Origin: Hyphomicrobiales bacterium
GTDB lineage: Bacteria; Pseudomonadota; Alphaproteobacteria; Rhizobiales; Aestuariivirgaceae
Assembly (NCBI GenBank): GCA_025363755.1
Contig: JANYLQ010000037.1
Location: forward strand, 1-64,000
Direction of reading: 5' to 3'
DNA: 64,000 bases
Notes under the pieces: generated by a model
The model's database searches: none
What the model was told of the DNA's origin: nothing
Seen by the model: only the letters and a program-made list of their open reading frames with translations
Program-made: the position numbers and the translations under genes
In this document: positions 1 through 64,000 of the stretch, one piece after another
Position numbering within the stretch: position 1 is the first letter of the stretch
How the letters are laid out: each line of letters starts with the position of its first letter

Positions 1-9
1 ATATTTGTC

Positions 10-1239
10 TTGAATGGTTTGCGCGGAAGCAGTTATGGATTTCTATGGGGGCTTCAACGCTCAGAGGCCGTTATTAAAATTTTTCGTGGTTTCGTGCAGA
101 CATACTTGCTTTTTGTGACTTTTCTAGTTTTTACCCATTGGTCGGTTTATTATTCTAGGGTTACTTTGATTTTACAGTTTTCTGTTTGCGGGGGGTTCAT
201 TCTACTACTGCGCTCGTGTCAACTTTCTCTCCTGCAGTCAGCAACGGTGAACAGATATTTGGTTTCTAACCGAGCAGTGCTTGTTGGGGACGAAGATGAA
301 ATTGAGATCGCACTAAACGATTGGCGCAGAAGAAAAGAAAACATTCTTGTATTAAAGCAGTTTTCTCTTTCCAAACTTCAACTCGCAACAGAAAAACCTG
401 AGGATGACCTTCATACATTTGCTGAGGATCTTGTTCTGCTGTGCAGAAACTTAAAACCGGATCGTATTGTAGTTTTTTTACCTGTGGAGAAGCGAAAAAT
501 CATAAATTTCCTTTCTCAAAGGTTTGCTGAGCTTCCTGTAAGCATACTAATATCAACTAAATCGCTGGCCACAGCAGAAAGTAAAGTTTCAACTCACACA
601 ATTGGTGGTTTGGGCATGCTCAGGATTGTGCGTAAACCCTTGACAGTCACAGATAGGATTATGAAAAGATCTTTTGATCTTTTTATTGCAAGTTTTATGT
701 TCGTTATTTTACTTCCCTTTTTTCTTGTTATAGGTTTTGCGATAAAAATAGACTCTCCGGGTTCCGTTTTCTTTGTTCAACGCAGAAGAGGGTTTAACCA
801 AGATGAGTTTAGAATATTCAAGTTTCGAACAATGATTTCCAACTCTTCGGGTGAGGGTTTTCGGCAAACAGCAAAAGATGATTGTCGCGTTACACGCTTT
901 GGAAGTTGGCTCAGGCGTTGGAACATCGATGAACTTCCGCAGCTTTTAAATGTTATCCTCGGGGAAATGTCTTTGGTCGGACCGCGGCCTCATGCCGTAG
1001 AGCACGATGATATGTATTATTCTCACATAGCAATTTACGCGCGTCGGCATAATATGAAGCCTGGTATTACGGGCCTTGCGCAAGCGCGGGGGTTTAGGGG
1101 AGCGACTGAAACCGTGCAACAGATGCAGGATCGAGTGGATCAAGACATGACCTACATACAAAATTGGTCGTTGCTTCTTGATTTTAAAATATTGCTGATG
1201 ACGGTATTTTCCGCGCGGGCCTATCGAAATGCATTTTGA
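10..1239 (+). CDS. Exopolysaccharide biosynthesis sugar transferase (undecaprenyl-phosphate sugar phosphotransferase, WcaJ/ExoY-like C-terminal domain); may extend upstream of the window
   Basis: C-terminal bacterial sugar transferase motifs: KRSFDLFIASF, FRTM, RRWNIDELPQLLNVILGEMSLVGPRP, KPGITGLAQ. Confidence 0.85.
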   Translation: MNGLRGSSYGFLWGLQRSEAVIKIFRGFVQTYLLFVTFLVFTHWSVYYSRVTLILQFSVCGGFILLLRSCQLSLLQSATVNRYLVSNRAVLVGDEDEIEIALNDWRRRKENILVLKQFSLSKLQLATEKPEDDLHTFAEDLVLLCRNLKPDRIVVFLPVEKRKIINFLSQRFAELPVSILISTKSLATAESKVSTHTIGGLGMLRIVRKPLTVTDRIMKRSFDLFIASFMFVILLPFFLVIGFAIKIDSPGSVFFVQRRRGFNQDEFRIFKFRTMISNSSGEGFRQTAKDDCRVTRFGSWLRRWNIDELPQLLNVILGEMSLVGPRPHAVEHDDMYYSHIAIYARRHNMKPGITGLAQARGFRGATETVQQMQDRVDQDMTYIQNWSLLLDFKILLMTVFSARAYRNAF

Positions 1240-1582
1240 TTTGGTTTACGTTTATAAGTTAGATCATTCCCGACCCGGTTTGAAATTATATGAAGGCGAG
1301 CTGGCCTGATAGATCTTAGATTTGGTCTCGATACTTGGGATTGTGTCGGCCATGTTGATCATCTCAACTGCGGAAATATTTGGAATAATTGATACTACAG
1401 CTTGAGCGGTGACAACTAGGCATGCAATTAAGAAATTATCTACAATTCTCCGTTGGTTTGGAATGAATTTGTTTGTCCAGATGTCAGCGACGGTTATTGA
1501 CGGTATTCGCAATTATGCAAATTGGAAAGATACAAAAATCAATATCATAGACCTGCAATTGATAATCGAGTTGGATTGAGGG

Positions 1583-2323
1583 TCATGGCTTCGTGGCGTT
1601 TAAAGCAACTTCAATTTGGCTGCGAAAGTGCATAAGCATTTCTGCTAGTTGTTTTTTTTTCGATTGGAAACGTACAGAAGGCAGTGGGATTGAAATTGCG
1701 AAGATGTTTCCGGTTCCAGTTTGGAATGCGGCACCGATCGCGCTGATGCCTTCCATGTGCTCGTCATTGTCTTCGGCAAAACCATTATTTCGTGCAACTT
1801 GGATTTCGTTGAGCAATAGATTAAAGTTTGCAGGCTTAATTTGACTGGTAGAACGCAGTCTGCTCACCACATCGTCATCTGACATGAATGAAAGTGCCGC
1901 CTTGCCATTTGCAGTGTTGTGCAGCGGAAAGATTTCGCCAACCGAAGAAATCGTGCGCAGCCGGTGGCTGCCTGAGACTTGATCAACAAACACCAAATGA
2001 TCACCCTTAAGCTCCGCGAGGTCGACGGTTTCGCCCGTGCTCTGCGATAGCTCTTTGAGATAGGGGTGAGCGATTTCAACGACGTCAACACGCTGCGCCA
2101 AAGCAATGGCGTGGAGGCCCAGACCAATGCGAATGCTGCGATGGGTGCCGTTGGTTTGAAGTAATCCTTCAGTGACCAGTGCGTTGACAATACGCTGCAC
2201 CGTAGAACGAGGCAGGGCCAGTTCTGTTGCTATTTCACCAAGGCTCAAACCCGCATTGGAAGTGCCGCAAACCCTTAATATGGCTGCTGCTCTTGATACG
2301 ACTTGAATACCGAGTTTGCGCAT
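1583..2323 (-). CDS. IclR-family transcriptional regulator
   Basis: N-terminal HTH (LSLGEIATELALPRSTVQRIVNALVTEGLL) and IclR effector domain (NTANGKAALSFM); divergent from the cyclase gene. Confidence 0.9.
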   Translation of the reverse strand: MRKLGIQVVSRAAAILRVCGTSNAGLSLGEIATELALPRSTVQRIVNALVTEGLLQTNGTHRSIRIGLGLHAIALAQRVDVVEIAHPYLKELSQSTGETVDLAELKGDHLVFVDQVSGSHRLRTISSVGEIFPLHNTANGKAALSFMSDDDVVSRLRSTSQIKPANFNLLLNEIQVARNNGFAEDNDEHMEGISAIGAAFQTGTGNIFAISIPLPSVRFQSKKKQLAEMLMHFRSQIEVALNATKP

Positions 2324-2432
2324 AGTTGCCTCATATAGTGTATCGTAATGCAGTGCAAGTTTTACATATTGACAAGTGTTTTGGCATTATCGTACCGTAT
2401 TGCAAAACAATAACTATGGGAGGATCAGTAAA

Positions 2433-3269
2433 ATGGTCAAAGTGCGTGGCATCGAATTTCAGGCAAATCTTGATAATGCGATGGGGCTTGAGTTTACCAA
2501 CCTTTCACATCGATGGGGGTTTCAATGTCCGAACTGGCCGTATTTTCCGGATGTGAAAATCGAGCGTATTCACTACATGGCCAAATCTGGTGTGTTGTCG
2601 CAACGCATCACAACGTCGATGCATTCAACAACGCATATCGATGCGCCAGCCCATGTGGTGCAAGGAACGCCGTTCATCGACGAAGTGCCACTGCCGCATT
2701 TCTTTGGCTCGGGCATTGTGGTTCCATTGCCGAAGAAAAAGTGGGAATCGATCACGGCTGATGATTTGGAAAAGGCCTGTGGCAAGGCCATTCGCCCGAA
2801 TGATGTGTTAATTCTGAATACCGGCTGGCACAAAGTTTATGAGGACGGCGATTACTTCGCATATTGCCCGGGCTTTGTGCCGTCTGCTGGACAGTGGATG
2901 GTTGATCATCAGGTCAAAGTGGTTGGCCATGATACACAAGCCAATGATCATCCACTGGCCACGGCGATTGGTCCGCAGCGCAACGGCCCTTTGTTGCCTC
3001 ATCTCGAAAAAGAATATTTCGAATGGTCGGGCGGTCATGATTGGGCCAAGGATTTTCCAGATTGGGAGCCTGTGCACCAAATTCTTTTTAAGAATGGCAT
3101 TCTTGGAATTGAAAATGTGGGTGGTGATTTAGATTCCGTAACGGGCAAGCGCTGCACTTTCGCGTTCTTCCCTTGGAATTGGGACAGGGGAGATGGCTGC
3201 ATCATCCGCCTTGTCGCGATTACTGATCCTTCGCAAAATTATCGCATTGAGCGTGGAGATCACTTCTGA
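2433..3269 (+). CDS. Cyclase family protein (kynurenine formamidase-like); start moved to ATG 2433 behind an RBS-like GGGAGGA
   Basis: Motif HSTTHIDAPAHVVQG (metal-binding HxTHxDxPxH-like) and NDVLILNTGW. Confidence 0.8.
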   Translation: MVKVRGIEFQANLDNAMGLEFTNLSHRWGFQCPNWPYFPDVKIERIHYMAKSGVLSQRITTSMHSTTHIDAPAHVVQGTPFIDEVPLPHFFGSGIVVPLPKKKWESITADDLEKACGKAIRPNDVLILNTGWHKVYEDGDYFAYCPGFVPSAGQWMVDHQVKVVGHDTQANDHPLATAIGPQRNGPLLPHLEKEYFEWSGGHDWAKDFPDWEPVHQILFKNGILGIENVGGDLDSVTGKRCTFAFFPWNWDRGDGCIIRLVAITDPSQNYRIERGDHF

Positions 3270-3619
3270 TGCTGGTCAAACGATTTGCAGATGCGCAAAA
3301 ATACGAAGCTCCCAACCATCGCGGTGTAGTGGGTTTACGGCTGCAGGGCTTTGAAGAAGGCGGGCCTAAAAATCAGTGGGTGGGTTATTCGCAATTTCTG
3401 CCCGGTGGTGGTGCGGGTCCCGATTCTACACCGTTCGAAAAAGTGTATGTGGTGCTTGAAGGTGAGATGACCGTGCTGATCGACGGCACTGAAACCGTTC
3501 TCTGCGTGATGGATAGCTGCACCATTCAACCAGGTGAGGTGCGCGAGATTATCAATCGCTCGAATTCAGTTTGCAAAATGCTGGTTGTCATTCCTTATCT
3601 TATGGGAGTTAAACCATGA
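3269..3619 (+). CDS. Cupin-domain protein
   Basis: Small beta-barrel pattern PGGGAGPDSTPFEKVYVVLEGEMTVLIDG...; coupled to neighbouring genes by overlap. Confidence 0.75.
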   Translation: MLVKRFADAQKYEAPNHRGVVGLRLQGFEEGGPKNQWVGYSQFLPGGGAGPDSTPFEKVYVVLEGEMTVLIDGTETVLCVMDSCTIQPGEVREIINRSNSVCKMLVVIPYLMGVKP

Positions 3620-4410
3620 GCGATGATTGGTTGAAAAATCCGCTTTCGCTTTTCGATGTAAAAGGCAAAGTTGCCGTCATCACTGGGGCGTCTGGTGCAT
3701 TTGGTGCATTGGCTGCAAAGGTTATGGCGGGGGCGGGTTGCAAGCTGGTGCTGAGCGCGGGCAAGAAAGCAGAACTCGCGGCGATAGCTTCTGAATGTGG
3801 TGGAAAAGTTGAAACCGTAAATATTCGGCCTTCTACTGAAGCAAACTGCAATACGATTATTGATAAAGCCGTTGAACGCTTTGGTCGCGTCGACATTCTT
3901 ATCGTTGCTTCAGGCAAAAACGATGTTTCCAAAATAGCCGACATGTCTCCCGAACGTTTTCTGGATGTGATGGATGCCAATGTTACGCAAAGTTGGTTGA
4001 TGGCTAAGGCCGCAACGGCTCAAATGTTGAAGCAGGGTGAAAGCGGAAAAATTATTCTAATGTCATCGGCGCGCGGTCTGCTCGGCCACCCTGCTGGTTA
4101 CACCGCTTATTGCGCGTCAAAAGCCGCCATCGACGGCATGACAAAGGCGTTGGGTTGTGAACTTGGCCCCACGGGCATTACCGTCAATGCAATTGCGCCG
4201 ACGGTGTTTCGTTCGCCGCTGACAGCATGGATGTTTGCTGATGATGATAAGGCAAAAGCGACGCGCGCAGGTTTTTTGGCCCGCGTTCCAAAAGGCCGCT
4301 TGGGCGAGCCTTCTGATTTGGCGGGGCCGCTGCTATTTCTCACTTCGCAAGCTTCTGATTTTTATACGGGCCATGTGCTGTACGCCGATGGCGGCTACAC
4401 GGCGGGCTAA
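3616..4410 (+). CDS. SDR-family oxidoreductase
   Basis: TGASGAFG cofactor motif, YTAYCASKAAIDG catalytic YxxxK, overlap with upstream cupin gene. Confidence 0.88.
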   Translation: MSDDWLKNPLSLFDVKGKVAVITGASGAFGALAAKVMAGAGCKLVLSAGKKAELAAIASECGGKVETVNIRPSTEANCNTIIDKAVERFGRVDILIVASGKNDVSKIADMSPERFLDVMDANVTQSWLMAKAATAQMLKQGESGKIILMSSARGLLGHPAGYTAYCASKAAIDGMTKALGCELGPTGITVNAIAPTVFRSPLTAWMFADDDKAKATRAGFLARVPKGRLGEPSDLAGPLLFLTSQASDFYTGHVLYADGGYTAG

Positions 4411-4422
4411 ATAATGCTAGGT

Positions 4423-5412
4423 TCACCCCTCCAGCAAATTGCCACGGTCATGCATGAAGGGTCCAAACTGCCATTTCACAGAAGCTTCATGGCGGGCCAC
4501 AACGCGGCTGAGGTTTTCGAGATTGGCGCGAAGGTGCGTGATGAACTTGCGGTTGACCGGATCAATAGCGGATTGTCGGCGATAGATCATGCCGATCATA
4601 CGCTCTGGCTGCGGAATGTTGAGTGGCAAAATTGCAACGCGGTTGTCTTGCTCCAGCGAACGGATAACCGACAAAGGCATGATGGCCAAAGCTTTCGTGG
4701 CTGCCAAATAATTCAACACCGAATGCAGGGAGCCTCCGGCATAGCGGATCGCCAGCTCACTTATACCCAAGGTGAGCAGGATATTTGTCAAATCCAACAT
4801 CAAGGGCGAGCCGGGCAGAGGGGCCACCCAAGGGTAAGCCAGAAAATCTGCCTTGGTCAGTTTCTTTTTCCCCAGCAACGGGTGAACAGCACTGCAGGCC
4901 ACAACGTTGCGCGCTGGGATCAAAGGTTCAAATACCAGTTCCGCGCTGATCTCTTGAGTGCCTGCAGGCGTAACTGCGAGATCAATTTCGCCCGCTGTCA
5001 ACGCATTGATCAAATCGCCATAGTGGCCATAGGATTGGTCAAAATGAATGCCCGGCTCTTTCAGTTGAAATCCGGCAATGACGCTGGATACGATGGCGTC
5101 CATAAAGAAAGGCACGCCACCAACCCGCATACGGCCCGATCCGCCGCCGCGAAAACTGGCAACAGTCTCGGTGGCTTTGCGCGATGCCGCGAGAATTGTT
5201 TTACCGTGAATGGCCAACTGGCGGCCCAGAGCCGTGGGCTGAAGCGGTCGTTTGCCTGCCACAAACAATCGCTCACCAATACGCTTTTCCAACATCGAAA
5301 GCGTGCGCGACACAGCAGGCTGCGATTGCCCAATCAGGGCCGCACCTTCGGTGACCCCACCAGCTTCAACAACAGCGGCCAATTGCAAAAGATGTCGCTC
5401 ATCAATTTTCAT
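4423..5412 (-). CDS. LysR-family transcriptional regulator
   Basis: N-terminal HTH LLQLAAVVEAGGVTEGAALIGQSQPAVSRTLSMLEKRIGERLF; divergent from the 5532 operon. Confidence 0.9.
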   Translation of the reverse strand: MKIDERHLLQLAAVVEAGGVTEGAALIGQSQPAVSRTLSMLEKRIGERLFVAGKRPLQPTALGRQLAIHGKTILAASRKATETVASFRGGGSGRMRVGGVPFFMDAIVSSVIAGFQLKEPGIHFDQSYGHYGDLINALTAGEIDLAVTPAGTQEISAELVFEPLIPARNVVACSAVHPLLGKKKLTKADFLAYPWVAPLPGSPLMLDLTNILLTLGISELAIRYAGGSLHSVLNYLAATKALAIMPLSVIRSLEQDNRVAILPLNIPQPERMIGMIYRRQSAIDPVNRKFITHLRANLENLSRVVARHEASVKWQFGPFMHDRGNLLEG

Positions 5413-5531
5413 AACAATATGGTATATTCAATGTGCGTATATTTATCAACAGCGGCATATTTTAGGTCTAGCTTGGTTCCAAACAATAAGGTGCGCATGA
5501 CGTACCGTGACAACAAAAGGGAGGACACCGC

Positions 5532-6494
5532 ATGGCACTGATCAGTGGCTATCATCATCTGACTATGAGCACAGATGGTGCTCAGGAAGATTTCGATTTT
5601 TTCGCAAAAGACTTAGGATTGCATTCAGTCAAACGTACGGTTTTGTTTGATGGCGTGTTGCCAGTGTACCATCTTTATTATGGTTCTAAGAATGGTGATG
5701 CCTCAACTATTTTTACAACCTTTCCATTTCGCAAGCCGGGTGTGTTTGGCAGACGGGGTACGAACCAGTCAAAAATTATTCAGGCGGCTATTCCTGTTGG
5801 TGCTGCTGAGTTTTGGGTGAACCGTCTTAACGAGCGTGGTGTTAAGGCTGCAAAAACCAGTCGCTTTGGTATGGCGCGTGTCGCCCTTGAGCACCCATGT
5901 GGTATTCCATTTGAGCTTGTCGAAAATCCCGGTGACACACGCGAAGTCATTACCAATGACAAACAGGGCATTGGCAAGGAGCATGGTATTAAGGGCATTT
6001 ATGGTGTTGCTATTTCAGTGGCCGACCGCACTGCCATGGATGATTTTTTCACTATTGCAATTCCCATGAAGAAACTTGCAGACAACCACGAGGGCCTGGC
6101 ATTTGCGGTTCCGGAAAATCACGGCCTTCATTCCGTTGTTGAAGTTTTGCATGAGCCCGAAAGACCACAAGGCACTTGGACTTTGTCGGGTGGCACTATC
6201 CATCATATCGCGTTGAATACGGGAAATGAAGAAAACCAGTTAAAGCTTAGGGCACATATTGAAGGCTTGGGCTTTACTGATATTTCCGAGCAGAAAGATC
6301 GCAATTATTTCAAGAGCTGCTATGTGCGCTCCCCCGGTGGGGCTCTGTTTGAAATTGCGTGGACCGTGCCTGAAGGTTGGGCCAAGGATGAAGCACCGGG
6401 GTCAATTGGCAAAACACTGGTGTTCCCGCCGTGGTTTGAAGATCGCCGCGCCGAAATGGTGGCAGGTTTGGAGCCAGCGAACTTCGATACATGA
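5532..6494 (+). CDS. Ring-cleaving dioxygenase, VOC/glyoxalase superfamily (MhqO/MhqA-like)
   Basis: MALISGYHHLTMSTDGAQEDFDFFAKDLGLHSVKRTVLFD plus second VOC half (TIHHIALNTGN, SPGGALFEIAW). Confidence 0.82.
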   Translation: MALISGYHHLTMSTDGAQEDFDFFAKDLGLHSVKRTVLFDGVLPVYHLYYGSKNGDASTIFTTFPFRKPGVFGRRGTNQSKIIQAAIPVGAAEFWVNRLNERGVKAAKTSRFGMARVALEHPCGIPFELVENPGDTREVITNDKQGIGKEHGIKGIYGVAISVADRTAMDDFFTIAIPMKKLADNHEGLAFAVPENHGLHSVVEVLHEPERPQGTWTLSGGTIHHIALNTGNEENQLKLRAHIEGLGFTDISEQKDRNYFKSCYVRSPGGALFEIAWTVPEGWAKDEAPGSIGKTLVFPPWFEDRRAEMVAGLEPANFDT

Positions 6495-7129
6495 CCCAAA
6501 ACACCACACCGTTGTTCTTGGGCGATGCGTTGCAAAGCGCTGCGGTTGTGTGTGTGGTCACGCATGGACGTGGCCAGTCTCCTGAGGCGATGGCAGAGCA
6601 TATTGTCAGCCGCTTGAATACGCGCGGCGTAAGTTATGTTTTGCCTCGGGCAGCTGTGGGCAGTTGGTATGATGCCCGTGCAATCGATCCACTGACCGAT
6701 AAAACACGCAATCAGCTTGCGGGGTCATTGGAGCAATTAAAGCAAGCCGCCGCGATGGCTAGCGCTGGTGTTCCTGTGATTATGGTGGGTTTCAGCCAAG
6801 GGGCCTGTCTTACGCTTGAATATGCGTTCCATTTTGGCCCATGGCGCGGCGCAATGTTTAGTTTGACGGGATGTCGTGTCGGCGTTCCGGCCGACGAGCG
6901 GTCAAACCATCAACTTGCTGGACTACCCGTCTATTTAAGTGGTGCCGACCAAGATCCTTGGATTCCACTTCCTGCATTTGCATCAGCGGCTCTTGAACTT
7001 GGGGCAGCACAAGCGCGGTTGCGCACTGATGTCTTCCCCGGTCGCGCCCACGAGGTGAGTGATTGTGAAATTTCTGTTCTTCAATCCGCTTTGGATGAGC
7101 TTGTCTCTGGCAAAGAGGTGCAGTGGTGA
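6491..7129 (+). CDS. Alpha/beta hydrolase (carboxylesterase/phospholipase, MhqD-like)
   Basis: Nucleophile motif GFSQGACLTLEYA, late GADQDPWIP and GRAHEV; ATGA overlap with upstream gene. Confidence 0.78.
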   Translation: MTQNTTPLFLGDALQSAAVVCVVTHGRGQSPEAMAEHIVSRLNTRGVSYVLPRAAVGSWYDARAIDPLTDKTRNQLAGSLEQLKQAAAMASAGVPVIMVGFSQGACLTLEYAFHFGPWRGAMFSLTGCRVGVPADERSNHQLAGLPVYLSGADQDPWIPLPAFASAALELGAAQARLRTDVFPGRAHEVSDCEISVLQSALDELVSGKEVQW

Positions 7130-8027
7130 AAGTTGCTGTTATCGGTGCTGGGTTGATGGGACATGGTTTGGCGCTAGTGTTGCTGAAGGCGGCCATGAAG
7201 TTCGTATTACGGACACTTTTGCAGATTCATTGCTCACAGTTAAATCGCGCATTACCAACACATTGAAATCATTAGAACGAAACGTTTCTGTAGTCGACCG
7301 CGTTGAAACTGTTGCAATGCTCGAAGATGCAGTTGCCGAAGCCGATTTTATCATCGAAGCTGCACCTGAAAAAGTTGAATTAAAACAACAGCTTTTTGCG
7401 CAAATTGAAAGCGCTGCACGAAGTGATGCTATTCTGGCTACCAACACATCCGTGATTCCAATCACGCAAATTATGGTGCGCGTAAAAACCAAACATCGCG
7501 CCATTGGCACCCACTGGTGGAACCCGCCGTATCTCGTGCCGTTGGTGGAAGTCATTCAAACCGCTGACACTTCTCCTGACGTAATAGAAACCACCATGGC
7601 TCTCATGCGCCAACTTGGAAAAGTTCCGGTGCACGTTAAAAAAGATGTGCCTGGGTTTGTTGGCAACCGCATGCAGCATGCTTTGTGGCGCGAGGCTATT
7701 TCACTGGTTGAAAATGGCGTGTGTGATGCTGAGACGGTAGACCTTGTGGTGAAAAGCAGTTTTGGTCGCAGGCTTGCCGTGTTAGGGCCACTCGAAAATG
7801 CTGATCTTGTAGGCACAGACCTTACACTCGACATTCACAATGCGGTTCTCGGCTATCTTGAGGATACGCATGAGCCCAGCCCTTATTTGAAAGGACTTGT
7901 GCGCGAAGGAAATCTCGGCTTCAAAACTAACCAAGGTTTTAAGTCGTGGACAAACGAGAAGAAGGACGCTTTGCGCGAACTTGTTCTCCAACATTTAAAG
8001 ACAATGAAAAATTTGCTTGGAAATTAG
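7126..8027 (+). pseudogene. 3-hydroxyacyl-CoA dehydrogenase family protein with an apparent 1-nt deletion near 7179-7182
   Basis: Frame 1 from GTG 7126 gives VKVAVIGAGLMGHGLALV (Rossmann GxGxMG); homology continues in another frame as AEGGHEVRITDTF...GTHWWNPPYLVPLVEV. The listed ORF start at 7059 is in the wrong frame for the N-terminus. Confidence 0.75.
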
Positions 8028-8038
8028 GGAGAAAAATA

Positions 8039-9298
8039 ATGTCTAAAAAAATAGTTCTTAATCGCCGTTCAATTCTCAGAGCCGGAGCAGGGATTGTGGC
8101 TGCGCCCGCTTTTTTGCGCCGCGCTTATGCTGCCGACACATTCAAAGTCGGGCTTGTAAGCCCTCTGACTGGCCCGCTGGCCGGCTTTGGTGAGGCGCAG
8201 GATTGGGTGATAGCAGGTTTGAAAGATGCAATGGCTAAGCTTCCTGTGCCGATTGAAATTATTGCAAAGGACTCGCAGTCAAATCCAAACCGCGCCGCTG
8301 AAGTTGCAACCGAGTTGATTGAAAAAGACGGCGTAAAATTATTACTTGGCAAGGACACGCCAGACACAACTAATCCGGTGGCAGATCAGGCAGAGCTTAA
8401 TGGTGTTCCTTGCATTACTAATAATTGCCCATGGCAGCCCTATTTCTTTGGCCGAAATGGCAACCCTGCGACGGGCTTTAAATGGACCTATCATTATTTC
8501 TGGGGCCTTGAAGACGTGATCGCAAATTTTGTCGGCATTTGGGATCAATCGGGTGCGGCCAAAAAAGTGGGTGGTTTGTTCCCGAACGATGCTGATGGCA
8601 ACGCATGGGGCGATAAAGAACATGGTTTGCCAGGCCCGCTCAAAGCTGCGGGTTATGACTTGGTTGATCCAGGTCGTTATCAGCCGTTGAACAATGATTT
8701 CTCCTCGCAAATTGCGGCTTTTAAAGCAGCAGGTGTTGAAATTGTAACGGGCGTGATGATCCCGCCTGATTTTGCAACTTTCTGGGCGCAAGCAGCTCAA
8801 CAGGGCTTTAAGCCAAAGGTTGTGACCATCGGTAAAGCGTTGCTGTTTCCTGCCTCGGTTCAAGCGTTGGGCGATCGTGGTGACGGTTTGACATCTGAAA
8901 TCTGGTGGTCGCCTAACCATCCGTTCAAGTCGAGCCTGACTGGCCAATCTGCCAAAGAATTGGCTGATGCTTATACAGCAGCGTCGGGCAAGCCTTGGAC
9001 ACAGCCGCTTGGTTTTGCGCATTCAATTTTTGAAGTTGCATTTGATGTGATCAAACGCACAAAAGATTTGAACGACCCAGAGTCGATTTTGGCAGCTATT
9101 ACCGAAACTGATCTACAAACGATCACCGGGCCTATCAGCTGGAAGGCCGGGCCAAATGTTCCGGTGAAGAATGTGTGCAAGACCCCTCTCGTGGGCGGTC
9201 AATGGACGAAGGGTGATAAAGGTTATGATCTGACGATCACAACAAATGTTCAGCAAGCTTCGATTCCGGTGGCTGGCAAAGTGAGGTTGCTCAACTGA
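8039..9298 (+). CDS. ABC transporter substrate-binding protein, branched-chain amino acid/aromatic type, Tat-type signal peptide
   Basis: MSKKIVLNRRSILRAGAGIVAAPAFLRRAYAA signal; FKVGLVSPLTGPLAGFGEAQ Leu/Ile/Val-binding fold. Confidence 0.88.
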   Translation: MSKKIVLNRRSILRAGAGIVAAPAFLRRAYAADTFKVGLVSPLTGPLAGFGEAQDWVIAGLKDAMAKLPVPIEIIAKDSQSNPNRAAEVATELIEKDGVKLLLGKDTPDTTNPVADQAELNGVPCITNNCPWQPYFFGRNGNPATGFKWTYHYFWGLEDVIANFVGIWDQSGAAKKVGGLFPNDADGNAWGDKEHGLPGPLKAAGYDLVDPGRYQPLNNDFSSQIAAFKAAGVEIVTGVMIPPDFATFWAQAAQQGFKPKVVTIGKALLFPASVQALGDRGDGLTSEIWWSPNHPFKSSLTGQSAKELADAYTAASGKPWTQPLGFAHSIFEVAFDVIKRTKDLNDPESILAAITETDLQTITGPISWKAGPNVPVKNVCKTPLVGGQWTKGDKGYDLTITTNVQQASIPVAGKVRLLN

Positions 9299-9309
9299 TC
9301 AAAAGTGAG

Positions 9310-9331
9310 GAGGGCGGTTTACCCCGCCCTC
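9310..9331 (+). terminator. GC-rich hairpin between substrate-binding protein gene and livG-like gene (possible attenuator or mRNA stability element)
   Basis: GAGGGCGG ... CCGCCCTC perfect 8-bp stem; no strong T tract. Confidence 0.5.
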
Positions 9332-9341
9332 TGCCATTTAC

Positions 9342-10061
9342 ATGTCCTTCTTGTCCCTCGAGAAACTGAATAAGCGTTATGGCGCGTTGGTGGTGACTGA
9401 CGCGGTGAGCTTTAGTGTGGCCGAGGGAGAGATTGTGGGCATACTCGGGCCTAATGGTGCTGGCAAAACGACACTCTTCAATTTGATTGCGGGTACAGTG
9501 CGTCCTGACTCCGGACGTGTGTTATTTAAAGGTGACGACATATCAAAAAATGATGCGGCCTTGCGGTGTAAGCGCGGAATTTCTCTTTCGTTTCAAGTGC
9601 CGCATCCTTTTAACGGCATGACGGTTTTTGAAAATATTTTGGTGGGAGCAACATTCGGGCGTGCCACGGCTGATCCTGAAACTCATGCACTTCAGGTAAT
9701 GGAACTCACTGGCATGAAAACCAAAGCCAATCAGCTGGCAGGCTCCATCACTTTGCTGGAGCGCAAGCGGCTTGAACTAGCACGCGCTTTGGCAACTGCA
9801 CCCGAATTGTTGTTGCTCGATGAAATCGCAGGTGGCCTGACAGAACGTGAATGCCAATCATTGCTTTCAGCTATTCGCGATGTGCATTCATCCGGCGTTA
9901 CGATTATCTGGATTGAACATGTTGTCCACGCGCTTCTCTCAGTGGCCCAACGGCTTGTCGTTTTAAATTTTGGCAAGTTGATTGCCGATGGCAATCCCGA
10001 AGCTGTGATGAACAGCCGTGATGTGAAGAGCGTTTATCTGGGCGAGGATGCGCATGTCTGA
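9342..10061 (+). CDS. livG: Branched-chain amino acid-type ABC transporter ATPase (LivG-like)
   Basis: GPNGAGKTTLFNLIAG Walker A, LLLLDEIAGGL Walker B. Confidence 0.88.
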   Translation: MSFLSLEKLNKRYGALVVTDAVSFSVAEGEIVGILGPNGAGKTTLFNLIAGTVRPDSGRVLFKGDDISKNDAALRCKRGISLSFQVPHPFNGMTVFENILVGATFGRATADPETHALQVMELTGMKTKANQLAGSITLLERKRLELARALATAPELLLLDEIAGGLTERECQSLLSAIRDVHSSGVTIIWIEHVVHALLSVAQRLVVLNFGKLIADGNPEAVMNSRDVKSVYLGEDAHV

Positions 10062-10758
10062 CATCTTGCTCAGTGTTGAAAATCTTGAAGCATGGTATGG
10101 CGATGCCAAGGTTCTGCATGGCCTTTCCTTTGAGTTAAAACAAGGCGAGGTGTTGGCGCTTATTGGTTCCAATGGCGCAGGCAAAAGCACGCTGTTCAAA
10201 TCCATTTGCGGTTTGTTGCAGAAGAAGACTGGACGCATCGCATTCAAGAACGAGGTGATCACCACCCTTGTTGCAAATGCCATCGTAGCAAAAGGCATAG
10301 CGTTGGTACCTGAAGGACGAAAACTTTTTCCGTCATTGTCGGTGGAAGAAAATCTGATCCTTGGTGGCAATGTGGGCCGCAAGGGGCCTTGGTCACTTCA
10401 ATCAATTTATAATCTTTTTCCTATTCTCAAAGAAAAGCGAAATGCGCCATCCACTTCACTTTCCGGCGGCCAGCAACAAATGGTTGCCATTGGCCGGGGC
10501 TTGATGTCCAACCCCGACCTTATCCTTCTTGATGAGTTGAGCCTCGGCTTGGCACCCATTGTGATCAAAGACATTTACGACATGCTCCCAAAAATTATTG
10601 GCAATGGATTGACGGCGATCTTAGTTGAGCAAGACGTGACGCGGGCCTTGGCATCAAGCCAGCAGTTTTTATGCATTCAAGAAGGCCGCATTTCGTTGGA
10701 AGGCGCACCGCACGCTTTTACAAAAGATCAAATTTCAGCTGCTTATTTTGGGATGTGA
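10048..10758 (+). CDS. livF: Branched-chain amino acid-type ABC transporter ATPase (LivF-like)
   Basis: GSNGAGKSTLFKSICG, LSGGQQQMVAIGRGLMSNPDLILLDELSLGLAP. Confidence 0.9.
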   Translation: MRMSDILLSVENLEAWYGDAKVLHGLSFELKQGEVLALIGSNGAGKSTLFKSICGLLQKKTGRIAFKNEVITTLVANAIVAKGIALVPEGRKLFPSLSVEENLILGGNVGRKGPWSLQSIYNLFPILKEKRNAPSTSLSGGQQQMVAIGRGLMSNPDLILLDELSLGLAPIVIKDIYDMLPKIIGNGLTAILVEQDVTRALASSQQFLCIQEGRISLEGAPHAFTKDQISAAYFGM

Positions 10759-10760
10759 AG

Positions 10761-11627
10761 ATGATCTGGGTGAATATCATCATTCAAGGCATTTTGGTGG
10801 GCGGGCTTTATGCTTTGTTTGCGGCCGGCCTTTCATTGATCTTTGGGGTGATGCGTCTGGTGAACATTGCGCATGGTGATTTCATTGTTGCTGCCGCGTT
10901 TTTGGCTTGGGTTGTGGTTCAGGCGACGGGCCTCAATCCGCTGCTGAGCCTTATTATCGTTGTGCCGCTTGCCATGGCGTTTGGCTATGCTTTGCAAAAA
11001 TGGATTCTCAATAGCACTTTGGGCAAAGACATCTTGCCACCGCTGCTCGTCACCTTCGGGTTGTCGGTCATTTTACAAAATGGGCTACTTGAAGTTTTTA
11101 CCGCTGATAGCCGCAAGCTGAATGCGGGGGTCATCGAAACCGCAAGCTTTCCAGTTTTGCCGGGTGTTGCCATCGGCTATTTACCTCTGTTGCAATTTAT
11201 CGTCGCCGTCGCCGTAATCTGGGGGTTGCAATATTTGTTTTACAATACGGCTTTGGGGCGGGCGTTCCGCGCCACATCAGACGACTCTGAAACGGCGTTA
11301 TTGATGGGGCTGGATCAGCGCAAGGTTTATGCGTGGGCCATGGCGCTGTGCATGGGCGTTGTCGCGATTGCAGGAGTGTTTCTTGGTGTGCGCTCAAACT
11401 TCGATCCATTCATGGGGCCAGGGCGACTAATTTTTGGTTTTGAAGCGGTGATTATCGGCGGCTTGGGGAATTTATGGGGCACGTTGATTGGTGGCGTTAT
11501 CTTGGGGGTATCGCAAGCTATCGGAGCGCAAATTAATCCGGGCTGGCAAGTCTTGGCGGGCCATCTGGTTTTCCTGCTGGTTTTGGCCGTCCGCCCTAAA
11601 GGACTGTTCCCGAGGATTGACGGATGA
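10761..11627 (+). CDS. livH: Branched-chain amino acid-type ABC permease (LivH-like); start at ATG 10761
   Basis: GILVGGLYALFAAGLSLIFGVMRLVNIAHGDF; overlaps next gene by ATGA. Confidence 0.88.
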   Translation: MIWVNIIIQGILVGGLYALFAAGLSLIFGVMRLVNIAHGDFIVAAAFLAWVVVQATGLNPLLSLIIVVPLAMAFGYALQKWILNSTLGKDILPPLLVTFGLSVILQNGLLEVFTADSRKLNAGVIETASFPVLPGVAIGYLPLLQFIVAVAVIWGLQYLFYNTALGRAFRATSDDSETALLMGLDQRKVYAWAMALCMGVVAIAGVFLGVRSNFDPFMGPGRLIFGFEAVIIGGLGNLWGTLIGGVILGVSQAIGAQINPGWQVLAGHLVFLLVLAVRPKGLFPRIDG

Positions 11628-12619
11628 TTACGCGCAGCACACCAGCCAGCCGCGCCGCCGCCATTGTGGCTTTGGTGCTTTTTGCTGTGCTGCTCGCAGC
11701 ACCTTGGTGGGGGGCCACATCAACGCTGCGCTTGCTGGGTGAGTTTATGGTCTATTTGGCGTTGGCCAGTTTGTGGAACTTGCTTGCAGGCTACACTGGC
11801 CTCGTTTCTGTGGGTCAACAAGCCTTTGTGGGCCTCGGCGGTTATGTGCTGGTGGCGCTCTCCATGTTTACGGGCCTTCATCCGTTAATTGCTGTGCCGA
11901 TTGCGGGATTGGTTGCTGTGTTATTAGCAATGCCCGTTGGAAAGTTGGTTTTCCGTTTGCAGGGGGCCTATTTTGCCATTGGGACTTGGGTATTGGCCGA
12001 AGTATTCCGGTTGGTTGCCGCGCAAGTGACCGTTATGGGCGGTGGCTCGGGCATCAGTTTGCCCGCCACGGTGTTAAAGACCATGGCTGAAACAAAGTTC
12101 TGGCGTGAAGCAATGATTTACTGGTTGGCACTGGCGCTTGGTGCTGGCGCGCTGGCTTTGGTTTACGGGCTGTTGAGGTCACGCATTGGTTTGGCGCTCA
12201 CGGCAATTCGCGATAGTGAAATTGCCTCTGCAAGTTTAGGCATTAAAATCGATCGCGTTAAATATGCTGTTTATGTGGCTGTGGCGGGCATGACGGCCAT
12301 GGTGGGTTCGCTCATATCGCTGCAAAAAATTCGGGTGTCTCCTGATGCTGCATTCAGCGTAAATGATTGGACGGCATTTGTGATTTTCATTGTGGTGATT
12401 GGTGGCATTGGCACAATTGAGGGGCCGATTGTTGGAACGATTATTTATTTTCTGTTGCGCGAATTTCTGGCTGACCTTGGCAGCATCTATTTAATGATCC
12501 TTGGCATGCTTGCCATCATCATCATGCTGGTTGCGCCTAAGGGTATTTGGGGGTTCATTACGCATCGCTGGAACATTTCACTTTTCCCCACGGGCTACCG
12601 TGTGAATTTTAAGGATTAA
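11624..12619 (+). CDS. livM: Branched-chain amino acid-type ABC permease (LivM-like)
   Basis: LASLWNLLAGYTGLVSVGQQAFVGLGGYV; RDSEIASASLGI. Confidence 0.88.
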   Translation: MITRSTPASRAAAIVALVLFAVLLAAPWWGATSTLRLLGEFMVYLALASLWNLLAGYTGLVSVGQQAFVGLGGYVLVALSMFTGLHPLIAVPIAGLVAVLLAMPVGKLVFRLQGAYFAIGTWVLAEVFRLVAAQVTVMGGGSGISLPATVLKTMAETKFWREAMIYWLALALGAGALALVYGLLRSRIGLALTAIRDSEIASASLGIKIDRVKYAVYVAVAGMTAMVGSLISLQKIRVSPDAAFSVNDWTAFVIFIVVIGGIGTIEGPIVGTIIYFLLREFLADLGSIYLMILGMLAIIIMLVAPKGIWGFITHRWNISLFPTGYRVNFKD

Positions 12620-12622
12620 ATC

Positions 12623-13552
12623 ATGGCCAACAAAGTTATCATATCTGTTGCGATCACGGGCGGCATTCACACGCCGACCATGTCGCCTTATTTGCCAATC
12701 ACGCCCGATCAGATTGCAGAGCAATCGATTGCAGCAGCCAAAGCTGGTGCTGCAATTATTCACTTGCACGCCCGTGATCCTAAAGACGGCAGACCCACAC
12801 CTGAACCTGAAGTATTTATGCAATTTCTGCCACGCATCAAACAGAGCTGCGATGCCGTCATCAACATCACCACAGGCGGTGGGTTGAACATGACGGTCGA
12901 TCAACGCCTTGCCGCACCCATGGCGGCAAAGCCGGAAATGTGTTCACTCAATATGGGCTCAATGAATTTTGCATTGCACGGCCTTGCTGATCGTTACAAG
13001 GATTGGAAACACCCATGGGAAGAACCTTATCTGCGCGGCACCGATGATTTCATTTTCCGAAACACATTCAAAGACATTGCTCGTATTTTGAAGGATCTAG
13101 GCGAACAACACGGCACGCGATTTGAGCATGAATGTTACGACGTGGGACACCTTTATAATCTTGCGCATTTTGTTGATAAGGGTGCCATCAAGCCACCGTT
13201 TTTTGTGCAAATGATTTTCGGTATTCTGGGTGGCATAGGTGCTGATATGCGCAACATGATGTTTATGAAAGAAACCGCCGATAAATTATTTGGGAAAGAT
13301 TATCGCTGGTCGGTTCTGGCAGCCGGTAAAAATCAAATGGCGTTTTGTACGCAAGCCGCAATGATGGGCGGCAATGTGCGGGTGGGGCTGGAGGACTCGC
13401 TCTATATTGGTAAAGGCAAACTCGCCACATCCAACGCCGAGCAAGTGAGCAAAATCCGCCATATCATCGAAGAGCTAGGACTTGAAATTGCGACGCCAAC
13501 GGAGGCGCGTGAAATTCTCGCGTTGAAGGGTGGCGATAGGGTGGGCTTTTAA
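12623..13552 (+). CDS. 3-keto-5-aminohexanoate cleavage protein (BKACE/DUF849 family)
   Basis: SVAITGGIHTPTMSPYLPITPDQIAEQSIAAAKAGAAIIHLHARDP; MGGNVRVGLEDSLYIGKG. Confidence 0.85.
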   Translation: MANKVIISVAITGGIHTPTMSPYLPITPDQIAEQSIAAAKAGAAIIHLHARDPKDGRPTPEPEVFMQFLPRIKQSCDAVINITTGGGLNMTVDQRLAAPMAAKPEMCSLNMGSMNFALHGLADRYKDWKHPWEEPYLRGTDDFIFRNTFKDIARILKDLGEQHGTRFEHECYDVGHLYNLAHFVDKGAIKPPFFVQMIFGILGGIGADMRNMMFMKETADKLFGKDYRWSVLAAGKNQMAFCTQAAMMGGNVRVGLEDSLYIGKGKLATSNAEQVSKIRHIIEELGLEIATPTEAREILALKGGDRVGF

Positions 13553-13553
13553 G

Positions 13554-14588
13554 ATGAACCCCTTCATCTATACAGCGCTTCCAACGCGCGTGATTTTTGG
13601 GCGCGGCAAGATTTCAGAAGTTGCCACAGAGGCGATGCGGTTGGGTATGAAACACCCGCTTGTGATCACCACCAAACATCAGGCCTCGTCTGGTCTTGCT
13701 ATTATTAAAAAGTCCGGCGGCGTAGCATTTGCGGGTGCAGCCATGCACACACCTTCGAATGTGACTGAAGAGGCGCTTGCCATAGTTAGCGCCGAGGGCT
13801 GTGATGGCACCATTGCTCTGGGCGGCGGTTCATCCACGGGACTGGGCAAAGCCATCGCATTACGAACTGATTTGCCGCAACTTGTTATCCCTACGAGTTA
13901 CGCTGGTTCCGAAATGACCAATATTCTGGGTGAAACCGCAGATGGCGCAAAGACAACCAAACGCGATTCCAAAATTCAGCCAGAATCTGTGATTTATGAT
14001 GCAGATCTATTGGACACGCTGCCAGACAACTTTGCGGCAACGTCGGGAATGAATGCTATCGCTCATGCCGTTGAAGGACTCTATGCCGTTGATGGTAATC
14101 CGATTATCTCGCTGATGGCAGAGGAGGGGATTAGAGCGCTCGCAACTGCTTTGCCCAAGGGCAAGGCTGGGCATAACGAGGCGCTTTATGGAGCGTGGCT
14201 TTGTGCAACTGTCTTGGGTTCTGTTTCAATGGCTTTGCATCACAAGCTCTGCCATGTGCTCGGCGGCAGTTTCAACTTGCCTCATGCGGAAACTCATACG
14301 GTGATATTGCCTCATGCTACAGCTTACAACAGTGTGGGTTCGCCCAATGCTATGGGCCGCGTCATACGAGCACTCGGAAGCAAGACAGCGGCAGCAGGGC
14401 TTTATGACCTTGCACAAAAGCTTGGCGCACCTTTGACATTGAAAGAACTGGGCATGCCTGAAGATGGTCTCGACAAAGCCGCCGATATCGCTGTGGCCAA
14501 TCCTTATCCCAATCCGCGTGTGCTCAAACACGCCGCTATTCGCCAACTTTTGGACGACGCCTATCATGGCCGCCGCCCACAACATTAA
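13554..14588 (+). CDS. Maleylacetate reductase (iron-containing alcohol dehydrogenase family); start at ATG 13554
   Basis: ALPTRVIFGRGKISEVATE, ALGGGSSTGLGKAIALRT, PTSYAGSEMT, HALGGSFNLPHAETH-like HKLCHVLGGSFNLPHAETH. Confidence 0.88.
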   Translation: MNPFIYTALPTRVIFGRGKISEVATEAMRLGMKHPLVITTKHQASSGLAIIKKSGGVAFAGAAMHTPSNVTEEALAIVSAEGCDGTIALGGGSSTGLGKAIALRTDLPQLVIPTSYAGSEMTNILGETADGAKTTKRDSKIQPESVIYDADLLDTLPDNFAATSGMNAIAHAVEGLYAVDGNPIISLMAEEGIRALATALPKGKAGHNEALYGAWLCATVLGSVSMALHHKLCHVLGGSFNLPHAETHTVILPHATAYNSVGSPNAMGRVIRALGSKTAAAGLYDLAQKLGAPLTLKELGMPEDGLDKAADIAVANPYPNPRVLKHAAIRQLLDDAYHGRRPQH

Positions 14589-14600
14589 ACTGGAGACACT

Positions 14601-16358
14601 ATGATGGTAGATATCACAACAGACGTAATGGTGATCGGCACTGGCCCTGCAGGCAGCGCCACTGCGGCTTTGCTGGCGTCTTACGGCGTTGATACGTTCA
14701 TCATCAATCGTTACCGTTGGCTGGCAACCACCCCCCGGGCCCACATTACCAATCAACGCACCATGGAAGTGTTGCGCGATTTGGGAGAAACCGTTGAGGA
14801 AGAGGCTTACCAACAAGCCACCGAACAAGATTTGATGGGCGAGAATGTGTTCTGCGAAAGCTTGGCTGGCGAAGAACTTGGCCGCATGAAAAGTTGGGGC
14901 AAGCATCCGCTGTCACGGGCTGAACATCAAATGTCATCACCATGCCGGATGAATGATTTGCCACAAACTTTTATGGAGCCGCTTCTGTTCAAAACAGCCT
15001 GTTCCCGGGGTGCGCAATCACGCATGTCTTGCGAATATGTGTCTCATATTCAAGACGCGGATGGTGTAACGGTGACGGTAAAAGACCGTCTCATGGACAA
15101 GAGTTTCACCGTGCGCACCAAATATCTGGTGGGTGCAGATGGTGGCAATTCTCTGGTGGCCGAACACGCTGGTTTGCCGCTTGAAGGCAAGATGGGTGTT
15201 GGCGGTTCCATGAATATTCTATTTCGCGCCGATCTTTCGAAGTATGTGGCTCATCGTCCATCAGTTCTTTATTGGGTGATGCAACCCGGCGCCGATGTAG
15301 GCGGCATTGGCATGGGGCTGGTGCGCATGGTCAGACCTTGGAACGAATGGTTGATTGTTTGGGGTTATGATATCAATCAGCCTGCACCGGTCGTTGATAA
15401 AGAACTTGCCACAACGGTGGCCCGCCAACTGGTTGGCGATCCGACACTTGAGATTGATCTCATCTCAGCGAGCGTTTGGACGGTCAACAACATGTATGCG
15501 ACCCATATGCAAAAAGACCGCGTGTTCATCATGGGCGATGCTGCTCACCGTCATCCGCCATCCAATGGCTTGGGTTCGAATACTTCGATTCAAGATGCTT
15601 TCAATTTGGCATGGAAGCTTGCGGCAGTTTTGAAAGGCCAAGCGAAACCTAAATTACTGGAGAGTTACAGCCAAGAGCGTGCACCGATTGCCAAGCAGAT
15701 CGTTACACGCGCCAATCAATCCATTGGGGAATTCGGACCGATTTTTGAGGCTCTTGGCATGGACGGCGGTGTTGATCATGATAAGATCAAACGCAACATG
15801 GATGGGCGTGCTGACGCCACACCAGCAGCCGAAAGGCAACGCGAAGCTTTGCGCAAGGCCATCGCATTCAAGAAATATGAATTTGATTGCCATGGCGTAG
15901 AAATGAACCAGCGTTATGTGTCTGGGGCCATCGATGCGGATGGTCAAAAAGAACCCGCTTTTGAAAAAGATAAGGAATTGCATTACGCCCCCACGACTTG
16001 GCCTGGCGCACGGTTGCCTCATGTTTGGGTGTTCGACAAACTTGGAAAACAACATTCCACTCTGGATATCACGGGCAAGGGGCACTTTACTATTCTTACA
16101 GGGATCGGCGGTGAGGCATGGGTTGAGGCCGCTCAGACTTTGAGCAAGTCGTTAGGTATCGAAGTCAAAACCCGTGTTATTGGGCCACGCCGTGAATTCG
16201 AAGATCATACGGGTGATTGGGCTCGCACCAGCGAAATCAGTGATGGTGGCTGTTTGCTGGTGCGGCCAGACCAACATGTGGCATGGCGCAGCTTTAAAAC
16301 TTCGCCAGATGCTGAAAAACTCCTCTCGGCAGCGCTCAAAAAGATTTTGGGATATTGA
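14601..16358 (+). CDS. FAD-dependent aromatic monooxygenase (phenol 2-monooxygenase/2,4-dichlorophenol hydroxylase-like)
   Basis: VIGTGPAGSATAALLASYG, YLVGADGGNS, RVFIMGDAAHRHPPSNGLGSNTSIQDAFNLAWKLA. Confidence 0.85.
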   Translation: MMVDITTDVMVIGTGPAGSATAALLASYGVDTFIINRYRWLATTPRAHITNQRTMEVLRDLGETVEEEAYQQATEQDLMGENVFCESLAGEELGRMKSWGKHPLSRAEHQMSSPCRMNDLPQTFMEPLLFKTACSRGAQSRMSCEYVSHIQDADGVTVTVKDRLMDKSFTVRTKYLVGADGGNSLVAEHAGLPLEGKMGVGGSMNILFRADLSKYVAHRPSVLYWVMQPGADVGGIGMGLVRMVRPWNEWLIVWGYDINQPAPVVDKELATTVARQLVGDPTLEIDLISASVWTVNNMYATHMQKDRVFIMGDAAHRHPPSNGLGSNTSIQDAFNLAWKLAAVLKGQAKPKLLESYSQERAPIAKQIVTRANQSIGEFGPIFEALGMDGGVDHDKIKRNMDGRADATPAAERQREALRKAIAFKKYEFDCHGVEMNQRYVSGAIDADGQKEPAFEKDKELHYAPTTWPGARLPHVWVFDKLGKQHSTLDITGKGHFTILTGIGGEAWVEAAQTLSKSLGIEVKTRVIGPRREFEDHTGDWARTSEISDGGCLLVRPDQHVAWRSFKTSPDAEKLLSAALKKILGY

Positions 16359-16360
16359 TC

Positions 16361-17278
16361 ATGGCAAAGGCAATTGCAAAAAAATCGACTGTAAAAAAGC
16401 CTAATCGCAAGACCTCACCGTATTTTACGGCCAAAGACTCGGTGAAAGTTGTACAAGAGCGTTCCGGTCCTAAAGCAAATAAGCGTACCAAAATTCTGGT
16501 CGATTCCTTAGTGAAGCACCTCCATGCCTTCATCAAAGAAACCAAACCGACCATGGAAGAGTGGATGTACGGCATCAATTTTCTGACACGCACCGGACAT
16601 CTTTCGACTGACTGGCGGCAAGAGTTTATTTTGTTGTCTGATGCGCTTGGTATTTCGATGTTGGTTGAGACATTGAACCACGACAAGATGTCGGGTGAAA
16701 CTGAATCTACTGTGCTTGGGCCTTTTTACATTGCCAATGCGCCGCATTATGAAAATGGTGCGAACATCTGCCTCGATGGAAAAGGCGAGCCTGTTTTGGT
16801 GCATGGCAAAGTTGTCAATGCCAAGGGAAAAGCAATTGCGGGCGCAAAGCTCGAAGTTTGGCAAACTAATGAAGATGGCTTTTATGATGTGCAACAAAAA
16901 GGCATCCAACCTGAAAACAATCTACGCGGCGTGTTCACATCAGACACAAAGGGCCAGTATTGGTTTCTTTCTGCCTACCCGCGATTTTATCCCATTCCTT
17001 ATGACGGCACCGTGGGTGACATGCTGAAGGCATTAGACCGCAACCCTAACCGCCCCGCGCATTTGCACTTCATAGTATCAGCCCCCGGATATGAAAAACT
17101 GGTAACTCATATTTTTACCCCCGATTGCCCGTGGTTGAAAGAAGATGCTGTATTTGGCGTCAAGAAAAGCCTGATTGCTAATTTCAAATGGACGGATGAT
17201 CAGCATCGCGCAACACAATTGGGCCTACCCAACCCGTTTCGCGAAGTGATGTGGAATGTTGTGATGAGCAAAGCGTGA
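16361..17278 (+). CDS. Intradiol ring-cleavage dioxygenase, hydroxyquinol 1,2-dioxygenase-like; start at ATG 16361
   Basis: STVLGPFYIANAPHYENG, KLEVWQTNEDGFYDVQ, YDGTVGDML, RPAHLHFIVSAPGYEKLVTHIF. Confidence 0.85.
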   Translation: MAKAIAKKSTVKKPNRKTSPYFTAKDSVKVVQERSGPKANKRTKILVDSLVKHLHAFIKETKPTMEEWMYGINFLTRTGHLSTDWRQEFILLSDALGISMLVETLNHDKMSGETESTVLGPFYIANAPHYENGANICLDGKGEPVLVHGKVVNAKGKAIAGAKLEVWQTNEDGFYDVQQKGIQPENNLRGVFTSDTKGQYWFLSAYPRFYPIPYDGTVGDMLKALDRNPNRPAHLHFIVSAPGYEKLVTHIFTPDCPWLKEDAVFGVKKSLIANFKWTDDQHRATQLGLPNPFREVMWNVVMSKA

Positions 17279-17329
17279 CGTCCATTCGCACTGACCCATT
17301 AGAGCAAATATCCATTCTCTATGTTGTCA

Positions 17330-18007
17330 TTATTTGAGGTTTTGCAACGTGACGAGAGGTTCAAGGTTGCCGAGGTTATTCAAAACCTCATATAGAAAAT
17401 TGCTCAATATCGGTTGATATTCTTCTGCCAGATGTTGGGTATCTCCCAACACAAAAGCTCGCAATGAAAACCGCTTATCAGCAATGGCGATGGCTAAAGC
17501 TTGGGGCAGGGCAGGGATGGTCAAGTCGCCTTCAGTCTTTGGCCAAAAGGAACCAACATGTTGATTTTCAACGGGCACAAAAAGATCGATGTTTGGAAAT
17601 TTTTGTATTGCTTTGGCCGCCCTGAGTGAAGCGGCGTGCCGATCAACCACGTAGAACACGATGATCCGGAATCCAAGTTTTTTTAGCTCGTCAAAAAAAT
17701 TCAACTCTTGGGCGGCTTTGAAAAACCCATCAGTATGCCTGGCCGGAAGATCAACCACGTAATCTCTGCCGGGCGAGGCAATGATCGTATCGAACAGTTT
17801 CATCTGGCCCGGCATAGCAGCAAAATCAGCAAGTGCTGTGCGGCCGGGGAAGAATTTGCGCAATGGGCCTTCGGGCGCATCCGTGTCGATCATAAATGGA
17901 TCGCGACCATCCAGCAGCAAATAGTCGGCCAGCAACCGCGCCAGCAAAGTTTTGCCGTTGCGGTGCTGGTCTGATACGGTGATGTAGACCGTGGGGGTGT
18001 TGGCCAC
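17330..18007 (-). CDS. ParA/MipZ-superfamily ATPase paralogue with degenerate Walker A
   Basis: VSDQHRNGKTLLARLLADYLLLDG...DTDAPEGPLRKFFP; aligns by eye with the upstream gene's KGGVGKT and DTENPRGSLRRFYP. Confidence 0.65.
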   Translation of the reverse strand: MANTPTVYITVSDQHRNGKTLLARLLADYLLLDGRDPFMIDTDAPEGPLRKFFPGRTALADFAAMPGQMKLFDTIIASPGRDYVVDLPARHTDGFFKAAQELNFFDELKKLGFRIIVFYVVDRHAASLRAAKAIQKFPNIDLFVPVENQHVGSFWPKTEGDLTIPALPQALAIAIADKRFSLRAFVLGDTQHLAEEYQPILSNFLYEVLNNLGNLEPLVTLQNLK

Positions 18008-18022
18008 GGGCGTTAACCCTTT

Positions 18023-18769
18023 TTAATTGTGGCCCGGCGCGCGGCCGCCAGAAATGATGTCAGCCAGCATTTGCACGCGGGCAAACTCGGCATCAATCTC
18101 AGAACACCATTTGCGCACATAACCACGCAGCACGAAAGAGAATTTACCAGCGGTGCCATCAGCAGATTTGTTCTCAATGAAATCTTTGAAGGTTACGCCT
18201 GCAACGTCAACTTGCTCGTAAGCCATTTCGTTGAGCTTTGGCAGGTTGATTTCTTGAGCTTTTGGAATGGCTGAGAAATATTTGCGGTGCGTGGCTTCAT
18301 CCCATTCAAAGAAATTGGTTTCGTTGATGGAGTTGCGTGCCACAACGTAGGATACACCCTGAAGATATTTTGCGATCTCGCCAATTTCATCAAGTGAGGC
18401 AATCGACGGCCCGACCACATGCATGAGGCCCAGATTAAAGACACCATTACGAGCTGCTTCAAGAACACCAATGCGCTCAAAAAGATCCAACGCAAACGAC
18501 AAATTGCCAGCTTTAAAATCAACCACGGTGACTGGCACATTGGCCGATTCCATCGTATCCAAAACTTTCATTTGATCGGCCACATGGCCCAGATCAATCA
18601 CTTCCGTCATTGTGGGGTAAAAACGGCGCAGCGATCCACGCGGATTTTCTGTGTCAAAAGCGCGTGTTAAAACGTTTTTTCGCGCAAAATAGTCAAGCAA
18701 CGCCCGTGAAATGGTGGTTTTGCCGACGCCGCCTTTATCTGCGCCGACCAGAATAAGTGTTGGTTTCAT
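18023..18769 (-). CDS. ParA-family P-loop ATPase
   Basis: LILVGADKGGVGKTTISRALLDYF deviant Walker A; DTENPRGSLRRFYP. Confidence 0.78.
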   Translation of the reverse strand: MKPTLILVGADKGGVGKTTISRALLDYFARKNVLTRAFDTENPRGSLRRFYPTMTEVIDLGHVADQMKVLDTMESANVPVTVVDFKAGNLSFALDLFERIGVLEAARNGVFNLGLMHVVGPSIASLDEIGEIAKYLQGVSYVVARNSINETNFFEWDEATHRKYFSAIPKAQEINLPKLNEMAYEQVDVAGVTFKDFIENKSADGTAGKFSFVLRGYVRKWCSEIDAEFARVQMLADIISGGRAPGHN

Positions 18770-18900
18770 TGTTAGCCCCTCGATTGTTCCGCATCTTATT
18801 TGACTATCTCTAGCATGTGATGTTGTCTGCGTATAGGTTACGTAAGGTGTGATTTTCTGACTTGGTTTGCCGCTTAAGTTGCCTTTGATGGAGCGTTAGC

Positions 18901-19467
18901 ATGACAATTCTGATAATTGGCGTATTACTATTTGGTGGCAGTCACTTGTTTTCGGTGCTGTTTCCTCAGGTTCGCAATCGTCTCAAGGCGTGGCTGGGCG
19001 AAGCGCGGTTTAAGGGGTCTTATTCGCTGGTCTCGGCCATTGGGCTTGGAATGATGTTCTGGGGTTATGCCTTAGCGCGCGATAATGGCCAAATGCTTTA
19101 TATCCCGTCACCTGGAGCTAGACACATCACCATGTTGCTAGTGTTACTGGGTTTCACATGCATGTCAGCAACGTATGGCAAAGGTTATATCCGGCACTGG
19201 CTGCAAAATCCATTTTCAATTGGCATTTGCCTGTGGTCGGTTGGGCATTTGATAGCCAATGGCAAGACACCTGTGGTTCTGATTTATCTAACATTCCTGT
19301 CGGTGGCGGCGCTTGATATTATCAGCAACATGGCGCGAGTTAACAGGCCGATGTTTGAGCCGCACTTAAAATCTGATGTGGTTGCTGTTTTGGTAGGCCT
19401 TTTGATATACGCTTTCATGCTTTTCATATTTCATCCTTACGTCCTCGGTGTGAAAATTTTAGGATAA
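18901..19467 (+). CDS. NnrU-family membrane protein
   Basis: Multi-TM; GVLLFGGSHLFSVLFPQVRNRLKAWLGEARFKGSYSLVSAIGLGMMFWGY; IRHWLQNPFSIGICLWSVGHLIANG. Confidence 0.8.
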   Translation: MTILIIGVLLFGGSHLFSVLFPQVRNRLKAWLGEARFKGSYSLVSAIGLGMMFWGYALARDNGQMLYIPSPGARHITMLLVLLGFTCMSATYGKGYIRHWLQNPFSIGICLWSVGHLIANGKTPVVLIYLTFLSVAALDIISNMARVNRPMFEPHLKSDVVAVLVGLLIYAFMLFIFHPYVLGVKILG

Positions 19468-19658
19468 TTTCCCGGTTTGGATATTGCGGTTGTCTGGCGA
19501 GCAAGGTCGGCTGACCACTTAAAAAATAGCGTTGACGAGTAAGGTTAAGGTTTTACCAAAAATTCATCGAAAACTGGATTCAAATTGCAACTTATGCAAT
19601 GTCATTTTTTAAATAAACGGGGGTCATTTCGGGATTTACGATAGAGGAGTTTTTCACC

Positions 19659-20456
19659 TTGCAACAGGTAAGTGCTACTACCGCCAGACCAAACCGTAAG
19701 CTTATGCCCTTGAGGGTGAGCAAGGTTAAGCATAACCGCAAAGATGAAGTGACCAACAAGCAGTTTGCAACCGCTGAAGTTCCACCACTTCGCGTCGTTC
19801 AGCCAAACGAAGCTATTATCAGCCCGCGAATACTGCAAGCTTTGAAAGAAGATTCAGATGCCTCGGAATCACTGTCCGACATTCGCGGATTATTAATTGG
19901 CCCTATCACGCGCCTGCACGAGGCGAGAATTGAAGAATTGCTTTCAATATTTGAAGAGGCCGATCGCAGCAACCGACAGGCTGTTAAGAACTTGAACGCG
20001 CGTGCTGATAGTCTTATTGCGTTATGCGAAAACAATCAGCTCAGCATTACGCAGACAAACGAAACCTTACGGGCAACAGCTACTCAACAAAATACGGATC
20101 TTGTAAGTGCGATACAAGATATCAATGATGCGCTGAAAGATATGTTTCAGAGGGTTGAATCTAATTTTCAACAGCATTCTAATGCATTAAATGATCGTGT
20201 TTCAAGTCTTGCAGCACGGACGGCTGAAGACCATCAGACTTTGCTGACATATTTCACAAAACGTGTTGATGAGCTTGAAATTGCAACCACTGCGAATGAT
20301 GAACGAAATCTTTTAAAGTTGGAAAATAAATTGGCGAAGTATGCGGCTGATATGAAAGTCGAACGAACCAATGATTTGGAAAGTATATCAGAAGGTTTCG
20401 CCGATTTTTCAGATCGCATATTGGGACTGCGTGTTAGCAGATCTACGCCTGGCTGA
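19659..20456 (+). CDS. Hypothetical coiled-coil-rich protein
   Basis: Long ORF with heptad-like polar/hydrophobic pattern; no recognised family. Confidence 0.5.
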   Translation: MQQVSATTARPNRKLMPLRVSKVKHNRKDEVTNKQFATAEVPPLRVVQPNEAIISPRILQALKEDSDASESLSDIRGLLIGPITRLHEARIEELLSIFEEADRSNRQAVKNLNARADSLIALCENNQLSITQTNETLRATATQQNTDLVSAIQDINDALKDMFQRVESNFQQHSNALNDRVSSLAARTAEDHQTLLTYFTKRVDELEIATTANDERNLLKLENKLAKYAADMKVERTNDLESISEGFADFSDRILGLRVSRSTPG

Positions 20457-20764
20457 CCTGCTACGTTTTGACGGACGTCGCATTTAAAATTTAATTTAAA
20501 GACCATAACCTTTGATTGACGGTGGGCAAAAATGCTTGGCCTTTGGGGGCTAAGAATATCCGTCAGTCTACAGATCAATTAATGAAACATCATTTTTTTG
20601 GGAGACTGATCGATGAAGCTACTGCACATAAATTATTCACAATTCATCGATTCTAGATCAATGCGCCAGACCCGCAATCACATCATTGGAAGAACTGAAA
20701 AAGCGACCGCTCCAAAAATTAGTTCGGTCTTCTTGAGCAGGCGAAGCTTTAGCTCCAAAATTAA

Positions 20765-21175
20765 TTGGCAGACCGAGTTACTCAAATTGGAGGACGCGTC
20801 TTGACCCCTGCAGCAATTCTATTTTGCACGACCCTTGTTACAGCAGTTCCACATGGTTCAATCGCGCAACATAACTGTCGTTATTTGGAACCACCTTTCA
20901 CTGGAAGCCGGACGACTGCTCTGGATAGGCCAGTTGAGAAAGAAATGATTGCAGATGTTGCTTTGCCGATTGCACAGGCTGCCGCGCCAATTTCAAAACC
21001 AGTTGTGAAAGTTGCAAAACTTTACAAGCAAAAGATGAGGCGGAGGGTTGCACACATCACGACCTTTCGCCGATACGGTAAGATCGTGGTTTCACCAACC
21101 GCCAGCGAAATTTCAAACAAAAAAGAGCGTCCTTCGTTTTGGGAAGAAATAAAGCGCTTTGACCTGTTCAAGTAA
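20765..21175 (+). CDS. Hypothetical protein with possible N-terminal hydrophobic segment; true start uncertain (TTG 20802 possible)
   Basis: LTPAAILFCTTLVTAVPHGSIAQ signal-like segment, basic C-terminus. Confidence 0.4.
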   Translation: MADRVTQIGGRVLTPAAILFCTTLVTAVPHGSIAQHNCRYLEPPFTGSRTTALDRPVEKEMIADVALPIAQAAAPISKPVVKVAKLYKQKMRRRVAHITTFRRYGKIVVSPTASEISNKKERPSFWEEIKRFDLFK

Positions 21176-21319
21176 GATAGGTTTTTAAGCAAGGTCCGTC
21201 ATTCGATACTTTTTACGTGTTGAAGATCGGGCAACGATGCCATAGGGCCTGAATGATGTTAGGCATAGTTAATCGCGTCGCAGTTGCCCGCAATGCATCC
21301 AGCGTCTAAGGTGTAGTAC

Positions 21320-22138
21320 ATGTCCCAACACTCAATTCAAAAACGCGTCACCGCCCCTGATATTCGTGCAAGAAAAGGCGGCGAGCCAATTGTTTCGCTC
21401 ACCTCTTATCATGCCCACACAGCGGCGATTGCAGATAAATATGTTGATTTTCTGCTGGTAGGTGATTCACTGGGAATGGTGATGCATGGGTTCGAAACAA
21501 CGCTGCCTGTTCCACTTGAGTTGATGATTATGCATGGGCGCGCGGTCACACGCGGTGCCAAGCACGCGCTTGTCGTCGTGGATATGCCGTTTGGTTCTTA
21601 TGAAGAGAGTCCGGCCCAGGCGTTTCGCAATGCCGCACGTGTGATTAAAGAAACCGAATGTGGCGCCATTAAACTTGAAGGCGGGGCGCGCATGGCCGAG
21701 ACGATCAAGTTTTTAACTGAACGCGGAATTCCAGTGATGGCGCATATTGGTTTGACGCCGCAATCGATCAACGTGCTGGGTGGATTTAAAGCGCAGGGCC
21801 GCGAACGGGCAGGCTGGCCTATTATTGAAGAAGATGCACGCGCTGTAACCGAAGCAGGTGCTTTTGCCGTGGTGCTCGAAGCTGTGGCGGAACCACTGGC
21901 GGCGAAGATTACCAAAGCGATTTCAATTCCAACCATCGGCATTGGAGCTTCAGCTTCTTGCGATGGGCAGATTTTGGTGATGGAAGATATGTTGGGGCTT
22001 TCGCCCAAGGTGGCGCGGTTCGTCAAAGAATTTGGCAAGGTCGGTATCGCCATTGAAGGGGCGATCAAAACTTATGCCGAAGATGTGCGTTCGCGCGCAT
22101 TTCCGGGCGCCGAGAATGTTTATGAAGTGAAGGATTAA
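21320..22138 (+). CDS. panB: 3-methyl-2-oxobutanoate hydroxymethyltransferase
   Basis: [78 protein letters not shown]. Confidence 0.97.
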
Positions 22139-22182
22139 CTCCGACTCTTTTTTGACATAGATTCCATTCAACATTGCAGATC

Positions 22183-23562
22183 ATGAAATTGAATCGTCGC
22201 GATGTGATTGCTGGTGCAATGGCTTTGGGCTTGCCGCGCTTTGCTGTGGCGCAAGTGGTTGGCGAAGTGATTTTAACCGCTGAAAAATCTGCAATGCCAA
22301 TTTTGGGGCGAGGCGGAGTTAAAACTCCGGTTTGGCGGTTTATGAAAGATCAGCCTATTGCAGTTTTGCGCGCCAAGCAGGGCCAAGAGTTCAAGGGTCG
22401 GATTATCAATCATCTCGACCAAGATATTTGGTTGCATTGGTTTGGGGTGCGCGGTGCTTCAACGCAAATGACACTGAATGTGTTGCCCGGGGACGCAAAT
22501 GCTGTAGCGTTTGCTTTTACGCCGCCTGATGCTGGCACGTTTTGGTTTGGGCCGATGACGCGTGCTTCTCAACAGCGAGACATGGGGCTTTATGGGATGT
22601 TGATTGTGGAAGAGGCAACTCCAGTGGTGCCCGCCTTCAATGATGTTCCCATGATTTTTGACGATTGGATGGTTGATGACAAAGGGCGTCCGAGCGGTAA
22701 GTTTGGCGATTTGGAAATGGCCATTGGGGATGGCAGGCTGGGTGATTGGTTCACAGTTAACAACGCTTTCAAATCAAAAATTAAAGTCACACTCGACAAA
22801 CCGCTGCGCTTGCGTCTGCTTAACGCGGCCAACGCGCGCACCATGAATATCATATTTAAAGGTACAGCCCCTCAAGTCATGGCTTTGGATGGGCAGGCTG
22901 TCACACTTAAGGCGATTGACGAAAATGGCTTGAAAATGGCACCTGGGCAGCGTGCAGATTTGTTGTTGACAGAAATGTCGCCCGAGGTAGCAATTGCTCT
23001 TGATGTTTTAGATGATGTGACAGACGTTGTATTCTTACAAGTCAGCGGCGTGAACATTTCCGATCAAGTGGCCAGCAGTTTCAAACTTCCCGACAATCCT
23101 ATTGCGGTGCTGGGTGATCTGACGACCGCGCGGCGTATCCCAATCGAGATCGAAGGTGGGGCCAAGGGTGGTTTGCAATCGGCAAAAGTGGGTGATGCGA
23201 CGCTGGATATGCGTGGGCTTTTGGAAAAAGGTCTAGCTTGGGCGTTTAACGGCATTGCGGGTGTAGGCGGGCCACCGCTTTTTGAAGCCAAGAACGGCGA
23301 GACGCTGATTTTAGAGTTTTCGAATAAGACAAGCTTTCCACAGCCCCTTCATATCCATGGTCATGTGTGGAAGTTAATTGAGAGTGATGGGCAAATTGTT
23401 GGTGATCAAGGTTGGATGGATACAGTGGTGGTGCCTGGTCTTTCATCCGCGAAATTGGCTTTCATCGCTGATAATCCGGGGCTTTGGGTTTTGCAGAGTT
23501 TAATAGCTGAGCGGGTGGATGCTGGGTTAATTGGTGCTTTCTCGGTTTTGCCGCCCACTTGA
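22183..23562 (+). CDS. Multicopper oxidase-fold protein, Tat-type signal, with most Cu ligand motifs missing (FtsP/SufI-like architecture)
   Basis: MKLNRRDVIAGAMALGLPRFAVAQ; LHWFGVRGA in place of HWHG, GTFWFGPM in place of GTYWYHSH, QPLHIHGH, DNPGLWVLQSLIAERVDAGLIGAFSV in place of the HCHxxxH region. Confidence 0.8.
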   Translation: MKLNRRDVIAGAMALGLPRFAVAQVVGEVILTAEKSAMPILGRGGVKTPVWRFMKDQPIAVLRAKQGQEFKGRIINHLDQDIWLHWFGVRGASTQMTLNVLPGDANAVAFAFTPPDAGTFWFGPMTRASQQRDMGLYGMLIVEEATPVVPAFNDVPMIFDDWMVDDKGRPSGKFGDLEMAIGDGRLGDWFTVNNAFKSKIKVTLDKPLRLRLLNAANARTMNIIFKGTAPQVMALDGQAVTLKAIDENGLKMAPGQRADLLLTEMSPEVAIALDVLDDVTDVVFLQVSGVNISDQVASSFKLPDNPIAVLGDLTTARRIPIEIEGGAKGGLQSAKVGDATLDMRGLLEKGLAWAFNGIAGVGGPPLFEAKNGETLILEFSNKTSFPQPLHIHGHVWKLIESDGQIVGDQGWMDTVVVPGLSSAKLAFIADNPGLWVLQSLIAERVDAGLIGAFSVLPPT

Positions 23563-23627
23563 ATTGCCTTGATTTGGCCCTCTGGCTGCTTTACGTCCCA
23601 ATTCACAAATTACGGAGCGCAGCTTAA

Positions 23628-24290
23628 GTGTCTAATACTGACGAGTCGATATTCCGCGAGGTGGACGAGGAAGTTCGCCAAGACGAATACAAAAAAATCT
23701 GGGATCGTTATGGCAGGTATTTTACGACCGCTGGCGTTTTGCTGATTGTTGCTGTGGCGGCGTTTCAAGGCTGGCGCTATTATCAGGTGAAGCAAGCCGA
23801 GGATGCCGGTGCGGTTTATTTTGCGGCATTGAAGAAAGCTGCTGACGGTAAAACGGATGATGCATTATCGGCATTGGCAGCGGTTAATCATGCGGGCTTT
23901 GGCCAGTTGGCGGCTTTACAGAGTGCTGCTTTGCTTGCCAAGAAGGGCGACACGGAAAAAGCAGTTGCAGCTTATGATGCATTTGCGGCCAAAGCGGATA
24001 GCGATCCGGCACTGGCTGACATGGCGCGCATCAAGGCTGGTTATTTGTTAGTTGATAGTTCAACGCCCGATCAGTTGCTGACCCGGCTTGGAAAGTTTGA
24101 CAAGGATGGTGCCGTTTGGCGGCAAGAGGCCCGCGAGATTTTTGGCTTGAGTGCTTGGCGCGTGAAAGATTATACAATGGCTGATCGTTATATGCAGGCA
24201 GTTTATAATGATGCCGAAGCCACGCCCTCAATGAAGCAACGTGCGCAGATCATGATTCAATTGATTGCGCCAAATTTGGTGAAGAAGTGA
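23628..24290 (+). CDS. YfgM/TPR-like (DUF2133-type) membrane-anchored protein
   Basis: FREVDEEVRQDEYKKIWDRYGRYFTTAGVLLIVAVAAFQGWRYYQ; position directly upstream of der. Confidence 0.8.
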   Translation: MSNTDESIFREVDEEVRQDEYKKIWDRYGRYFTTAGVLLIVAVAAFQGWRYYQVKQAEDAGAVYFAALKKAADGKTDDALSALAAVNHAGFGQLAALQSAALLAKKGDTEKAVAAYDAFAAKADSDPALADMARIKAGYLLVDSSTPDQLLTRLGKFDKDGAVWRQEAREIFGLSAWRVKDYTMADRYMQAVYNDAEATPSMKQRAQIMIQLIAPNLVKK

Positions 24291-24547
24291 AGCATTTCAT
24301 TCTGATCATGTGCTTAGCATTGGCGCTTTCCGGTTGTTCGACTTTGAAAAAAGTGACAGGCCAAAGCAACGATACCGTTTTGCCGGGACAGCGCGAAGAG
24401 ATTATTCCGGACGATCAGAAGACGGCGAGAGATCCAATCGTAGCGGGGCAGGGCCAAGCTTCTGCGGATGTGCCAACTGATCAGCCTGTTGTTCCGTGCA
24501 ATCCTAAAAAACAACTTTGCCCGCCTGATTCAAAGACTTTACAATGA
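24287..24547 (+). CDS. Small lipoprotein
   Basis: MKHFILIMCLALALSGCST lipobox; ATGA coupling with both neighbours. Confidence 0.65.
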   Translation: MKHFILIMCLALALSGCSTLKKVTGQSNDTVLPGQREEIIPDDQKTARDPIVAGQGQASADVPTDQPVVPCNPKKQLCPPDSKTLQ

Positions 24548-25938
24548 CGGTCACGATAGCCATTCTCGGGCGCCCTAATGTTGGCAAATCTACGCTGTTC
24601 AATCGTCTTGTCGGTCAGAAGATCGCACTGGTCGATGATCAACCTGGCGTCACGCGTGACCGCCGCGAAGGTTTGGGGCGGCTTGGTGATTTGGAATTTC
24701 GTGTGTTTGATACAGCGGGCCTCGATGACGCCAAGAAGGGCACACTTGAAGCGCGCATGAGTTTGCAGGCCGAAGAGGCCGCACGACTTTCCGATCATAT
24801 TTTCTTTGTGATTGATGCCAGAGCTGGTGTAACGCCGATTGATGAGCAGTTTGCGGAGCGCATTCGCAAACTGGGTAAGCCTGTCACTGTGCTTGCCAAC
24901 AAGGCCGAAATATTGCGCATCGCGCAAGGCGTGGGTGAGGCTTATTCATTGGGCTTTGGCCAACCGCTGCCAATCTCTGGCGAACATGGCGAAGGAATGG
25001 AGCATATTTATGATGTGATCCGGCCTTATATCGATGCTGACGAAGAGGCGAGCAAAGCTGCCGCTGATGAAGACGAAGAATTTGTGCCTGCCGAATATGA
25101 CCCAGAATATGAAGGGCCAGACCGGCCTGAGCGGCGCTTGCGGCTGGCTATTATCGGCCAACCCAATGCGGGCAAGTCGACACTCGTAAATACCCTGCTC
25201 GGTGAAGACCGGATGCTCACCGGGCCAGAAGCTGGCATTACCCGCGATGCGATTTCCAGTGATTGGAAATGGGGCACGCGCGAAATCAAGCTTTGGGATA
25301 CAGCTGGTATTCGCCGCAAAGGCAAAGTGAAAGAGAAGCTGGAGAAGCTTTCTGTCACCGATGCAATGCGCGCCATTCGTTATGCTGATTGCGTTGTGGT
25401 TCTGGTTGATGCGTCGATGAGCATTGAGAAGCAAGATTTGACGCTGTGCGATCTGGTGGCCCGTGAAGGCCGCGCTATTGTTCTGGTCTTAAGCAAATGG
25501 GATTTGGTTGAAGATAAATTGGCCGCCATGAAGAAGGTCGATGACATTATCGAAAACATATTGCCTGACATTAAGGGCTTTCCGATTATCACGCTGTCAG
25601 CCAAGCAAGGCCGCGGCGTTGATAAGATGATGAATGCGGTCATCGAGATGGACCGCAAATGGAACATTCGCGTTTCAACATCGAAGATTAATCGTTGGAT
25701 TACGGCTGCCGTGCAGAAAAACGCACCCCCGGCGCCATCAGGACGCCGCATCAAAATTCGTTACGCCACGCAAGCCAGCGCAAGGCCGCCAACATTTGCT
25801 GTGTTTGGTAATCAGCTGGATAAGTTGCCGCAAACTTATGTGCGTTATTTGATGAACGGCCTGCGCAAAGACTTCGGCCTCGAAGGCGTGCCCATCCGGT
25901 TCTCGCTGCGCGGCGGCAAGAACCCTTATGATAAATAA
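24544..25938 (+). CDS. der: Ribosome biogenesis GTPase Der (tandem G domains)
   Basis: GRPNVGKSTLFNRLVG and GQPNAGKSTLVNTLLG; DTAG motifs; C-terminal KH-like TYVRYLMNGLRKDFGLEGVPIRFSLRGGKNPY. Confidence 0.97.
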   Translation: MTVTIAILGRPNVGKSTLFNRLVGQKIALVDDQPGVTRDRREGLGRLGDLEFRVFDTAGLDDAKKGTLEARMSLQAEEAARLSDHIFFVIDARAGVTPIDEQFAERIRKLGKPVTVLANKAEILRIAQGVGEAYSLGFGQPLPISGEHGEGMEHIYDVIRPYIDADEEASKAAADEDEEFVPAEYDPEYEGPDRPERRLRLAIIGQPNAGKSTLVNTLLGEDRMLTGPEAGITRDAISSDWKWGTREIKLWDTAGIRRKGKVKEKLEKLSVTDAMRAIRYADCVVVLVDASMSIEKQDLTLCDLVAREGRAIVLVLSKWDLVEDKLAAMKKVDDIIENILPDIKGFPIITLSAKQGRGVDKMMNAVIEMDRKWNIRVSTSKINRWITAAVQKNAPPAPSGRRIKIRYATQASARPPTFAVFGNQLDKLPQTYVRYLMNGLRKDFGLEGVPIRFSLRGGKNPYDK

Positions 25939-25968
25939 AACGTCTTCTACCGCTTTGCGGTGGGGGAC

Positions 25969-26718
25969 TCAGAGCACCTGTTTAAATAACCCGCTGGCCG
26001 CATATTTATAAACGGCGCCATTGTCACTGAAGCTCTCAAGACACATCGGCACAATCTGCGCGGCCACGTCTTCTGCCGATGGAATGCTCATTGGGTCTTC
26101 ACCTGGCATAGCGGTGGCTCGCATCTTTGTGCGCGTGGGGCCGGGGCTGAAACAGTTGGTGCGCACAGAAGTCGTTTCCATTTCGGCAGCATAGGTTTTC
26201 ACCATCGCCTCGAGTGCCGCTTTAGAAATTGAATAGGTGCCCCAATAGGGAAAACATTTTTGAGCAAGGCCCGATGTCACAAAGATTGCTCGGCCGTGCG
26301 GAGCCAATCGCAGCAGGGGATCCATTGAGCGGATCAAACGATAGTTCGCCGTCACGTTGACAGCCATCACATCATCCCATGATTTGGGTTCAATATGGGG
26401 CATGGGTGTGAGTTTGCCCAGAAGACCGGCATTGCCGATCAAGATATCAAGCTTTTTCCAACGCTCGAAAATGGCCGCCCCCAGGCGATCAATCGCAGGG
26501 TAATCCACAATGTCCATCGGCACTAAAGTTGCAGATGAACCCACAGCTTTGATTTCATCATCAAGCTCTTCAAGCCCGCCTTGGGTACGAGCGGTGGCAA
26601 TGATGTGTGCGCCTTGTTTGGCCAGTGCTAACGCAGCGGCGCGGCCAAGGCCACGCGAAGCACCCGTGACGAGGGCGGTTTTACCTAAAAGAAGTTGTGT
26701 CATGGAATTGATATCCAA
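25969..26718 (-). CDS. SDR-family oxidoreductase
   Basis: TGASRGLGRAAALALAKQG, NAG, YWGTYSISKAALEAM. Confidence 0.9.
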   Translation of the reverse strand: MDINSMTQLLLGKTALVTGASRGLGRAAALALAKQGAHIIATARTQGGLEELDDEIKAVGSSATLVPMDIVDYPAIDRLGAAIFERWKKLDILIGNAGLLGKLTPMPHIEPKSWDDVMAVNVTANYRLIRSMDPLLRLAPHGRAIFVTSGLAQKCFPYWGTYSISKAALEAMVKTYAAEMETTSVRTNCFSPGPTRTKMRATAMPGEDPMSIPSAEDVAAQIVPMCLESFSDNGAVYKYAASGLFKQVL

Positions 26719-26727
26719 ATAAAATTA

Positions 26728-26801
26728 CCGTCATGCCCGCGAAGGCGGGCATCTGCGTTTGAGGCCACAAAACAGAGATTCCCGCTTTCGCGGGAATGAC
26801 G
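26728..26801. repeat. REP-like inverted palindrome pair (CCGTCATGCCCGCGAAGGCGGGCAT ... ATTCCCGCTTTCGCGGGAATGACG)
   Basis: Two palindromes in opposite orientation with conserved outer CGTCAT/ATGACG; same family at 47097, 49707 and 40011/40373. Confidence 0.85.
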
Positions 26802-26834
26802 TTTGAAAAAATAAAATCAAAGGAGACAAAAACT

Positions 26835-28289
26835 TTAGCCCGCTTCAGCCAAAAGTGAAAGCTGTTGCTTGGCACTCTCTCCGATCAAATCTGTCAGGTG
26901 CGTGGGGTAATCACCCGTAAAGCAATGATCGGTGAATTGTGGCTGAACATTATCGCGGCCTTCATAGCCAGCAGCCTTATAAATGCCGTCCACAGAAACA
27001 AAAGCCAGTGAATCCACGCCAATAAATTTGCGCATTTCTTCCAGCGAGTGGCTGGCGGCCAACAGAGATTTTTGTTCAGGCGTATCAATGCCGTAATAGT
27101 CTGGAAACTTTATCGGCGGCGAAGCAATCCGCATGTGCACTTCTTTGGCACCCGCCTCATACATCATCTTCACAATCTTGATTGATGTGGTGCCGCGCAC
27201 AATTGAGTCGTCCACCAACACAACTCGCTTGCCCGCGATTACGGCGCGATTGGCGTTGTGTTTTAACTTCACGCCCAGTGAGCGGATGTGTTGCGTTGGC
27301 TCGATAAAAGTGCGGCCTACATAGTGATTGCGGATGATGCCCAGTTCAAAGGGAATGCCAAGAGCTTGTGCATAACCCAATGCAGCGGGAACACCAGAAT
27401 CTGGAATGGGCACAACTACATCAGCATTGGCGGGCGCTTCTAAAGCCAGCTGTGTGCCAGTGTTTTTGCGCACATTATAAACTGACCTGCCGCCGAGAAT
27501 TGAATCGGGCCTTGAAAAATAAATATATTCAAAAATGCAGGGGCGTGGTTTTTGACGCGGAAATGGATGCAGAGATTCAATACCATTTTCCGAAACCACA
27601 ATCACTTCACCGTTTTCAACTTCACGCACAAATTTTGCGCCGATGATGTCGAGGGCAACAGTTTCAGAACACAGAATATAGGCACCGTTCAGTTCGCCCA
27701 GCATGAGTGGACGAATGCCCAATGGATCGCGCGCGCCGATCAGCTTTTTGTTGGTCAACGAAACCAGCGCATATGCGCCTTCAAGGCTGCGCAATGCATC
27801 GATGTAACGTTCGATCATGCGGTTCTTTTTCGAACGTGCCACAAGATGGAGGATGGCTTCAGTGTCTGAAGTGGAATGATAAATTGCACCCGATGCAATC
27901 AACTCGCGTCGCAGAGTGAGGCCATTGGTGAGATTGCCGTTGTGGGCCACCGCTATGCCACCCACTGCGAGTTCGGCAAAGAGCGGTTGCACATTGCGCA
28001 AAATTGTTTCGCCGGTTGTTGAATAGCGCACATGGCCCATGGCCTGTGTGCCCTTCAGGCGGCTGATGATTTTATCGGATGAGAAATGATCGCCCACCAA
28101 TCCCATGCGGCGTTCGGTGTGGAAGCGTTCGCCGTCATAGCTTACAATGCCCGCTGCCTCTTGGCCGCGATGCTGCAGCGCGTGGAGGCCAAGTGCTGTT
28201 AACGCTGCTGCATCAGGATGGCCAAATATGCCAAACACACCGCATTCTTCGCGCAGCGTATCGCCATCAAGATCCTGGTCATCAATCAT
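26835..28289 (-). CDS. purF: Amidophosphoribosyltransferase
   Basis: ECGVFGIFGHPDAA, VVPIPDSGVPAALGYAQ, VVLVDDSIVRGTTS. Confidence 0.97.
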   Translation of the reverse strand: MIDDQDLDGDTLREECGVFGIFGHPDAAALTALGLHALQHRGQEAAGIVSYDGERFHTERRMGLVGDHFSSDKIISRLKGTQAMGHVRYSTTGETILRNVQPLFAELAVGGIAVAHNGNLTNGLTLRRELIASGAIYHSTSDTEAILHLVARSKKNRMIERYIDALRSLEGAYALVSLTNKKLIGARDPLGIRPLMLGELNGAYILCSETVALDIIGAKFVREVENGEVIVVSENGIESLHPFPRQKPRPCIFEYIYFSRPDSILGGRSVYNVRKNTGTQLALEAPANADVVVPIPDSGVPAALGYAQALGIPFELGIIRNHYVGRTFIEPTQHIRSLGVKLKHNANRAVIAGKRVVLVDDSIVRGTTSIKIVKMMYEAGAKEVHMRIASPPIKFPDYYGIDTPEQKSLLAASHSLEEMRKFIGVDSLAFVSVDGIYKAAGYEGRDNVQPQFTDHCFTGDYPTHLTDLIGESAKQQLSLLAEAG

Positions 28290-28969
28290 TGGGTTTTGGT
28301 TCCCTCTTGGCCAAAGGCAGGTTGATCGGTTTTGCCATCTGTGGCTTTGCCTTCAATCAGGTTATCAAGCCCCTTGGCTTGGCCTGCGGTGACAGTTGTT
28401 CCAGAATCGGCGGGGGCTTCAACGGTTTTTGTAATTGAACCCTGCGGGTTGCTGATTTGTGTGGTCTTTGACAATGTGTCGGCAATATCGGCTGGCACAA
28501 AGCCCAAAAGCACATTCCCAACTTGCGCGATGATTGGCAGTGATTGTGCCTTCCTGACCCAATCTTCTTGGCGGTCGCTCGGTGTCAACCAGCCGTAAAA
28601 TAAGTAAGCGATGGCAACGAGCACCAAGCCGCGCGCCAGACCGTAGAGGAAACCCAGCGTGCGATCAAACGCGCCAACACGGCTATCAACCACGCGATCT
28701 GAAATTTTAACACCAATGACTGAGACGATGACCATCACGATCACAAAAACAATAAGACCTACGGCGATTGTGGCGATGATCGGCTTTCCCGCATAGGGCA
28801 TCGCCAGATCGAGCAGCTTTTGCTGCTTGATGGCAAAATATGCTGCAATACCTGCAACACCCCAAGCCACGAGCGACAGGACTTCGCGGGTAAAGCCGCG
28901 CGCCAAGGCCAAGATGCCAGAGATGAACATGATGCCAAAGAGGACGAAATCAAGGATTTGAAAGGACAT
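28286..28969 (-). CDS. cvpA: CvpA family protein
   Basis: ILDFVLFGIMFISGILALARGFTREVLSLVAWGVAGIAAYF; GAFDRTLGFLYGLARGLVLVAIAY. Confidence 0.93.
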   Translation of the reverse strand: MSFQILDFVLFGIMFISGILALARGFTREVLSLVAWGVAGIAAYFAIKQQKLLDLAMPYAGKPIIATIAVGLIVFVIVMVIVSVIGVKISDRVVDSRVGAFDRTLGFLYGLARGLVLVAIAYLFYGWLTPSDRQEDWVRKAQSLPIIAQVGNVLLGFVPADIADTLSKTTQISNPQGSITKTVEAPADSGTTVTAGQAKGLDNLIEGKATDGKTDQPAFGQEGTKTQ

Positions 28970-29043
28970 GAATCTGTTCCGGTTGGATAAGCCATCTATA
29001 TATGAAACTCTTGATCAAGGTTCTAGGCTATTCTTTGCCTAAT

Positions 29044-30435
29044 TCAAGCGATGCGGCGAAGACCCTTGGACCGGCTGGCAACCCAGGCCACCAGATCAGC
29101 CACGGTGGAGAGTTGTTTGGTTGCAATTGTGCCTTTTAAGGCCTTTTCACCTTGGTCGGCGATCACAGCATCAGTTTGGCCCAGTTTTTGGGCTTCTTTC
29201 AACCGCGCTTCGGTTTGGCCGACGGGGCGGATCGCGCCAGAAAGTGCGATTTCTCCAAACAGCACCGTGCCATGGGGAATCACTGTGTCTGACAAAGACG
29301 ATAGCAAGGCCGCCGCCACAGCTAAATCGACCGCCGTTTCCTTCAAGCGAAGCCCGCCTGCCACATTTAAATAAACGTCATGATTCGAAAGTGAAACCCC
29401 CGCCCGCGCATCAAGCACGGCGAGAATCATATTAAGCCGTGTTGTATCCCAACCCACCGCCGTGCGGCGCGGTGTGCCCAAGGGCGAGGGGGCAACAAGG
29501 GCCTGAACTTCGACCAGCAGAGGCCTTGTGCCTTCAACACCAGCAAAAACCGCAGTGCCGGGGGCAGGGTGTTCGGAGCCGCCCATGAATAGGCGCGAAG
29601 GGTTGGTGACTTCTTTGAGGCCACCATCCGACATTTCAAAAACACCGATTTCATCGGTCGGCCCAAAGCGATTTTTAACGGCGCGTAAAATGCGAAACTG
29701 GTGGCCCCGGTCCCCTTCAAAATACAGCACCGTATCGACCAGATGCTCAATCACCTTTGGCCCGGCAATCTGACCATCCTTGGTGACGTGGCCCACCAGC
29801 AGCACACATGTGCGCTTGGTCTTGGCATAGCGCACCAATGCTTCAGAGCCTGCTTTCAACTGCGAGACAGTGCCTGGTGCCGATTCAATCACCGGCGACC
29901 AAAGGGTTTGCACCGAGTCGATGACCACAACAGATGGCACTGGCCCATCATTCAGTGTGGCGATGATGTCAGATACATTAGTTTCGGCCGCCAATAAAAC
30001 TGGCGCATCATCAAGCCCCAAACGCGCCGCCCGCATGCGCACTTGCGCAATCGCTTCCTCGCCCGTCACATAAATCACACGCTCGCCCTTGCGGGCCATT
30101 GCGGCGAGTGCCTGCAACAACAAGGTCGACTTTCCAATGCCCGGATCACCACCGATCAGAACCGCAGACCCCGGCACAAAGCCTCCACCCGTGGCGCGGT
30201 CTAATTCCGCAATTCCGCTTTCAATGCGCGGCGGAGCAGGGCTTTCCCCCTTCAATTCATAAAGCTTGGCCAAACGGCCTTTGGGCAACGATGCCCCCTT
30301 GGCCCCTGAAGCTGGTGCCTCTGAACGCTCCTCAATAATCGTGTTCCAGCTATTGCAAACATCACAATGCCCCGACCATTTATGGGTGATCGCAGCGCAA
30401 GTTTTACAGACGAAGTTAGAAGCAGATTTGGCCAT
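29044..30435 (-). CDS. radA: DNA repair protein RadA; start likely at MAKSASNF (30435)
   Basis: Zn finger CKTCAAITHKWSGHCDVC, GGDPGIGKSTLLLQ, KNRFG motif, Lon-like C-terminus. Confidence 0.97.
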   Translation of the reverse strand: MAKSASNFVCKTCAAITHKWSGHCDVCNSWNTIIEERSEAPASGAKGASLPKGRLAKLYELKGESPAPPRIESGIAELDRATGGGFVPGSAVLIGGDPGIGKSTLLLQALAAMARKGERVIYVTGEEAIAQVRMRAARLGLDDAPVLLAAETNVSDIIATLNDGPVPSVVVIDSVQTLWSPVIESAPGTVSQLKAGSEALVRYAKTKRTCVLLVGHVTKDGQIAGPKVIEHLVDTVLYFEGDRGHQFRILRAVKNRFGPTDEIGVFEMSDGGLKEVTNPSRLFMGGSEHPAPGTAVFAGVEGTRPLLVEVQALVAPSPLGTPRRTAVGWDTTRLNMILAVLDARAGVSLSNHDVYLNVAGGLRLKETAVDLAVAAALLSSLSDTVIPHGTVLFGEIALSGAIRPVGQTEARLKEAQKLGQTDAVIADQGEKALKGTIATKQLSTVADLVAWVASRSKGLRRIA

Positions 30436-30480
30436 GGGAAGGGAATAGCATGGAACGTATAGTGAACACAAGAGGGAACT

Positions 30481-31419
30481 CTAGAAAACTATTGCGCGTC
30501 GAATAGGATGAGTTAACCCAAACGTATTTTCAAACAGTTGCATTAGTTCGTGATTAAAATGATGGCCTTCATTTTTTAGTTCTCGAAATACAGGATCACT
30601 TCTTTGATCTTTTGTTAGCAAATTAAGATGTTTTCGAATGCTGCTATCTTCAAGCTTTTCGAGAAAGTAATTATAAGTTTTTAAAACTTGATTCATTTGT
30701 GACTTTCCACAAATTTGTGCCAATCGCTCAATTACTGGTAACTCAAAAAGCTGCTGTAACAAATCTATTTTCCTGTCACGAGATCTATCCGCAGTCAAAG
30801 CTACACTGAATAGCCCACTTGCGTACAGGAGTTTCCTTGAAAAAATTAATTTTATATTCCTTACCGCCCACGGCTTTGGGGTCTCTGAACCAGCTGTCTT
30901 AAATTCGTAGTCAACAGCCATTGTTCGATAATATCTTATCACATCGTTCAGGAGGAATAATGCAAGCTGGTGGTCTGTCATTGATTTTGCAATATATTTT
31001 TCTAAAATTTCTTTTCGAAGAGACTTTAGTTCTTCAGCGTCATGAAGCCATTCTCCTTCTAGGAGGATCAACATACGTCGTGTAATGTTCTTGTTGCTAT
31101 CATCGTTCCCGCCAATATTTGTGAGAATTTCTTCACGATTGACGACATTCGCAAACGCTCCATTCGCAGCTGGTTGATTGGGGATAATATTCTTGATGTA
31201 TTTATACGCAGCGTTACACCAGTGTGGCTCGCAAGTCTCCGAACTTGATTTGATCATTATAAAATAATCTAAATCCGATTCGAGCGACGCTTCTCTTCTT
31301 GCAAAGGATCCACATGTAATAATTGACGATCCTTCACCAGTGATAACTTCTTTTAATCCTTTTCTGAGCAACTCAATTTTTTGATTTGAAAATTCCTTTG
31401 CTGTTTCGATAGATTTCAT
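30481..31419 (-). CDS. Pol-beta superfamily nucleotidyltransferase-domain protein
   Basis: CGSFARREASLESDLDYFI (GSx9-10DxD-like); ATGA overlap with upstream HD gene. Confidence 0.7.
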   Translation of the reverse strand: MKSIETAKEFSNQKIELLRKGLKEVITGEGSSIITCGSFARREASLESDLDYFIMIKSSSETCEPHWCNAAYKYIKNIIPNQPAANGAFANVVNREEILTNIGGNDDSNKNITRRMLILLEGEWLHDAEELKSLRKEILEKYIAKSMTDHQLALFLLNDVIRYYRTMAVDYEFKTAGSETPKPWAVRNIKLIFSRKLLYASGLFSVALTADRSRDRKIDLLQQLFELPVIERLAQICGKSQMNQVLKTYNYFLEKLEDSSIRKHLNLLTKDQRSDPVFRELKNEGHHFNHELMQLFENTFGLTHPIRRAIVF

Positions 31420-32465
31420 AAAAGATACATCTCTTGCTTGGATGAAGCGTTTTTTTGAAGCAATATTTGGTCGAATTCTTTTGACTGTAGATATCTATCG
31501 GCGTCTTTGCGATCAAAGAAACTTGTGTCTGAATTGACATAGAAGCTTCTGGTTTTGAATTTTACAGATGTGCCAATATATTTTGTCATTTCAACTTCCA
31601 AATCGCTACTAGTTAGAAGTTTATGAAGTCCTTTAAGTTTTCTGAAAATCTGTACCTCATCACAAAAATAGTCAGAAAATTTCATGGTTTTGATATTTGC
31701 ACGCATGAAAAATTGGCAAGCGAGATCTGACAGCAATCCAACTTTTGAATTAATTATGTTGCGATAAGTTTCATTCTTTATTGACCAAAACTCGTCAACT
31801 ATTTTTTCGTCACGGCTACTTGAGCGAGTTATCGCTGCTCTTACCACCGCTTCGGGATTTCTAAATGTAGGTCTTCGACGCAGAAAAATCTGGGTCCTCA
31901 TAATTCCTTCGATGGTATCAAAATTGATTGGACCATTAAAGAAATCATCGAAGCCATCTTCTTTGCCCTCGATAATTGCGACTAACCTTTCTAAATCTAT
32001 ATCAGCCTTTTTTAAGACGTCATAGAGCTCTAAACCCAACGGCGACCGACCCAGAATGATTTCCTTTGTAGCTTTGTGATGATCTAAATCGAAATATTCC
32101 TTAAATACTGGTTCTAGCGAATGTGAAAGTGGCGCATGCCCAATATCGTGTAGTAGAGCGGCCATCGAAACTAGCCTTCTGTCACGCGCGGGTAGATTCT
32201 TAGAATTACAGTAAAATAGTGCCAGACGCGCTACACCGAGACTATGTTGAAACCTCGTATATCTAAGATTGCCTATTTTACCGTTCGGTGACTTCTTCAT
32301 CGCATAATCAATTCCGCCGAGAAAGCGGATAGATTTCAATCTTTGAAACGCTCTTGTGTTTAAAACTCTTAGCAAAAGATCATCACTAGAATCCTCTGGC
32401 ACACCTGAAAAAGGTTTTGAAAAATCATACTCTTCAAATTGAAATAGTTGTGTGTCATCCATCAC
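31416..32465 (-). CDS. HD-domain phosphohydrolase (dNTPase/SAMHD1-like)
   Basis: RYTRFQHSLGVARLALFY...SMAALLHDIGHAPLSHSLEPVF (H...HD...D). Confidence 0.85.
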   Translation of the reverse strand: MMDDTQLFQFEEYDFSKPFSGVPEDSSDDLLLRVLNTRAFQRLKSIRFLGGIDYAMKKSPNGKIGNLRYTRFQHSLGVARLALFYCNSKNLPARDRRLVSMAALLHDIGHAPLSHSLEPVFKEYFDLDHHKATKEIILGRSPLGLELYDVLKKADIDLERLVAIIEGKEDGFDDFFNGPINFDTIEGIMRTQIFLRRRPTFRNPEAVVRAAITRSSSRDEKIVDEFWSIKNETYRNIINSKVGLLSDLACQFFMRANIKTMKFSDYFCDEVQIFRKLKGLHKLLTSSDLEVEMTKYIGTSVKFKTRSFYVNSDTSFFDRKDADRYLQSKEFDQILLQKNASSKQEMYLL

Positions 32466-32580
32466 AAAAACACTCTAATCAATCGATTTCACTCTTTTCT
32501 CCAGAGTCCCTATTCTCAATTATAAAATCTGACAATTAAATTCAGGATAGTACGAACAAAAATAGAACACAACGAATATC

Positions 32581-34230
32581 TCACCCCTCAAACACCACCC
32601 GCCCATCACACACCGTCATCACAGGCTTCACCGCGTCCATATCCTGAGCCCGCGTTTCCTCTAAATCGGAATTCAGAACCGCAATATCCGCCAGATGCCC
32701 CACCTTCAACATGCCCTTACGGTCTTCGGTGAAGTCCATCATCGCGCCTGCCGCTGTGAACCCGTGAAGTGTGTCCATCAAATTCTGTTTCTGGCCAAAA
32801 TGGTCGGCTGTCAATGCGGCCTTGAAACCTAAGAACGGATCGAGTGAGGCAACGGGCCAATCGCTAGAAAACGCGACTGTTGCGCCGGAATTGCGAATGG
32901 TTTGCCAAGGATAGGAATAGGGCAGCTTATCACCAAGCCGCGTCCGTATTGGCTCTTTCGGCATCCATGGCACGCCGTACCCGGCAACAGGTTGAATGGA
33001 TGCGATAACGCCCAATTGTTTGATGCGCGGAATGTCAGATGGATCAATCAATTCGATATGCTCAATGCGGTGCCTGCTGTCACGAACACCATTGGCTTTC
33101 TGGGCCACTTCATAACCATCCAATGTTCTGCGCACTGCGCCGTCGCCAATAGCATGCACACTGATTTGCAGCTTGAATTTATCAATGCGGGTGGCCAGTT
33201 CATTAAATTGCGCGGCTGTGAAAAGTGGCGCACCGGTATTTCCGGGATAGCCCGGATAATCATCCAGCATCAAAGCGGTCAGCGTTTCCATCACGCCGTC
33301 CATGAAAATCTTCACGCGGCCAGAATGCAGCATGTCGCCCTTATATTGCGCGTGCATTTCGGCGGCTTCATCAACACGGGCAATTTCAAAATAATTTTTC
33401 TGGTGAAACGGAATTTCCATGCGGGCGTTAAGTTCGCCTTGATCCAGAATATTTTTCAACAGCTCCAGCTGATACCAATTGCCATCCATATTATGCATGG
33501 TGGTGATGCCCAGCGAATTGGCAAAGGCGATGCCTTTTTTCAAAAGCGCTTCGTCGCTGGCGCGCTGGCTTGGCGTTGCAGGTGGAATGGGGTTGCCGCC
33601 GGTATTCATCCCTAAGAATTCGCGGCCACCTGTGGATCCTAATTCTTGCACAGGCATATAAGCTGCTGGCTCTTTGAGTTCACCAGTGGCGTTGCCTTCA
33701 GAATCAAGCACAATTTCATTGCCCACCGGAAGCTCGCGCCCGCGCATAATGCCAGCGGCTTCCAGCGCCTTGGTGTTGGCCCAAGCGGTGTGGTGGTCAA
33801 AGCAATTTACATAAAATGGCATGTCGGGAACAATACGGTCAAGCATCTGCCTGGTGATCGGGCCATCCTTTCCAAGGCTCTCATGGGCGATACCATGTGC
33901 GATCACAATTTTCTCGTCTGGATGGGCTTTGCGGTATTGAGAAACTGAATCATGAAACTCGGCCAAGCTATTGACATGGCTCACCATTAAGCCACCAAGT
34001 TCTGCTGCTCCACCAAACAAATGCACATGGCCTTCGATGATGCCCGGGATCACGGATTTGCCTTGAGCATCTATCATCCGTGTGTGTTTAGCTTTAAATC
34101 CCGCCACGTCTTCATTGCTGCCAATGGCGATAATTCTATTGCCCGCGACGGCTAAACTTTGCGCAAAAGGCTGTGCTGGGTTCATTGTAATCATGCGGGC
34201 GTTGGTGATAATCAGATCGGCGTGTGGCAT
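32581..34230 (-). CDS. Amidohydrolase family protein (YtcJ-like)
   Basis: VIPGIIEGHVHLFGGA, HAIGDGAVRRTLDGYE, SSDWPVASLDPFLGFKAALT. Confidence 0.9.
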   Translation of the reverse strand: MPHADLIITNARMITMNPAQPFAQSLAVAGNRIIAIGSNEDVAGFKAKHTRMIDAQGKSVIPGIIEGHVHLFGGAAELGGLMVSHVNSLAEFHDSVSQYRKAHPDEKIVIAHGIAHESLGKDGPITRQMLDRIVPDMPFYVNCFDHHTAWANTKALEAAGIMRGRELPVGNEIVLDSEGNATGELKEPAAYMPVQELGSTGGREFLGMNTGGNPIPPATPSQRASDEALLKKGIAFANSLGITTMHNMDGNWYQLELLKNILDQGELNARMEIPFHQKNYFEIARVDEAAEMHAQYKGDMLHSGRVKIFMDGVMETLTALMLDDYPGYPGNTGAPLFTAAQFNELATRIDKFKLQISVHAIGDGAVRRTLDGYEVAQKANGVRDSRHRIEHIELIDPSDIPRIKQLGVIASIQPVAGYGVPWMPKEPIRTRLGDKLPYSYPWQTIRNSGATVAFSSDWPVASLDPFLGFKAALTADHFGQKQNLMDTLHGFTAAGAMMDFTEDRKGMLKVGHLADIAVLNSDLEETRAQDMDAVKPVMTVCDGRVVFEG

Positions 34231-34312
34231 TTTTGCTTCCCTTGGTTTTTTAACCTTTTGGCCTCTTGCAAAAAATCGCGCAAGAGTTAGGTTTGATTTG
34301 TCGTCAACAACT

Positions 34313-34327
34313 GAAAGGAGGTGATCC
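34313..34327 (+). promoter_or_regulatory. 15-nt extended Shine-Dalgarno matching the complement of the 16S rRNA 3' end
   Basis: GAAAGGAGGTGATCC immediately 5' of ATG 34329 (GGAGG to ATG spacing 7 nt). Confidence 0.75.
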
Positions 34328-34328
34328 C

Positions 34329-34403
34329 ATGTCGAGTGAGTTCAACAATACAGGTTCTATCGCAGTGCGGATCATTGGATCTGCGGGAACAGCTTCCCTC
34401 TAG
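34329..34403 (+). CDS. Putative 24-aa smORF/leader peptide MSSEFNNTGSIAVRIIGSAGTASL
   Basis: ATG placed behind the extended SD, TAG stop, followed by a hairpin and a terminator; not in the supplied ORF track. Confidence 0.6.
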   Translation: MSSEFNNTGSIAVRIIGSAGTASL

Positions 34404-34441
34404 ACCAATCGCATTCGTGTAGAAACCTGGTTTCTCACGGT

Positions 34442-34475
34442 AAGGGCCGCTTCGTCGAAGTGGCCCTTATTTATT
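34442..34475 (+). terminator. Rho-independent terminator between smORF and ohr
   Basis: AAGGGCCGCTTC GTC GAAGTGGCCCTT (12-bp stem with one G.U) followed by ATTTATTT. Confidence 0.8.
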
Positions 34476-34499
34476 TAATTTGATTAACAGGAGCGTATT

Positions 34500-34925
34500 A
34501 TGAAAATTGCATACACAGCCCACGCAACAGCAAATGGCGGCGGCCGCGAAGGCTTATCCAGAACCGATGATGGAAGAGTTACAGTTACGCTCGCCACGCC
34601 AACCGAAATGGGCGGCAGTGGTAAGGGGACTAATCCTGAGCAGCTGTTTGCCACGGGTTATGCTGGTTGCTATTTGGGAGCCATGCGTTTTGCTGCTGGA
34701 AAGGCCAAGATCGATATGCCTGCCGCTGCAACGGTAAACTCTCATGTCAGCATAGGCCCACGAGATGACGGCGAAGGCTTTGGTTTGGAAGTTACTCTTG
34801 ACGTTTCGCTGCCCGGTATGAGCAAAGAAGCTGCTGAAGATTTATCCCAGCGCGGTCACGTTGTGTGCCCTTACTCGCATTCCATCAAAGGCAATGTGAA
34901 AATAACGACTAACGTCCACGTTTAA
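34500..34925 (+). CDS. ohr: Organic hydroperoxide resistance protein (Ohr/OsmC family)
   Basis: NPEQLFATGYAGCYLGAM and RGHVVCPYSHSIKGNVKIT two-cysteine Ohr signatures. Confidence 0.92.
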   Translation: MKIAYTAHATANGGGREGLSRTDDGRVTVTLATPTEMGGSGKGTNPEQLFATGYAGCYLGAMRFAAGKAKIDMPAAATVNSHVSIGPRDDGEGFGLEVTLDVSLPGMSKEAAEDLSQRGHVVCPYSHSIKGNVKITTNVHV

Positions 34926-35045
34926 ACTTCTCTGAAATGCAATCATGGCAGCTAAAGAATGGCCGCCATGACTGCTCTCTCTCATGTAGTCTGTCTGCGC
35001 TTTAGCATAGATAACGCAGCCAGGTATTAAGACCAACCAGATTGA

Positions 35046-35240
35046 TCAATACCTGACCTTATGACAAACCCAATGCCATCTCCCATGATGTTGATGGTGC
35101 ATGAATTTGTGGTGGTGTCGATGATGCAGATGCCAGCCATTGCGCCCGTGTCCTCGGGCTTCAGCGCCAGTGGACATTTCAAGTGTTGCAACGGTTAAAG
35201 TTGTGGCCGCAACTGCGGCTAGCGCAAGTTTCTTAAACAT
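35046..35240 (-). CDS. Small secreted His-rich protein
   Basis: Signal peptide MFKKLALAAVAATTLTVATLEMSTGAEA then HLHHRHHHKFMHHQHHGRWHWVCHKVRY. Confidence 0.6.
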   Translation of the reverse strand: MFKKLALAAVAATTLTVATLEMSTGAEARGHGRNGWHLHHRHHHKFMHHQHHGRWHWVCHKVRY

Positions 35241-35298
35241 TTTTCATCCTTCAATTTAAGACATTGGAGTGAATTTAATGGGTGATAACGAGCTTCTG

Positions 35299-35565
35299 TC
35301 ACCAGATTTTCGTAACACGCCCATTGCAAACCTGCGCGCGGTGCAAGTGGTGTCGCCAGATAATATTTTGAGTATGACATCTCAGAAAAACTGGACGAAA
35401 ATAGTGGTGTCGATAGACCGGAAATACCGGACCACCGAAATGCACTACAAAACCGCCGTGATGATGAACTGGCCTCGCTTCTGCGCTGGTAACGTTTGCA
35501 GCAACGCTCGCAGCAAACGCAATAGATGCCGCTGCACATAACAATATTTTACGCATAATTTCCAT
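35299..35565 (-). CDS. Small secreted His-rich protein with C-terminal CNGxVTxI(W/Y) motif
   Basis: Signal peptide; ...IIWRHHLHRAQVCNGRVTKIW; paralogous C-terminus to 37103..37396. Confidence 0.62.
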   Translation of the reverse strand: MEIMRKILLCAAASIAFAASVAANVTSAEARPVHHHGGFVVHFGGPVFPVYRHHYFRPVFLRCHTQNIIWRHHLHRAQVCNGRVTKIW

Positions 35566-35619
35566 CTCCTAAAACACGCCCCGACTTAGAGACGCGCAAG
35601 GAATTGGAATCCGTCGTGA

Positions 35620-36186
35620 TTAAAACTTAATCGACGGGCCTTCCTCAATAATGCCGCGGTCCAATCCTAAATCAAAAAATTGACGACGGCCTAGGTTGCT
35701 GCGTCCCGCCATAAGGTTGGTAGGGAACTGCTTAATCGTTGCATTATATTCATCAACAGCAAGATTGAAGAAACGACGCGCAGCTGCAATTTTGTTTTCG
35801 GCATCGCCCAACTCATTGCGTAACGCGCGGAAATGTTCGTTGGCTTGCAGTTGAGGTGCAGCCTCTGCGGCTAAAACAATGCGGTTTAGGTTTTTGCCCA
35901 ACGCAGCTTCAGCCTGCATGCGGGCATCTGCTGTCGGCGCAGTGATCGCGGCTTGGCGGGCGAGTGCTATGGCTTCGATGGTTTTAATTTCGTGTCCCAT
36001 GAAGCCTTTCACGATTTCAAGCAGATTAGGGATCAAAGAATGGCGGTGTTTCAACTGCACATCAATATCAGCGCTGGCTTTATCGCAACGTGAATCCAAA
36101 GCTTGCATGCGGTTGAACGACATAACGGCTAGTGCGCCTGCACCCAGAGCGGCAACTCCAACGCCTGATAATAAAACCCATTCCAT
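35620..36186 (-). CDS. lemA: LemA family protein; start likely at MEWVLL (36186)
   Basis: N-terminal TM, FNRMQALDSRCDKASADIDVQLKHRHSLIPNLLEIVKGF; LRNELGDAENKIAAARRFFNLAVDEYNATIKQFPTNLMA. Confidence 0.9.
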   Translation of the reverse strand: MEWVLLSGVGVAALGAGALAVMSFNRMQALDSRCDKASADIDVQLKHRHSLIPNLLEIVKGFMGHEIKTIEAIALARQAAITAPTADARMQAEAALGKNLNRIVLAAEAAPQLQANEHFRALRNELGDAENKIAAARRFFNLAVDEYNATIKQFPTNLMAGRSNLGRRQFFDLGLDRGIIEEGPSIKF

Positions 36187-36373
36187 GATGCCACTCCCCA
36201 ATTGAAACGCCAAAGTTGCATAGAAGTCATAAAAAGAGTCTTGAGTGGATTGGTTAAAAGAAAACTATTTTTGTCTGAACGCAGATTAACTATGCGTGCA
36301 AATGCACCCGTTAAATTAACGAGGACTAAACCTTTGGTGGTGGAATCTCGGAATCTCAATAAGGGAGTGGTCA

Positions 36374-37027
36374 ATGTCTGAAACTTTGTTTGTTCGCGTC
36401 AAGCGTATTGTAAGTGCCAACATTAATGATGTTGTCGACAATATGGAAAAAGCCCAAGCCGAAATCGTGATGAAGGAAGCCATTCGCGAAGTCGACCGTG
36501 CAACCGACGAAGTGCGCGCAGAGCTGGGCAAGGCCATGGCCAAAGGCCATCACGCCAACAGCACCATTGAGCAGACGAAAAAGAAGATTGCTGATCTATC
36601 TGACAAAGCGAAATTCGCCATCGAACAAAAGCGCGATGATTTGGCTGAAGCTGCTTTAGCGCGCCAGATTGATTTGGAAGCCCAAATTCCCGTGCTCGAT
36701 TCTGTCATCGCCGATGCGAAAACCGAGCAGGGCAAGCTGGAAGAATTTCTGGCTGCCTTGAATGGTCGCAAACGCGAGATGCAAGCTGATCTCAAATCAT
36801 TCGAAGAAGCACGCATTGCAAACGCCGCTGACGCCGCGAACATTACTAACACAACGGGCGACCGTGTAAACAAAGCTGAAGCGGTATTTGACCGTGCCAT
36901 GAAAAGCGCGTCAGGCCTTGAAGCCGTGCGTACACCGGGCACAGTTGTTAAAATTGCCGAGCTTGAACAATTGGCGCGTGCACGCTCGATTGCAGATCGT
37001 CTGGCCGATTTGAAAAAATCGGCTTAA
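36374..37027 (+). CDS. pspA: PspA/IM30 family protein
   Basis: IVSANINDVVDNMEKAQAEIVMKEAIREVDRATDEVRAELG; long coiled-coil; divergent from lemA. Confidence 0.82.
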   Translation: MSETLFVRVKRIVSANINDVVDNMEKAQAEIVMKEAIREVDRATDEVRAELGKAMAKGHHANSTIEQTKKKIADLSDKAKFAIEQKRDDLAEAALARQIDLEAQIPVLDSVIADAKTEQGKLEEFLAALNGRKREMQADLKSFEEARIANAADAANITNTTGDRVNKAEAVFDRAMKSASGLEAVRTPGTVVKIAELEQLARARSIADRLADLKKSA

Positions 37028-37052
37028 ATTACAAAGTGTATTTGCAAAATAA

Positions 37053-37090
37053 AAGCTTTGCTGCGCAGGCGCTCAGCAAAGCTTATTTGA
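37053..37090 (+). terminator. Hairpin terminator after pspA-like gene
   Basis: AAGCTTTGCTG ... CAGCAAAGCTT perfect 11-bp stem followed by ATTTGATTT. Confidence 0.6.
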
Positions 37091-37102
37091 TTTGTCCTAA
37101 CC

Positions 37103-37396
37103 TCAATAAATTCTCGTCACTTGGCCGTTGCAAATGCGCGCTTTGTGCATTCTGTGATGATAACGGATGTTGCCGATATGACAGCTCCGGTAAGAGTGGC
37201 GGAAACGGTGATAACCACCATAATAATCGCTGTTGTAATAACCATCATTGTAATAACCTGGTGAACCAAAAAAGAAACCTAGGCCTGGCCCTGAAAAGCC
37301 ACCATGATGATAGGCTTGTGCTGATGTTGTGCTCGCAATAAGCCCAACACCAATGGTCGCCGCAGTGACAAGTGATAAAATCAATTTTTTAGACAT
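37103..37396 (-). CDS. Small secreted Tyr/His/Gly-rich protein with C-terminal CNGxVTxIY motif
   Basis: Signal peptide MSKKLILSLVTAATIGVGLIASTTSAQA; C-terminus HHRMHKARICNGQVTRIY. Confidence 0.62.
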   Translation of the reverse strand: MSKKLILSLVTAATIGVGLIASTTSAQAYHHGGFSGPGLGFFFGSPGYYNDGYYNSDYYGGYHRFRHSYRSCHIGNIRYHHRMHKARICNGQVTRIY

Positions 37397-37500
37397 TGGG
37401 ACTCTCCTATTTACATACCCGTACTAACGCAGTGGATGGCGGTTAGTTCCAGAGTGGGAGAAATCACATTCAATTTACAAAAGATTCAGTGAAGTAGGAT

Positions 37501-37962
37501 TCAACCCAACAGCGCTTTCACAATGCCGCCCACTTTTGCCATGTCCATTTGGCCAGCGTATTTGGCTTTCAGTTCAGCCATCACCTTGCCCATGTCTTTA
37601 ACGCTAGTGGCACCAACGGCAGCAATCACGCTGGCCACCGCGGCCTTGGCCTCGTCGTCATTCATTTGCTTTGGCATATAATGTTGAATGATCGCCATTT
37701 CTTCGCGCTCAGCTTGGGCCAGTTCGGGCCGTCCGCCCGCATCGAAAGCGGTAATTGAATCTTGGCGCTGTTTTACCATCTTGATAAACAGTTCCATGAT
37801 GCCTGCGTCATTGGTGAGCGCTGAATCATGGCCGTCTGATCTGCTGTTGATGTCCTTGTCTTTGATGGCCGCATTCATCAATCGCAAAGTTGCGGTGCGG
37901 CGTTTATCGCCCGCTTTCATGGCCTCTTTCATATCGGCAGTGATTTGTTCGCGCAGAGACAT
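37501..37962 (-). CDS. GatB/YqeY domain-containing protein
   Basis: MSLREQITADMKEAMKAGDKRRTATLRLMNAAIKDKDI; DMGKVMAELKAKYAGQMDMAKVGGIVKALL. Confidence 0.95.
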   Translation of the reverse strand: MSLREQITADMKEAMKAGDKRRTATLRLMNAAIKDKDINSRSDGHDSALTNDAGIMELFIKMVKQRQDSITAFDAGGRPELAQAEREEMAIIQHYMPKQMNDDEAKAAVASVIAAVGATSVKDMGKVMAELKAKYAGQMDMAKVGGIVKALLG

Positions 37963-38071
37963 GTTAGAACCTCATTAAAAACATGGGGAATAGGCGGATT
38001 CTGCATAAGCTGCAACCTTGACGGGGAAGGGGCCAGCCACTAACCAACTCCAAATCCCGGAGACTCAAGAT

Positions 38072-39268
38072 ATGCCCGTTAAAGCCAAGGCCAAGCCACG
38101 CCCACAATTCAGCGATTGGGACGTCGCAAAGATCACAGCCGTTCTGGTTCTTGCCGATGGCACAGTGATTGAAGGTTATGGTTTTGGCGCAGAAGGCGAG
38201 GCGGTGGCTGAAGTTTGCTTCAATACGGCGATGACCGGCTATCAGGAAATCCTCACCGATCCATCTTACGCAGGCCAGATCGTCACCTTCACATTCCCCC
38301 ACATCGGCAATGTGGGCACCAATGATGATGATGGTGAGACCATGAACCTTGCCGCATCAGCCGCCGTCAAAGGCTGCATCGTCAAAGCGCCAATAGCTGA
38401 GCCCGCAAATTACCGCGCCAAGAACCATTTCGACAAATGGCTGAAAGCGCGCGGCATCATCGGCCTATCAGGCATTGACACCCGCGAACTCACAAACCTC
38501 ATCCGCGAAAAGGGCATGCCCAATGGGGTGATCGCTCATAATGCCAAAGGCAAATTCGACATCAAGAAACTCACCGCCATGGCGAAAGCCTGGGGCGGGC
38601 TTGAAGGGCTTGATCTGGCCAAGGATGTATCGCTCACGCAAGCGGTGAACTGGGATGAGAAACTGTGGGATTGGGAAACTGGATATACAAACGGCGAAGG
38701 CAAATTTAACGTCGTGGCGATTGACTATGGCATGAAGCGCAACATTCTGCGCTGCCTCACTTCGGCTGGCTGCAAAGTCACAGTGGTTCCCGCCACCGCC
38801 AAAGCCGCCGATATTTTGGCCATGAATCCCGATGGCATATTCCTGTCCAACGGCCCGGGTGACCCTGCGGCTACGGGTGAATATGCCGTCGCGGAGATCC
38901 GCGCGTTAGTCGACTCCGGCAAACCCATCTTCGGCATTTGCCTCGGCCATCAAATGCTGGCTTTAGCACTGGGGGCCAAAACCCTAAAAATGCACCAAGG
39001 CCACCACGGCGCCAATCATCCGGTGAAAGACTACACCACGAACAAGGTGGAGATTGTATCGATGAACCACGGCTTTGCGGTGGATCGCGAGAGTTTGCCT
39101 GCGGGTGTGGTTGAGACACATGTATCACTCTTCGATGGTAGCAACTGCGGCATAGCCCTAGAAGGCAAACCCGTGTTCTCAGTGCAGCATCATCCAGAGG
39201 CCAGCCCAGGCCCACAAGATTCGCATTATTTGTTTAAGCGGTTTGTGGGGTTGATGGAGGGGGTGTGA
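38072..39268 (+). CDS. carA: Carbamoyl-phosphate synthase small subunit; start likely ATG 38072
   Basis: VLADGTVIEGYGFGAEG, GISGIDTRELT-like LSGIDTRELTNLIREKG, GICLGHQMLALALGAKTLKMHQGHHGANHPV. Confidence 0.97.
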   Translation: MPVKAKAKPRPQFSDWDVAKITAVLVLADGTVIEGYGFGAEGEAVAEVCFNTAMTGYQEILTDPSYAGQIVTFTFPHIGNVGTNDDDGETMNLAASAAVKGCIVKAPIAEPANYRAKNHFDKWLKARGIIGLSGIDTRELTNLIREKGMPNGVIAHNAKGKFDIKKLTAMAKAWGGLEGLDLAKDVSLTQAVNWDEKLWDWETGYTNGEGKFNVVAIDYGMKRNILRCLTSAGCKVTVVPATAKAADILAMNPDGIFLSNGPGDPAATGEYAVAEIRALVDSGKPIFGICLGHQMLALALGAKTLKMHQGHHGANHPVKDYTTNKVEIVSMNHGFAVDRESLPAGVVETHVSLFDGSNCGIALEGKPVFSVQHHPEASPGPQDSHYLFKRFVGLMEGV

Positions 39269-39426
39269 TCCCGAATTTTGTAGGATGTCATCGGGACAAC
39301 CCAAACAAAGATGTTAAAAGTGCGGCTTCAAACAATTATGCTTGATCGCGTGGGCAACAAAATTGGTGGCGAACCTAAAAAATTCAAACAAGTTGATTAA
39401 TATCGGAGGGAACCAAAATTCGTTCC

Positions 39427-39657
39427 TCAAGCTCGTTCCCTTGCTGCAAAGCCCGACTTGATAATTCGGTTAGAAATTTCTTGCTCTGAAAATCCTCGCG
39501 TTGGAGCTCGAAATCGATCAGGATGGTCATTAATTTCTGAAGAAACAATTTTACGGATCAACTCCGCTTTACTGACTTGCATGTGAGTCGCTTTCCTTTC
39601 CAATGCTGCCATGTCATGGTCTGAAAGTGAGATTGAAATTCGGTTTTTTGCTGTCAT
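39427..39657 (-). CDS. Ribbon-helix-helix (CopG/Arc-like) small regulator; start at ATG 39657
   Basis: MTAKNRISISLSDHDMAALERKATHMQVSKAELIRKIVSSEI. Confidence 0.6.
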   Translation of the reverse strand: MTAKNRISISLSDHDMAALERKATHMQVSKAELIRKIVSSEINDHPDRFRAPTRGFSEQEISNRIIKSGFAARERA

Positions 39658-39659
39658 TG

Positions 39660-39827
39660 TCAAAACACCTTTGCAATTTCATAGATAACAAAAGCCAACC
39701 CGAACGTTACCCCAATTTGTGCGATATGGGAGCCACCCAATGGCAGCCACTTAATCTGTCGAAACATAGCAGAAAGCACTACCAGTAAAACCTCACTGGC
39801 TCCAGCAAGTATCCAAACTTGACTCAT
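39660..39827 (-). CDS. 55-aa small membrane protein (not in the supplied ORF track)
   Basis: Reverse-complement reading: MSQVWILAGASEVLLVVLSAMFRQIKWLPLGGSHIAQIGVTFGLAFVIYEIAKVF*; two hydrophobic segments; 2-nt gap to the RHH gene. Confidence 0.55.
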   Translation of the reverse strand: MSQVWILAGASEVLLVVLSAMFRQIKWLPLGGSHIAQIGVTFGLAFVIYEIAKVF

Positions 39828-39947
39828 TTACATTCCTCCTGCTTCGGACGACGTAAATGTTAACAAACAAACCTTAATACTTCATTAATAGTGCACCACT
39901 GTCATTAACTTTTCTCAAATGCCGAGCTCTTGGTGTAATGTGACTTA

Positions 39948-39967
39948 TCATATTACTAGTAATATGA
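39948..39967. promoter_or_regulatory. Perfect 20-bp palindrome, candidate operator
   Basis: TCATATTACTAGTAATATGA equals its own reverse complement; about 120 bp upstream of the small-TM/RHH operon. Confidence 0.5.
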
Positions 39968-40010
39968 CCGCAAGAATGTCGGTGACACCCCACAAAACTC
40001 ACTCCACCAA

Positions 40011-40043
40011 CCGTCATCCCAGCGAAAGCTGGGATCCAGCTTC
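40011..40043 (+). repeat. Left 33-bp inverted repeat (REP-like palindrome) of GIY-YIG element
   Basis: CCGTCATCCCAGCGAAAGCTGGGATCCAGCTTC, exact reverse complement of 40373..40405. Confidence 0.95.
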
Positions 40044-40048
40044 CTCAA

Positions 40049-40360
40049 CTAAAGTTGCAAGAGTATCAATTGAATCATGCAATCAACCCATTCAAGGTTC
40101 ATTTTTTCAACCGACTCAAATTTCCAATCCCGCTTCCACGCCTTCATTTGTTTCTCGCGCCGTATTGCGATTTCCATGCTTACCCTGTGTTCATACCAAA
40201 CAAGTTTCGCCAAACCATATTTTGAAGTGAACCCCGGAATCGATTTGTTTTTGTGGTTGGCAACGCGCGTCCAAAGATCGCTTGTCACGCCAATGTAAAT
40301 TGTACCGCGATAGCGGTTTGCAATGATGTAAACGGCAGGGTGCTTTTCAATGTTGCCCAT
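40049..40360 (-). CDS. Solo GIY-YIG nuclease domain protein
   Basis: AVYIIANRYRGTIYIGVTSDLWTRVANHKNKSIPGFTSKYGLAKLVWYEHRVSMEIAIRREKQMKAWKRDWK. Confidence 0.9.
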   Translation of the reverse strand: MGNIEKHPAVYIIANRYRGTIYIGVTSDLWTRVANHKNKSIPGFTSKYGLAKLVWYEHRVSMEIAIRREKQMKAWKRDWKFESVEKMNLEWVDCMIQLILLQL

Positions 40361-40372
40361 GAGCCTGTATCC

Positions 40373-40405
40373 GAAGCTGGATCCCAGCTTTCGCTGGGAT
40401 GACGG
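40373..40405 (-). repeat. Right 33-bp inverted repeat of GIY-YIG element
   Basis: GAAGCTGGATCCCAGCTTTCGCTGGGATGACGG. Confidence 0.95.
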
Positions 40406-40446
40406 ATGATTGGATGAACAACTATAATGTTCAACACTAAAATTAC

Positions 40447-40683
40447 CTATACACCCGCCTTCTTATTCCACTCACCCTGAAACCACGTAAACCATTTCTC
40501 GCGGTCAGCTTGTGTGTGATTGGGGTTCATCATTTTATCGCGCATTGGCGCGTGGGCGGCGTAGGTGGAGCTTGCAACGTGTTTGCCGCATTGGCTGGCC
40601 ACATCCATCGGAGTGTCGTCTGAAAATTCCATGTTGCAACCGCTCGCGTCGTTCATAATTTCTTTGCAGGTAAATGTTTTCAT
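40447..40683 (-). CDS. DUF1059-like small protein
   Basis: MKTFTCKEIMNDASGCNMEFSDDTPMDVASQCGKHVAS. Confidence 0.7.
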   Translation of the reverse strand: MKTFTCKEIMNDASGCNMEFSDDTPMDVASQCGKHVASSTYAAHAPMRDKMMNPNHTQADREKWFTWFQGEWNKKAGV

Positions 40684-40803
40684 CGTTCCAGCCTTTCAAA
40701 TTTGATGCCTTCATTCACCACATTAAAGGGTGGCGGAACACAAAGTCAAAAACATTCAACCAATCGGTTGACAATCATTTTTGCCTAACCTATATTCAAC
40801 TTT

Positions 40804-41181
40804 ATGGTTGAATATCAAACATCACAACTCGATTCCGTCTTCCACGCCCTCGGCGACGCCACGCGGCGGCAGATGTTGGCGCAGTTGGCCAAAGGCGAGC
40901 GCACGGTTTCGCAATTGGCGGAGCCATTCGATATGTCGCTCGCTGCCGCATCAAAACACATCAAGGCATTAGAGGCCGCCGGTCTGGTCAAGCGTGATGT
41001 GCAAGGCCGCGTCCATGTGTGCAGGCTTAATGCGGGGCCGCTGGCCAATGCGCATCAATGGTTGGCCTATTATGAAATTTTCTGGACGAACCGTCTCGAT
41101 GTCTTGGAAGCGCTGCTCAAGGCCGAAGACGCCGCAAAATCAAAACCTAAACCCAAATCAAAGCCAGGAGTAAAAAAATGA
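40804..41181 (+). CDS. ArsR-family (metalloregulator/SRPBCC-operon type) transcriptional regulator
   Basis: VFHALGDATRRQMLAQLAKGERTVSQLAEPFDMSLAAASKHIKALEAAGLVKRDVQGR. Confidence 0.92.
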   Translation: MVEYQTSQLDSVFHALGDATRRQMLAQLAKGERTVSQLAEPFDMSLAAASKHIKALEAAGLVKRDVQGRVHVCRLNAGPLANAHQWLAYYEIFWTNRLDVLEALLKAEDAAKSKPKPKSKPGVKK

Positions 41182-41717
41182 GCACCACCACAGAACAAGA
41201 TTTCGGTACCCTCGTTGCACCGCGCACCTTGCAAATGCAGCGTTTATTGCCCGGCCCTATCGAGCGAATTTGGGACTATCTCACCAAAAGCGATCTCCGC
41301 CGCCGGTGGCTGGCTTCCGGCGATATGGATTTGAAAGTGGGCGCGTCTTGTGAACTTGTATGGCATCACGATGAGACCACAACACCGCCCGGCAAACGGC
41401 CTGATTCAATGTCGTCGCCTGAATCGCACTTGCCTACTCGCATTACGCAGTGTGACCCGCCGCATAAGCTCGGCTTCATGTTCTGGAATGACACTGAAGT
41501 GGTGTTCGAACTCAAGCCCGCGGGCACCAAGGTTCTGCTCACCCTCACGCACAAAGACTTGCCAAACCGCGGCATGATGGTGGGGGTTAGCACCGGTTGG
41601 CATGCGCATCTTGATGTGCTGGCGGCGCGTCTGTCGGCCACAAAAATCGAGAATTTCTGGGATCACTGGCGCGTTTATAAGGCCGAATATGAATCCCGCA
41701 TTCCGGCGGATGCATAG
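41178..41717 (+). CDS. SRPBCC (AHSA1-like) domain protein
   Basis: LQMQRLLPGPIERIWDYLTKSDLRRRWLASGDMDL; ATGA overlap with arsR. Confidence 0.85.
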   Translation: MSTTTEQDFGTLVAPRTLQMQRLLPGPIERIWDYLTKSDLRRRWLASGDMDLKVGASCELVWHHDETTTPPGKRPDSMSSPESHLPTRITQCDPPHKLGFMFWNDTEVVFELKPAGTKVLLTLTHKDLPNRGMMVGVSTGWHAHLDVLAARLSATKIENFWDHWRVYKAEYESRIPADA

Positions 41718-41725
41718 GAGAATTG

Positions 41726-42187
41726 ATGATGACAAATGCGAGTTACAAAACTTCATTCACTGTTGCCCAATCCCCCAAACAAGTTTTTGCTGCCATAACA
41801 AATCCCCGTGCTTGGTGGGGTGAAGGCATTTCGGGCGATACTGATAAGCTCGGTGGTGAATTCGTCTATCGCCACGGCAAAATCCATCTCAGCAAACAGA
41901 AAATTACTGAACTTGTTCCCGACAAAAAATTGGTCTGGAAAATTTTCCAGAGCGAGTTGAACTTTGTGGATCACAAATCAGAGTGGGATGGGACGGAGGT
42001 GATTTTCGAGATTGGAAAAAATGGCGCTAAGACTGAACTCAAAGTTACTCACGCTGGCCTTGTACCACAGTTTGAATGCTTCGAAGGCTGTTCCTCAGGT
42101 TGGAATTTTTATCTGAATGACAGTCTGCGTAAACTGATTGAAACTGGCAGAGGCGAACCAGATCCAAAATCTAAGTCGGTGGCTTGA
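41726..42187 (+). CDS. SRPBCC (AHSA1-like) domain protein
   Basis: SYKTSFTVAQSPKQVFAAITNPRAWWGEGISGDTDKLGGEFVYRHG. Confidence 0.85.
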   Translation: MMTNASYKTSFTVAQSPKQVFAAITNPRAWWGEGISGDTDKLGGEFVYRHGKIHLSKQKITELVPDKKLVWKIFQSELNFVDHKSEWDGTEVIFEIGKNGAKTELKVTHAGLVPQFECFEGCSSGWNFYLNDSLRKLIETGRGEPDPKSKSVA

Positions 42188-42285
42188 ACATCTCAATAAT
42201 GAGCCGAATTGAAGTTATGTTTTTCGGAAGATGGGAAGGACGAACCTCGGTTCGGCCCGCCAATTTGGCGCGTGACCAATAAGCT

Positions 42286-43566
42286 CTACTCAGCTGATCC
42301 GTCACTGACATTCAGAGTTTGAATGAAAGCCTCTAGGTCCGCAAGTTGCTGTGGCGTAAGTTTGCGCGGAATCAGCAACTCACTCGTGCCAAAGGGGGCC
42401 TTGGGCGCATTGTTGTAATGCACCATCACGTCATGCATAGTCGCGAACTGACCGTTGTGCATATAAGGCGGGCGTTGAGCCACACCACGTAGCGAAGGTG
42501 ACTTGAAGGCTCCCACTTGATCTGGTTTGTCGAGGTGCATAAACCTAATGCCTTGGCAAGCGGGCGGACCCTTCTGGTCGCTGTACACTCCAAGGCAGTT
42601 GAATGGATCATCTTTCAATGTGTGGGTGGCGGTGATGCGGCCATTGTCGGTTTCGGCGCTGGTGCCCGGCAGACCAAGATTGTGGAAGCTCATGTCGGTG
42701 AATTGGGGGCCGCTGTGACAGCTGAAGCAGTTGCCCTGATCAAGAAAAACTTTGAGCCCGTTGCGCTCGGCCTCAGTGAATATCTTGTTTGCTGCAGCCT
42801 GATCCTTTTCTGCAAGGGCTGCTGCATATGCATCATATCTCGTCTTGGGCACCGGGATTGTGCGTTCAAATGCCTCAATGGCCTTGCCCATATTGGCAAA
42901 TGTTAGATTGACGGCGTGTTGCTGCTCAATCGTCAGTGCCGCCCATGCAGCGACTGCCTCAGGTGAACCTGCAGGTGCCGCATGGGCAGGCAGATTACCC
43001 AGTTCTGGAAGTTTGCCGAACACAGCCTCAAAGTCGGTGCGATAATTTGCAGCGAGCAGTTGGGCTATCATGGTTCGGTCGGCACCGTGTTCGGCCGGAC
43101 TTTCTAAAGGGCCAAGTGCTTGCGACCACTGGCTATCCTTGCGGCCATCCCAGAAAAAGAAGATTTGATAGGCAGATCCGGCAAGCGGCATTGTGCGGCG
43201 TGCAACGTCAGCGATACCATGGCCTACGCGAAGATCGTCTTGAAACTGGCGCGTGGGCAGGTGGCAGGAGGAACACGAGACTGCTCCGTTGGCGCTAAAA
43301 CGAGGGTCGAAGAAAAGCGCTTTGCCCAATGCTGCGGCCTGCGGATCGTCTGCCACACGGTTCGACCTGTCGGGCAGCAGGGGCTTGAGATCCGCAAGCG
43401 ACATTGAATTGATGCTATTAAGGTCGTGGTCCGACCAGATTGGATTGTTGAGTTCCTGAGCCGTTGACGGGCATTGCAGAATAAAGATCATGCCAAGCAA
43501 GACCAGAGCAGCCCAAGCATCTCGCATTTCAAAATGGTGACGTGAGTTTCCATTCAGTCTAAACAT
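42286..43566 (-). CDS. Di-heme cytochrome c peroxidase; start at 43566 or 43527, the longer listed ORF is over-extended
   Basis: Two CxxCH motifs (CSSCH, CFSCH), ALGKALFFDPRFSANGAVSCSSCHLPTRQFQD, PPYMHNGQFATMHDVMVHYN; signal-like MRDAWAALVLLGMIFILQCPSTA. Confidence 0.9.
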   Translation of the reverse strand: MFRLNGNSRHHFEMRDAWAALVLLGMIFILQCPSTAQELNNPIWSDHDLNSINSMSLADLKPLLPDRSNRVADDPQAAALGKALFFDPRFSANGAVSCSSCHLPTRQFQDDLRVGHGIADVARRTMPLAGSAYQIFFFWDGRKDSQWSQALGPLESPAEHGADRTMIAQLLAANYRTDFEAVFGKLPELGNLPAHAAPAGSPEAVAAWAALTIEQQHAVNLTFANMGKAIEAFERTIPVPKTRYDAYAAALAEKDQAAANKIFTEAERNGLKVFLDQGNCFSCHSGPQFTDMSFHNLGLPGTSAETDNGRITATHTLKDDPFNCLGVYSDQKGPPACQGIRFMHLDKPDQVGAFKSPSLRGVAQRPPYMHNGQFATMHDVMVHYNNAPKAPFGTSELLIPRKLTPQQLADLEAFIQTLNVSDGSAE

Positions 43567-43799
43567 CGCGCCGGAATGCTGAATGGTCCCTAATTTTGAC
43601 GCCGGACGCAGGGCAGCGCAAAAGATCGAGTAACGAAAAAATTGCGCTTTCGCGATCGTGCTCAGGCGGGCACTTTGCAGAGAGGCGTCTAACATCGCTA
43701 CTATCCGTACTCGGTCGACAATATGGAAACAGGCGATATGACTGTGACGGTCGCACAAATTCTCTATTTTGTCAATTTTTTGCAGCTTCAAGAGTTGAA

Positions 43800-44579
43800 T
43801 TAAACAAAACTGTAAATCGTCCAAACACCCCAGGCGACCAGTAGCAATCCTGTGAGACGGCTGAGCTTGTTGCCAGCTGGTAGCAGCTTCTCGGCGGCGA
43901 CGTAAATTGCCAGCCCAACGATCCAACGCAGTTCCATTACGCCGCCATAAAACAACAGGCCCATCAGCACCCAGCAGCAGCCCAAACAATAGAGCCCATG
44001 TGAAAGCCCCATACGAAACGCGCCGCCATTGCCATTTTGCCAATTGTGTGCGAGGAAGAACAATGGAGTCTGGCATTTTCGCAGGCACGCTGCTTTCAAT
44101 GCCGACATCTGGTAAAGTCCGGCAGCAATTAGTAAACCACCGCCAATCGTTCCGTTTGTTATTGCCATCATCATTGACATTGAACCCAGTTGACCGAGCA
44201 GCAAGTGAAAGGTGACGGCGGCTACGGAAAAGCCAGTCCAGATCATTGCATAGCCAGATACGAAAACTGCAAGGGGCGCAACTGGTGCGCCGCGTTCCGC
44301 AAATTTACGGCGCAGAGCAGCATAGGTGAGGATGGCTGGTGCAGCAGAAGGCAGCATCATCGCCATCATCATCGTCCACCACATGACAAAGAGTAGTAGC
44401 GGATAAACGATAGGCCCACCGACCCAGTCGGTGGGCATCATCAACATGTCGCCGAGACGCAAAGTCGAAAGCAGCCCAGCTACTGCCACTGCTGCAAGCG
44501 CTACAAAAACAATCAATCTTTCATGCTTGGCCGTTTGCTCTAGTAATTGAACCGACGGCCAAACGCCGTCGCCATTCAA
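43800..44579 (-). CDS. DUF2182 integral membrane protein
   Basis: MWWTMMMAMMLPSAAPAILTYAALRR; GLSHGLYCLGCCWVLMGLLFYGGVM. Confidence 0.88.
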   Translation of the reverse strand: MNGDGVWPSVQLLEQTAKHERLIVFVALAAVAVAGLLSTLRLGDMLMMPTDWVGGPIVYPLLLFVMWWTMMMAMMLPSAAPAILTYAALRRKFAERGAPVAPLAVFVSGYAMIWTGFSVAAVTFHLLLGQLGSMSMMMAITNGTIGGGLLIAAGLYQMSALKAACLRKCQTPLFFLAHNWQNGNGGAFRMGLSHGLYCLGCCWVLMGLLFYGGVMELRWIVGLAIYVAAEKLLPAGNKLSRLTGLLLVAWGVWTIYSFV

Positions 44580-45211
44580 TGCACAACACCTTGGCCCGTG
44601 AGATGGAGTTGGGCCAAATGGGCATGACGGCCAACTGTTGCCAGCGCTATCGGCCCTTTGGACGACACCGTGCCGCTGGCAAATTCTGCATCCACATATT
44701 CAAAACCCTGACGCAAAGAAACCTTAGCGTGATGGGTTTTTCCGGTCACCGGATTGCGGATGGCTTCGGTTTTTACATCCACAACGCCGGGAACTTTAAA
44801 ATGGCCTTCGCAGGTCTTCAAGTTGACGTTGAATTCGATGGCTTTGAACATCGGATCATGAACCTTGTCACACATTGAAACGAAAACATTGAAGAAGGTC
44901 GCACCGGGTTCGGTGTCTTGCCCAGACATGATTTTCAACAAAGCTTCGCGTTGTTCAGGATTGGCGCGTTCATCAACAATAGGCAGAATTTCGCCATGGC
45001 CCATATGGATTGGGCCGGGCCAGGCCGCGGTTGCTGCCCACCTCAAGCCGTCGAGCTTTACTTTACCATAATGGCCTTTTTCGATCTGCATGCCAACCGC
45101 CGCACGGCATGTGCCGTCAGTGGGAAGGGCGTTGAATTGGCAGGGGCATCCATAGGCACAGTTACAGGATGCGATCTCAGGGCCGCGTATCATCCAATCA
45201 GTAAATGACAT
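44576..45211 (-). CDS. DUF1326 domain-containing protein
   Basis: IASCNCAYGCPCQFNALPTDGTCRAAVGMQIEKGHYG; overlaps the DUF2182 gene. Confidence 0.88.
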   Translation of the reverse strand: MSFTDWMIRGPEIASCNCAYGCPCQFNALPTDGTCRAAVGMQIEKGHYGKVKLDGLRWAATAAWPGPIHMGHGEILPIVDERANPEQREALLKIMSGQDTEPGATFFNVFVSMCDKVHDPMFKAIEFNVNLKTCEGHFKVPGVVDVKTEAIRNPVTGKTHHAKVSLRQGFEYVDAEFASGTVSSKGPIALATVGRHAHLAQLHLTGQGVVH

Positions 45212-45582
45212 TTTTCTTCTCCTTTGAGACTACGCCCCCAGGAACTAGCGCAGCATGACATATTTTTGAGAGTTTTTACAGTTCTAATTTCAAAAACAGA
45301 GATGCCCAACTAATAAATAAACTCGGCCACCAGCCCCCAGCTGCGTCCAGCCGGGGGCCTTGGCGTCACCCATATCGCCTGAAGGGGAAAAATATTTACA
45401 ATGTCAAACAGCGGGGTTCTTGCGAACCGAAGAAAGTCACATATAGTCCTAGTTAAAGAACAAAGCAAGAACTATTTTCAAAATACGGGAATTTATTTTC
45501 TCTCCTTGCCTAAACCCCAGTTATCCGCCATAGACCCGCCATCTTGAAGTTCCCGCTGGGGGCTGAACGGAAGGGGTGCCCT

Positions 45583-45626
45583 GATTGGCGCGCAAAAGTT
45601 GTTCGACTTTTGCGAAACAGCCAATC
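45583..45626 (+). promoter_or_regulatory. Two-tier hairpin in the rpsF leader (candidate r-protein autoregulatory structure)
   Basis: GATTGGC-g-CGCAAAAGT-tgttcg-ACTTTTGCG-aaaca-GCCAATC, both stems perfectly complementary. Confidence 0.5.
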
Positions 45627-45772
45627 ACCTTTAAGGCGCATCTAGGGCTTAACATCCCGGCTTCCCGTGTCTCCGCTCATCTCGATCGGTCTTTCGAACC
45701 TTCCTCCTGGTTTGTTTGAGGCTCTGCGCTGGTGCTGAAAAGATAAATGAAACAGAGAAAGGTTAAACCCAC

Positions 45773-46150
45773 ATGGGTCTTTATGAACACACATTCCTGG
45801 TTCGCCAGGATGCGACACAGGCGCAGGTTGATGCGCTTTTGGAGCAATTTACAGGCGTTCTCGTCGCTGGCGGTGCCAAGGTTGAGCGCGTTGAAAGCTG
45901 GGGCATCAAGTCCCTCACGTTCCGCATGAAGAAAAACCGCAAAGCGTTTTTCACATTCATGCATATTGCTGGCCCACATTCGGCCGTTGCTGAAATGGAA
46001 CGCCAGATGTCGATCAACGAAGATGTTATTCGGTGTCTTACAATTGCCGTTGAAAAATTTGAAGAAGGTCCTTCTGCCATGATGCGCCGCCGCGATGACC
46101 GCGATCGTCGTCGTGAAGAAGAAGGCTTTAGCATGGATGAGGTGATCTAA
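45773..46150 (+). CDS. rpsF: 30S ribosomal protein S6
   Basis: [33 protein letters not shown]-rich tail. Confidence 0.97.
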
Positions 46151-46392
46151 TGTCTATGGAACAAGGCGCACGCCGCCCATTTTTCCGCCGCCGCAAAAGC
46201 TGCCCATTCACAGGCACTGGCGCTCCTGCCATTGATTATAAAGATGTGCGTTTGCTGCAACGCTACATTTCTGAACGTGGCAAAATCATTCCAAGCCGCA
46301 TCACTGCTGTTTGTGCCAAGAAGCAACGCGAATTGGCAATTGCCATCAAGCGCGCCCGTTTCCTCGGCCTTCTGCCATATGTTATTTCGTAA
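46150..46392 (+). CDS. rpsR: 30S ribosomal protein S18
   Basis: [70 protein letters not shown]. Confidence 0.98.
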
Positions 46393-46405
46393 GGGGATTT
46401 AGAAC

Positions 46406-46990
46406 ATGCAAGTTATTCTCCTCGAACGCGTTGGCCGCCTCGGTGCCATGGGCGAAACTGTTAAGGTGAAGGATGGTTACGCACGTAACTTCCTGCTGCC
46501 AAATCAGAAGGCGCTGCGTGCCACTGCTGCCAACAAGGCAAAGTTTGAAACCCAGCGTGCTGTGCTCGAAGCCAAGAACGCTGCCACCAAGGAATTGGCT
46601 GTAAACGAAGCCAAGCAACTTGAAGGCAAGGTGTTCATCGTCATCCGTCAAGCCGGTGAATCGGGCCAACTTTATGGTTCAGTCACCGCGCGTGATATTG
46701 GTGATGCTGCTGCGGCCCAAGGTTCAACGGTTGATCGCAACCACATTCATATCCAAAAGCCGATCAAGGTTGTTGGTATGCATGAAGTGCAAGTGACCCT
46801 TCACCCTGAAGTGGTTGTGGCTGTGACAGTCAACGTTGCCCGCACTGCTGATGAAGCAGCTGCCCAAGCCCGTGGTGATGATCTCACTGCTGTTGGCGCC
46901 ACAGAAAAAGCTGAAGCCCGCGCTGCAGCCGAAGCGATGTTTGAACAAGCTCAAGCAGACGCATTGGCCGAAGAAGAAGGCGGCAAGTAA
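46406..46990 (+). CDS. rplI: 50S ribosomal protein L9
   Basis: [40 protein letters not shown]. Confidence 0.98.
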
Positions 46991-47008
46991 CTCAAATGCG
47001 ATTTTGCG

Positions 47009-47042
47009 AAAGGCCGTCCGATTTGGGCGGCCTTTTGTTTTT
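47009..47042 (+). terminator. Rho-independent terminator after rplI
   Basis: AAAGGCCGTCC gattt GGGCGGCCTTT followed by TGTTTTT. Confidence 0.85.
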
Positions 47043-47096
47043 GGCGCGGTTGAAAAACAGTGTTCTCCGTCTATAGTCAAATCACACCCAGTAACA

Positions 47097-47192
47097 CGTC
47101 ATTCCCGCGAAGGCGGGAATCTCTGTTTTCTAGCCACGAAACGCAGATGCCCGCCGTAGCCTGTCCTCGCGAAGGCGGGGGCGGGCATGACG
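47097..47192. repeat. REP-like inverted palindrome pair, same family as 26728..26801 in opposite orientation
   Basis: CGTCATTCCCGCGAAGGCGGGAATCTCTGTTTT...ACGCAGATGCCCGCC...GGGCATGACG; interior matches reverse complement of the 26.7-kb copy. Confidence 0.85.
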
Positions 47193-47238
47193 ATTAAAAG
47201 TAATGGATAAATCGAAACTGTTCGAAGGCTAAGCTGTA

Positions 47239-48072
47239 TTGATGAACCAGTCCGCCATATCTAACTTCCTCCGTGATTTGGTAGCTTGGACAGTCGTCGC
47301 TCTCTTCATGTTCCCGATTTTCTGGTGGGCGCTGGTTTCGATCCAACCTGCCTCAGCAATCTTCGACAAAGATTACATCAACATTTTTAACTTTGTACCG
47401 ACCGTCAATAATTACATCCTGACCCTCACTGATGTTGGCAGTTCGCTTTTCAATTCGCGCGAAGCAATTTTGAATTCATTGATCGTCGCAATTGGTTCAA
47501 CAGTTCTTGTGATTATGATAGGCGTATCGGCAGCATTCAGTTTGAGTCATCACCTCAATGCCCACAAACACAACTTCATCATCGCCGTCTTCCTAGCGCG
47601 CATTGCGCCACCGATTGCCACCATCATTCCGATCTATGTGACATATCGCACAATTGGCCTTAACGATACTTGGGCAGGCTTGATCCTCGCCCACACCGCC
47701 ATGAATGCGCCGCTGGCAATCTTGTTACTCAAGTCCTTCATTGACGAGGTGCCACGCGAAATGTTCGAAGCCGCAAAGATTGATGGCGCGACGGAGTTTC
47801 AATCTTTGATAAAAATCCTGATCCCCAATATCAGTGGCGGATTGGTCACCACTACAATCTTGTGCTTCATCTTTTCATGGACAGAGTTTCTAATGGCCAC
47901 CTACCTCACTGACCAGATGCACATGCTGCCCGTCCAGCTCAGCATTTTGCGCATGGCTGATTGGGGGCCTGTTGCGGCCTTAAGCACAGCCACGCTGGTG
48001 CCCAGTTTTGTGGCAATTCTGCTGGTGCGCAAGAATTTGGTGCGCGGATTGACTTGGGGGATGCAGAAGTAG
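47239..48072 (+). CDS. Carbohydrate-type ABC transporter permease (MalG/UgpE-like), orphan
   Basis: MFPIFWWALVSIQPASAIF; EAAKIDGATEFQSLIKILIPNISGGLVTTTILCFIFSWTEFLMA (EAA motif). Confidence 0.88.
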   Translation: MMNQSAISNFLRDLVAWTVVALFMFPIFWWALVSIQPASAIFDKDYINIFNFVPTVNNYILTLTDVGSSLFNSREAILNSLIVAIGSTVLVIMIGVSAAFSLSHHLNAHKHNFIIAVFLARIAPPIATIIPIYVTYRTIGLNDTWAGLILAHTAMNAPLAILLLKSFIDEVPREMFEAAKIDGATEFQSLIKILIPNISGGLVTTTILCFIFSWTEFLMATYLTDQMHMLPVQLSILRMADWGPVAALSTATLVPSFVAILLVRKNLVRGLTWGMQK

Positions 48073-48165
48073 GTTTTGCCTTTTTATGCACAGGTTCTGT
48101 GGATATCTTTATCCAGCTTGATTCTGAGTCCTTGTGACACTTCACCCTGTTAAGACACTTAAACC

Positions 48166-49662
48166 ATGAATAACCCTATCCCAATTCGCCCCGTTGATTC
48201 CGCCGTTGAAGAGCAATTCCGTAGCCCCCCGCAAAATCTTGAGGCAGAGCAGGCGTTGCTGGGCGCCATCTTGTCGAACAACGAAGCGGCAGACCGGGTT
48301 TCAAACTTCCTGACCGCTGATCATTTCAGCGAAGGCGTTCATGCGCGGATTTTTGAAGCGGCCACGACCCTCATCCGCATGGGCAAACTCGCATCTCCGG
48401 TCACGCTCAAATCGCATTTCGAGAATGACTCAACGCTGAAGGAAATTGGCGGTTCGGCTTATCTTGGCCGCCTTGCTGCATCGGCCACGACCATCATCAA
48501 CGCCGAAGAATATGGCCGCACGATTTATGAATTGGCGCAGCGCCGCAAGTTGATCAGCATCGGCACTGAAGTTGTGAATGAAGCGTTTGAGCCCGATATT
48601 GAATCCTCCGCCAAAGATATGATCGAGCGGGCAGAGCAAGCGCTTTATGGTCTGGCCGAAACGGATAAATATGGCAAAGGTTTCCAAGCTTTCGGCCGCG
48701 CGCTGACGGTGGCCATCGACATGGCATCAGCCGCTTACCAACGCGACGGCGGACTTTCCGGCATCTCGGCAGGCCTTACTGACCTCGATGAAAAAATGGG
48801 CGGTCTGCAATCTTCAGATTTGATCATCCTCGCTGGCCGCCCCGCCATGGGCAAGACGGCGCTGGCCACCAACATCGCCTATCATGTGGCCAAGGCTTAC
48901 AAGGCCGAATATCAACCCGATGGTTCGAACAAGGTTTTGGACGGCGGTGTGGTTGCGTTCTTCTCGCTTGAAATGTCGTCTGAACAATTGGCCACGCGTA
49001 TCATCGCTGAACAATCAGGCATTTCATCCGAATATATCCGGCGTGGCAAAATCAGCGAGGATGAATTTCAGCGCCTCGTTGATGTGAGCCGAGAGCTGCA
49101 AGCGCTGCCTTTGTATATCGATGATACAGGTGGTTTGACGATTGCCCAACTTGCATCACGCGCTCGCCGATTGAAACGTCAGCGTGGTGTTGGGTTGATT
49201 GTTGTGGATTATTTGCAGTTGCTTGCTGGTTCGGCGCGCAAGGCCTCCGAAGGCCGCGTTCAGGAAGTTACCGAAATCACTGTTGGTCTTAAAGCGCTGG
49301 CCAAGGAACTGGCGGTTCCGATCATCGCTTTGTCGCAGCTTTCGCGCCAAGTGGAATCGCGTGAAGATAAACGCCCCCAACTTTCTGATTTGCGCGAGTC
49401 AGGCTCCATCGAGCAAGACGCCGACGTGGTGTTGTTTGTGTACCGTGAAGAATATTATCTCGAACGCCTCATGCCAGCGGAAGGCACGCCAGAATTTCAA
49501 GGCTGGCAAGAAAAGATGGACCGCGCCCATGGCCGCGCCGAAGTAATCATCGGCAAACAACGCCACGGCCCAACGGGCACAGTTGATTTGCAGTTTGAAG
49601 GCAGGCTGACACGGTTCTCGAATTTGGCCAAGGATGGCTATGTGCCGGATCGGTTTGAGTGA
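48166..49662 (+). CDS. dnaB: Replicative DNA helicase DnaB
   Basis: PPQNLEAEQALLGAILSNNEAADRV, LAGRPAMGKTALATNIA, FSLEMSSEQLATRI, QLSRQVESREDKRPQLSDLRESGSIEQDADVV. Confidence 0.98.
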   Translation: MNNPIPIRPVDSAVEEQFRSPPQNLEAEQALLGAILSNNEAADRVSNFLTADHFSEGVHARIFEAATTLIRMGKLASPVTLKSHFENDSTLKEIGGSAYLGRLAASATTIINAEEYGRTIYELAQRRKLISIGTEVVNEAFEPDIESSAKDMIERAEQALYGLAETDKYGKGFQAFGRALTVAIDMASAAYQRDGGLSGISAGLTDLDEKMGGLQSSDLIILAGRPAMGKTALATNIAYHVAKAYKAEYQPDGSNKVLDGGVVAFFSLEMSSEQLATRIIAEQSGISSEYIRRGKISEDEFQRLVDVSRELQALPLYIDDTGGLTIAQLASRARRLKRQRGVGLIVVDYLQLLAGSARKASEGRVQEVTEITVGLKALAKELAVPIIALSQLSRQVESREDKRPQLSDLRESGSIEQDADVVLFVYREEYYLERLMPAEGTPEFQGWQEKMDRAHGRAEVIIGKQRHGPTGTVDLQFEGRLTRFSNLAKDGYVPDRFE

Positions 49663-49706
49663 GGGTGTAGAGCTAACGTTTCATGTAATTATTTAACTAT
49701 GTAATA

Positions 49707-49792
49707 CCGTCACCCCGGCGAAGGCCGGGGCTGGGCTTGACATCATCTGCACTATTTGAAAAGCCCAATCCCTGCCTTCGCAGGGATGACGG
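49707..49792. repeat. REP-like inverted palindrome pair (third variant)
   Basis: CCGTCACCCCGGCGAAGGCCGGGG ... AATCCCTGCCTTCGCAGGGATGACGG with inner GGGCTT/AAGCCC. Confidence 0.85.
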
Positions 49793-49860
49793 GGTGTGTG
49801 GGAACATGGTATTCACAGCATCGAACTTGAACTCTTGCCAAAATCATTTATCGAAGAACT

Positions 49861-50979
49861 ATGAACGCCATTCCCGAAGCTCTCTCCAGCGCCATTGTCA
49901 CCATTGACCTTGCTGCTCTCCAATCCAATTGGAAAGCTTTGGCCGCACAGGCGAGGGCGCATTCGCCTGCGACTGAAACGGGTGCTGCCATCAAGGGTGA
50001 GGCTTACGGCTTGGGGATGGAAGCTGTTGCCAAAGCTTTATGGTCTGCTGGGTGCCGCAGCTTTTTCGTGGCGCGGCCTTTTGAGGGGGCGCAGCTGCGG
50101 GCCATTTTGCCGGAGGCTTTGATTTTTGTTTTGGACGGTTTGTATGCTGGCCAAGCGGATTATTATTTGAGCCATGCGCTAATCCCTGCGCTGATCTCGC
50201 TCGATGAAGCCCGTGAATGGGCGGCCAATGGCAAGAGCAAGCCTTGTGCGGTTCATGTTGATACCGGCATCAACCGCATGGGCATGAGAGCTGACGAATA
50301 CGCTGACGTTGTTGCGATGAAAGATCAGCTGCATATCGATTTAGTGATGAGCCATCTCGCTTGCTCTGATGAACCCTCTCATCCACTCAATGCCAAGCAG
50401 CGCGACCTGTTTGCCAAATATCGCGCGATGTTGCCAGATATCCCTGCGAGTTTTGCTAATTCATCGGGCATCTATTTGGGCGATGGATATTTATATGATC
50501 TGGTGCGGCCCGGTGTGGCGCTTTATGGCGGCAATCCATCGCCGGGGCAGCCGAACCCGATGAAAACCGTGGTCACGCTGCAGCTCAAAATCATGCAGAC
50601 CAAAATCGTGAAACAGGGCGACACGATTGGCTATAGCGCCACTTGGACTGCGCCACGAGACAGCCGCATTGCTCTCCTAGGGGCAGGGTACCGTGACGGA
50701 ATTCCGCGCAAGCTCAGTTGGTCAACTGATAAACCAGCAGCACAAGTGTTTGTGGCGGGTAGGCGCGTTGATATTGTGGGCCGGGTTTCGATGGATATGA
50801 TGGCCATTGACGTGACGGATTTGCCCGAGGCCGAAACCGCGCGTGGCACGCTGGTTGAAATCTTTGGGCCGAATTTGCCCGTTGACGAAGCAGCCGCATA
50901 CGCAGGCACGATTTCATATGAATTGCTCACCCATCTGGGCAATCGCTATCACCGCCGCTACATTGGCGGCGAATCGTGA
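49861..50979 (+). CDS. alr: Alanine racemase
   Basis: AAIKGEAYGLGMEAVAKALWSAG (KxxAYG), HVDTGINRMGM, GRVSMDMMAIDVTD. Confidence 0.95.
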   Translation: MNAIPEALSSAIVTIDLAALQSNWKALAAQARAHSPATETGAAIKGEAYGLGMEAVAKALWSAGCRSFFVARPFEGAQLRAILPEALIFVLDGLYAGQADYYLSHALIPALISLDEAREWAANGKSKPCAVHVDTGINRMGMRADEYADVVAMKDQLHIDLVMSHLACSDEPSHPLNAKQRDLFAKYRAMLPDIPASFANSSGIYLGDGYLYDLVRPGVALYGGNPSPGQPNPMKTVVTLQLKIMQTKIVKQGDTIGYSATWTAPRDSRIALLGAGYRDGIPRKLSWSTDKPAAQVFVAGRRVDIVGRVSMDMMAIDVTDLPEAETARGTLVEIFGPNLPVDEAAAYAGTISYELLTHLGNRYHRRYIGGES

Positions 50980-50989
50980 AGGATCTGAT

Positions 50990-51769
50990 TTGAATTTCGT
51001 TGCTGCCATAGGCCGATTGTTTTTGCTGTTCTGCGCTGAAGTGGGGCGCATTGCGATTTTTATGAAGGATGCGCTGATCGTCGGCTTGACCCCACGCTAT
51101 TATTGGGGGCAAATTCTTACGCAGTTTTTTCGGATTGGCTATACGTCGTTGCCGGTTGTGGCGCTCACTGCGTTCTTTACGGGCGGCGCTTTGGCGTTAC
51201 AGATTTATACTGGTTCGTCGGCGGCCACCGCTGGCCAATTGGTGCCAAGCATTGTGGCCATTGGCATTACCCGTGAGCTTGGGCCAGTGCTTGCGGGATT
51301 GATGGTGGCGGGCAGGGTGGGGGCATCGATTGCAGCCGAGCTTGGCACAATGAAAGTGACCGAGCAGACGGATGCGCTGGTCACACTTTCAACCAATCCG
51401 CTTAAATATCTCGTCGGCCCACGTATATTAGCGGCGGTCATTTCTATGCCATTGTTGGTAGCCATCGGTGATGCCATTGGCATTATGGGTGGTTATGTTG
51501 TGAGCACGCGCTCGCTCGAATTGAACGGCTTCAGCTATATTAAAACCACGGCCGACAAACTGCATTTCTTCGATGATATTTCGTCGGGCCTGATCAAAGC
51601 GGCGGTGTTTGGATTTATCATTGCACTCATGGGCTGCTATCACGGTTTCAATTCGAAGGGTGGCGCACAAGGTGTGGGCCGCGCCACGACCAATGCGGTG
51701 GTGTTTTCGGCCATCATGATATTGGCGTCGAATTTTGTGCTCACCTCATTGTTGTTCGGGAAGCACTAG
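50990..51769 (+). CDS. mlaE: MlaE-family ABC permease; probable TTG start at 50990
   Basis: QFFRIGYTSLPVVALTAFFTGGALALQ; TRELGPVLAGLMVAGRVGASIAAELGTMKVTEQTDAL. Confidence 0.93.
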   Translation: MNFVAAIGRLFLLFCAEVGRIAIFMKDALIVGLTPRYYWGQILTQFFRIGYTSLPVVALTAFFTGGALALQIYTGSSAATAGQLVPSIVAIGITRELGPVLAGLMVAGRVGASIAAELGTMKVTEQTDALVTLSTNPLKYLVGPRILAAVISMPLLVAIGDAIGIMGGYVVSTRSLELNGFSYIKTTADKLHFFDDISSGLIKAAVFGFIIALMGCYHGFNSKGGAQGVGRATTNAVVFSAIMILASNFVLTSLLFGKH

Positions 51770-52540
51770 ATGGCCCCGCATATTGAACTCAAAGAAGTGC
51801 GCAAGAGCTTTGGTGCAAAGCATGTTCTGAACGGGCTTTCGCTTTCCGTTGAAAAGGGCAAATCACTCGTGGTCATCGGTGGTTCGGGCACCGGCAAATC
51901 TGTGATGCTGAAATGCATCTTGGGAATTTTGCAGCCTGACTCTGGCGACATTAAAATTGCTGGCGAGAATGTTGTGGGCTTGCGCGGTGAAGCGCGCGAT
52001 CAATTTCTGCGCCGTTTCGGCATGTTGTTTCAGGGCGGAGCTTTGTTTGACTCGCTCAGCGTGTGGGAAAACGTCGCCTTTGGTCTAACCCAAGGTCGCC
52101 GCACGCCCAAAGCACAGGCCCGCGAAATTGCGATGGAAAAACTTGGCCTTGTGGGGTTGAGCGCTGATGTGGGCAAGCTTTATCCCGCCGAACTTTCAGG
52201 CGGCATGCAAAAACGTGTGGGCCTCGCCCGCGCCATTGCCGCCGACCCTGAAATCATTTTCTTTGATGAGCCAACCACCGGCCTTGATCCGATCATGGCC
52301 GATGTGATCAATAATTTGATCGTTGATTGCGTGAAGCGATTAGGTGCCACCACCATCTCCATCACCCATGACATGGCCTCGGCCCGCAAAATAGCCGATC
52401 AGATTGCGATGATTTATAAGGGCGAAATTATTTGGGCAGGCGATGCGCGGATGATTGACCGCAGCGGCAATGCATATGTTGATCAGTTTATTTTAGGCCG
52501 CGCCGATGGGCCGATTAAGATGGATGTGCTGAAGGGCTGA
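51770..52540 (+). CDS. mlaF: MlaF-like ABC transporter ATPase
   Basis: GGSGTGKSVMLKCILGILQPDSG; LSGGMQKRVGLARAIAADPEIIFFDEPTTGLDPI. Confidence 0.93.
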   Translation: MAPHIELKEVRKSFGAKHVLNGLSLSVEKGKSLVVIGGSGTGKSVMLKCILGILQPDSGDIKIAGENVVGLRGEARDQFLRRFGMLFQGGALFDSLSVWENVAFGLTQGRRTPKAQAREIAMEKLGLVGLSADVGKLYPAELSGGMQKRVGLARAIAADPEIIFFDEPTTGLDPIMADVINNLIVDCVKRLGATTISITHDMASARKIADQIAMIYKGEIIWAGDARMIDRSGNAYVDQFILGRADGPIKMDVLKG

Positions 52541-52642
52541 GCTAACAGCGCGAGCTGCGATTCATATTGTCGTTGGTTTGTCTTTGTTCTAGCATTTCTG
52601 ACAATAATCCGAATTGAACTTTCCCAATCCAGAGGGCTGATA

Positions 52643-53089
52643 ATGAGTTGGAGCTTAGAGCAAATCACAGCGGTAGCGACAGTTGCAGGTGTCTTTGGCG
52701 GACTGATATCGGTTTATTTTTTGGTTCATGAAGTTCGGCGCAATGCGCAAGCTATCGAAGGGGCAACAGTGCAGTCCCTTATGAGCTTTGAAAAAGATGT
52801 ATTCCTCATGCTCGGTGCCAATGCCAAGCTGTATTTGCGTGGACGTGCTGATGCTTCCAAGCTTTCTGCCGACGATAAGTATAAGTTCGATAAGCTCGTC
52901 GTGGCTCAAATGTCTCTATTTTACAGCGCATTCGTTCAGTATGAACAAAAGCTAATTGATGACGAAGTTTGGGTTGCCTATCACAACGCTCTGAAGAGAG
53001 ATTTGGCAGCTCCAGGTTTCCTCGCGAGTTGGCAAGCAACAGAAACAACCTACCCTAAGTCCTTTCGGCAGATGATTGAGAAGGGCTGA
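52643..53089 (+). CDS. Hypothetical protein with N-terminal TM segment
   Basis: MSWSLEQITAVATVAGVFGGLISVYFLVHEVRRNAQAIEGATVQSL. Confidence 0.6.
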   Translation: MSWSLEQITAVATVAGVFGGLISVYFLVHEVRRNAQAIEGATVQSLMSFEKDVFLMLGANAKLYLRGRADASKLSADDKYKFDKLVVAQMSLFYSAFVQYEQKLIDDEVWVAYHNALKRDLAAPGFLASWQATETTYPKSFRQMIEKG

Positions 53090-53110
53090 TATCTCTATTA
53101 GCAGTGTTGG

Positions 53111-53641
53111 TTAGTCTTTGCGCTTGCCAAATCCAACGCGACCTAAGATCTGGACGTCTCCCATCGTCATTTCTTTGATCGCTGCGCATATGTGCAAGAC
53201 GATTAACAGTAACAGTACCAGCGCCATCCAAACATGAATCACGCGGCTGGGATATTGCGCGAAATCGGCGGGGAGAGTGTTGCCGGGCGTTTCGTAAAGA
53301 TGCGCAATGAGGAAGCCCGTGAACCAGCCGCTCAGTGCCGTCACAAAAATTACGAGATAGAGTAGACGATGGATGGGCGTGCGCAAACGGCCAACACCTT
53401 GGCGCTGGCTAGCAGAGGGGTCTGGGTGGCTGGTGAAGTAACGCGTGATCAAACGGATTGCCATCAATACGATGATTGCTGTGCCTAGCCCCATGTGAAG
53501 TGACAAAGGTTGCAATTTGGCAGGATCGGAATTTGCTAATTTACCGATGGTAAAATATCCAAACCCAAGTTGGAAACCAATCATGATGGCCAAGAGCCAG
53601 TGCAGCGCAACAAGGACGGGGTGATAGCGGGTGACGGTCAT
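53111..53641 (-). CDS. Cytochrome b561; start likely at MTVTRYHPV (53641)
   Basis: YHPVLVALHWLLAIMIGFQLGFGYF; LHMGLGTAIIVLMAIRLITR; multi-TM with spaced His. Confidence 0.88.
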   Translation of the reverse strand: MTVTRYHPVLVALHWLLAIMIGFQLGFGYFTIGKLANSDPAKLQPLSLHMGLGTAIIVLMAIRLITRYFTSHPDPSASQRQGVGRLRTPIHRLLYLVIFVTALSGWFTGFLIAHLYETPGNTLPADFAQYPSRVIHVWMALVLLLLIVLHICAAIKEMTMGDVQILGRVGFGKRKD

Positions 53642-53735
53642 GATATACACTCCAGTTGTACCGCAAATTGGTCCAAAAATTTGTACCAATCAATAGGTGT
53701 AGATTTTGCCCGATGAAACCGATTAAACCAACCCA

Positions 53736-55661
53736 ATGAAATTCCCACCTTCCTTCCTCGATGATATTCGCGCCCGGGTTTCGGTATCGTCGGTTATTGG
53801 CCGCAAAGTGGCTTGGGATCGGCGGAAGACCAATGCGGCCAAGGGTGACTATTGGGCGTGTTGCCCGTTTCATGGTGAAAAGTCGCCGAGCTTTCATGCT
53901 GATGACCGTAAAGGTCGGTATTATTGTTTTGGCTGCAAGCAGTCTGGCGATATTTTCACCTATCTTATTGAAAAAGAGGGCGTGCCGTTTCTTGAGGCCG
54001 TGGCGCAGCTAGCGGCGGAGGCCGGATTGCCGATGCCGGTAATTTCTGAAGCTGATGTTCAGCGTGAAGAACTGCGCACAAGCCTTTATGAAATCATCGA
54101 AATTTCAGCGAAATTTTTTGAAGCAGAGTTGCAATCGGCACGGGGGGCAAAGGCCAGGGGCTATCTGGCGGACCGGGGATTATCGCCTGCCATTCAGAAA
54201 GAATTCTCGATTGGCTATTCGCCTGATGATCGCTCAGCCTTGCGCACGCATTTGGCGGACAAGAAGATCACTGTCGAACAAATGGCTGAAGCTGGGCTGG
54301 TGATTACGGGTGATGATATTCCGGTGGCTTATGATCGGTTCCGCGACCGGGTGATGTTTCCGATCCGCGATCCGAGGGGCCGCGTGATTGCCTTTGGGGG
54401 CAGGGCGCTTCGTGCTGATGTTCCAGCTAAATATTTGAACTCGCCGGATACGCCGCTGTTTCACAAGGGCGAGATTTTATACAATTTCGATAAAGCACGT
54501 GGCGTGGCCCACACGTCTGGCCAACTCATCGCCGTTGAAGGCTATGTTGATGTGATTGCCATGTTCCGCGCGGGGTTCACTGAGGCGGTGGCACCCCTAG
54601 GCACAGCGCTTACCGAAAATCAACTGGCCATAATGTGGAAAGCAGTGCCCGAACCTGTGCTTTGTTTTGATGGCGACAGTGCGGGGCAGAAGGCGGCTTA
54701 TCGTGCGCTCGATTTGGCGTTGCCATTGTTGAAGCCAGGGCATTCGTTGAAGTTTGCATTTCTGCCAGAGGGGCAAGACCCGGACGATCTTTTGAAAACC
54801 GAGGGGCCTGAGGCTGTTAAAACCGTTGTGAACGCGGCAGAACCCATGGCCTCAGTGTTATGGGCGCGGGCGCTCAATGAAAATGACCGCTCCACGCCAG
54901 AGCGCCGCGCGGCGTTTGAAAAAGATTTGCGCATTCAGCTTTCGCACATTGCCGATGAAACAGTGCGCAAGCATTACCTCTCGGATTTGCAGGAGCGGCT
55001 GAACACCCTTTTCAAAGGCGCACAAGGCCAGCGCCGGACTTTTACAGCTGGCAAACCTCAGGCGCGTTTGAAGTGGGGGCAGAAGCCTTGGGAACTGCAG
55101 CAGCCTGCATCGCAAAAGCTAAAAGCGCTTGCTGGCAAGAGCAATTCTAGCACCGCCGCAGAGCACCGCGAACGGATGATCGTCCTCACACTGATCAATC
55201 ATCCTGAGCTGGTGCACGAATTTTATGCCGAATTTAGGAAAACAGATATTGCTTCGCGTGAGCTTGACTCTATGAGGGCCAATATCATAGATAGCGCGTT
55301 CTCGATGGAAAGCCTTGAACCGGCGGTCCTTCGGGGCCATCTGTTGTCAAGAGGGTTTGGGCCGTTGCTGGACCGCCTCGAAACACAGGCGAAACGTTTG
55401 AATGAGTGGTTCTTAGGTCCTGGTGCTGCACAAGATGATGCCCGGACAGGCCTCCGCCAAATGATCGCTTTACACCATAAAGCCGTCACACTCGATCGTG
55501 AGTTGAAGGCCGCAGAAGCGGCTTTTGCGCACGAACCCACGGAGGATAATTTAGCTGCACTGATCGCGCTTCGCGATCAATTTACCTCGGCCCTTGGTTC
55601 TGAAGCCCATGTTGATGGCTTTGGGGTCGCTTCAGGCCGGACGAGTAATCAAGACACTTGA
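53736..55661 (+). CDS. dnaG: DNA primase
   Basis: Zn-binding CCPFHGEKSPSFHADDRKGRYYCFGCKQSGD; EGYVDVIAMFRAGF; LCFDGDSAGQKAA. Confidence 0.98.
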   Translation: MKFPPSFLDDIRARVSVSSVIGRKVAWDRRKTNAAKGDYWACCPFHGEKSPSFHADDRKGRYYCFGCKQSGDIFTYLIEKEGVPFLEAVAQLAAEAGLPMPVISEADVQREELRTSLYEIIEISAKFFEAELQSARGAKARGYLADRGLSPAIQKEFSIGYSPDDRSALRTHLADKKITVEQMAEAGLVITGDDIPVAYDRFRDRVMFPIRDPRGRVIAFGGRALRADVPAKYLNSPDTPLFHKGEILYNFDKARGVAHTSGQLIAVEGYVDVIAMFRAGFTEAVAPLGTALTENQLAIMWKAVPEPVLCFDGDSAGQKAAYRALDLALPLLKPGHSLKFAFLPEGQDPDDLLKTEGPEAVKTVVNAAEPMASVLWARALNENDRSTPERRAAFEKDLRIQLSHIADETVRKHYLSDLQERLNTLFKGAQGQRRTFTAGKPQARLKWGQKPWELQQPASQKLKALAGKSNSSTAAEHRERMIVLTLINHPELVHEFYAEFRKTDIASRELDSMRANIIDSAFSMESLEPAVLRGHLLSRGFGPLLDRLETQAKRLNEWFLGPGAAQDDARTGLRQMIALHHKAVTLDRELKAAEAAFAHEPTEDNLAALIALRDQFTSALGSEAHVDGFGVASGRTSNQDT

Positions 55662-55767
55662 GAAAGGGTCATGGTTAATCGGCGCTTAATGGTGGTGCGG
55701 CTAGTTTGCCCCGAATCAGTTTATGCGGAAGATCTCAATCTTCCGGCACTTTGAAGGAATTGTACCC

Positions 55768-57876
55768 ATGGCTCGTCCACCTGTTCGCCCACCCGGCAAA
55801 GCCGAACAACCAGCGCCGACACCTGCGGAAGAAGCAGAAGCTGCAGCAGCTGACGCGGCCTCGGATACTGATGGCCCCGTTCTTGATCTTAATGATGCCG
55901 CTGTTAAGCGCCTGATTAAGCTGGCCAAGGCGCGCGGCTATGTGACGCTTGATGAGCTCAATGCTGTGCTTCCTTCCGAAGAAGTAACCTCTGATCAGAT
56001 CGAAGACATTTATTCGATGCTGGCTGAAATGGGCATCACGGTTGTTGAATCGGAAGAAGAATCCGAAAATGTCGCCGCCAAAGTTGAAGAAGTTGAAAGC
56101 GGTGAAACCGCGTTGATGAAAGTCGATGCGCCGAAGCTTCCGGCTGACCGCACCGATGATCCGGTGCGCATGTATCTCCGCGAAATGGGCGCTGTTGAAT
56201 TGCTCTCGCGCGAAGGCGAAATTGCCATTGCCAAGCGCATTGAAGCAGGCCGCGAGGCGATGATCAGCGGCTTGTGCGAAAGCCCGCTGACATTCCAAGC
56301 CATTATCATTTGGCGCGATGAGTTGAACGAAGGCAAAATTCTGCTGCGTGACATCATCGATCTTGAAGCCACTTATGCTGGCCCTGATGCCAAGCAAAAC
56401 CAATCCGTACAAACGCCAATGCCTTATGTGCCTCCGAAGGAAGAGGTGCGTAAGCAGGCTGAACTGAAACGCGCCGAAGCTTCGAAGCAAGAGTCGCGCC
56501 GCGCGCCACCTCCGCCACGCCGTGGTGGGGATGATGATTTCTCTGATGTTTTGTCGCCTGAAGATTTCGACAAGCCAAATGTTGAAGATGATGAAGACGA
56601 TGAGGGCGATGACCTCGGCGTTTCTTTGTCGGCCATGGAAATGGAACTCAAGCCAAAGGTGCTTGAAGTGTTCGACGAAATTGCGCGCCTTTATAAGTCA
56701 CTGCGCAAGTTGCAAGACCAAGAAGTGCAAGAAGGCGAGGGCTTATCACCTTCACAAGAGCGCCGTTACCGCAAGCTGCGCGAAGATATCATCACCAATG
56801 TGAAATCACTTTCGCTCAACAATGCGCGTATCGAAGCGCTGGTTGAACAGCTTTATGATATCGCCAAGCGCCTGAACATTCTCGAAGGCCGTTTGATGCG
56901 TCTTGCCGAAACTTATAAAGTTCCGCGTGATGAATTCTTGCGCGAGTATCAATCCAACGAGCTCGATCCTGATTGGTTAAAGCGCGTAGGCCGCTTGACC
57001 AAGCATGGTTGGAAAAAGTGGGTGAATGACGAGAAGGAATCCATCAAGGTCATCCGTGATGAGATTTATGAACTCGCCTCTGCCACTGGTTTGCAGATCA
57101 CTGAATATCGCAAAATCGTAGGCATGGTGCAAAAGGGCGAGCGCGAGGCCCGCATTGCCAAGAAAGAAATGGTCGAGGCCAATTTGCGTCTGGTGATTTC
57201 GATTGCCAAGAAATACACCAATCGCGGTTTGCAATTCCTGGATTTAATTCAGGAAGGCAATATCGGCCTGATGAAAGCGGTTGATAAATTTGAATATCGT
57301 CGTGGTTATAAATTCTCGACCTATGCCACATGGTGGATCCGTCAGGCGATCACCCGTTCGATTGCTGACCAAGCCCGCACCATCCGCATCCCTGTGCATA
57401 TGATCGAAACCATCAACAAGATCGTGCGCACTTCAAGGCAGATGATGCACGAAATCGGCCGCGAAGCGACGCCAGAAGAAATGGCTGAAAAGCTTTCAAT
57501 GCCTTTGGAAAAAGTCCGCAAGGTGATGAAAATCGCCAAGGAACCGATTTCGCTGGAAACGCCAGTGGGTGATGAAGAAGATTCACATCTGGGCGATTTC
57601 ATCGAAGATAAGGGCGCTATTCTGCCGATTGATGCTGCGATCCAAGCCAACTTGCGCGAGACGACAACGAGGGTGCTGGCCTCGCTCACACCGCGTGAAG
57701 AACGCGTGCTGCGCATGCGGTTTGGTATTGGTATGAATACTGATCATACGCTGGAAGAAGTGGGGCAGCAGTTCTCGGTGACGCGCGAGCGGATCAGGCA
57801 GATTGAGGCGAAGGCGCTGCGGAAGCTGAAGCATCCGAGCCGGAGCAGGAAGCTGCGGAGTTTCTTGGACAACTAA
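55768..57876 (+). CDS. rpoD: RNA polymerase sigma factor RpoD; start likely ATG 55768
   Basis: Region 1.1, [93 protein letters not shown]. Confidence 0.98.
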
Positions 57877-57881
57877 CGTCC

Positions 57882-58050
57882 TCTACCGCAAAGCGGGAGA
57901 GGAAAGGGGCACATTTTGCAATAGCAAAATGGGATAGGTGAGGGGCAGTCAAACTCCGAGCCCTGCCGTCCCTCATCTATCCCATCCGTCTTTGCTGCGC
58001 TCCGCCGGACGGGCCCCTTTCTTCTCCCGTTAAAGAAAAGGGAGAAGAGG
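57882..58050. repeat. Long imperfect inverted repeat downstream of rpoD
   Basis: CGGGAGAGGAAAGGGGC...GGGATAGGTGAGGGGCAG pairs with CTGCCGTCCCTCATCTATCCCAT...GGGCCCCTTTCTTCTCCCG. Confidence 0.7.
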
Positions 58051-58078
58051 TATGCGGTTTTAATTGAATAGCTAAAGT

Positions 58079-58702
58079 CTATCCGCCGCCTTTGATACGC
58101 TCCCAGAAATCTTCGCGGTTATTGGTTTTTGGAAAGCTGTCTTTGGGTAGGGGCTTATCCAAAAATTTGCAGAGCGGTGCCCAGCCGTCTTTTACTTCGT
58201 AGACCAGCAGTCGCTTTTTGGGCAGGCCTGCCATTACGGCGTTGTTGTGCGCGTCGAAGGCTTTCACCAGCGCGTCATGATCTTGGGTTGGTGTGAAGCC
58301 AGCTTTACCCAGAACGGCGATGCCCATCTCAATGAATGGTCGCATGTGTGGCGGGGCTTGATCTATACCAGCAATAAGTTTCTGGATCGTTTCAGCAAAG
58401 CTTTGCGCCCAGCTTGTGGCGCTGCGCAAAGTGAGGACGAATTTTGCATTCGGATTCTGCTGTGCGAGTTCTTTCCAGAACGAAGCGGTTGGCCAATCCA
58501 CTGCGGAATTAAAGCCGCGATAGTTTTTTGCCCAATTTGGTTTATCTTGTGCGGCGGACATCCAAAGTGGAACGTGAACGGGCGGATCTTTGATCACATC
58601 TTCCATGTGATGGCACGGACCAAGCCCTAGTTCTTCAAGTGCGAGTTTGAGCGAGTAGGTTCCAGTGCGGCCCACCCCGGCTCCGATAACGGTAAGAGAC
58701 AT
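58079..58702 (-). CDS. Sulfotransferase family protein
   Basis: VIGAGVGRTGTYSLKLALEELGLGPCHHMEDV; FVLTLRSATSWAQSF. Confidence 0.88.
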   Translation of the reverse strand: MSLTVIGAGVGRTGTYSLKLALEELGLGPCHHMEDVIKDPPVHVPLWMSAAQDKPNWAKNYRGFNSAVDWPTASFWKELAQQNPNAKFVLTLRSATSWAQSFAETIQKLIAGIDQAPPHMRPFIEMGIAVLGKAGFTPTQDHDALVKAFDAHNNAVMAGLPKKRLLVYEVKDGWAPLCKFLDKPLPKDSFPKTNNREDFWERIKGGG

Positions 58703-58875
58703 GACATCTTCCTCCGCCCCCGTCGAGCTGCAAGGGCGCAGCCCCTCTATCTATTTAGTTATCATCTAATAGAATGAACGGCAAGCTGGGAGGCTGAGAC
58801 ACGGTATTTGGATCGCGTGAAACCACTTTTGGAACGCGTGGATGGGGCATTGGTGAACGCCCCATCCTGTTTCAT

Positions 58876-59850
58876 TTAGGCCTGCGGCACATAAACATAT
58901 GCCCCGTCTTTCTTCTCGGCCATGCCAATGCCGGGGTAGGGCCAGTGGTAGCCGAGCAACTTCTTCTTGCCTGCTGATGCCATGTCTAGCAGCTTCTTGC
59001 GATTGGCGATGGCTGTATTGTGATCAGCATCGAAATTGAATTTCCAATCGGGATGGGCAAAGAACACCATCGGATTAGTGATGGCATCGCCCGTCACGAT
59101 CATGCCGTCGCCGCCTGCCAGTTCGAACGAAACGTGGCCTGGTGTGTGGCCTGAAGTATCAAGTGCCATAATGCCGGGCAGAACTTCTGCTCCGGTTTTG
59201 AACAGCATGATCTGGTCTTTCAATGCGCCCAGCTGAGTTTGCGTGCCCGTCACCATGCCTTGCATTTCTTTTGGCATTTTGCTGCCAAGATCAGCGGCTG
59301 TCCAGAAGTTCCATTCGGTTTCGCCCATATGGAACGAGGCATTTGCAAACACGGGCTTGCCGTCTTTGCCAATAGTGCCCCAGCAATGATCCGGGTGCGC
59401 GTGGGTGAAAATGACTTTGGTGATTGCCGATGGATCAACGCCTGCGGACTTCAAGCTTTCGAGAATTTTACCAGCCGTGGGTTGGAAGCCGCCACCTGCG
59501 CCTGTGTCCATCAATATCATTTCGCTGCCTGATTTCAGCAAAAGCGGGCTGGCTTCAAATTGGGCCTTGTCGCCCTGCACCATGGCACCTAATAATTTTA
59601 CTACTTCTTCGGGCTTGCCGCCGGAATCAATGATTGAAGTTGGAAGCAGCAAAGTGCCGTCGCTGACGACCGTCACATCATAGGCACCCTGCTTGAACAT
59701 ATAGGGCCCGGCAAGGGCCATCACATTTTTGGGCAATACTCCAGCGGCAATAAGGCCTGCTGCTGCCGCCATGAATTTACGGCGATCAAGGCGGATTGTC
59801 GAATTTGAATTGAATGAAGTTGGAAACATTGGCACGCTCCTGTTTGACAT
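58876..59850 (-). CDS. MBL-fold metallo-hydrolase with Tat-type signal
   Basis: RRKFMAAAAGLIAAGVLP; FTHAHPDHCWG (HxHxDH), DTSGHTPGHVSFEL, GDAITNP. Confidence 0.9.
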   Translation of the reverse strand: MSNRSVPMFPTSFNSNSTIRLDRRKFMAAAAGLIAAGVLPKNVMALAGPYMFKQGAYDVTVVSDGTLLLPTSIIDSGGKPEEVVKLLGAMVQGDKAQFEASPLLLKSGSEMILMDTGAGGGFQPTAGKILESLKSAGVDPSAITKVIFTHAHPDHCWGTIGKDGKPVFANASFHMGETEWNFWTAADLGSKMPKEMQGMVTGTQTQLGALKDQIMLFKTGAEVLPGIMALDTSGHTPGHVSFELAGGDGMIVTGDAITNPMVFFAHPDWKFNFDADHNTAIANRKKLLDMASAGKKKLLGYHWPYPGIGMAEKKDGAYVYVPQA

Positions 59851-59947
59851 ACTATAACCGTCCTAGCATCAGGCTAAGACGAATTTGTAACATTGCAAAT
59901 CACATTACGTAATGACAGCTATGCTGGATTAGATTGAGGGAAACGAA

Positions 59948-60214
59948 ATGGCATTTTGGGATAAATGGTTTGGTTCTGCGGCAACAGATAGCACACCAAC
60001 AAAGACCGTCGAATACAAAGGCTTCACCATTGAGGCGCGGCCTTACAAGGATGGTGGGCAATTTCAATTGGCGGGCGAGATTTTGAAAGATGGCAAGACA
60101 TATCGTTTTGTGCGCGCTGATAAATTTACCGATAAAAATGAAGCTGCCGATATTGCAATTTCAAAAGGCCAGTTGATTATCGATCAGCAAGGCGAGAGCA
60201 TTTTTAAATCATGA
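59948..60214 (+). CDS. HlyU-family protein
   Basis: VEYKGFTIEARPYKDGGQFQLAGEILKDGKTYRFVRADKFTDKNEAADIAISKGQLIIDQQGESIF. Confidence 0.85.
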   Translation: MAFWDKWFGSAATDSTPTKTVEYKGFTIEARPYKDGGQFQLAGEILKDGKTYRFVRADKFTDKNEAADIAISKGQLIIDQQGESIFKS

Positions 60215-60552
60215 ACCGCCGTAAAGTTTTGGTGGTCAGATTATGGCGCAACGCGGTTTGGGCGCTTGGAATTATTGCTGCGGCGTTGACCGTGGGCATG
60301 GTGGGCTATTCTTATTTTGGTGCGCAAGATTTTACGAAATCATTTGCAAATGCCGCGATGATTTTATCGGGCATGGGGCCGCTTGATCCGATGCCGACTA
60401 AATCGGGTGAAATATTTGAAGGTATTTATGCATTGCTCAGCGGGCTATTATTTTTTGCCGTTGCGGGCTTTGCCTTGGCGCCAGCACTGCATCACATTTT
60501 GCGCGGCTTTCATTTGGAAGACGAAGAGGCAGCACAGAAAGCCAAGAAATAG
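60211..60552 (+). CDS. Hypothetical membrane protein
   Basis: Two TM segments; ATGA overlap with HlyU-like gene. Confidence 0.65.
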   Translation: MNRRKVLVVRLWRNAVWALGIIAAALTVGMVGYSYFGAQDFTKSFANAAMILSGMGPLDPMPTKSGEIFEGIYALLSGLLFFAVAGFALAPALHHILRGFHLEDEEAAQKAKK

Positions 60553-61173
60553 TTACTTCGGCCCAATCACGTAATTGAAGCTGATGCTGATCCGCAAACC
60601 TTCTGACCGATTGAGCGGAACTTCATGGCGGAGATAGCTTTCCCACAGCATCACAGTTCCTTCATGCGGGGTTTCGCTCACGTGATGTTTCATGGCGCGC
60701 GGGGCTTTATCTAACCGCGAAGGTGCTGCCATCATCATGGCATGGCGCGGATCTTCAAACACGATTGGGCCAGCGCCTTGCGGAACGGCCACGTAATAAG
60801 TTCCACTGATCACTGAATTGGTGTGGATGTGCGATGTGTGGCTGCCACCTTCTGGCATAACGTTGACCCAGAGTGAATCGCAAATCGGTTTGCCGCCGCG
60901 AATATTCCAATGCAATTCCTTGGCGAAATCGGCGGCGTGCTTGTCGAGAATTTTTACCAGTCGCGCGATAGCCGGAATTTGTTCTGCCAAATCATCTTGC
61001 GTGGCGAATGATGTATAGCCCGGATAGCCATGTTTCTCGCACCAGCGCTGTCCCGCAATATCACCAGCGGCCAACTCCAAAGCGGCATCGTGAAGCTGCA
61101 TATTCAACCTGTCGGGCGCTGGCAGTTCAGCGCGGTAGAGGAGGGTGGGGAATAGGGATTGAATGTTGCTCAT
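60553..61173 (-). CDS. TIGR02466-type putative 2OG-Fe(II) oxygenase
   Basis: SLWVNVMPEGGSHTSHIHTNSVISGTYYVAVP; GTVMLWESYLRHEVPLNRSEGLRISISFNY. Confidence 0.82.
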   Translation of the reverse strand: MSNIQSLFPTLLYRAELPAPDRLNMQLHDAALELAAGDIAGQRWCEKHGYPGYTSFATQDDLAEQIPAIARLVKILDKHAADFAKELHWNIRGGKPICDSLWVNVMPEGGSHTSHIHTNSVISGTYYVAVPQGAGPIVFEDPRHAMMMAAPSRLDKAPRAMKHHVSETPHEGTVMLWESYLRHEVPLNRSEGLRISISFNYVIGPK

Positions 61174-61218
61174 CGTCTCCCATAACGCGGAATTTTACTT
61201 CTCACAACTGCTTCGCTA

Positions 61219-62127
61219 ATGCTTGACCGCATGACCCGCAAAATCACCGTCGCCGCCGCTCAGTATAATCTCGACCCGCTCGAAAACATCGCCGCCTACC
61301 ATGCAAAGATCACGCGCTGGGTGGAGGATGCAATGAGGCGGGGTGCTGAGATTTTGGTGTTCCCCGAATATGGCGCAATGGAGCTGTGTTCGATTGGCAA
61401 TAAAGGGCGCGATTTAGAGATCAGCAAAGTTGCGGTTTCGGATTTTTATGATGCGATCAAAGCGCTGCATCAAGGTTTAGCAAAGAAATACGGCGTGACG
61501 ATAATCTCAGGTAGTGCGCCTGATGTGAAAGCTGGGAGTACCTGCAACACCGCACAAGTGTTTGGCCCCAATGGCGCGATCGAAAGCTTCACCAAAATCA
61601 TGCCTACACCCGGAGAGCGTGAAGTTTGGCACATTCAGGGCGGGCGACAGCTTAAGGTTTTTGATATTGGCAAAGTAAAGTTCGGACTTTTGATTTGTTA
61701 CGATATTGAGTTTCCACTTTTATCGCGAGCGCTTGCAGAGGCGGGGGCCGAAATTATCCTCGCACCATCCGACACTGAAACAGAGTGGGGTTATTGGCGG
61801 GTGCGCACAGGGGCCGTGGCGCGGGCTTTAGAAAATCAAGTTTACACCGTGCAAGCGCCGCTTATTGGCGCGGCACCTTTTTGTGTATTCACCAACACGC
61901 ATTATGGCGCGGCTGGAATTTTTGCGCCGTCAGACAAGGGCTTTCCCGCAGGTGGCGTGATCGCCTTGGGTGAAGCCAATATGCCAGGTTGGACGATTGC
62001 CACGCTTGATCTTGATGCCATGTGCGCGCTGCGCGGGGGTGGCCAAGTGCAGACCTATAAGCATTGGGCAGAGCAACTCGGTGCTGGCCCGCTTCCGCAT
62101 GCGCGTGTTATAGATTTATCGATATAA
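61219..62127 (+). CDS. Carbon-nitrogen (nitrilase family) hydrolase
   Basis: GAEILVFPEYGAMEL, FTKIMPTPGERE, FGLLICYDIEFPLLSRALAEAGAEIILAPSDTE (E-K-C). Confidence 0.9.
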   Translation: MLDRMTRKITVAAAQYNLDPLENIAAYHAKITRWVEDAMRRGAEILVFPEYGAMELCSIGNKGRDLEISKVAVSDFYDAIKALHQGLAKKYGVTIISGSAPDVKAGSTCNTAQVFGPNGAIESFTKIMPTPGEREVWHIQGGRQLKVFDIGKVKFGLLICYDIEFPLLSRALAEAGAEIILAPSDTETEWGYWRVRTGAVARALENQVYTVQAPLIGAAPFCVFTNTHYGAAGIFAPSDKGFPAGGVIALGEANMPGWTIATLDLDAMCALRGGGQVQTYKHWAEQLGAGPLPHARVIDLSI

Positions 62128-62139
62128 AAAGGAGTTCCA

Positions 62140-62766
62140 ATGCCACTTCCCAGTCATTTGCTTGATGGTTATGCGCGGTTTCGTTCTGGTCGTTATGCCG
62201 CTGAAGCAGACCGATATGAAAAACTAGGGGCAGGAACTCAGAAGCCGAAGATGATGATCATTGCATGCTGCGATTCGCGCGCGGCGCCTGAAACTATTTT
62301 TGATGCTGGGCCTGGTGAGATTTTTGTGGTGCGTAATGTTGCCAATCTGGTTCCGGCTTATGCGCCAGACGGCAAGCACCATTCTACCAGCGCTGCCATA
62401 GAATTTGCTGTTTTGTCGCTCGGCGTAAAAAATATTATTGTCATGGGCCATGGCCGTTGTGGCGGCATTAACGCCATTGTCGAGGGTGGCGATCCGTTAT
62501 CGGCTGGCGACTTTATCGGAAAATGGATGAGCGATGTTCGCGACGTGGCTGCTGGTGTGCGCCATGAGCACGGCGCTCATGAACATCTCAATACGCTGGT
62601 CGAGCGTGCATCAGTGGAGCATTCTCTCGCCAATTTGCGCACTTTCCCATGGCTTCGTACGCGTGAGCATAAGGGAGAGCTTGGCATGTTTGGCGCGTGG
62701 TTTGATATTGGTTTAGGCGAGTTGCATACTTATAACGACGCGGCGCATCAGTGGAGCTTGGTTTGA
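62140..62766 (+). CDS. Beta-class carbonic anhydrase
   Basis: MIIACCDSRAAPETIFDAGPGEIFVVRNVANLVP; VMGHGRCGGINA. Confidence 0.93.
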   Translation: MPLPSHLLDGYARFRSGRYAAEADRYEKLGAGTQKPKMMIIACCDSRAAPETIFDAGPGEIFVVRNVANLVPAYAPDGKHHSTSAAIEFAVLSLGVKNIIVMGHGRCGGINAIVEGGDPLSAGDFIGKWMSDVRDVAAGVRHEHGAHEHLNTLVERASVEHSLANLRTFPWLRTREHKGELGMFGAWFDIGLGELHTYNDAAHQWSLV

Positions 62767-62860
62767 TTTCGGCTCATTCAAACATTTCGTGTAGGTTTGT
62801 TTTACGCCAATCAGCATAGTATTAACTTGCCACTGTCGTAGAACTTTTCAAAAAAGAAAT

Positions 62861-62893
62861 GACCGACATCAGATTTTAAACCTGATATCGGTC
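62861..62893. terminator. Hairpin (likely bidirectional terminator)
   Basis: GACCGACATCAG ... CTGATATCGGTC, 11 of 12 pairs, between convergent genes. Confidence 0.5.
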
Positions 62894-62930
62894 ATCTGTT
62901 CCTCAGGGGAAATATCCGCTTTAGGCCGAA

Positions 62931-63119
62931 TTAGCCGTGATGGCTGGACGAGAGATTGTCCATCATGTTTTGCAAAATGCGCTCCAATTGAACGTTGCGA
63001 GCCTTCATTTCCTTCATCATCTGCATCATCTTTACCATTTGATTATGCATCGAGTCTTTTGCATAAACAGGGCCAGACAAAATCGCGATGGCAGCAGCAG
63101 CAATAATCAGTTTCTTCAT
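62931..63119 (-). CDS. Small secreted Met-rich protein; start at 63119
   Basis: MKKLIIAAAAIAILSGPVYAKDSMHNQMVKMMQMMKEMKARNVQLERILQNMMDNLSSSHHG. Confidence 0.55.
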   Translation of the reverse strand: MKKLIIAAAAIAILSGPVYAKDSMHNQMVKMMQMMKEMKARNVQLERILQNMMDNLSSSHHG

Positions 63120-63697
63120 TATAGTCTCCTCTAACTTATCCCGTGCAATTTGAATTTCAGAGGTATCCGGGTCGACTCCCTCGAAGCCCATAATGTTTGA
63201 TTTGCAAAGCGAAAAGAAATGCCTTGTGGTTATCGATTACAGTCAGGTGAGTTATGGTCGCTTCGCACAATTTCGCCATTGATCTGTAATTTCAATCATA
63301 ACTGAGGGGTATGCGTGATTACCTAACAGGTATTTCCAATCAAATCTGTGCTCGTACACACTTGTAACTCATTGAACCAATTGGAGTGTGTTATGACAAA
63401 CCCCTGAAAGTCGTAAATTATCACCCAAATTTATTTTGGAAATTTGGGTGAGTTCAGAAAGCCATCTTTGTCTCAGTTCTAAAATATGGTTTTTTACGGG
63501 ATTCAACTATGCCCAAGCCAGTGCATTTGAACGCTGTTTTTAATCAATAACGAAGTTGTGAAAATTGCGGCACTAGAGCTCACATTCTCTGCCACCAAGT
63601 TCATTTGAACGCGAGCGCGAACGTTAGATTGAGCAAGCTTGTTTGTATTAACGTGTAGTGCCGCCACTTATCTAAGAAACTATATGAGGATTTCATT

Positions 63698-64000
63698 ATG
63701 GTTAAGTCGGAAAAACTATCGATGGAATTCTATCAGATCAAATATTTCTTGGCGGTCGCCAAGCATAATAATTTTACCCATGCCGCAACAGCCTGTAATG
63801 TATCCCAACCGGCTTTGACTCGCGCTATTCAGAGACTTGAACATTTGATGGGCGGAGCCCTGTTTCAGCGTGATGCAAGGCACACCAGTCTTACGCCTTT
63901 GGGAAAAATAATTCTGCCCTTCCTTCAAAGCATGGTCGAATTTGCCGACACGGCAATGCGCGAAGCTAAAAAACAAACGCTGTTTCGCAGCGTTTCACTG
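63698..64000 (+). CDS. LysR-family transcriptional regulator, truncated by window end
   Basis: ATG 63698: MVKSEKLSMEFYQIKYFLAVAKHNNFTHAATACNVSQPALTRAIQRLEHLMGGALFQRDARHTSLTPLGK; no stop before 64000. Confidence 0.88.
   Translation, partial: MVKSEKLSMEFYQIKYFLAVAKHNNFTHAATACNVSQPALTRAIQRLEHLMGGALFQRDARHTSLTPLGKIILPFLQSMVEFADTAMREAKKQTLFRSVSL

Follow-up and report, generated by a model that had tools for sequence, protein, structure and literature searches.

The window, by which I mean the whole 64,000-nucleotide stretch of DNA analysed here, contains a small nuclease gene set between two copies of a single palindrome, together with two related features that lie outside this unit:

40011..40043, plus strand: left REP arm, a palindrome with its CGTC tag facing outward; the hairpin (40016-40035) has a stem of 8 bp and a loop of 4 nt, and the arm ends inward in the tail CCAGCTTC
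40049..40360, minus strand: solo GIY-YIG nuclease gene, 103 aa, catalytic residues Y11, Y22, G24, R32, H36, E69 and N88 kept
40373..40405, minus strand: right CGTC-tagged palindrome, an exact match to the left arm in inverted orientation, with the tag facing outward
26729..26801, no strand assigned: gene-less inverted REP pair (REPIN) of the 73-bp class, with an inner TCTGTTTT-type motif
49768..49791, minus strand: single CGTC REP (CGTCATCCCTGCGAAGGCAGGGAT)

The left arm, CCGTCATCCCAGCGAAAGCTGGGATCCAGCTTC, is 33 bp long and is the exact reverse complement of the right arm. Each arm is a ATCCCAGC/GCTGGGAT hairpin, reading CGTC-ATCCCAGC-GAAA-GCTGGGAT-CCA, and the hairpin ATCCCAGC-NNNN-GCTGGGAT has two exact copies in the window, where 0.27 are expected even with up to 3 mismatches. 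The sole credible gene between the arms is the minus-strand frame, which starts with ATG 12 bp from the right arm and stops 5 bp from the left one; its product matches PF01541 (GIY-YIG, E 6.5e-12 in Pfam) and no other domain. A sequence-only reading of this DNA had described the locus as a perfect inverted repeat, its arms each a hairpin, with a lone 103-aa GIY-YIG open reading frame at these distances between them, and every element of that description is exact. The arms meet the criteria of the CGTC-tagged REP superfamily, namely the tag, an 8-9-bp stem starting with AT, a 4-5-nt loop, a CCA-like tail and an arrangement in head-to-head pairs.

The host genome (3.23 Mb) encodes three such GIY-YIG genes and hundreds of related palindromes; CGTCATCCCAGC, allowing up to 2 mismatches, is found 478 times genome-wide, against 113 times for the reversed control. 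At the end of host (G000) contig C28 and the start of contig C16 (L130 and L131) there are near-identical palindrome arrays with related GIY-YIG genes, one of which has an in-frame stop; these contig ends may represent the duplication of a segment or a break in the assembly. An empty site for the window locus itself was sought in four related genomes that retain both flanking genes (G054, G012, G037 and G034), and had to be rejected: in G054, the only one aligned, the intergenic DNA is replaced and leaves no clean empty site.

The protein satisfies the criteria for a COG2827/UPF0213-like GIY-YIG nuclease (PF01541 plus catalytic Y, Y, R, H, E and N). Among 39 diverse sequences, residues Y22, I23, G24, R32, H36, E69 and N88 do not vary, and Y11 hardly does. 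The gene is under purifying selection, with a dN/dS of 0.20 at the sucC-sucD site described below. An AlphaFold2 model (pLDDT 91) has as its nearest folds, with weak but consistent E-values, the UPF0213 structure 1ZG2, SLX1 structures (including those from branched-DNA work) and UvrC-N. These neighbours support a structure-selective nuclease, a prediction for which there is no assay of cutting. No PADLOC model matched the gene, so that the definition of known anti-phage defence is not met, and searches of PHROGs, NCBIfam and Rfam gave no match.

I fetched 80 homologues, one genome per species. At 79 of their loci the two 150-bp flanks were compared with each other for their highest-scoring ungapped match in inverted orientation, a score of at least 14 counting as a pass in this strict test. 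The test replaced a strict tagged-hairpin detector, which missed CGTCACCCC-type REPs and therefore undercounted. The flanks score at least 14 in 82% of the 79 loci and at least 20 in 67%, whereas none of 344 control genes at these loci reaches 14, nor does any of the 104 controls there with gaps of at least 60 bp on both sides. Among gap-bounded controls from stretches of the host genome and of genome G248, 4 of 158 do so, one of them a DUF559 nuclease gene. When flanks were swapped between loci only 15% matched at 14 or more, and the arms are thus unit-specific. The printed flanks of the homologues display palindromes nearly everywhere, mostly with a CGTC or TGTC tag outward and a CCA-like tail inward, and with stems that differ from organism to organism. 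In the genus of the host, all 18 further copies have palindromes by inspection, and both arms change stem together, unit by unit. A class-wide profile sample gave 16 passes out of 30, most of the remainder being flanked by a palindrome on one side or both. Homologues without flanking palindromes would have refuted the sequence-only reading; across these three samples that outcome was not met. The homologue loci span several phyla, among them Campylobacterota, Bacteroidota, Omnitrophota and Patescibacteria; many are MAGs, for which contamination is a caveat. No palindromes were seen around the gene in Rhizobium tumorigenes, the Neisseria copy has dRS3 repeats close by in a different arrangement, and a phage search gave one weak match only.

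The palindromes divide into classes with 4-nt and 5-nt loops, and when this class is mapped on the nuclease tree (80 rows) it changes 9 times, against 23.5 times with shuffled labels, none of 500 shuffles being as low. The tree is built on a short alignment and many of its forks are unresolved. A comparison of nuclease and palindrome phylogenies had been proposed as a check on the sequence-only reading, and its outcome, a palindrome class that tracks the nuclease tree, agrees with it. In Sphingomonas there are two nuclease clades and two palindromes, CCCCGGCGAAGGCCGGGG and ATGCTGAACTTGTTTCAGCAT, and a Sphingobium sub-clade of the ATGCTGAACTTGTTTCAGCAT nuclease clade has ATGCTGACGAAAGTCAGCAT, with an identical outer stem and a new loop. 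A single genome, G248, encodes 10 nuclease paralogues, 46-69% identical, mostly with differing palindromes of their own. Over 380 kb elsewhere in G248 these palindromes hardly occur as genome-wide families; a REP-littered background therefore does not explain the bracketing, and the arms belong to the unit.

Palindromes with the same ends also occur without the gene. Across 391 kb of host DNA plus the window, REPs that lie next to each other are paired outward in 22 cases and inward in only 2, and the pairs fall into two length classes, 69-75 bp and 84-87 bp. The 84-87-bp REPINs have the inner CCAGCTTT in common with the nuclease unit. The abundant 69-75-bp class (for example 26729-26801) has ATTCCCGC/ATGCCCGC stems and the inner TCTGTTTT motif; no matching nuclease was found for it in the host genome, making it an orphan class. 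The arms of one Sphingomonas unit match about 85 places in the same genome. An intact unit in S. meliloti Ak57 is adjoined by a 5'-deleted one, about 160 bp long, which retains the end of the gene and is a direct intermediate between unit and REPIN. The gene-less pairs that had been claimed to exist elsewhere are thus real and have the same ends, and a deleted copy with a gene remnant can be added to them.

The gene is patchily distributed, being present in 46 of 145 alphaproteobacterial genomes, in up to 10 divergent copies per genome. In this sample, where the REP pattern used covers only part of the palindrome diversity, the median REP excess is 2.2 per Mb with the gene and 0.53 without it (p 1.8e-6), and an excess above 2 per Mb is found in 26 of 45 genomes with the gene against 14 of 99 without (Fisher p 1.7e-7, odds ratio ∼8). 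The difference holds for genomes of 2-3.5 Mb and for larger ones, but not below 2 Mb. Equal abundance of palindromes in genomes lacking the gene, another result that would have told against the sequence-only reading, was therefore not observed. Some REP-rich genomes (G221, G231, G158 and G220) nevertheless have UvrC as their only GIY-YIG protein, and REP persistence hence does not need the standalone gene.

The sequence-only reading had also called for empty sites in close relatives, and sites both with and without the unit were found at four places. Between sucC and sucD, in 81 Sphingomonas genomes, about 30 are filled (intergenic length ∼407-472 bp), many are empty (39-136 bp where the sequence was read), and one holds a gene-less REPIN. 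In Aestuariivirga the unit lies beside a transcription terminator in G004 and G050, and is missing there from G012 and G022. In another observation on the latter two genomes, which are related species, a unit occupies the same intergenic region in opposite orientations (L177 and L181), as if it had flipped between its inverted arms. Among Sphingobium plasmids, one clade has a unit at the fnrL site, where two relatives have nothing. In two others, TomTYG74 and TomTYG64 (L302, L303), the site has just one palindrome, which bears a tag at each end (CGTC...GACG) and corresponds to the outer halves of the unit's two REPs joined at the stem. A similar double-tagged palindrome is found between gltA and lpxB in Sinorhizobium, in the empty site of strain K101 (L301), which is 95% identical to a filled one that also holds a 5'-deleted unit. 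These palindromes would fit excision scars or homing targets, the strain tree not settling the direction, and empty sites in general are compatible with loss of the unit as well as with gain. No target-site duplication was detected in 54 units (TSD-like identity 1.41, where chance gives 1.32 with an sd of 0.17), which counts against a DDE-type element; as the protein has no DDE domain either, a DDE insertion sequence was rejected. No near-identical copies of a unit were seen at separate places in one genome, so recent whole-unit jumps were not caught.

The partnership of the nuclease with the palindromes is strongly supported by these observations, and its enzymatic role is inferred. I consider it probable that the locus is a compact REP-nuclease unit, in which the GIY-YIG protein is the dedicated, lineage-specific partner of the CGTC class, equivalent to a RAYT, with REPINs as non-autonomous derivatives, and with hairpin cutting or copying as the inferred activity. 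The GIY-YIG nuclease is likely the missing partner enzyme of the CGTC REP superfamily. A RAYT-like role for this protein was what the sequence-only reading had put forward; bracketing, co-occurrence, REPINs and lineage tracking support it, the enzymatic step being left as inference. In the proposed mechanism, the nuclease would recognise its own hairpin, either as an extruded cruciform or as a lagging-strand hairpin, and would incise at or beside it; host repair, annealing the palindrome arms, may then copy, delete or flip the unit and its REPINs. Cutting or movement of the palindromes by their nuclease is an inference, with no binding or cutting assay behind it.

One variant of this explanation is closer to homing: the nuclease would cut the double-tagged palindrome (CGTC-stem-loop-stem-GACG), and donor repair annealing on the half-palindromes would insert the gene. 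GIY-YIG homing endonucleases are known, and the counterparts of filled sites at fnrL (TomTYG74 and TomTYG64) and gltA-lpxB (K101) are precisely such single palindromes. However, the same sequence is expected if the unit is lost through slippage, for which the stems provide direct repeats of 8-9 bp; the strain tree leaves the direction unsettled, and only ∼12 nt of homology would be available. I regard this variant as unlikely, if still worth keeping in mind. It is improbable, in my view, that the gene is merely a passenger, serving for example defence or addiction within a non-autonomous unit moved in trans by an IS200/IS605, RAYT or other transposase. Strand-transfer activity is not known for a lone GIY-YIG domain, which speaks for a passenger, as do the genomes that retain many REPs without the gene. 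Yet the palindrome class follows the nuclease lineage and not the host, divergent paralogues within G248 have different palindromes, no PADLOC or PHROGs match was obtained, and Di Nocera et al. found no transposases flanked by CGTC REPs.

A host DNA-repair function, in which the protein is a UvrC/Cho-like accessory and the REPs adjoin it merely as terminators or intergenic debris, corresponds to how the COG2827 proteins of Caulobacter, among them one with an SOS box, have been viewed in print (PMC1839093), and the fold is indeed close to UvrC-N. The patchy presence in 46 of 145 genomes, the presence and absence at fixed sites, the perfectly matched arms against 0 of 344 controls, and the up to 10 divergent copies per genome are all at odds with it, and I hold it to be quite improbable. 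Least credible is chance capture, whereby many genes would become bracketed in a REP-rich genome and selection would have retained this one. REPs are abundant intergenic repeats, and a long unrelated host gene also lies between two REPINs, but none of the 104 gap-bounded control genes at homologue loci is bracketed, and bracketing persists in G248, where the palindromes are rare; this possibility is already disfavoured by the controls, and scarcely any weight can be given to it.

The REP-nuclease unit may not be the only pairing of its kind, and two further leads were identified:

G239 contig C12, ~122003-122673: YVGSTRD-type unit (L278), with further loci L359-L374
G000 (host) contig C1, ~30030-30512 (L128 10030-10512): DUF559 inverted repeat

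The first is a second, divergent subfamily of small GIY-YIG proteins (YVGSTRD type), for which the strict inverted-repeat criterion is reached at 10 of the 16 loci taken phylum-wide; as a lead, it pairs with another palindrome superfamily, CCTCATCCTGAG...CTTCGAGG and CGTTCGCCCTGAGCTTGTCGAAGGGC (CTGAGC..GTCGAAG). In the other, the gene encodes a solo DUF559 nuclease and is enclosed by CTCTACCGC/GCGGGAGAGG hairpins, which recur in the host genome and here form an inverted repeat of 483 bp. Class-wide, a strong arm match was obtained in only 4 of 18 DUF559 loci, many having CTCCCC-type hairpins adjoining the gene (boundaries roughly called). DUF559 is thus possibly a third nuclease-palindrome pairing, as a lead only, the class-wide evidence being weak.

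REPs are among the commonest non-coding repeats of bacteria. The origin of the CGTC superfamily, found in several phyla, has been an open question in print since 2013, and it becomes directly testable once a candidate enzyme can be named whose palindrome is matched to it in each lineage. If the pairing is true, REP/REPIN systems have had at least two origins, based on unrelated enzymes, and many genes annotated only as 'GIY-YIG nuclease family protein' gain a candidate function. More tentatively, and with somewhat more doubt than confidence, this could be a new class of bacterial mobile system, where a solo nuclease and not a transposase propagates and maintains its own palindromes, maybe generally, with two GIY-YIG subfamilies and possibly DUF559 each owning a different abundant palindrome superfamily.

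No paper joining GIY-YIG proteins with REPs was found in the open-access literature searched; subscription journals and most preprints were outside this scope, and a prior description of the link is therefore not excluded. The protein resembles the small COG2827/UPF0213 GIY-YIG proteins (1ZG2, BH0048; 1YWL, EF2693) in domain, size, catalytic residues and fold; those of Caulobacter have been discussed as UvrC-like NER accessories (PMC1839093), and an association with REPs is unreported for the family in the literature searched. SLX1 is a fold neighbour that cuts branched DNA, an activity expected on extruded hairpins, but it is eukaryotic, needs SLX4, and is not a mobile unit. The homing endonucleases I-TevI and I-BmoI are selfish GIY-YIG genes spread via DNA breaks, as the present unit may be; they possess DNA-binding tails and intron or gene targets, whereas the present protein is a bare domain between palindromes. 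The palindromes themselves share the tag, stems, loops, tail and head-to-head pairing of the CGTC REP superfamily, which includes Neisseria dRS3 and Rickettsia RPE-4/RPE-6 (Di Nocera 2013, PMC3733652). That study sought transposases flanked by these REPs, found none and reported no dedicated enzyme (PMC3733652); here a gene partner is identified. The closest parallel is with RAYT/REPIN systems (REPtrons, with GTAG REPs), in which a small gene is likewise bracketed by inverted palindromic repeats, non-autonomous inverted pairs are spread through the genome, the palindrome is specific to the enzyme lineage, and there is no target duplication. Identity with a RAYT was rejected, as the protein has neither an HUH motif nor a catalytic tyrosine (only PF01541 and a GIY-YIG fold) and the palindromes have no GTAG tag. 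The two systems thus differ in their enzyme, an HUH/Y1 tyrosine protein of the IS200/IS605 type in the RAYTs and a GIY-YIG nuclease in the present unit, and in their repeats, tagged GTAG in the former and CGTC/TGTC in the latter.
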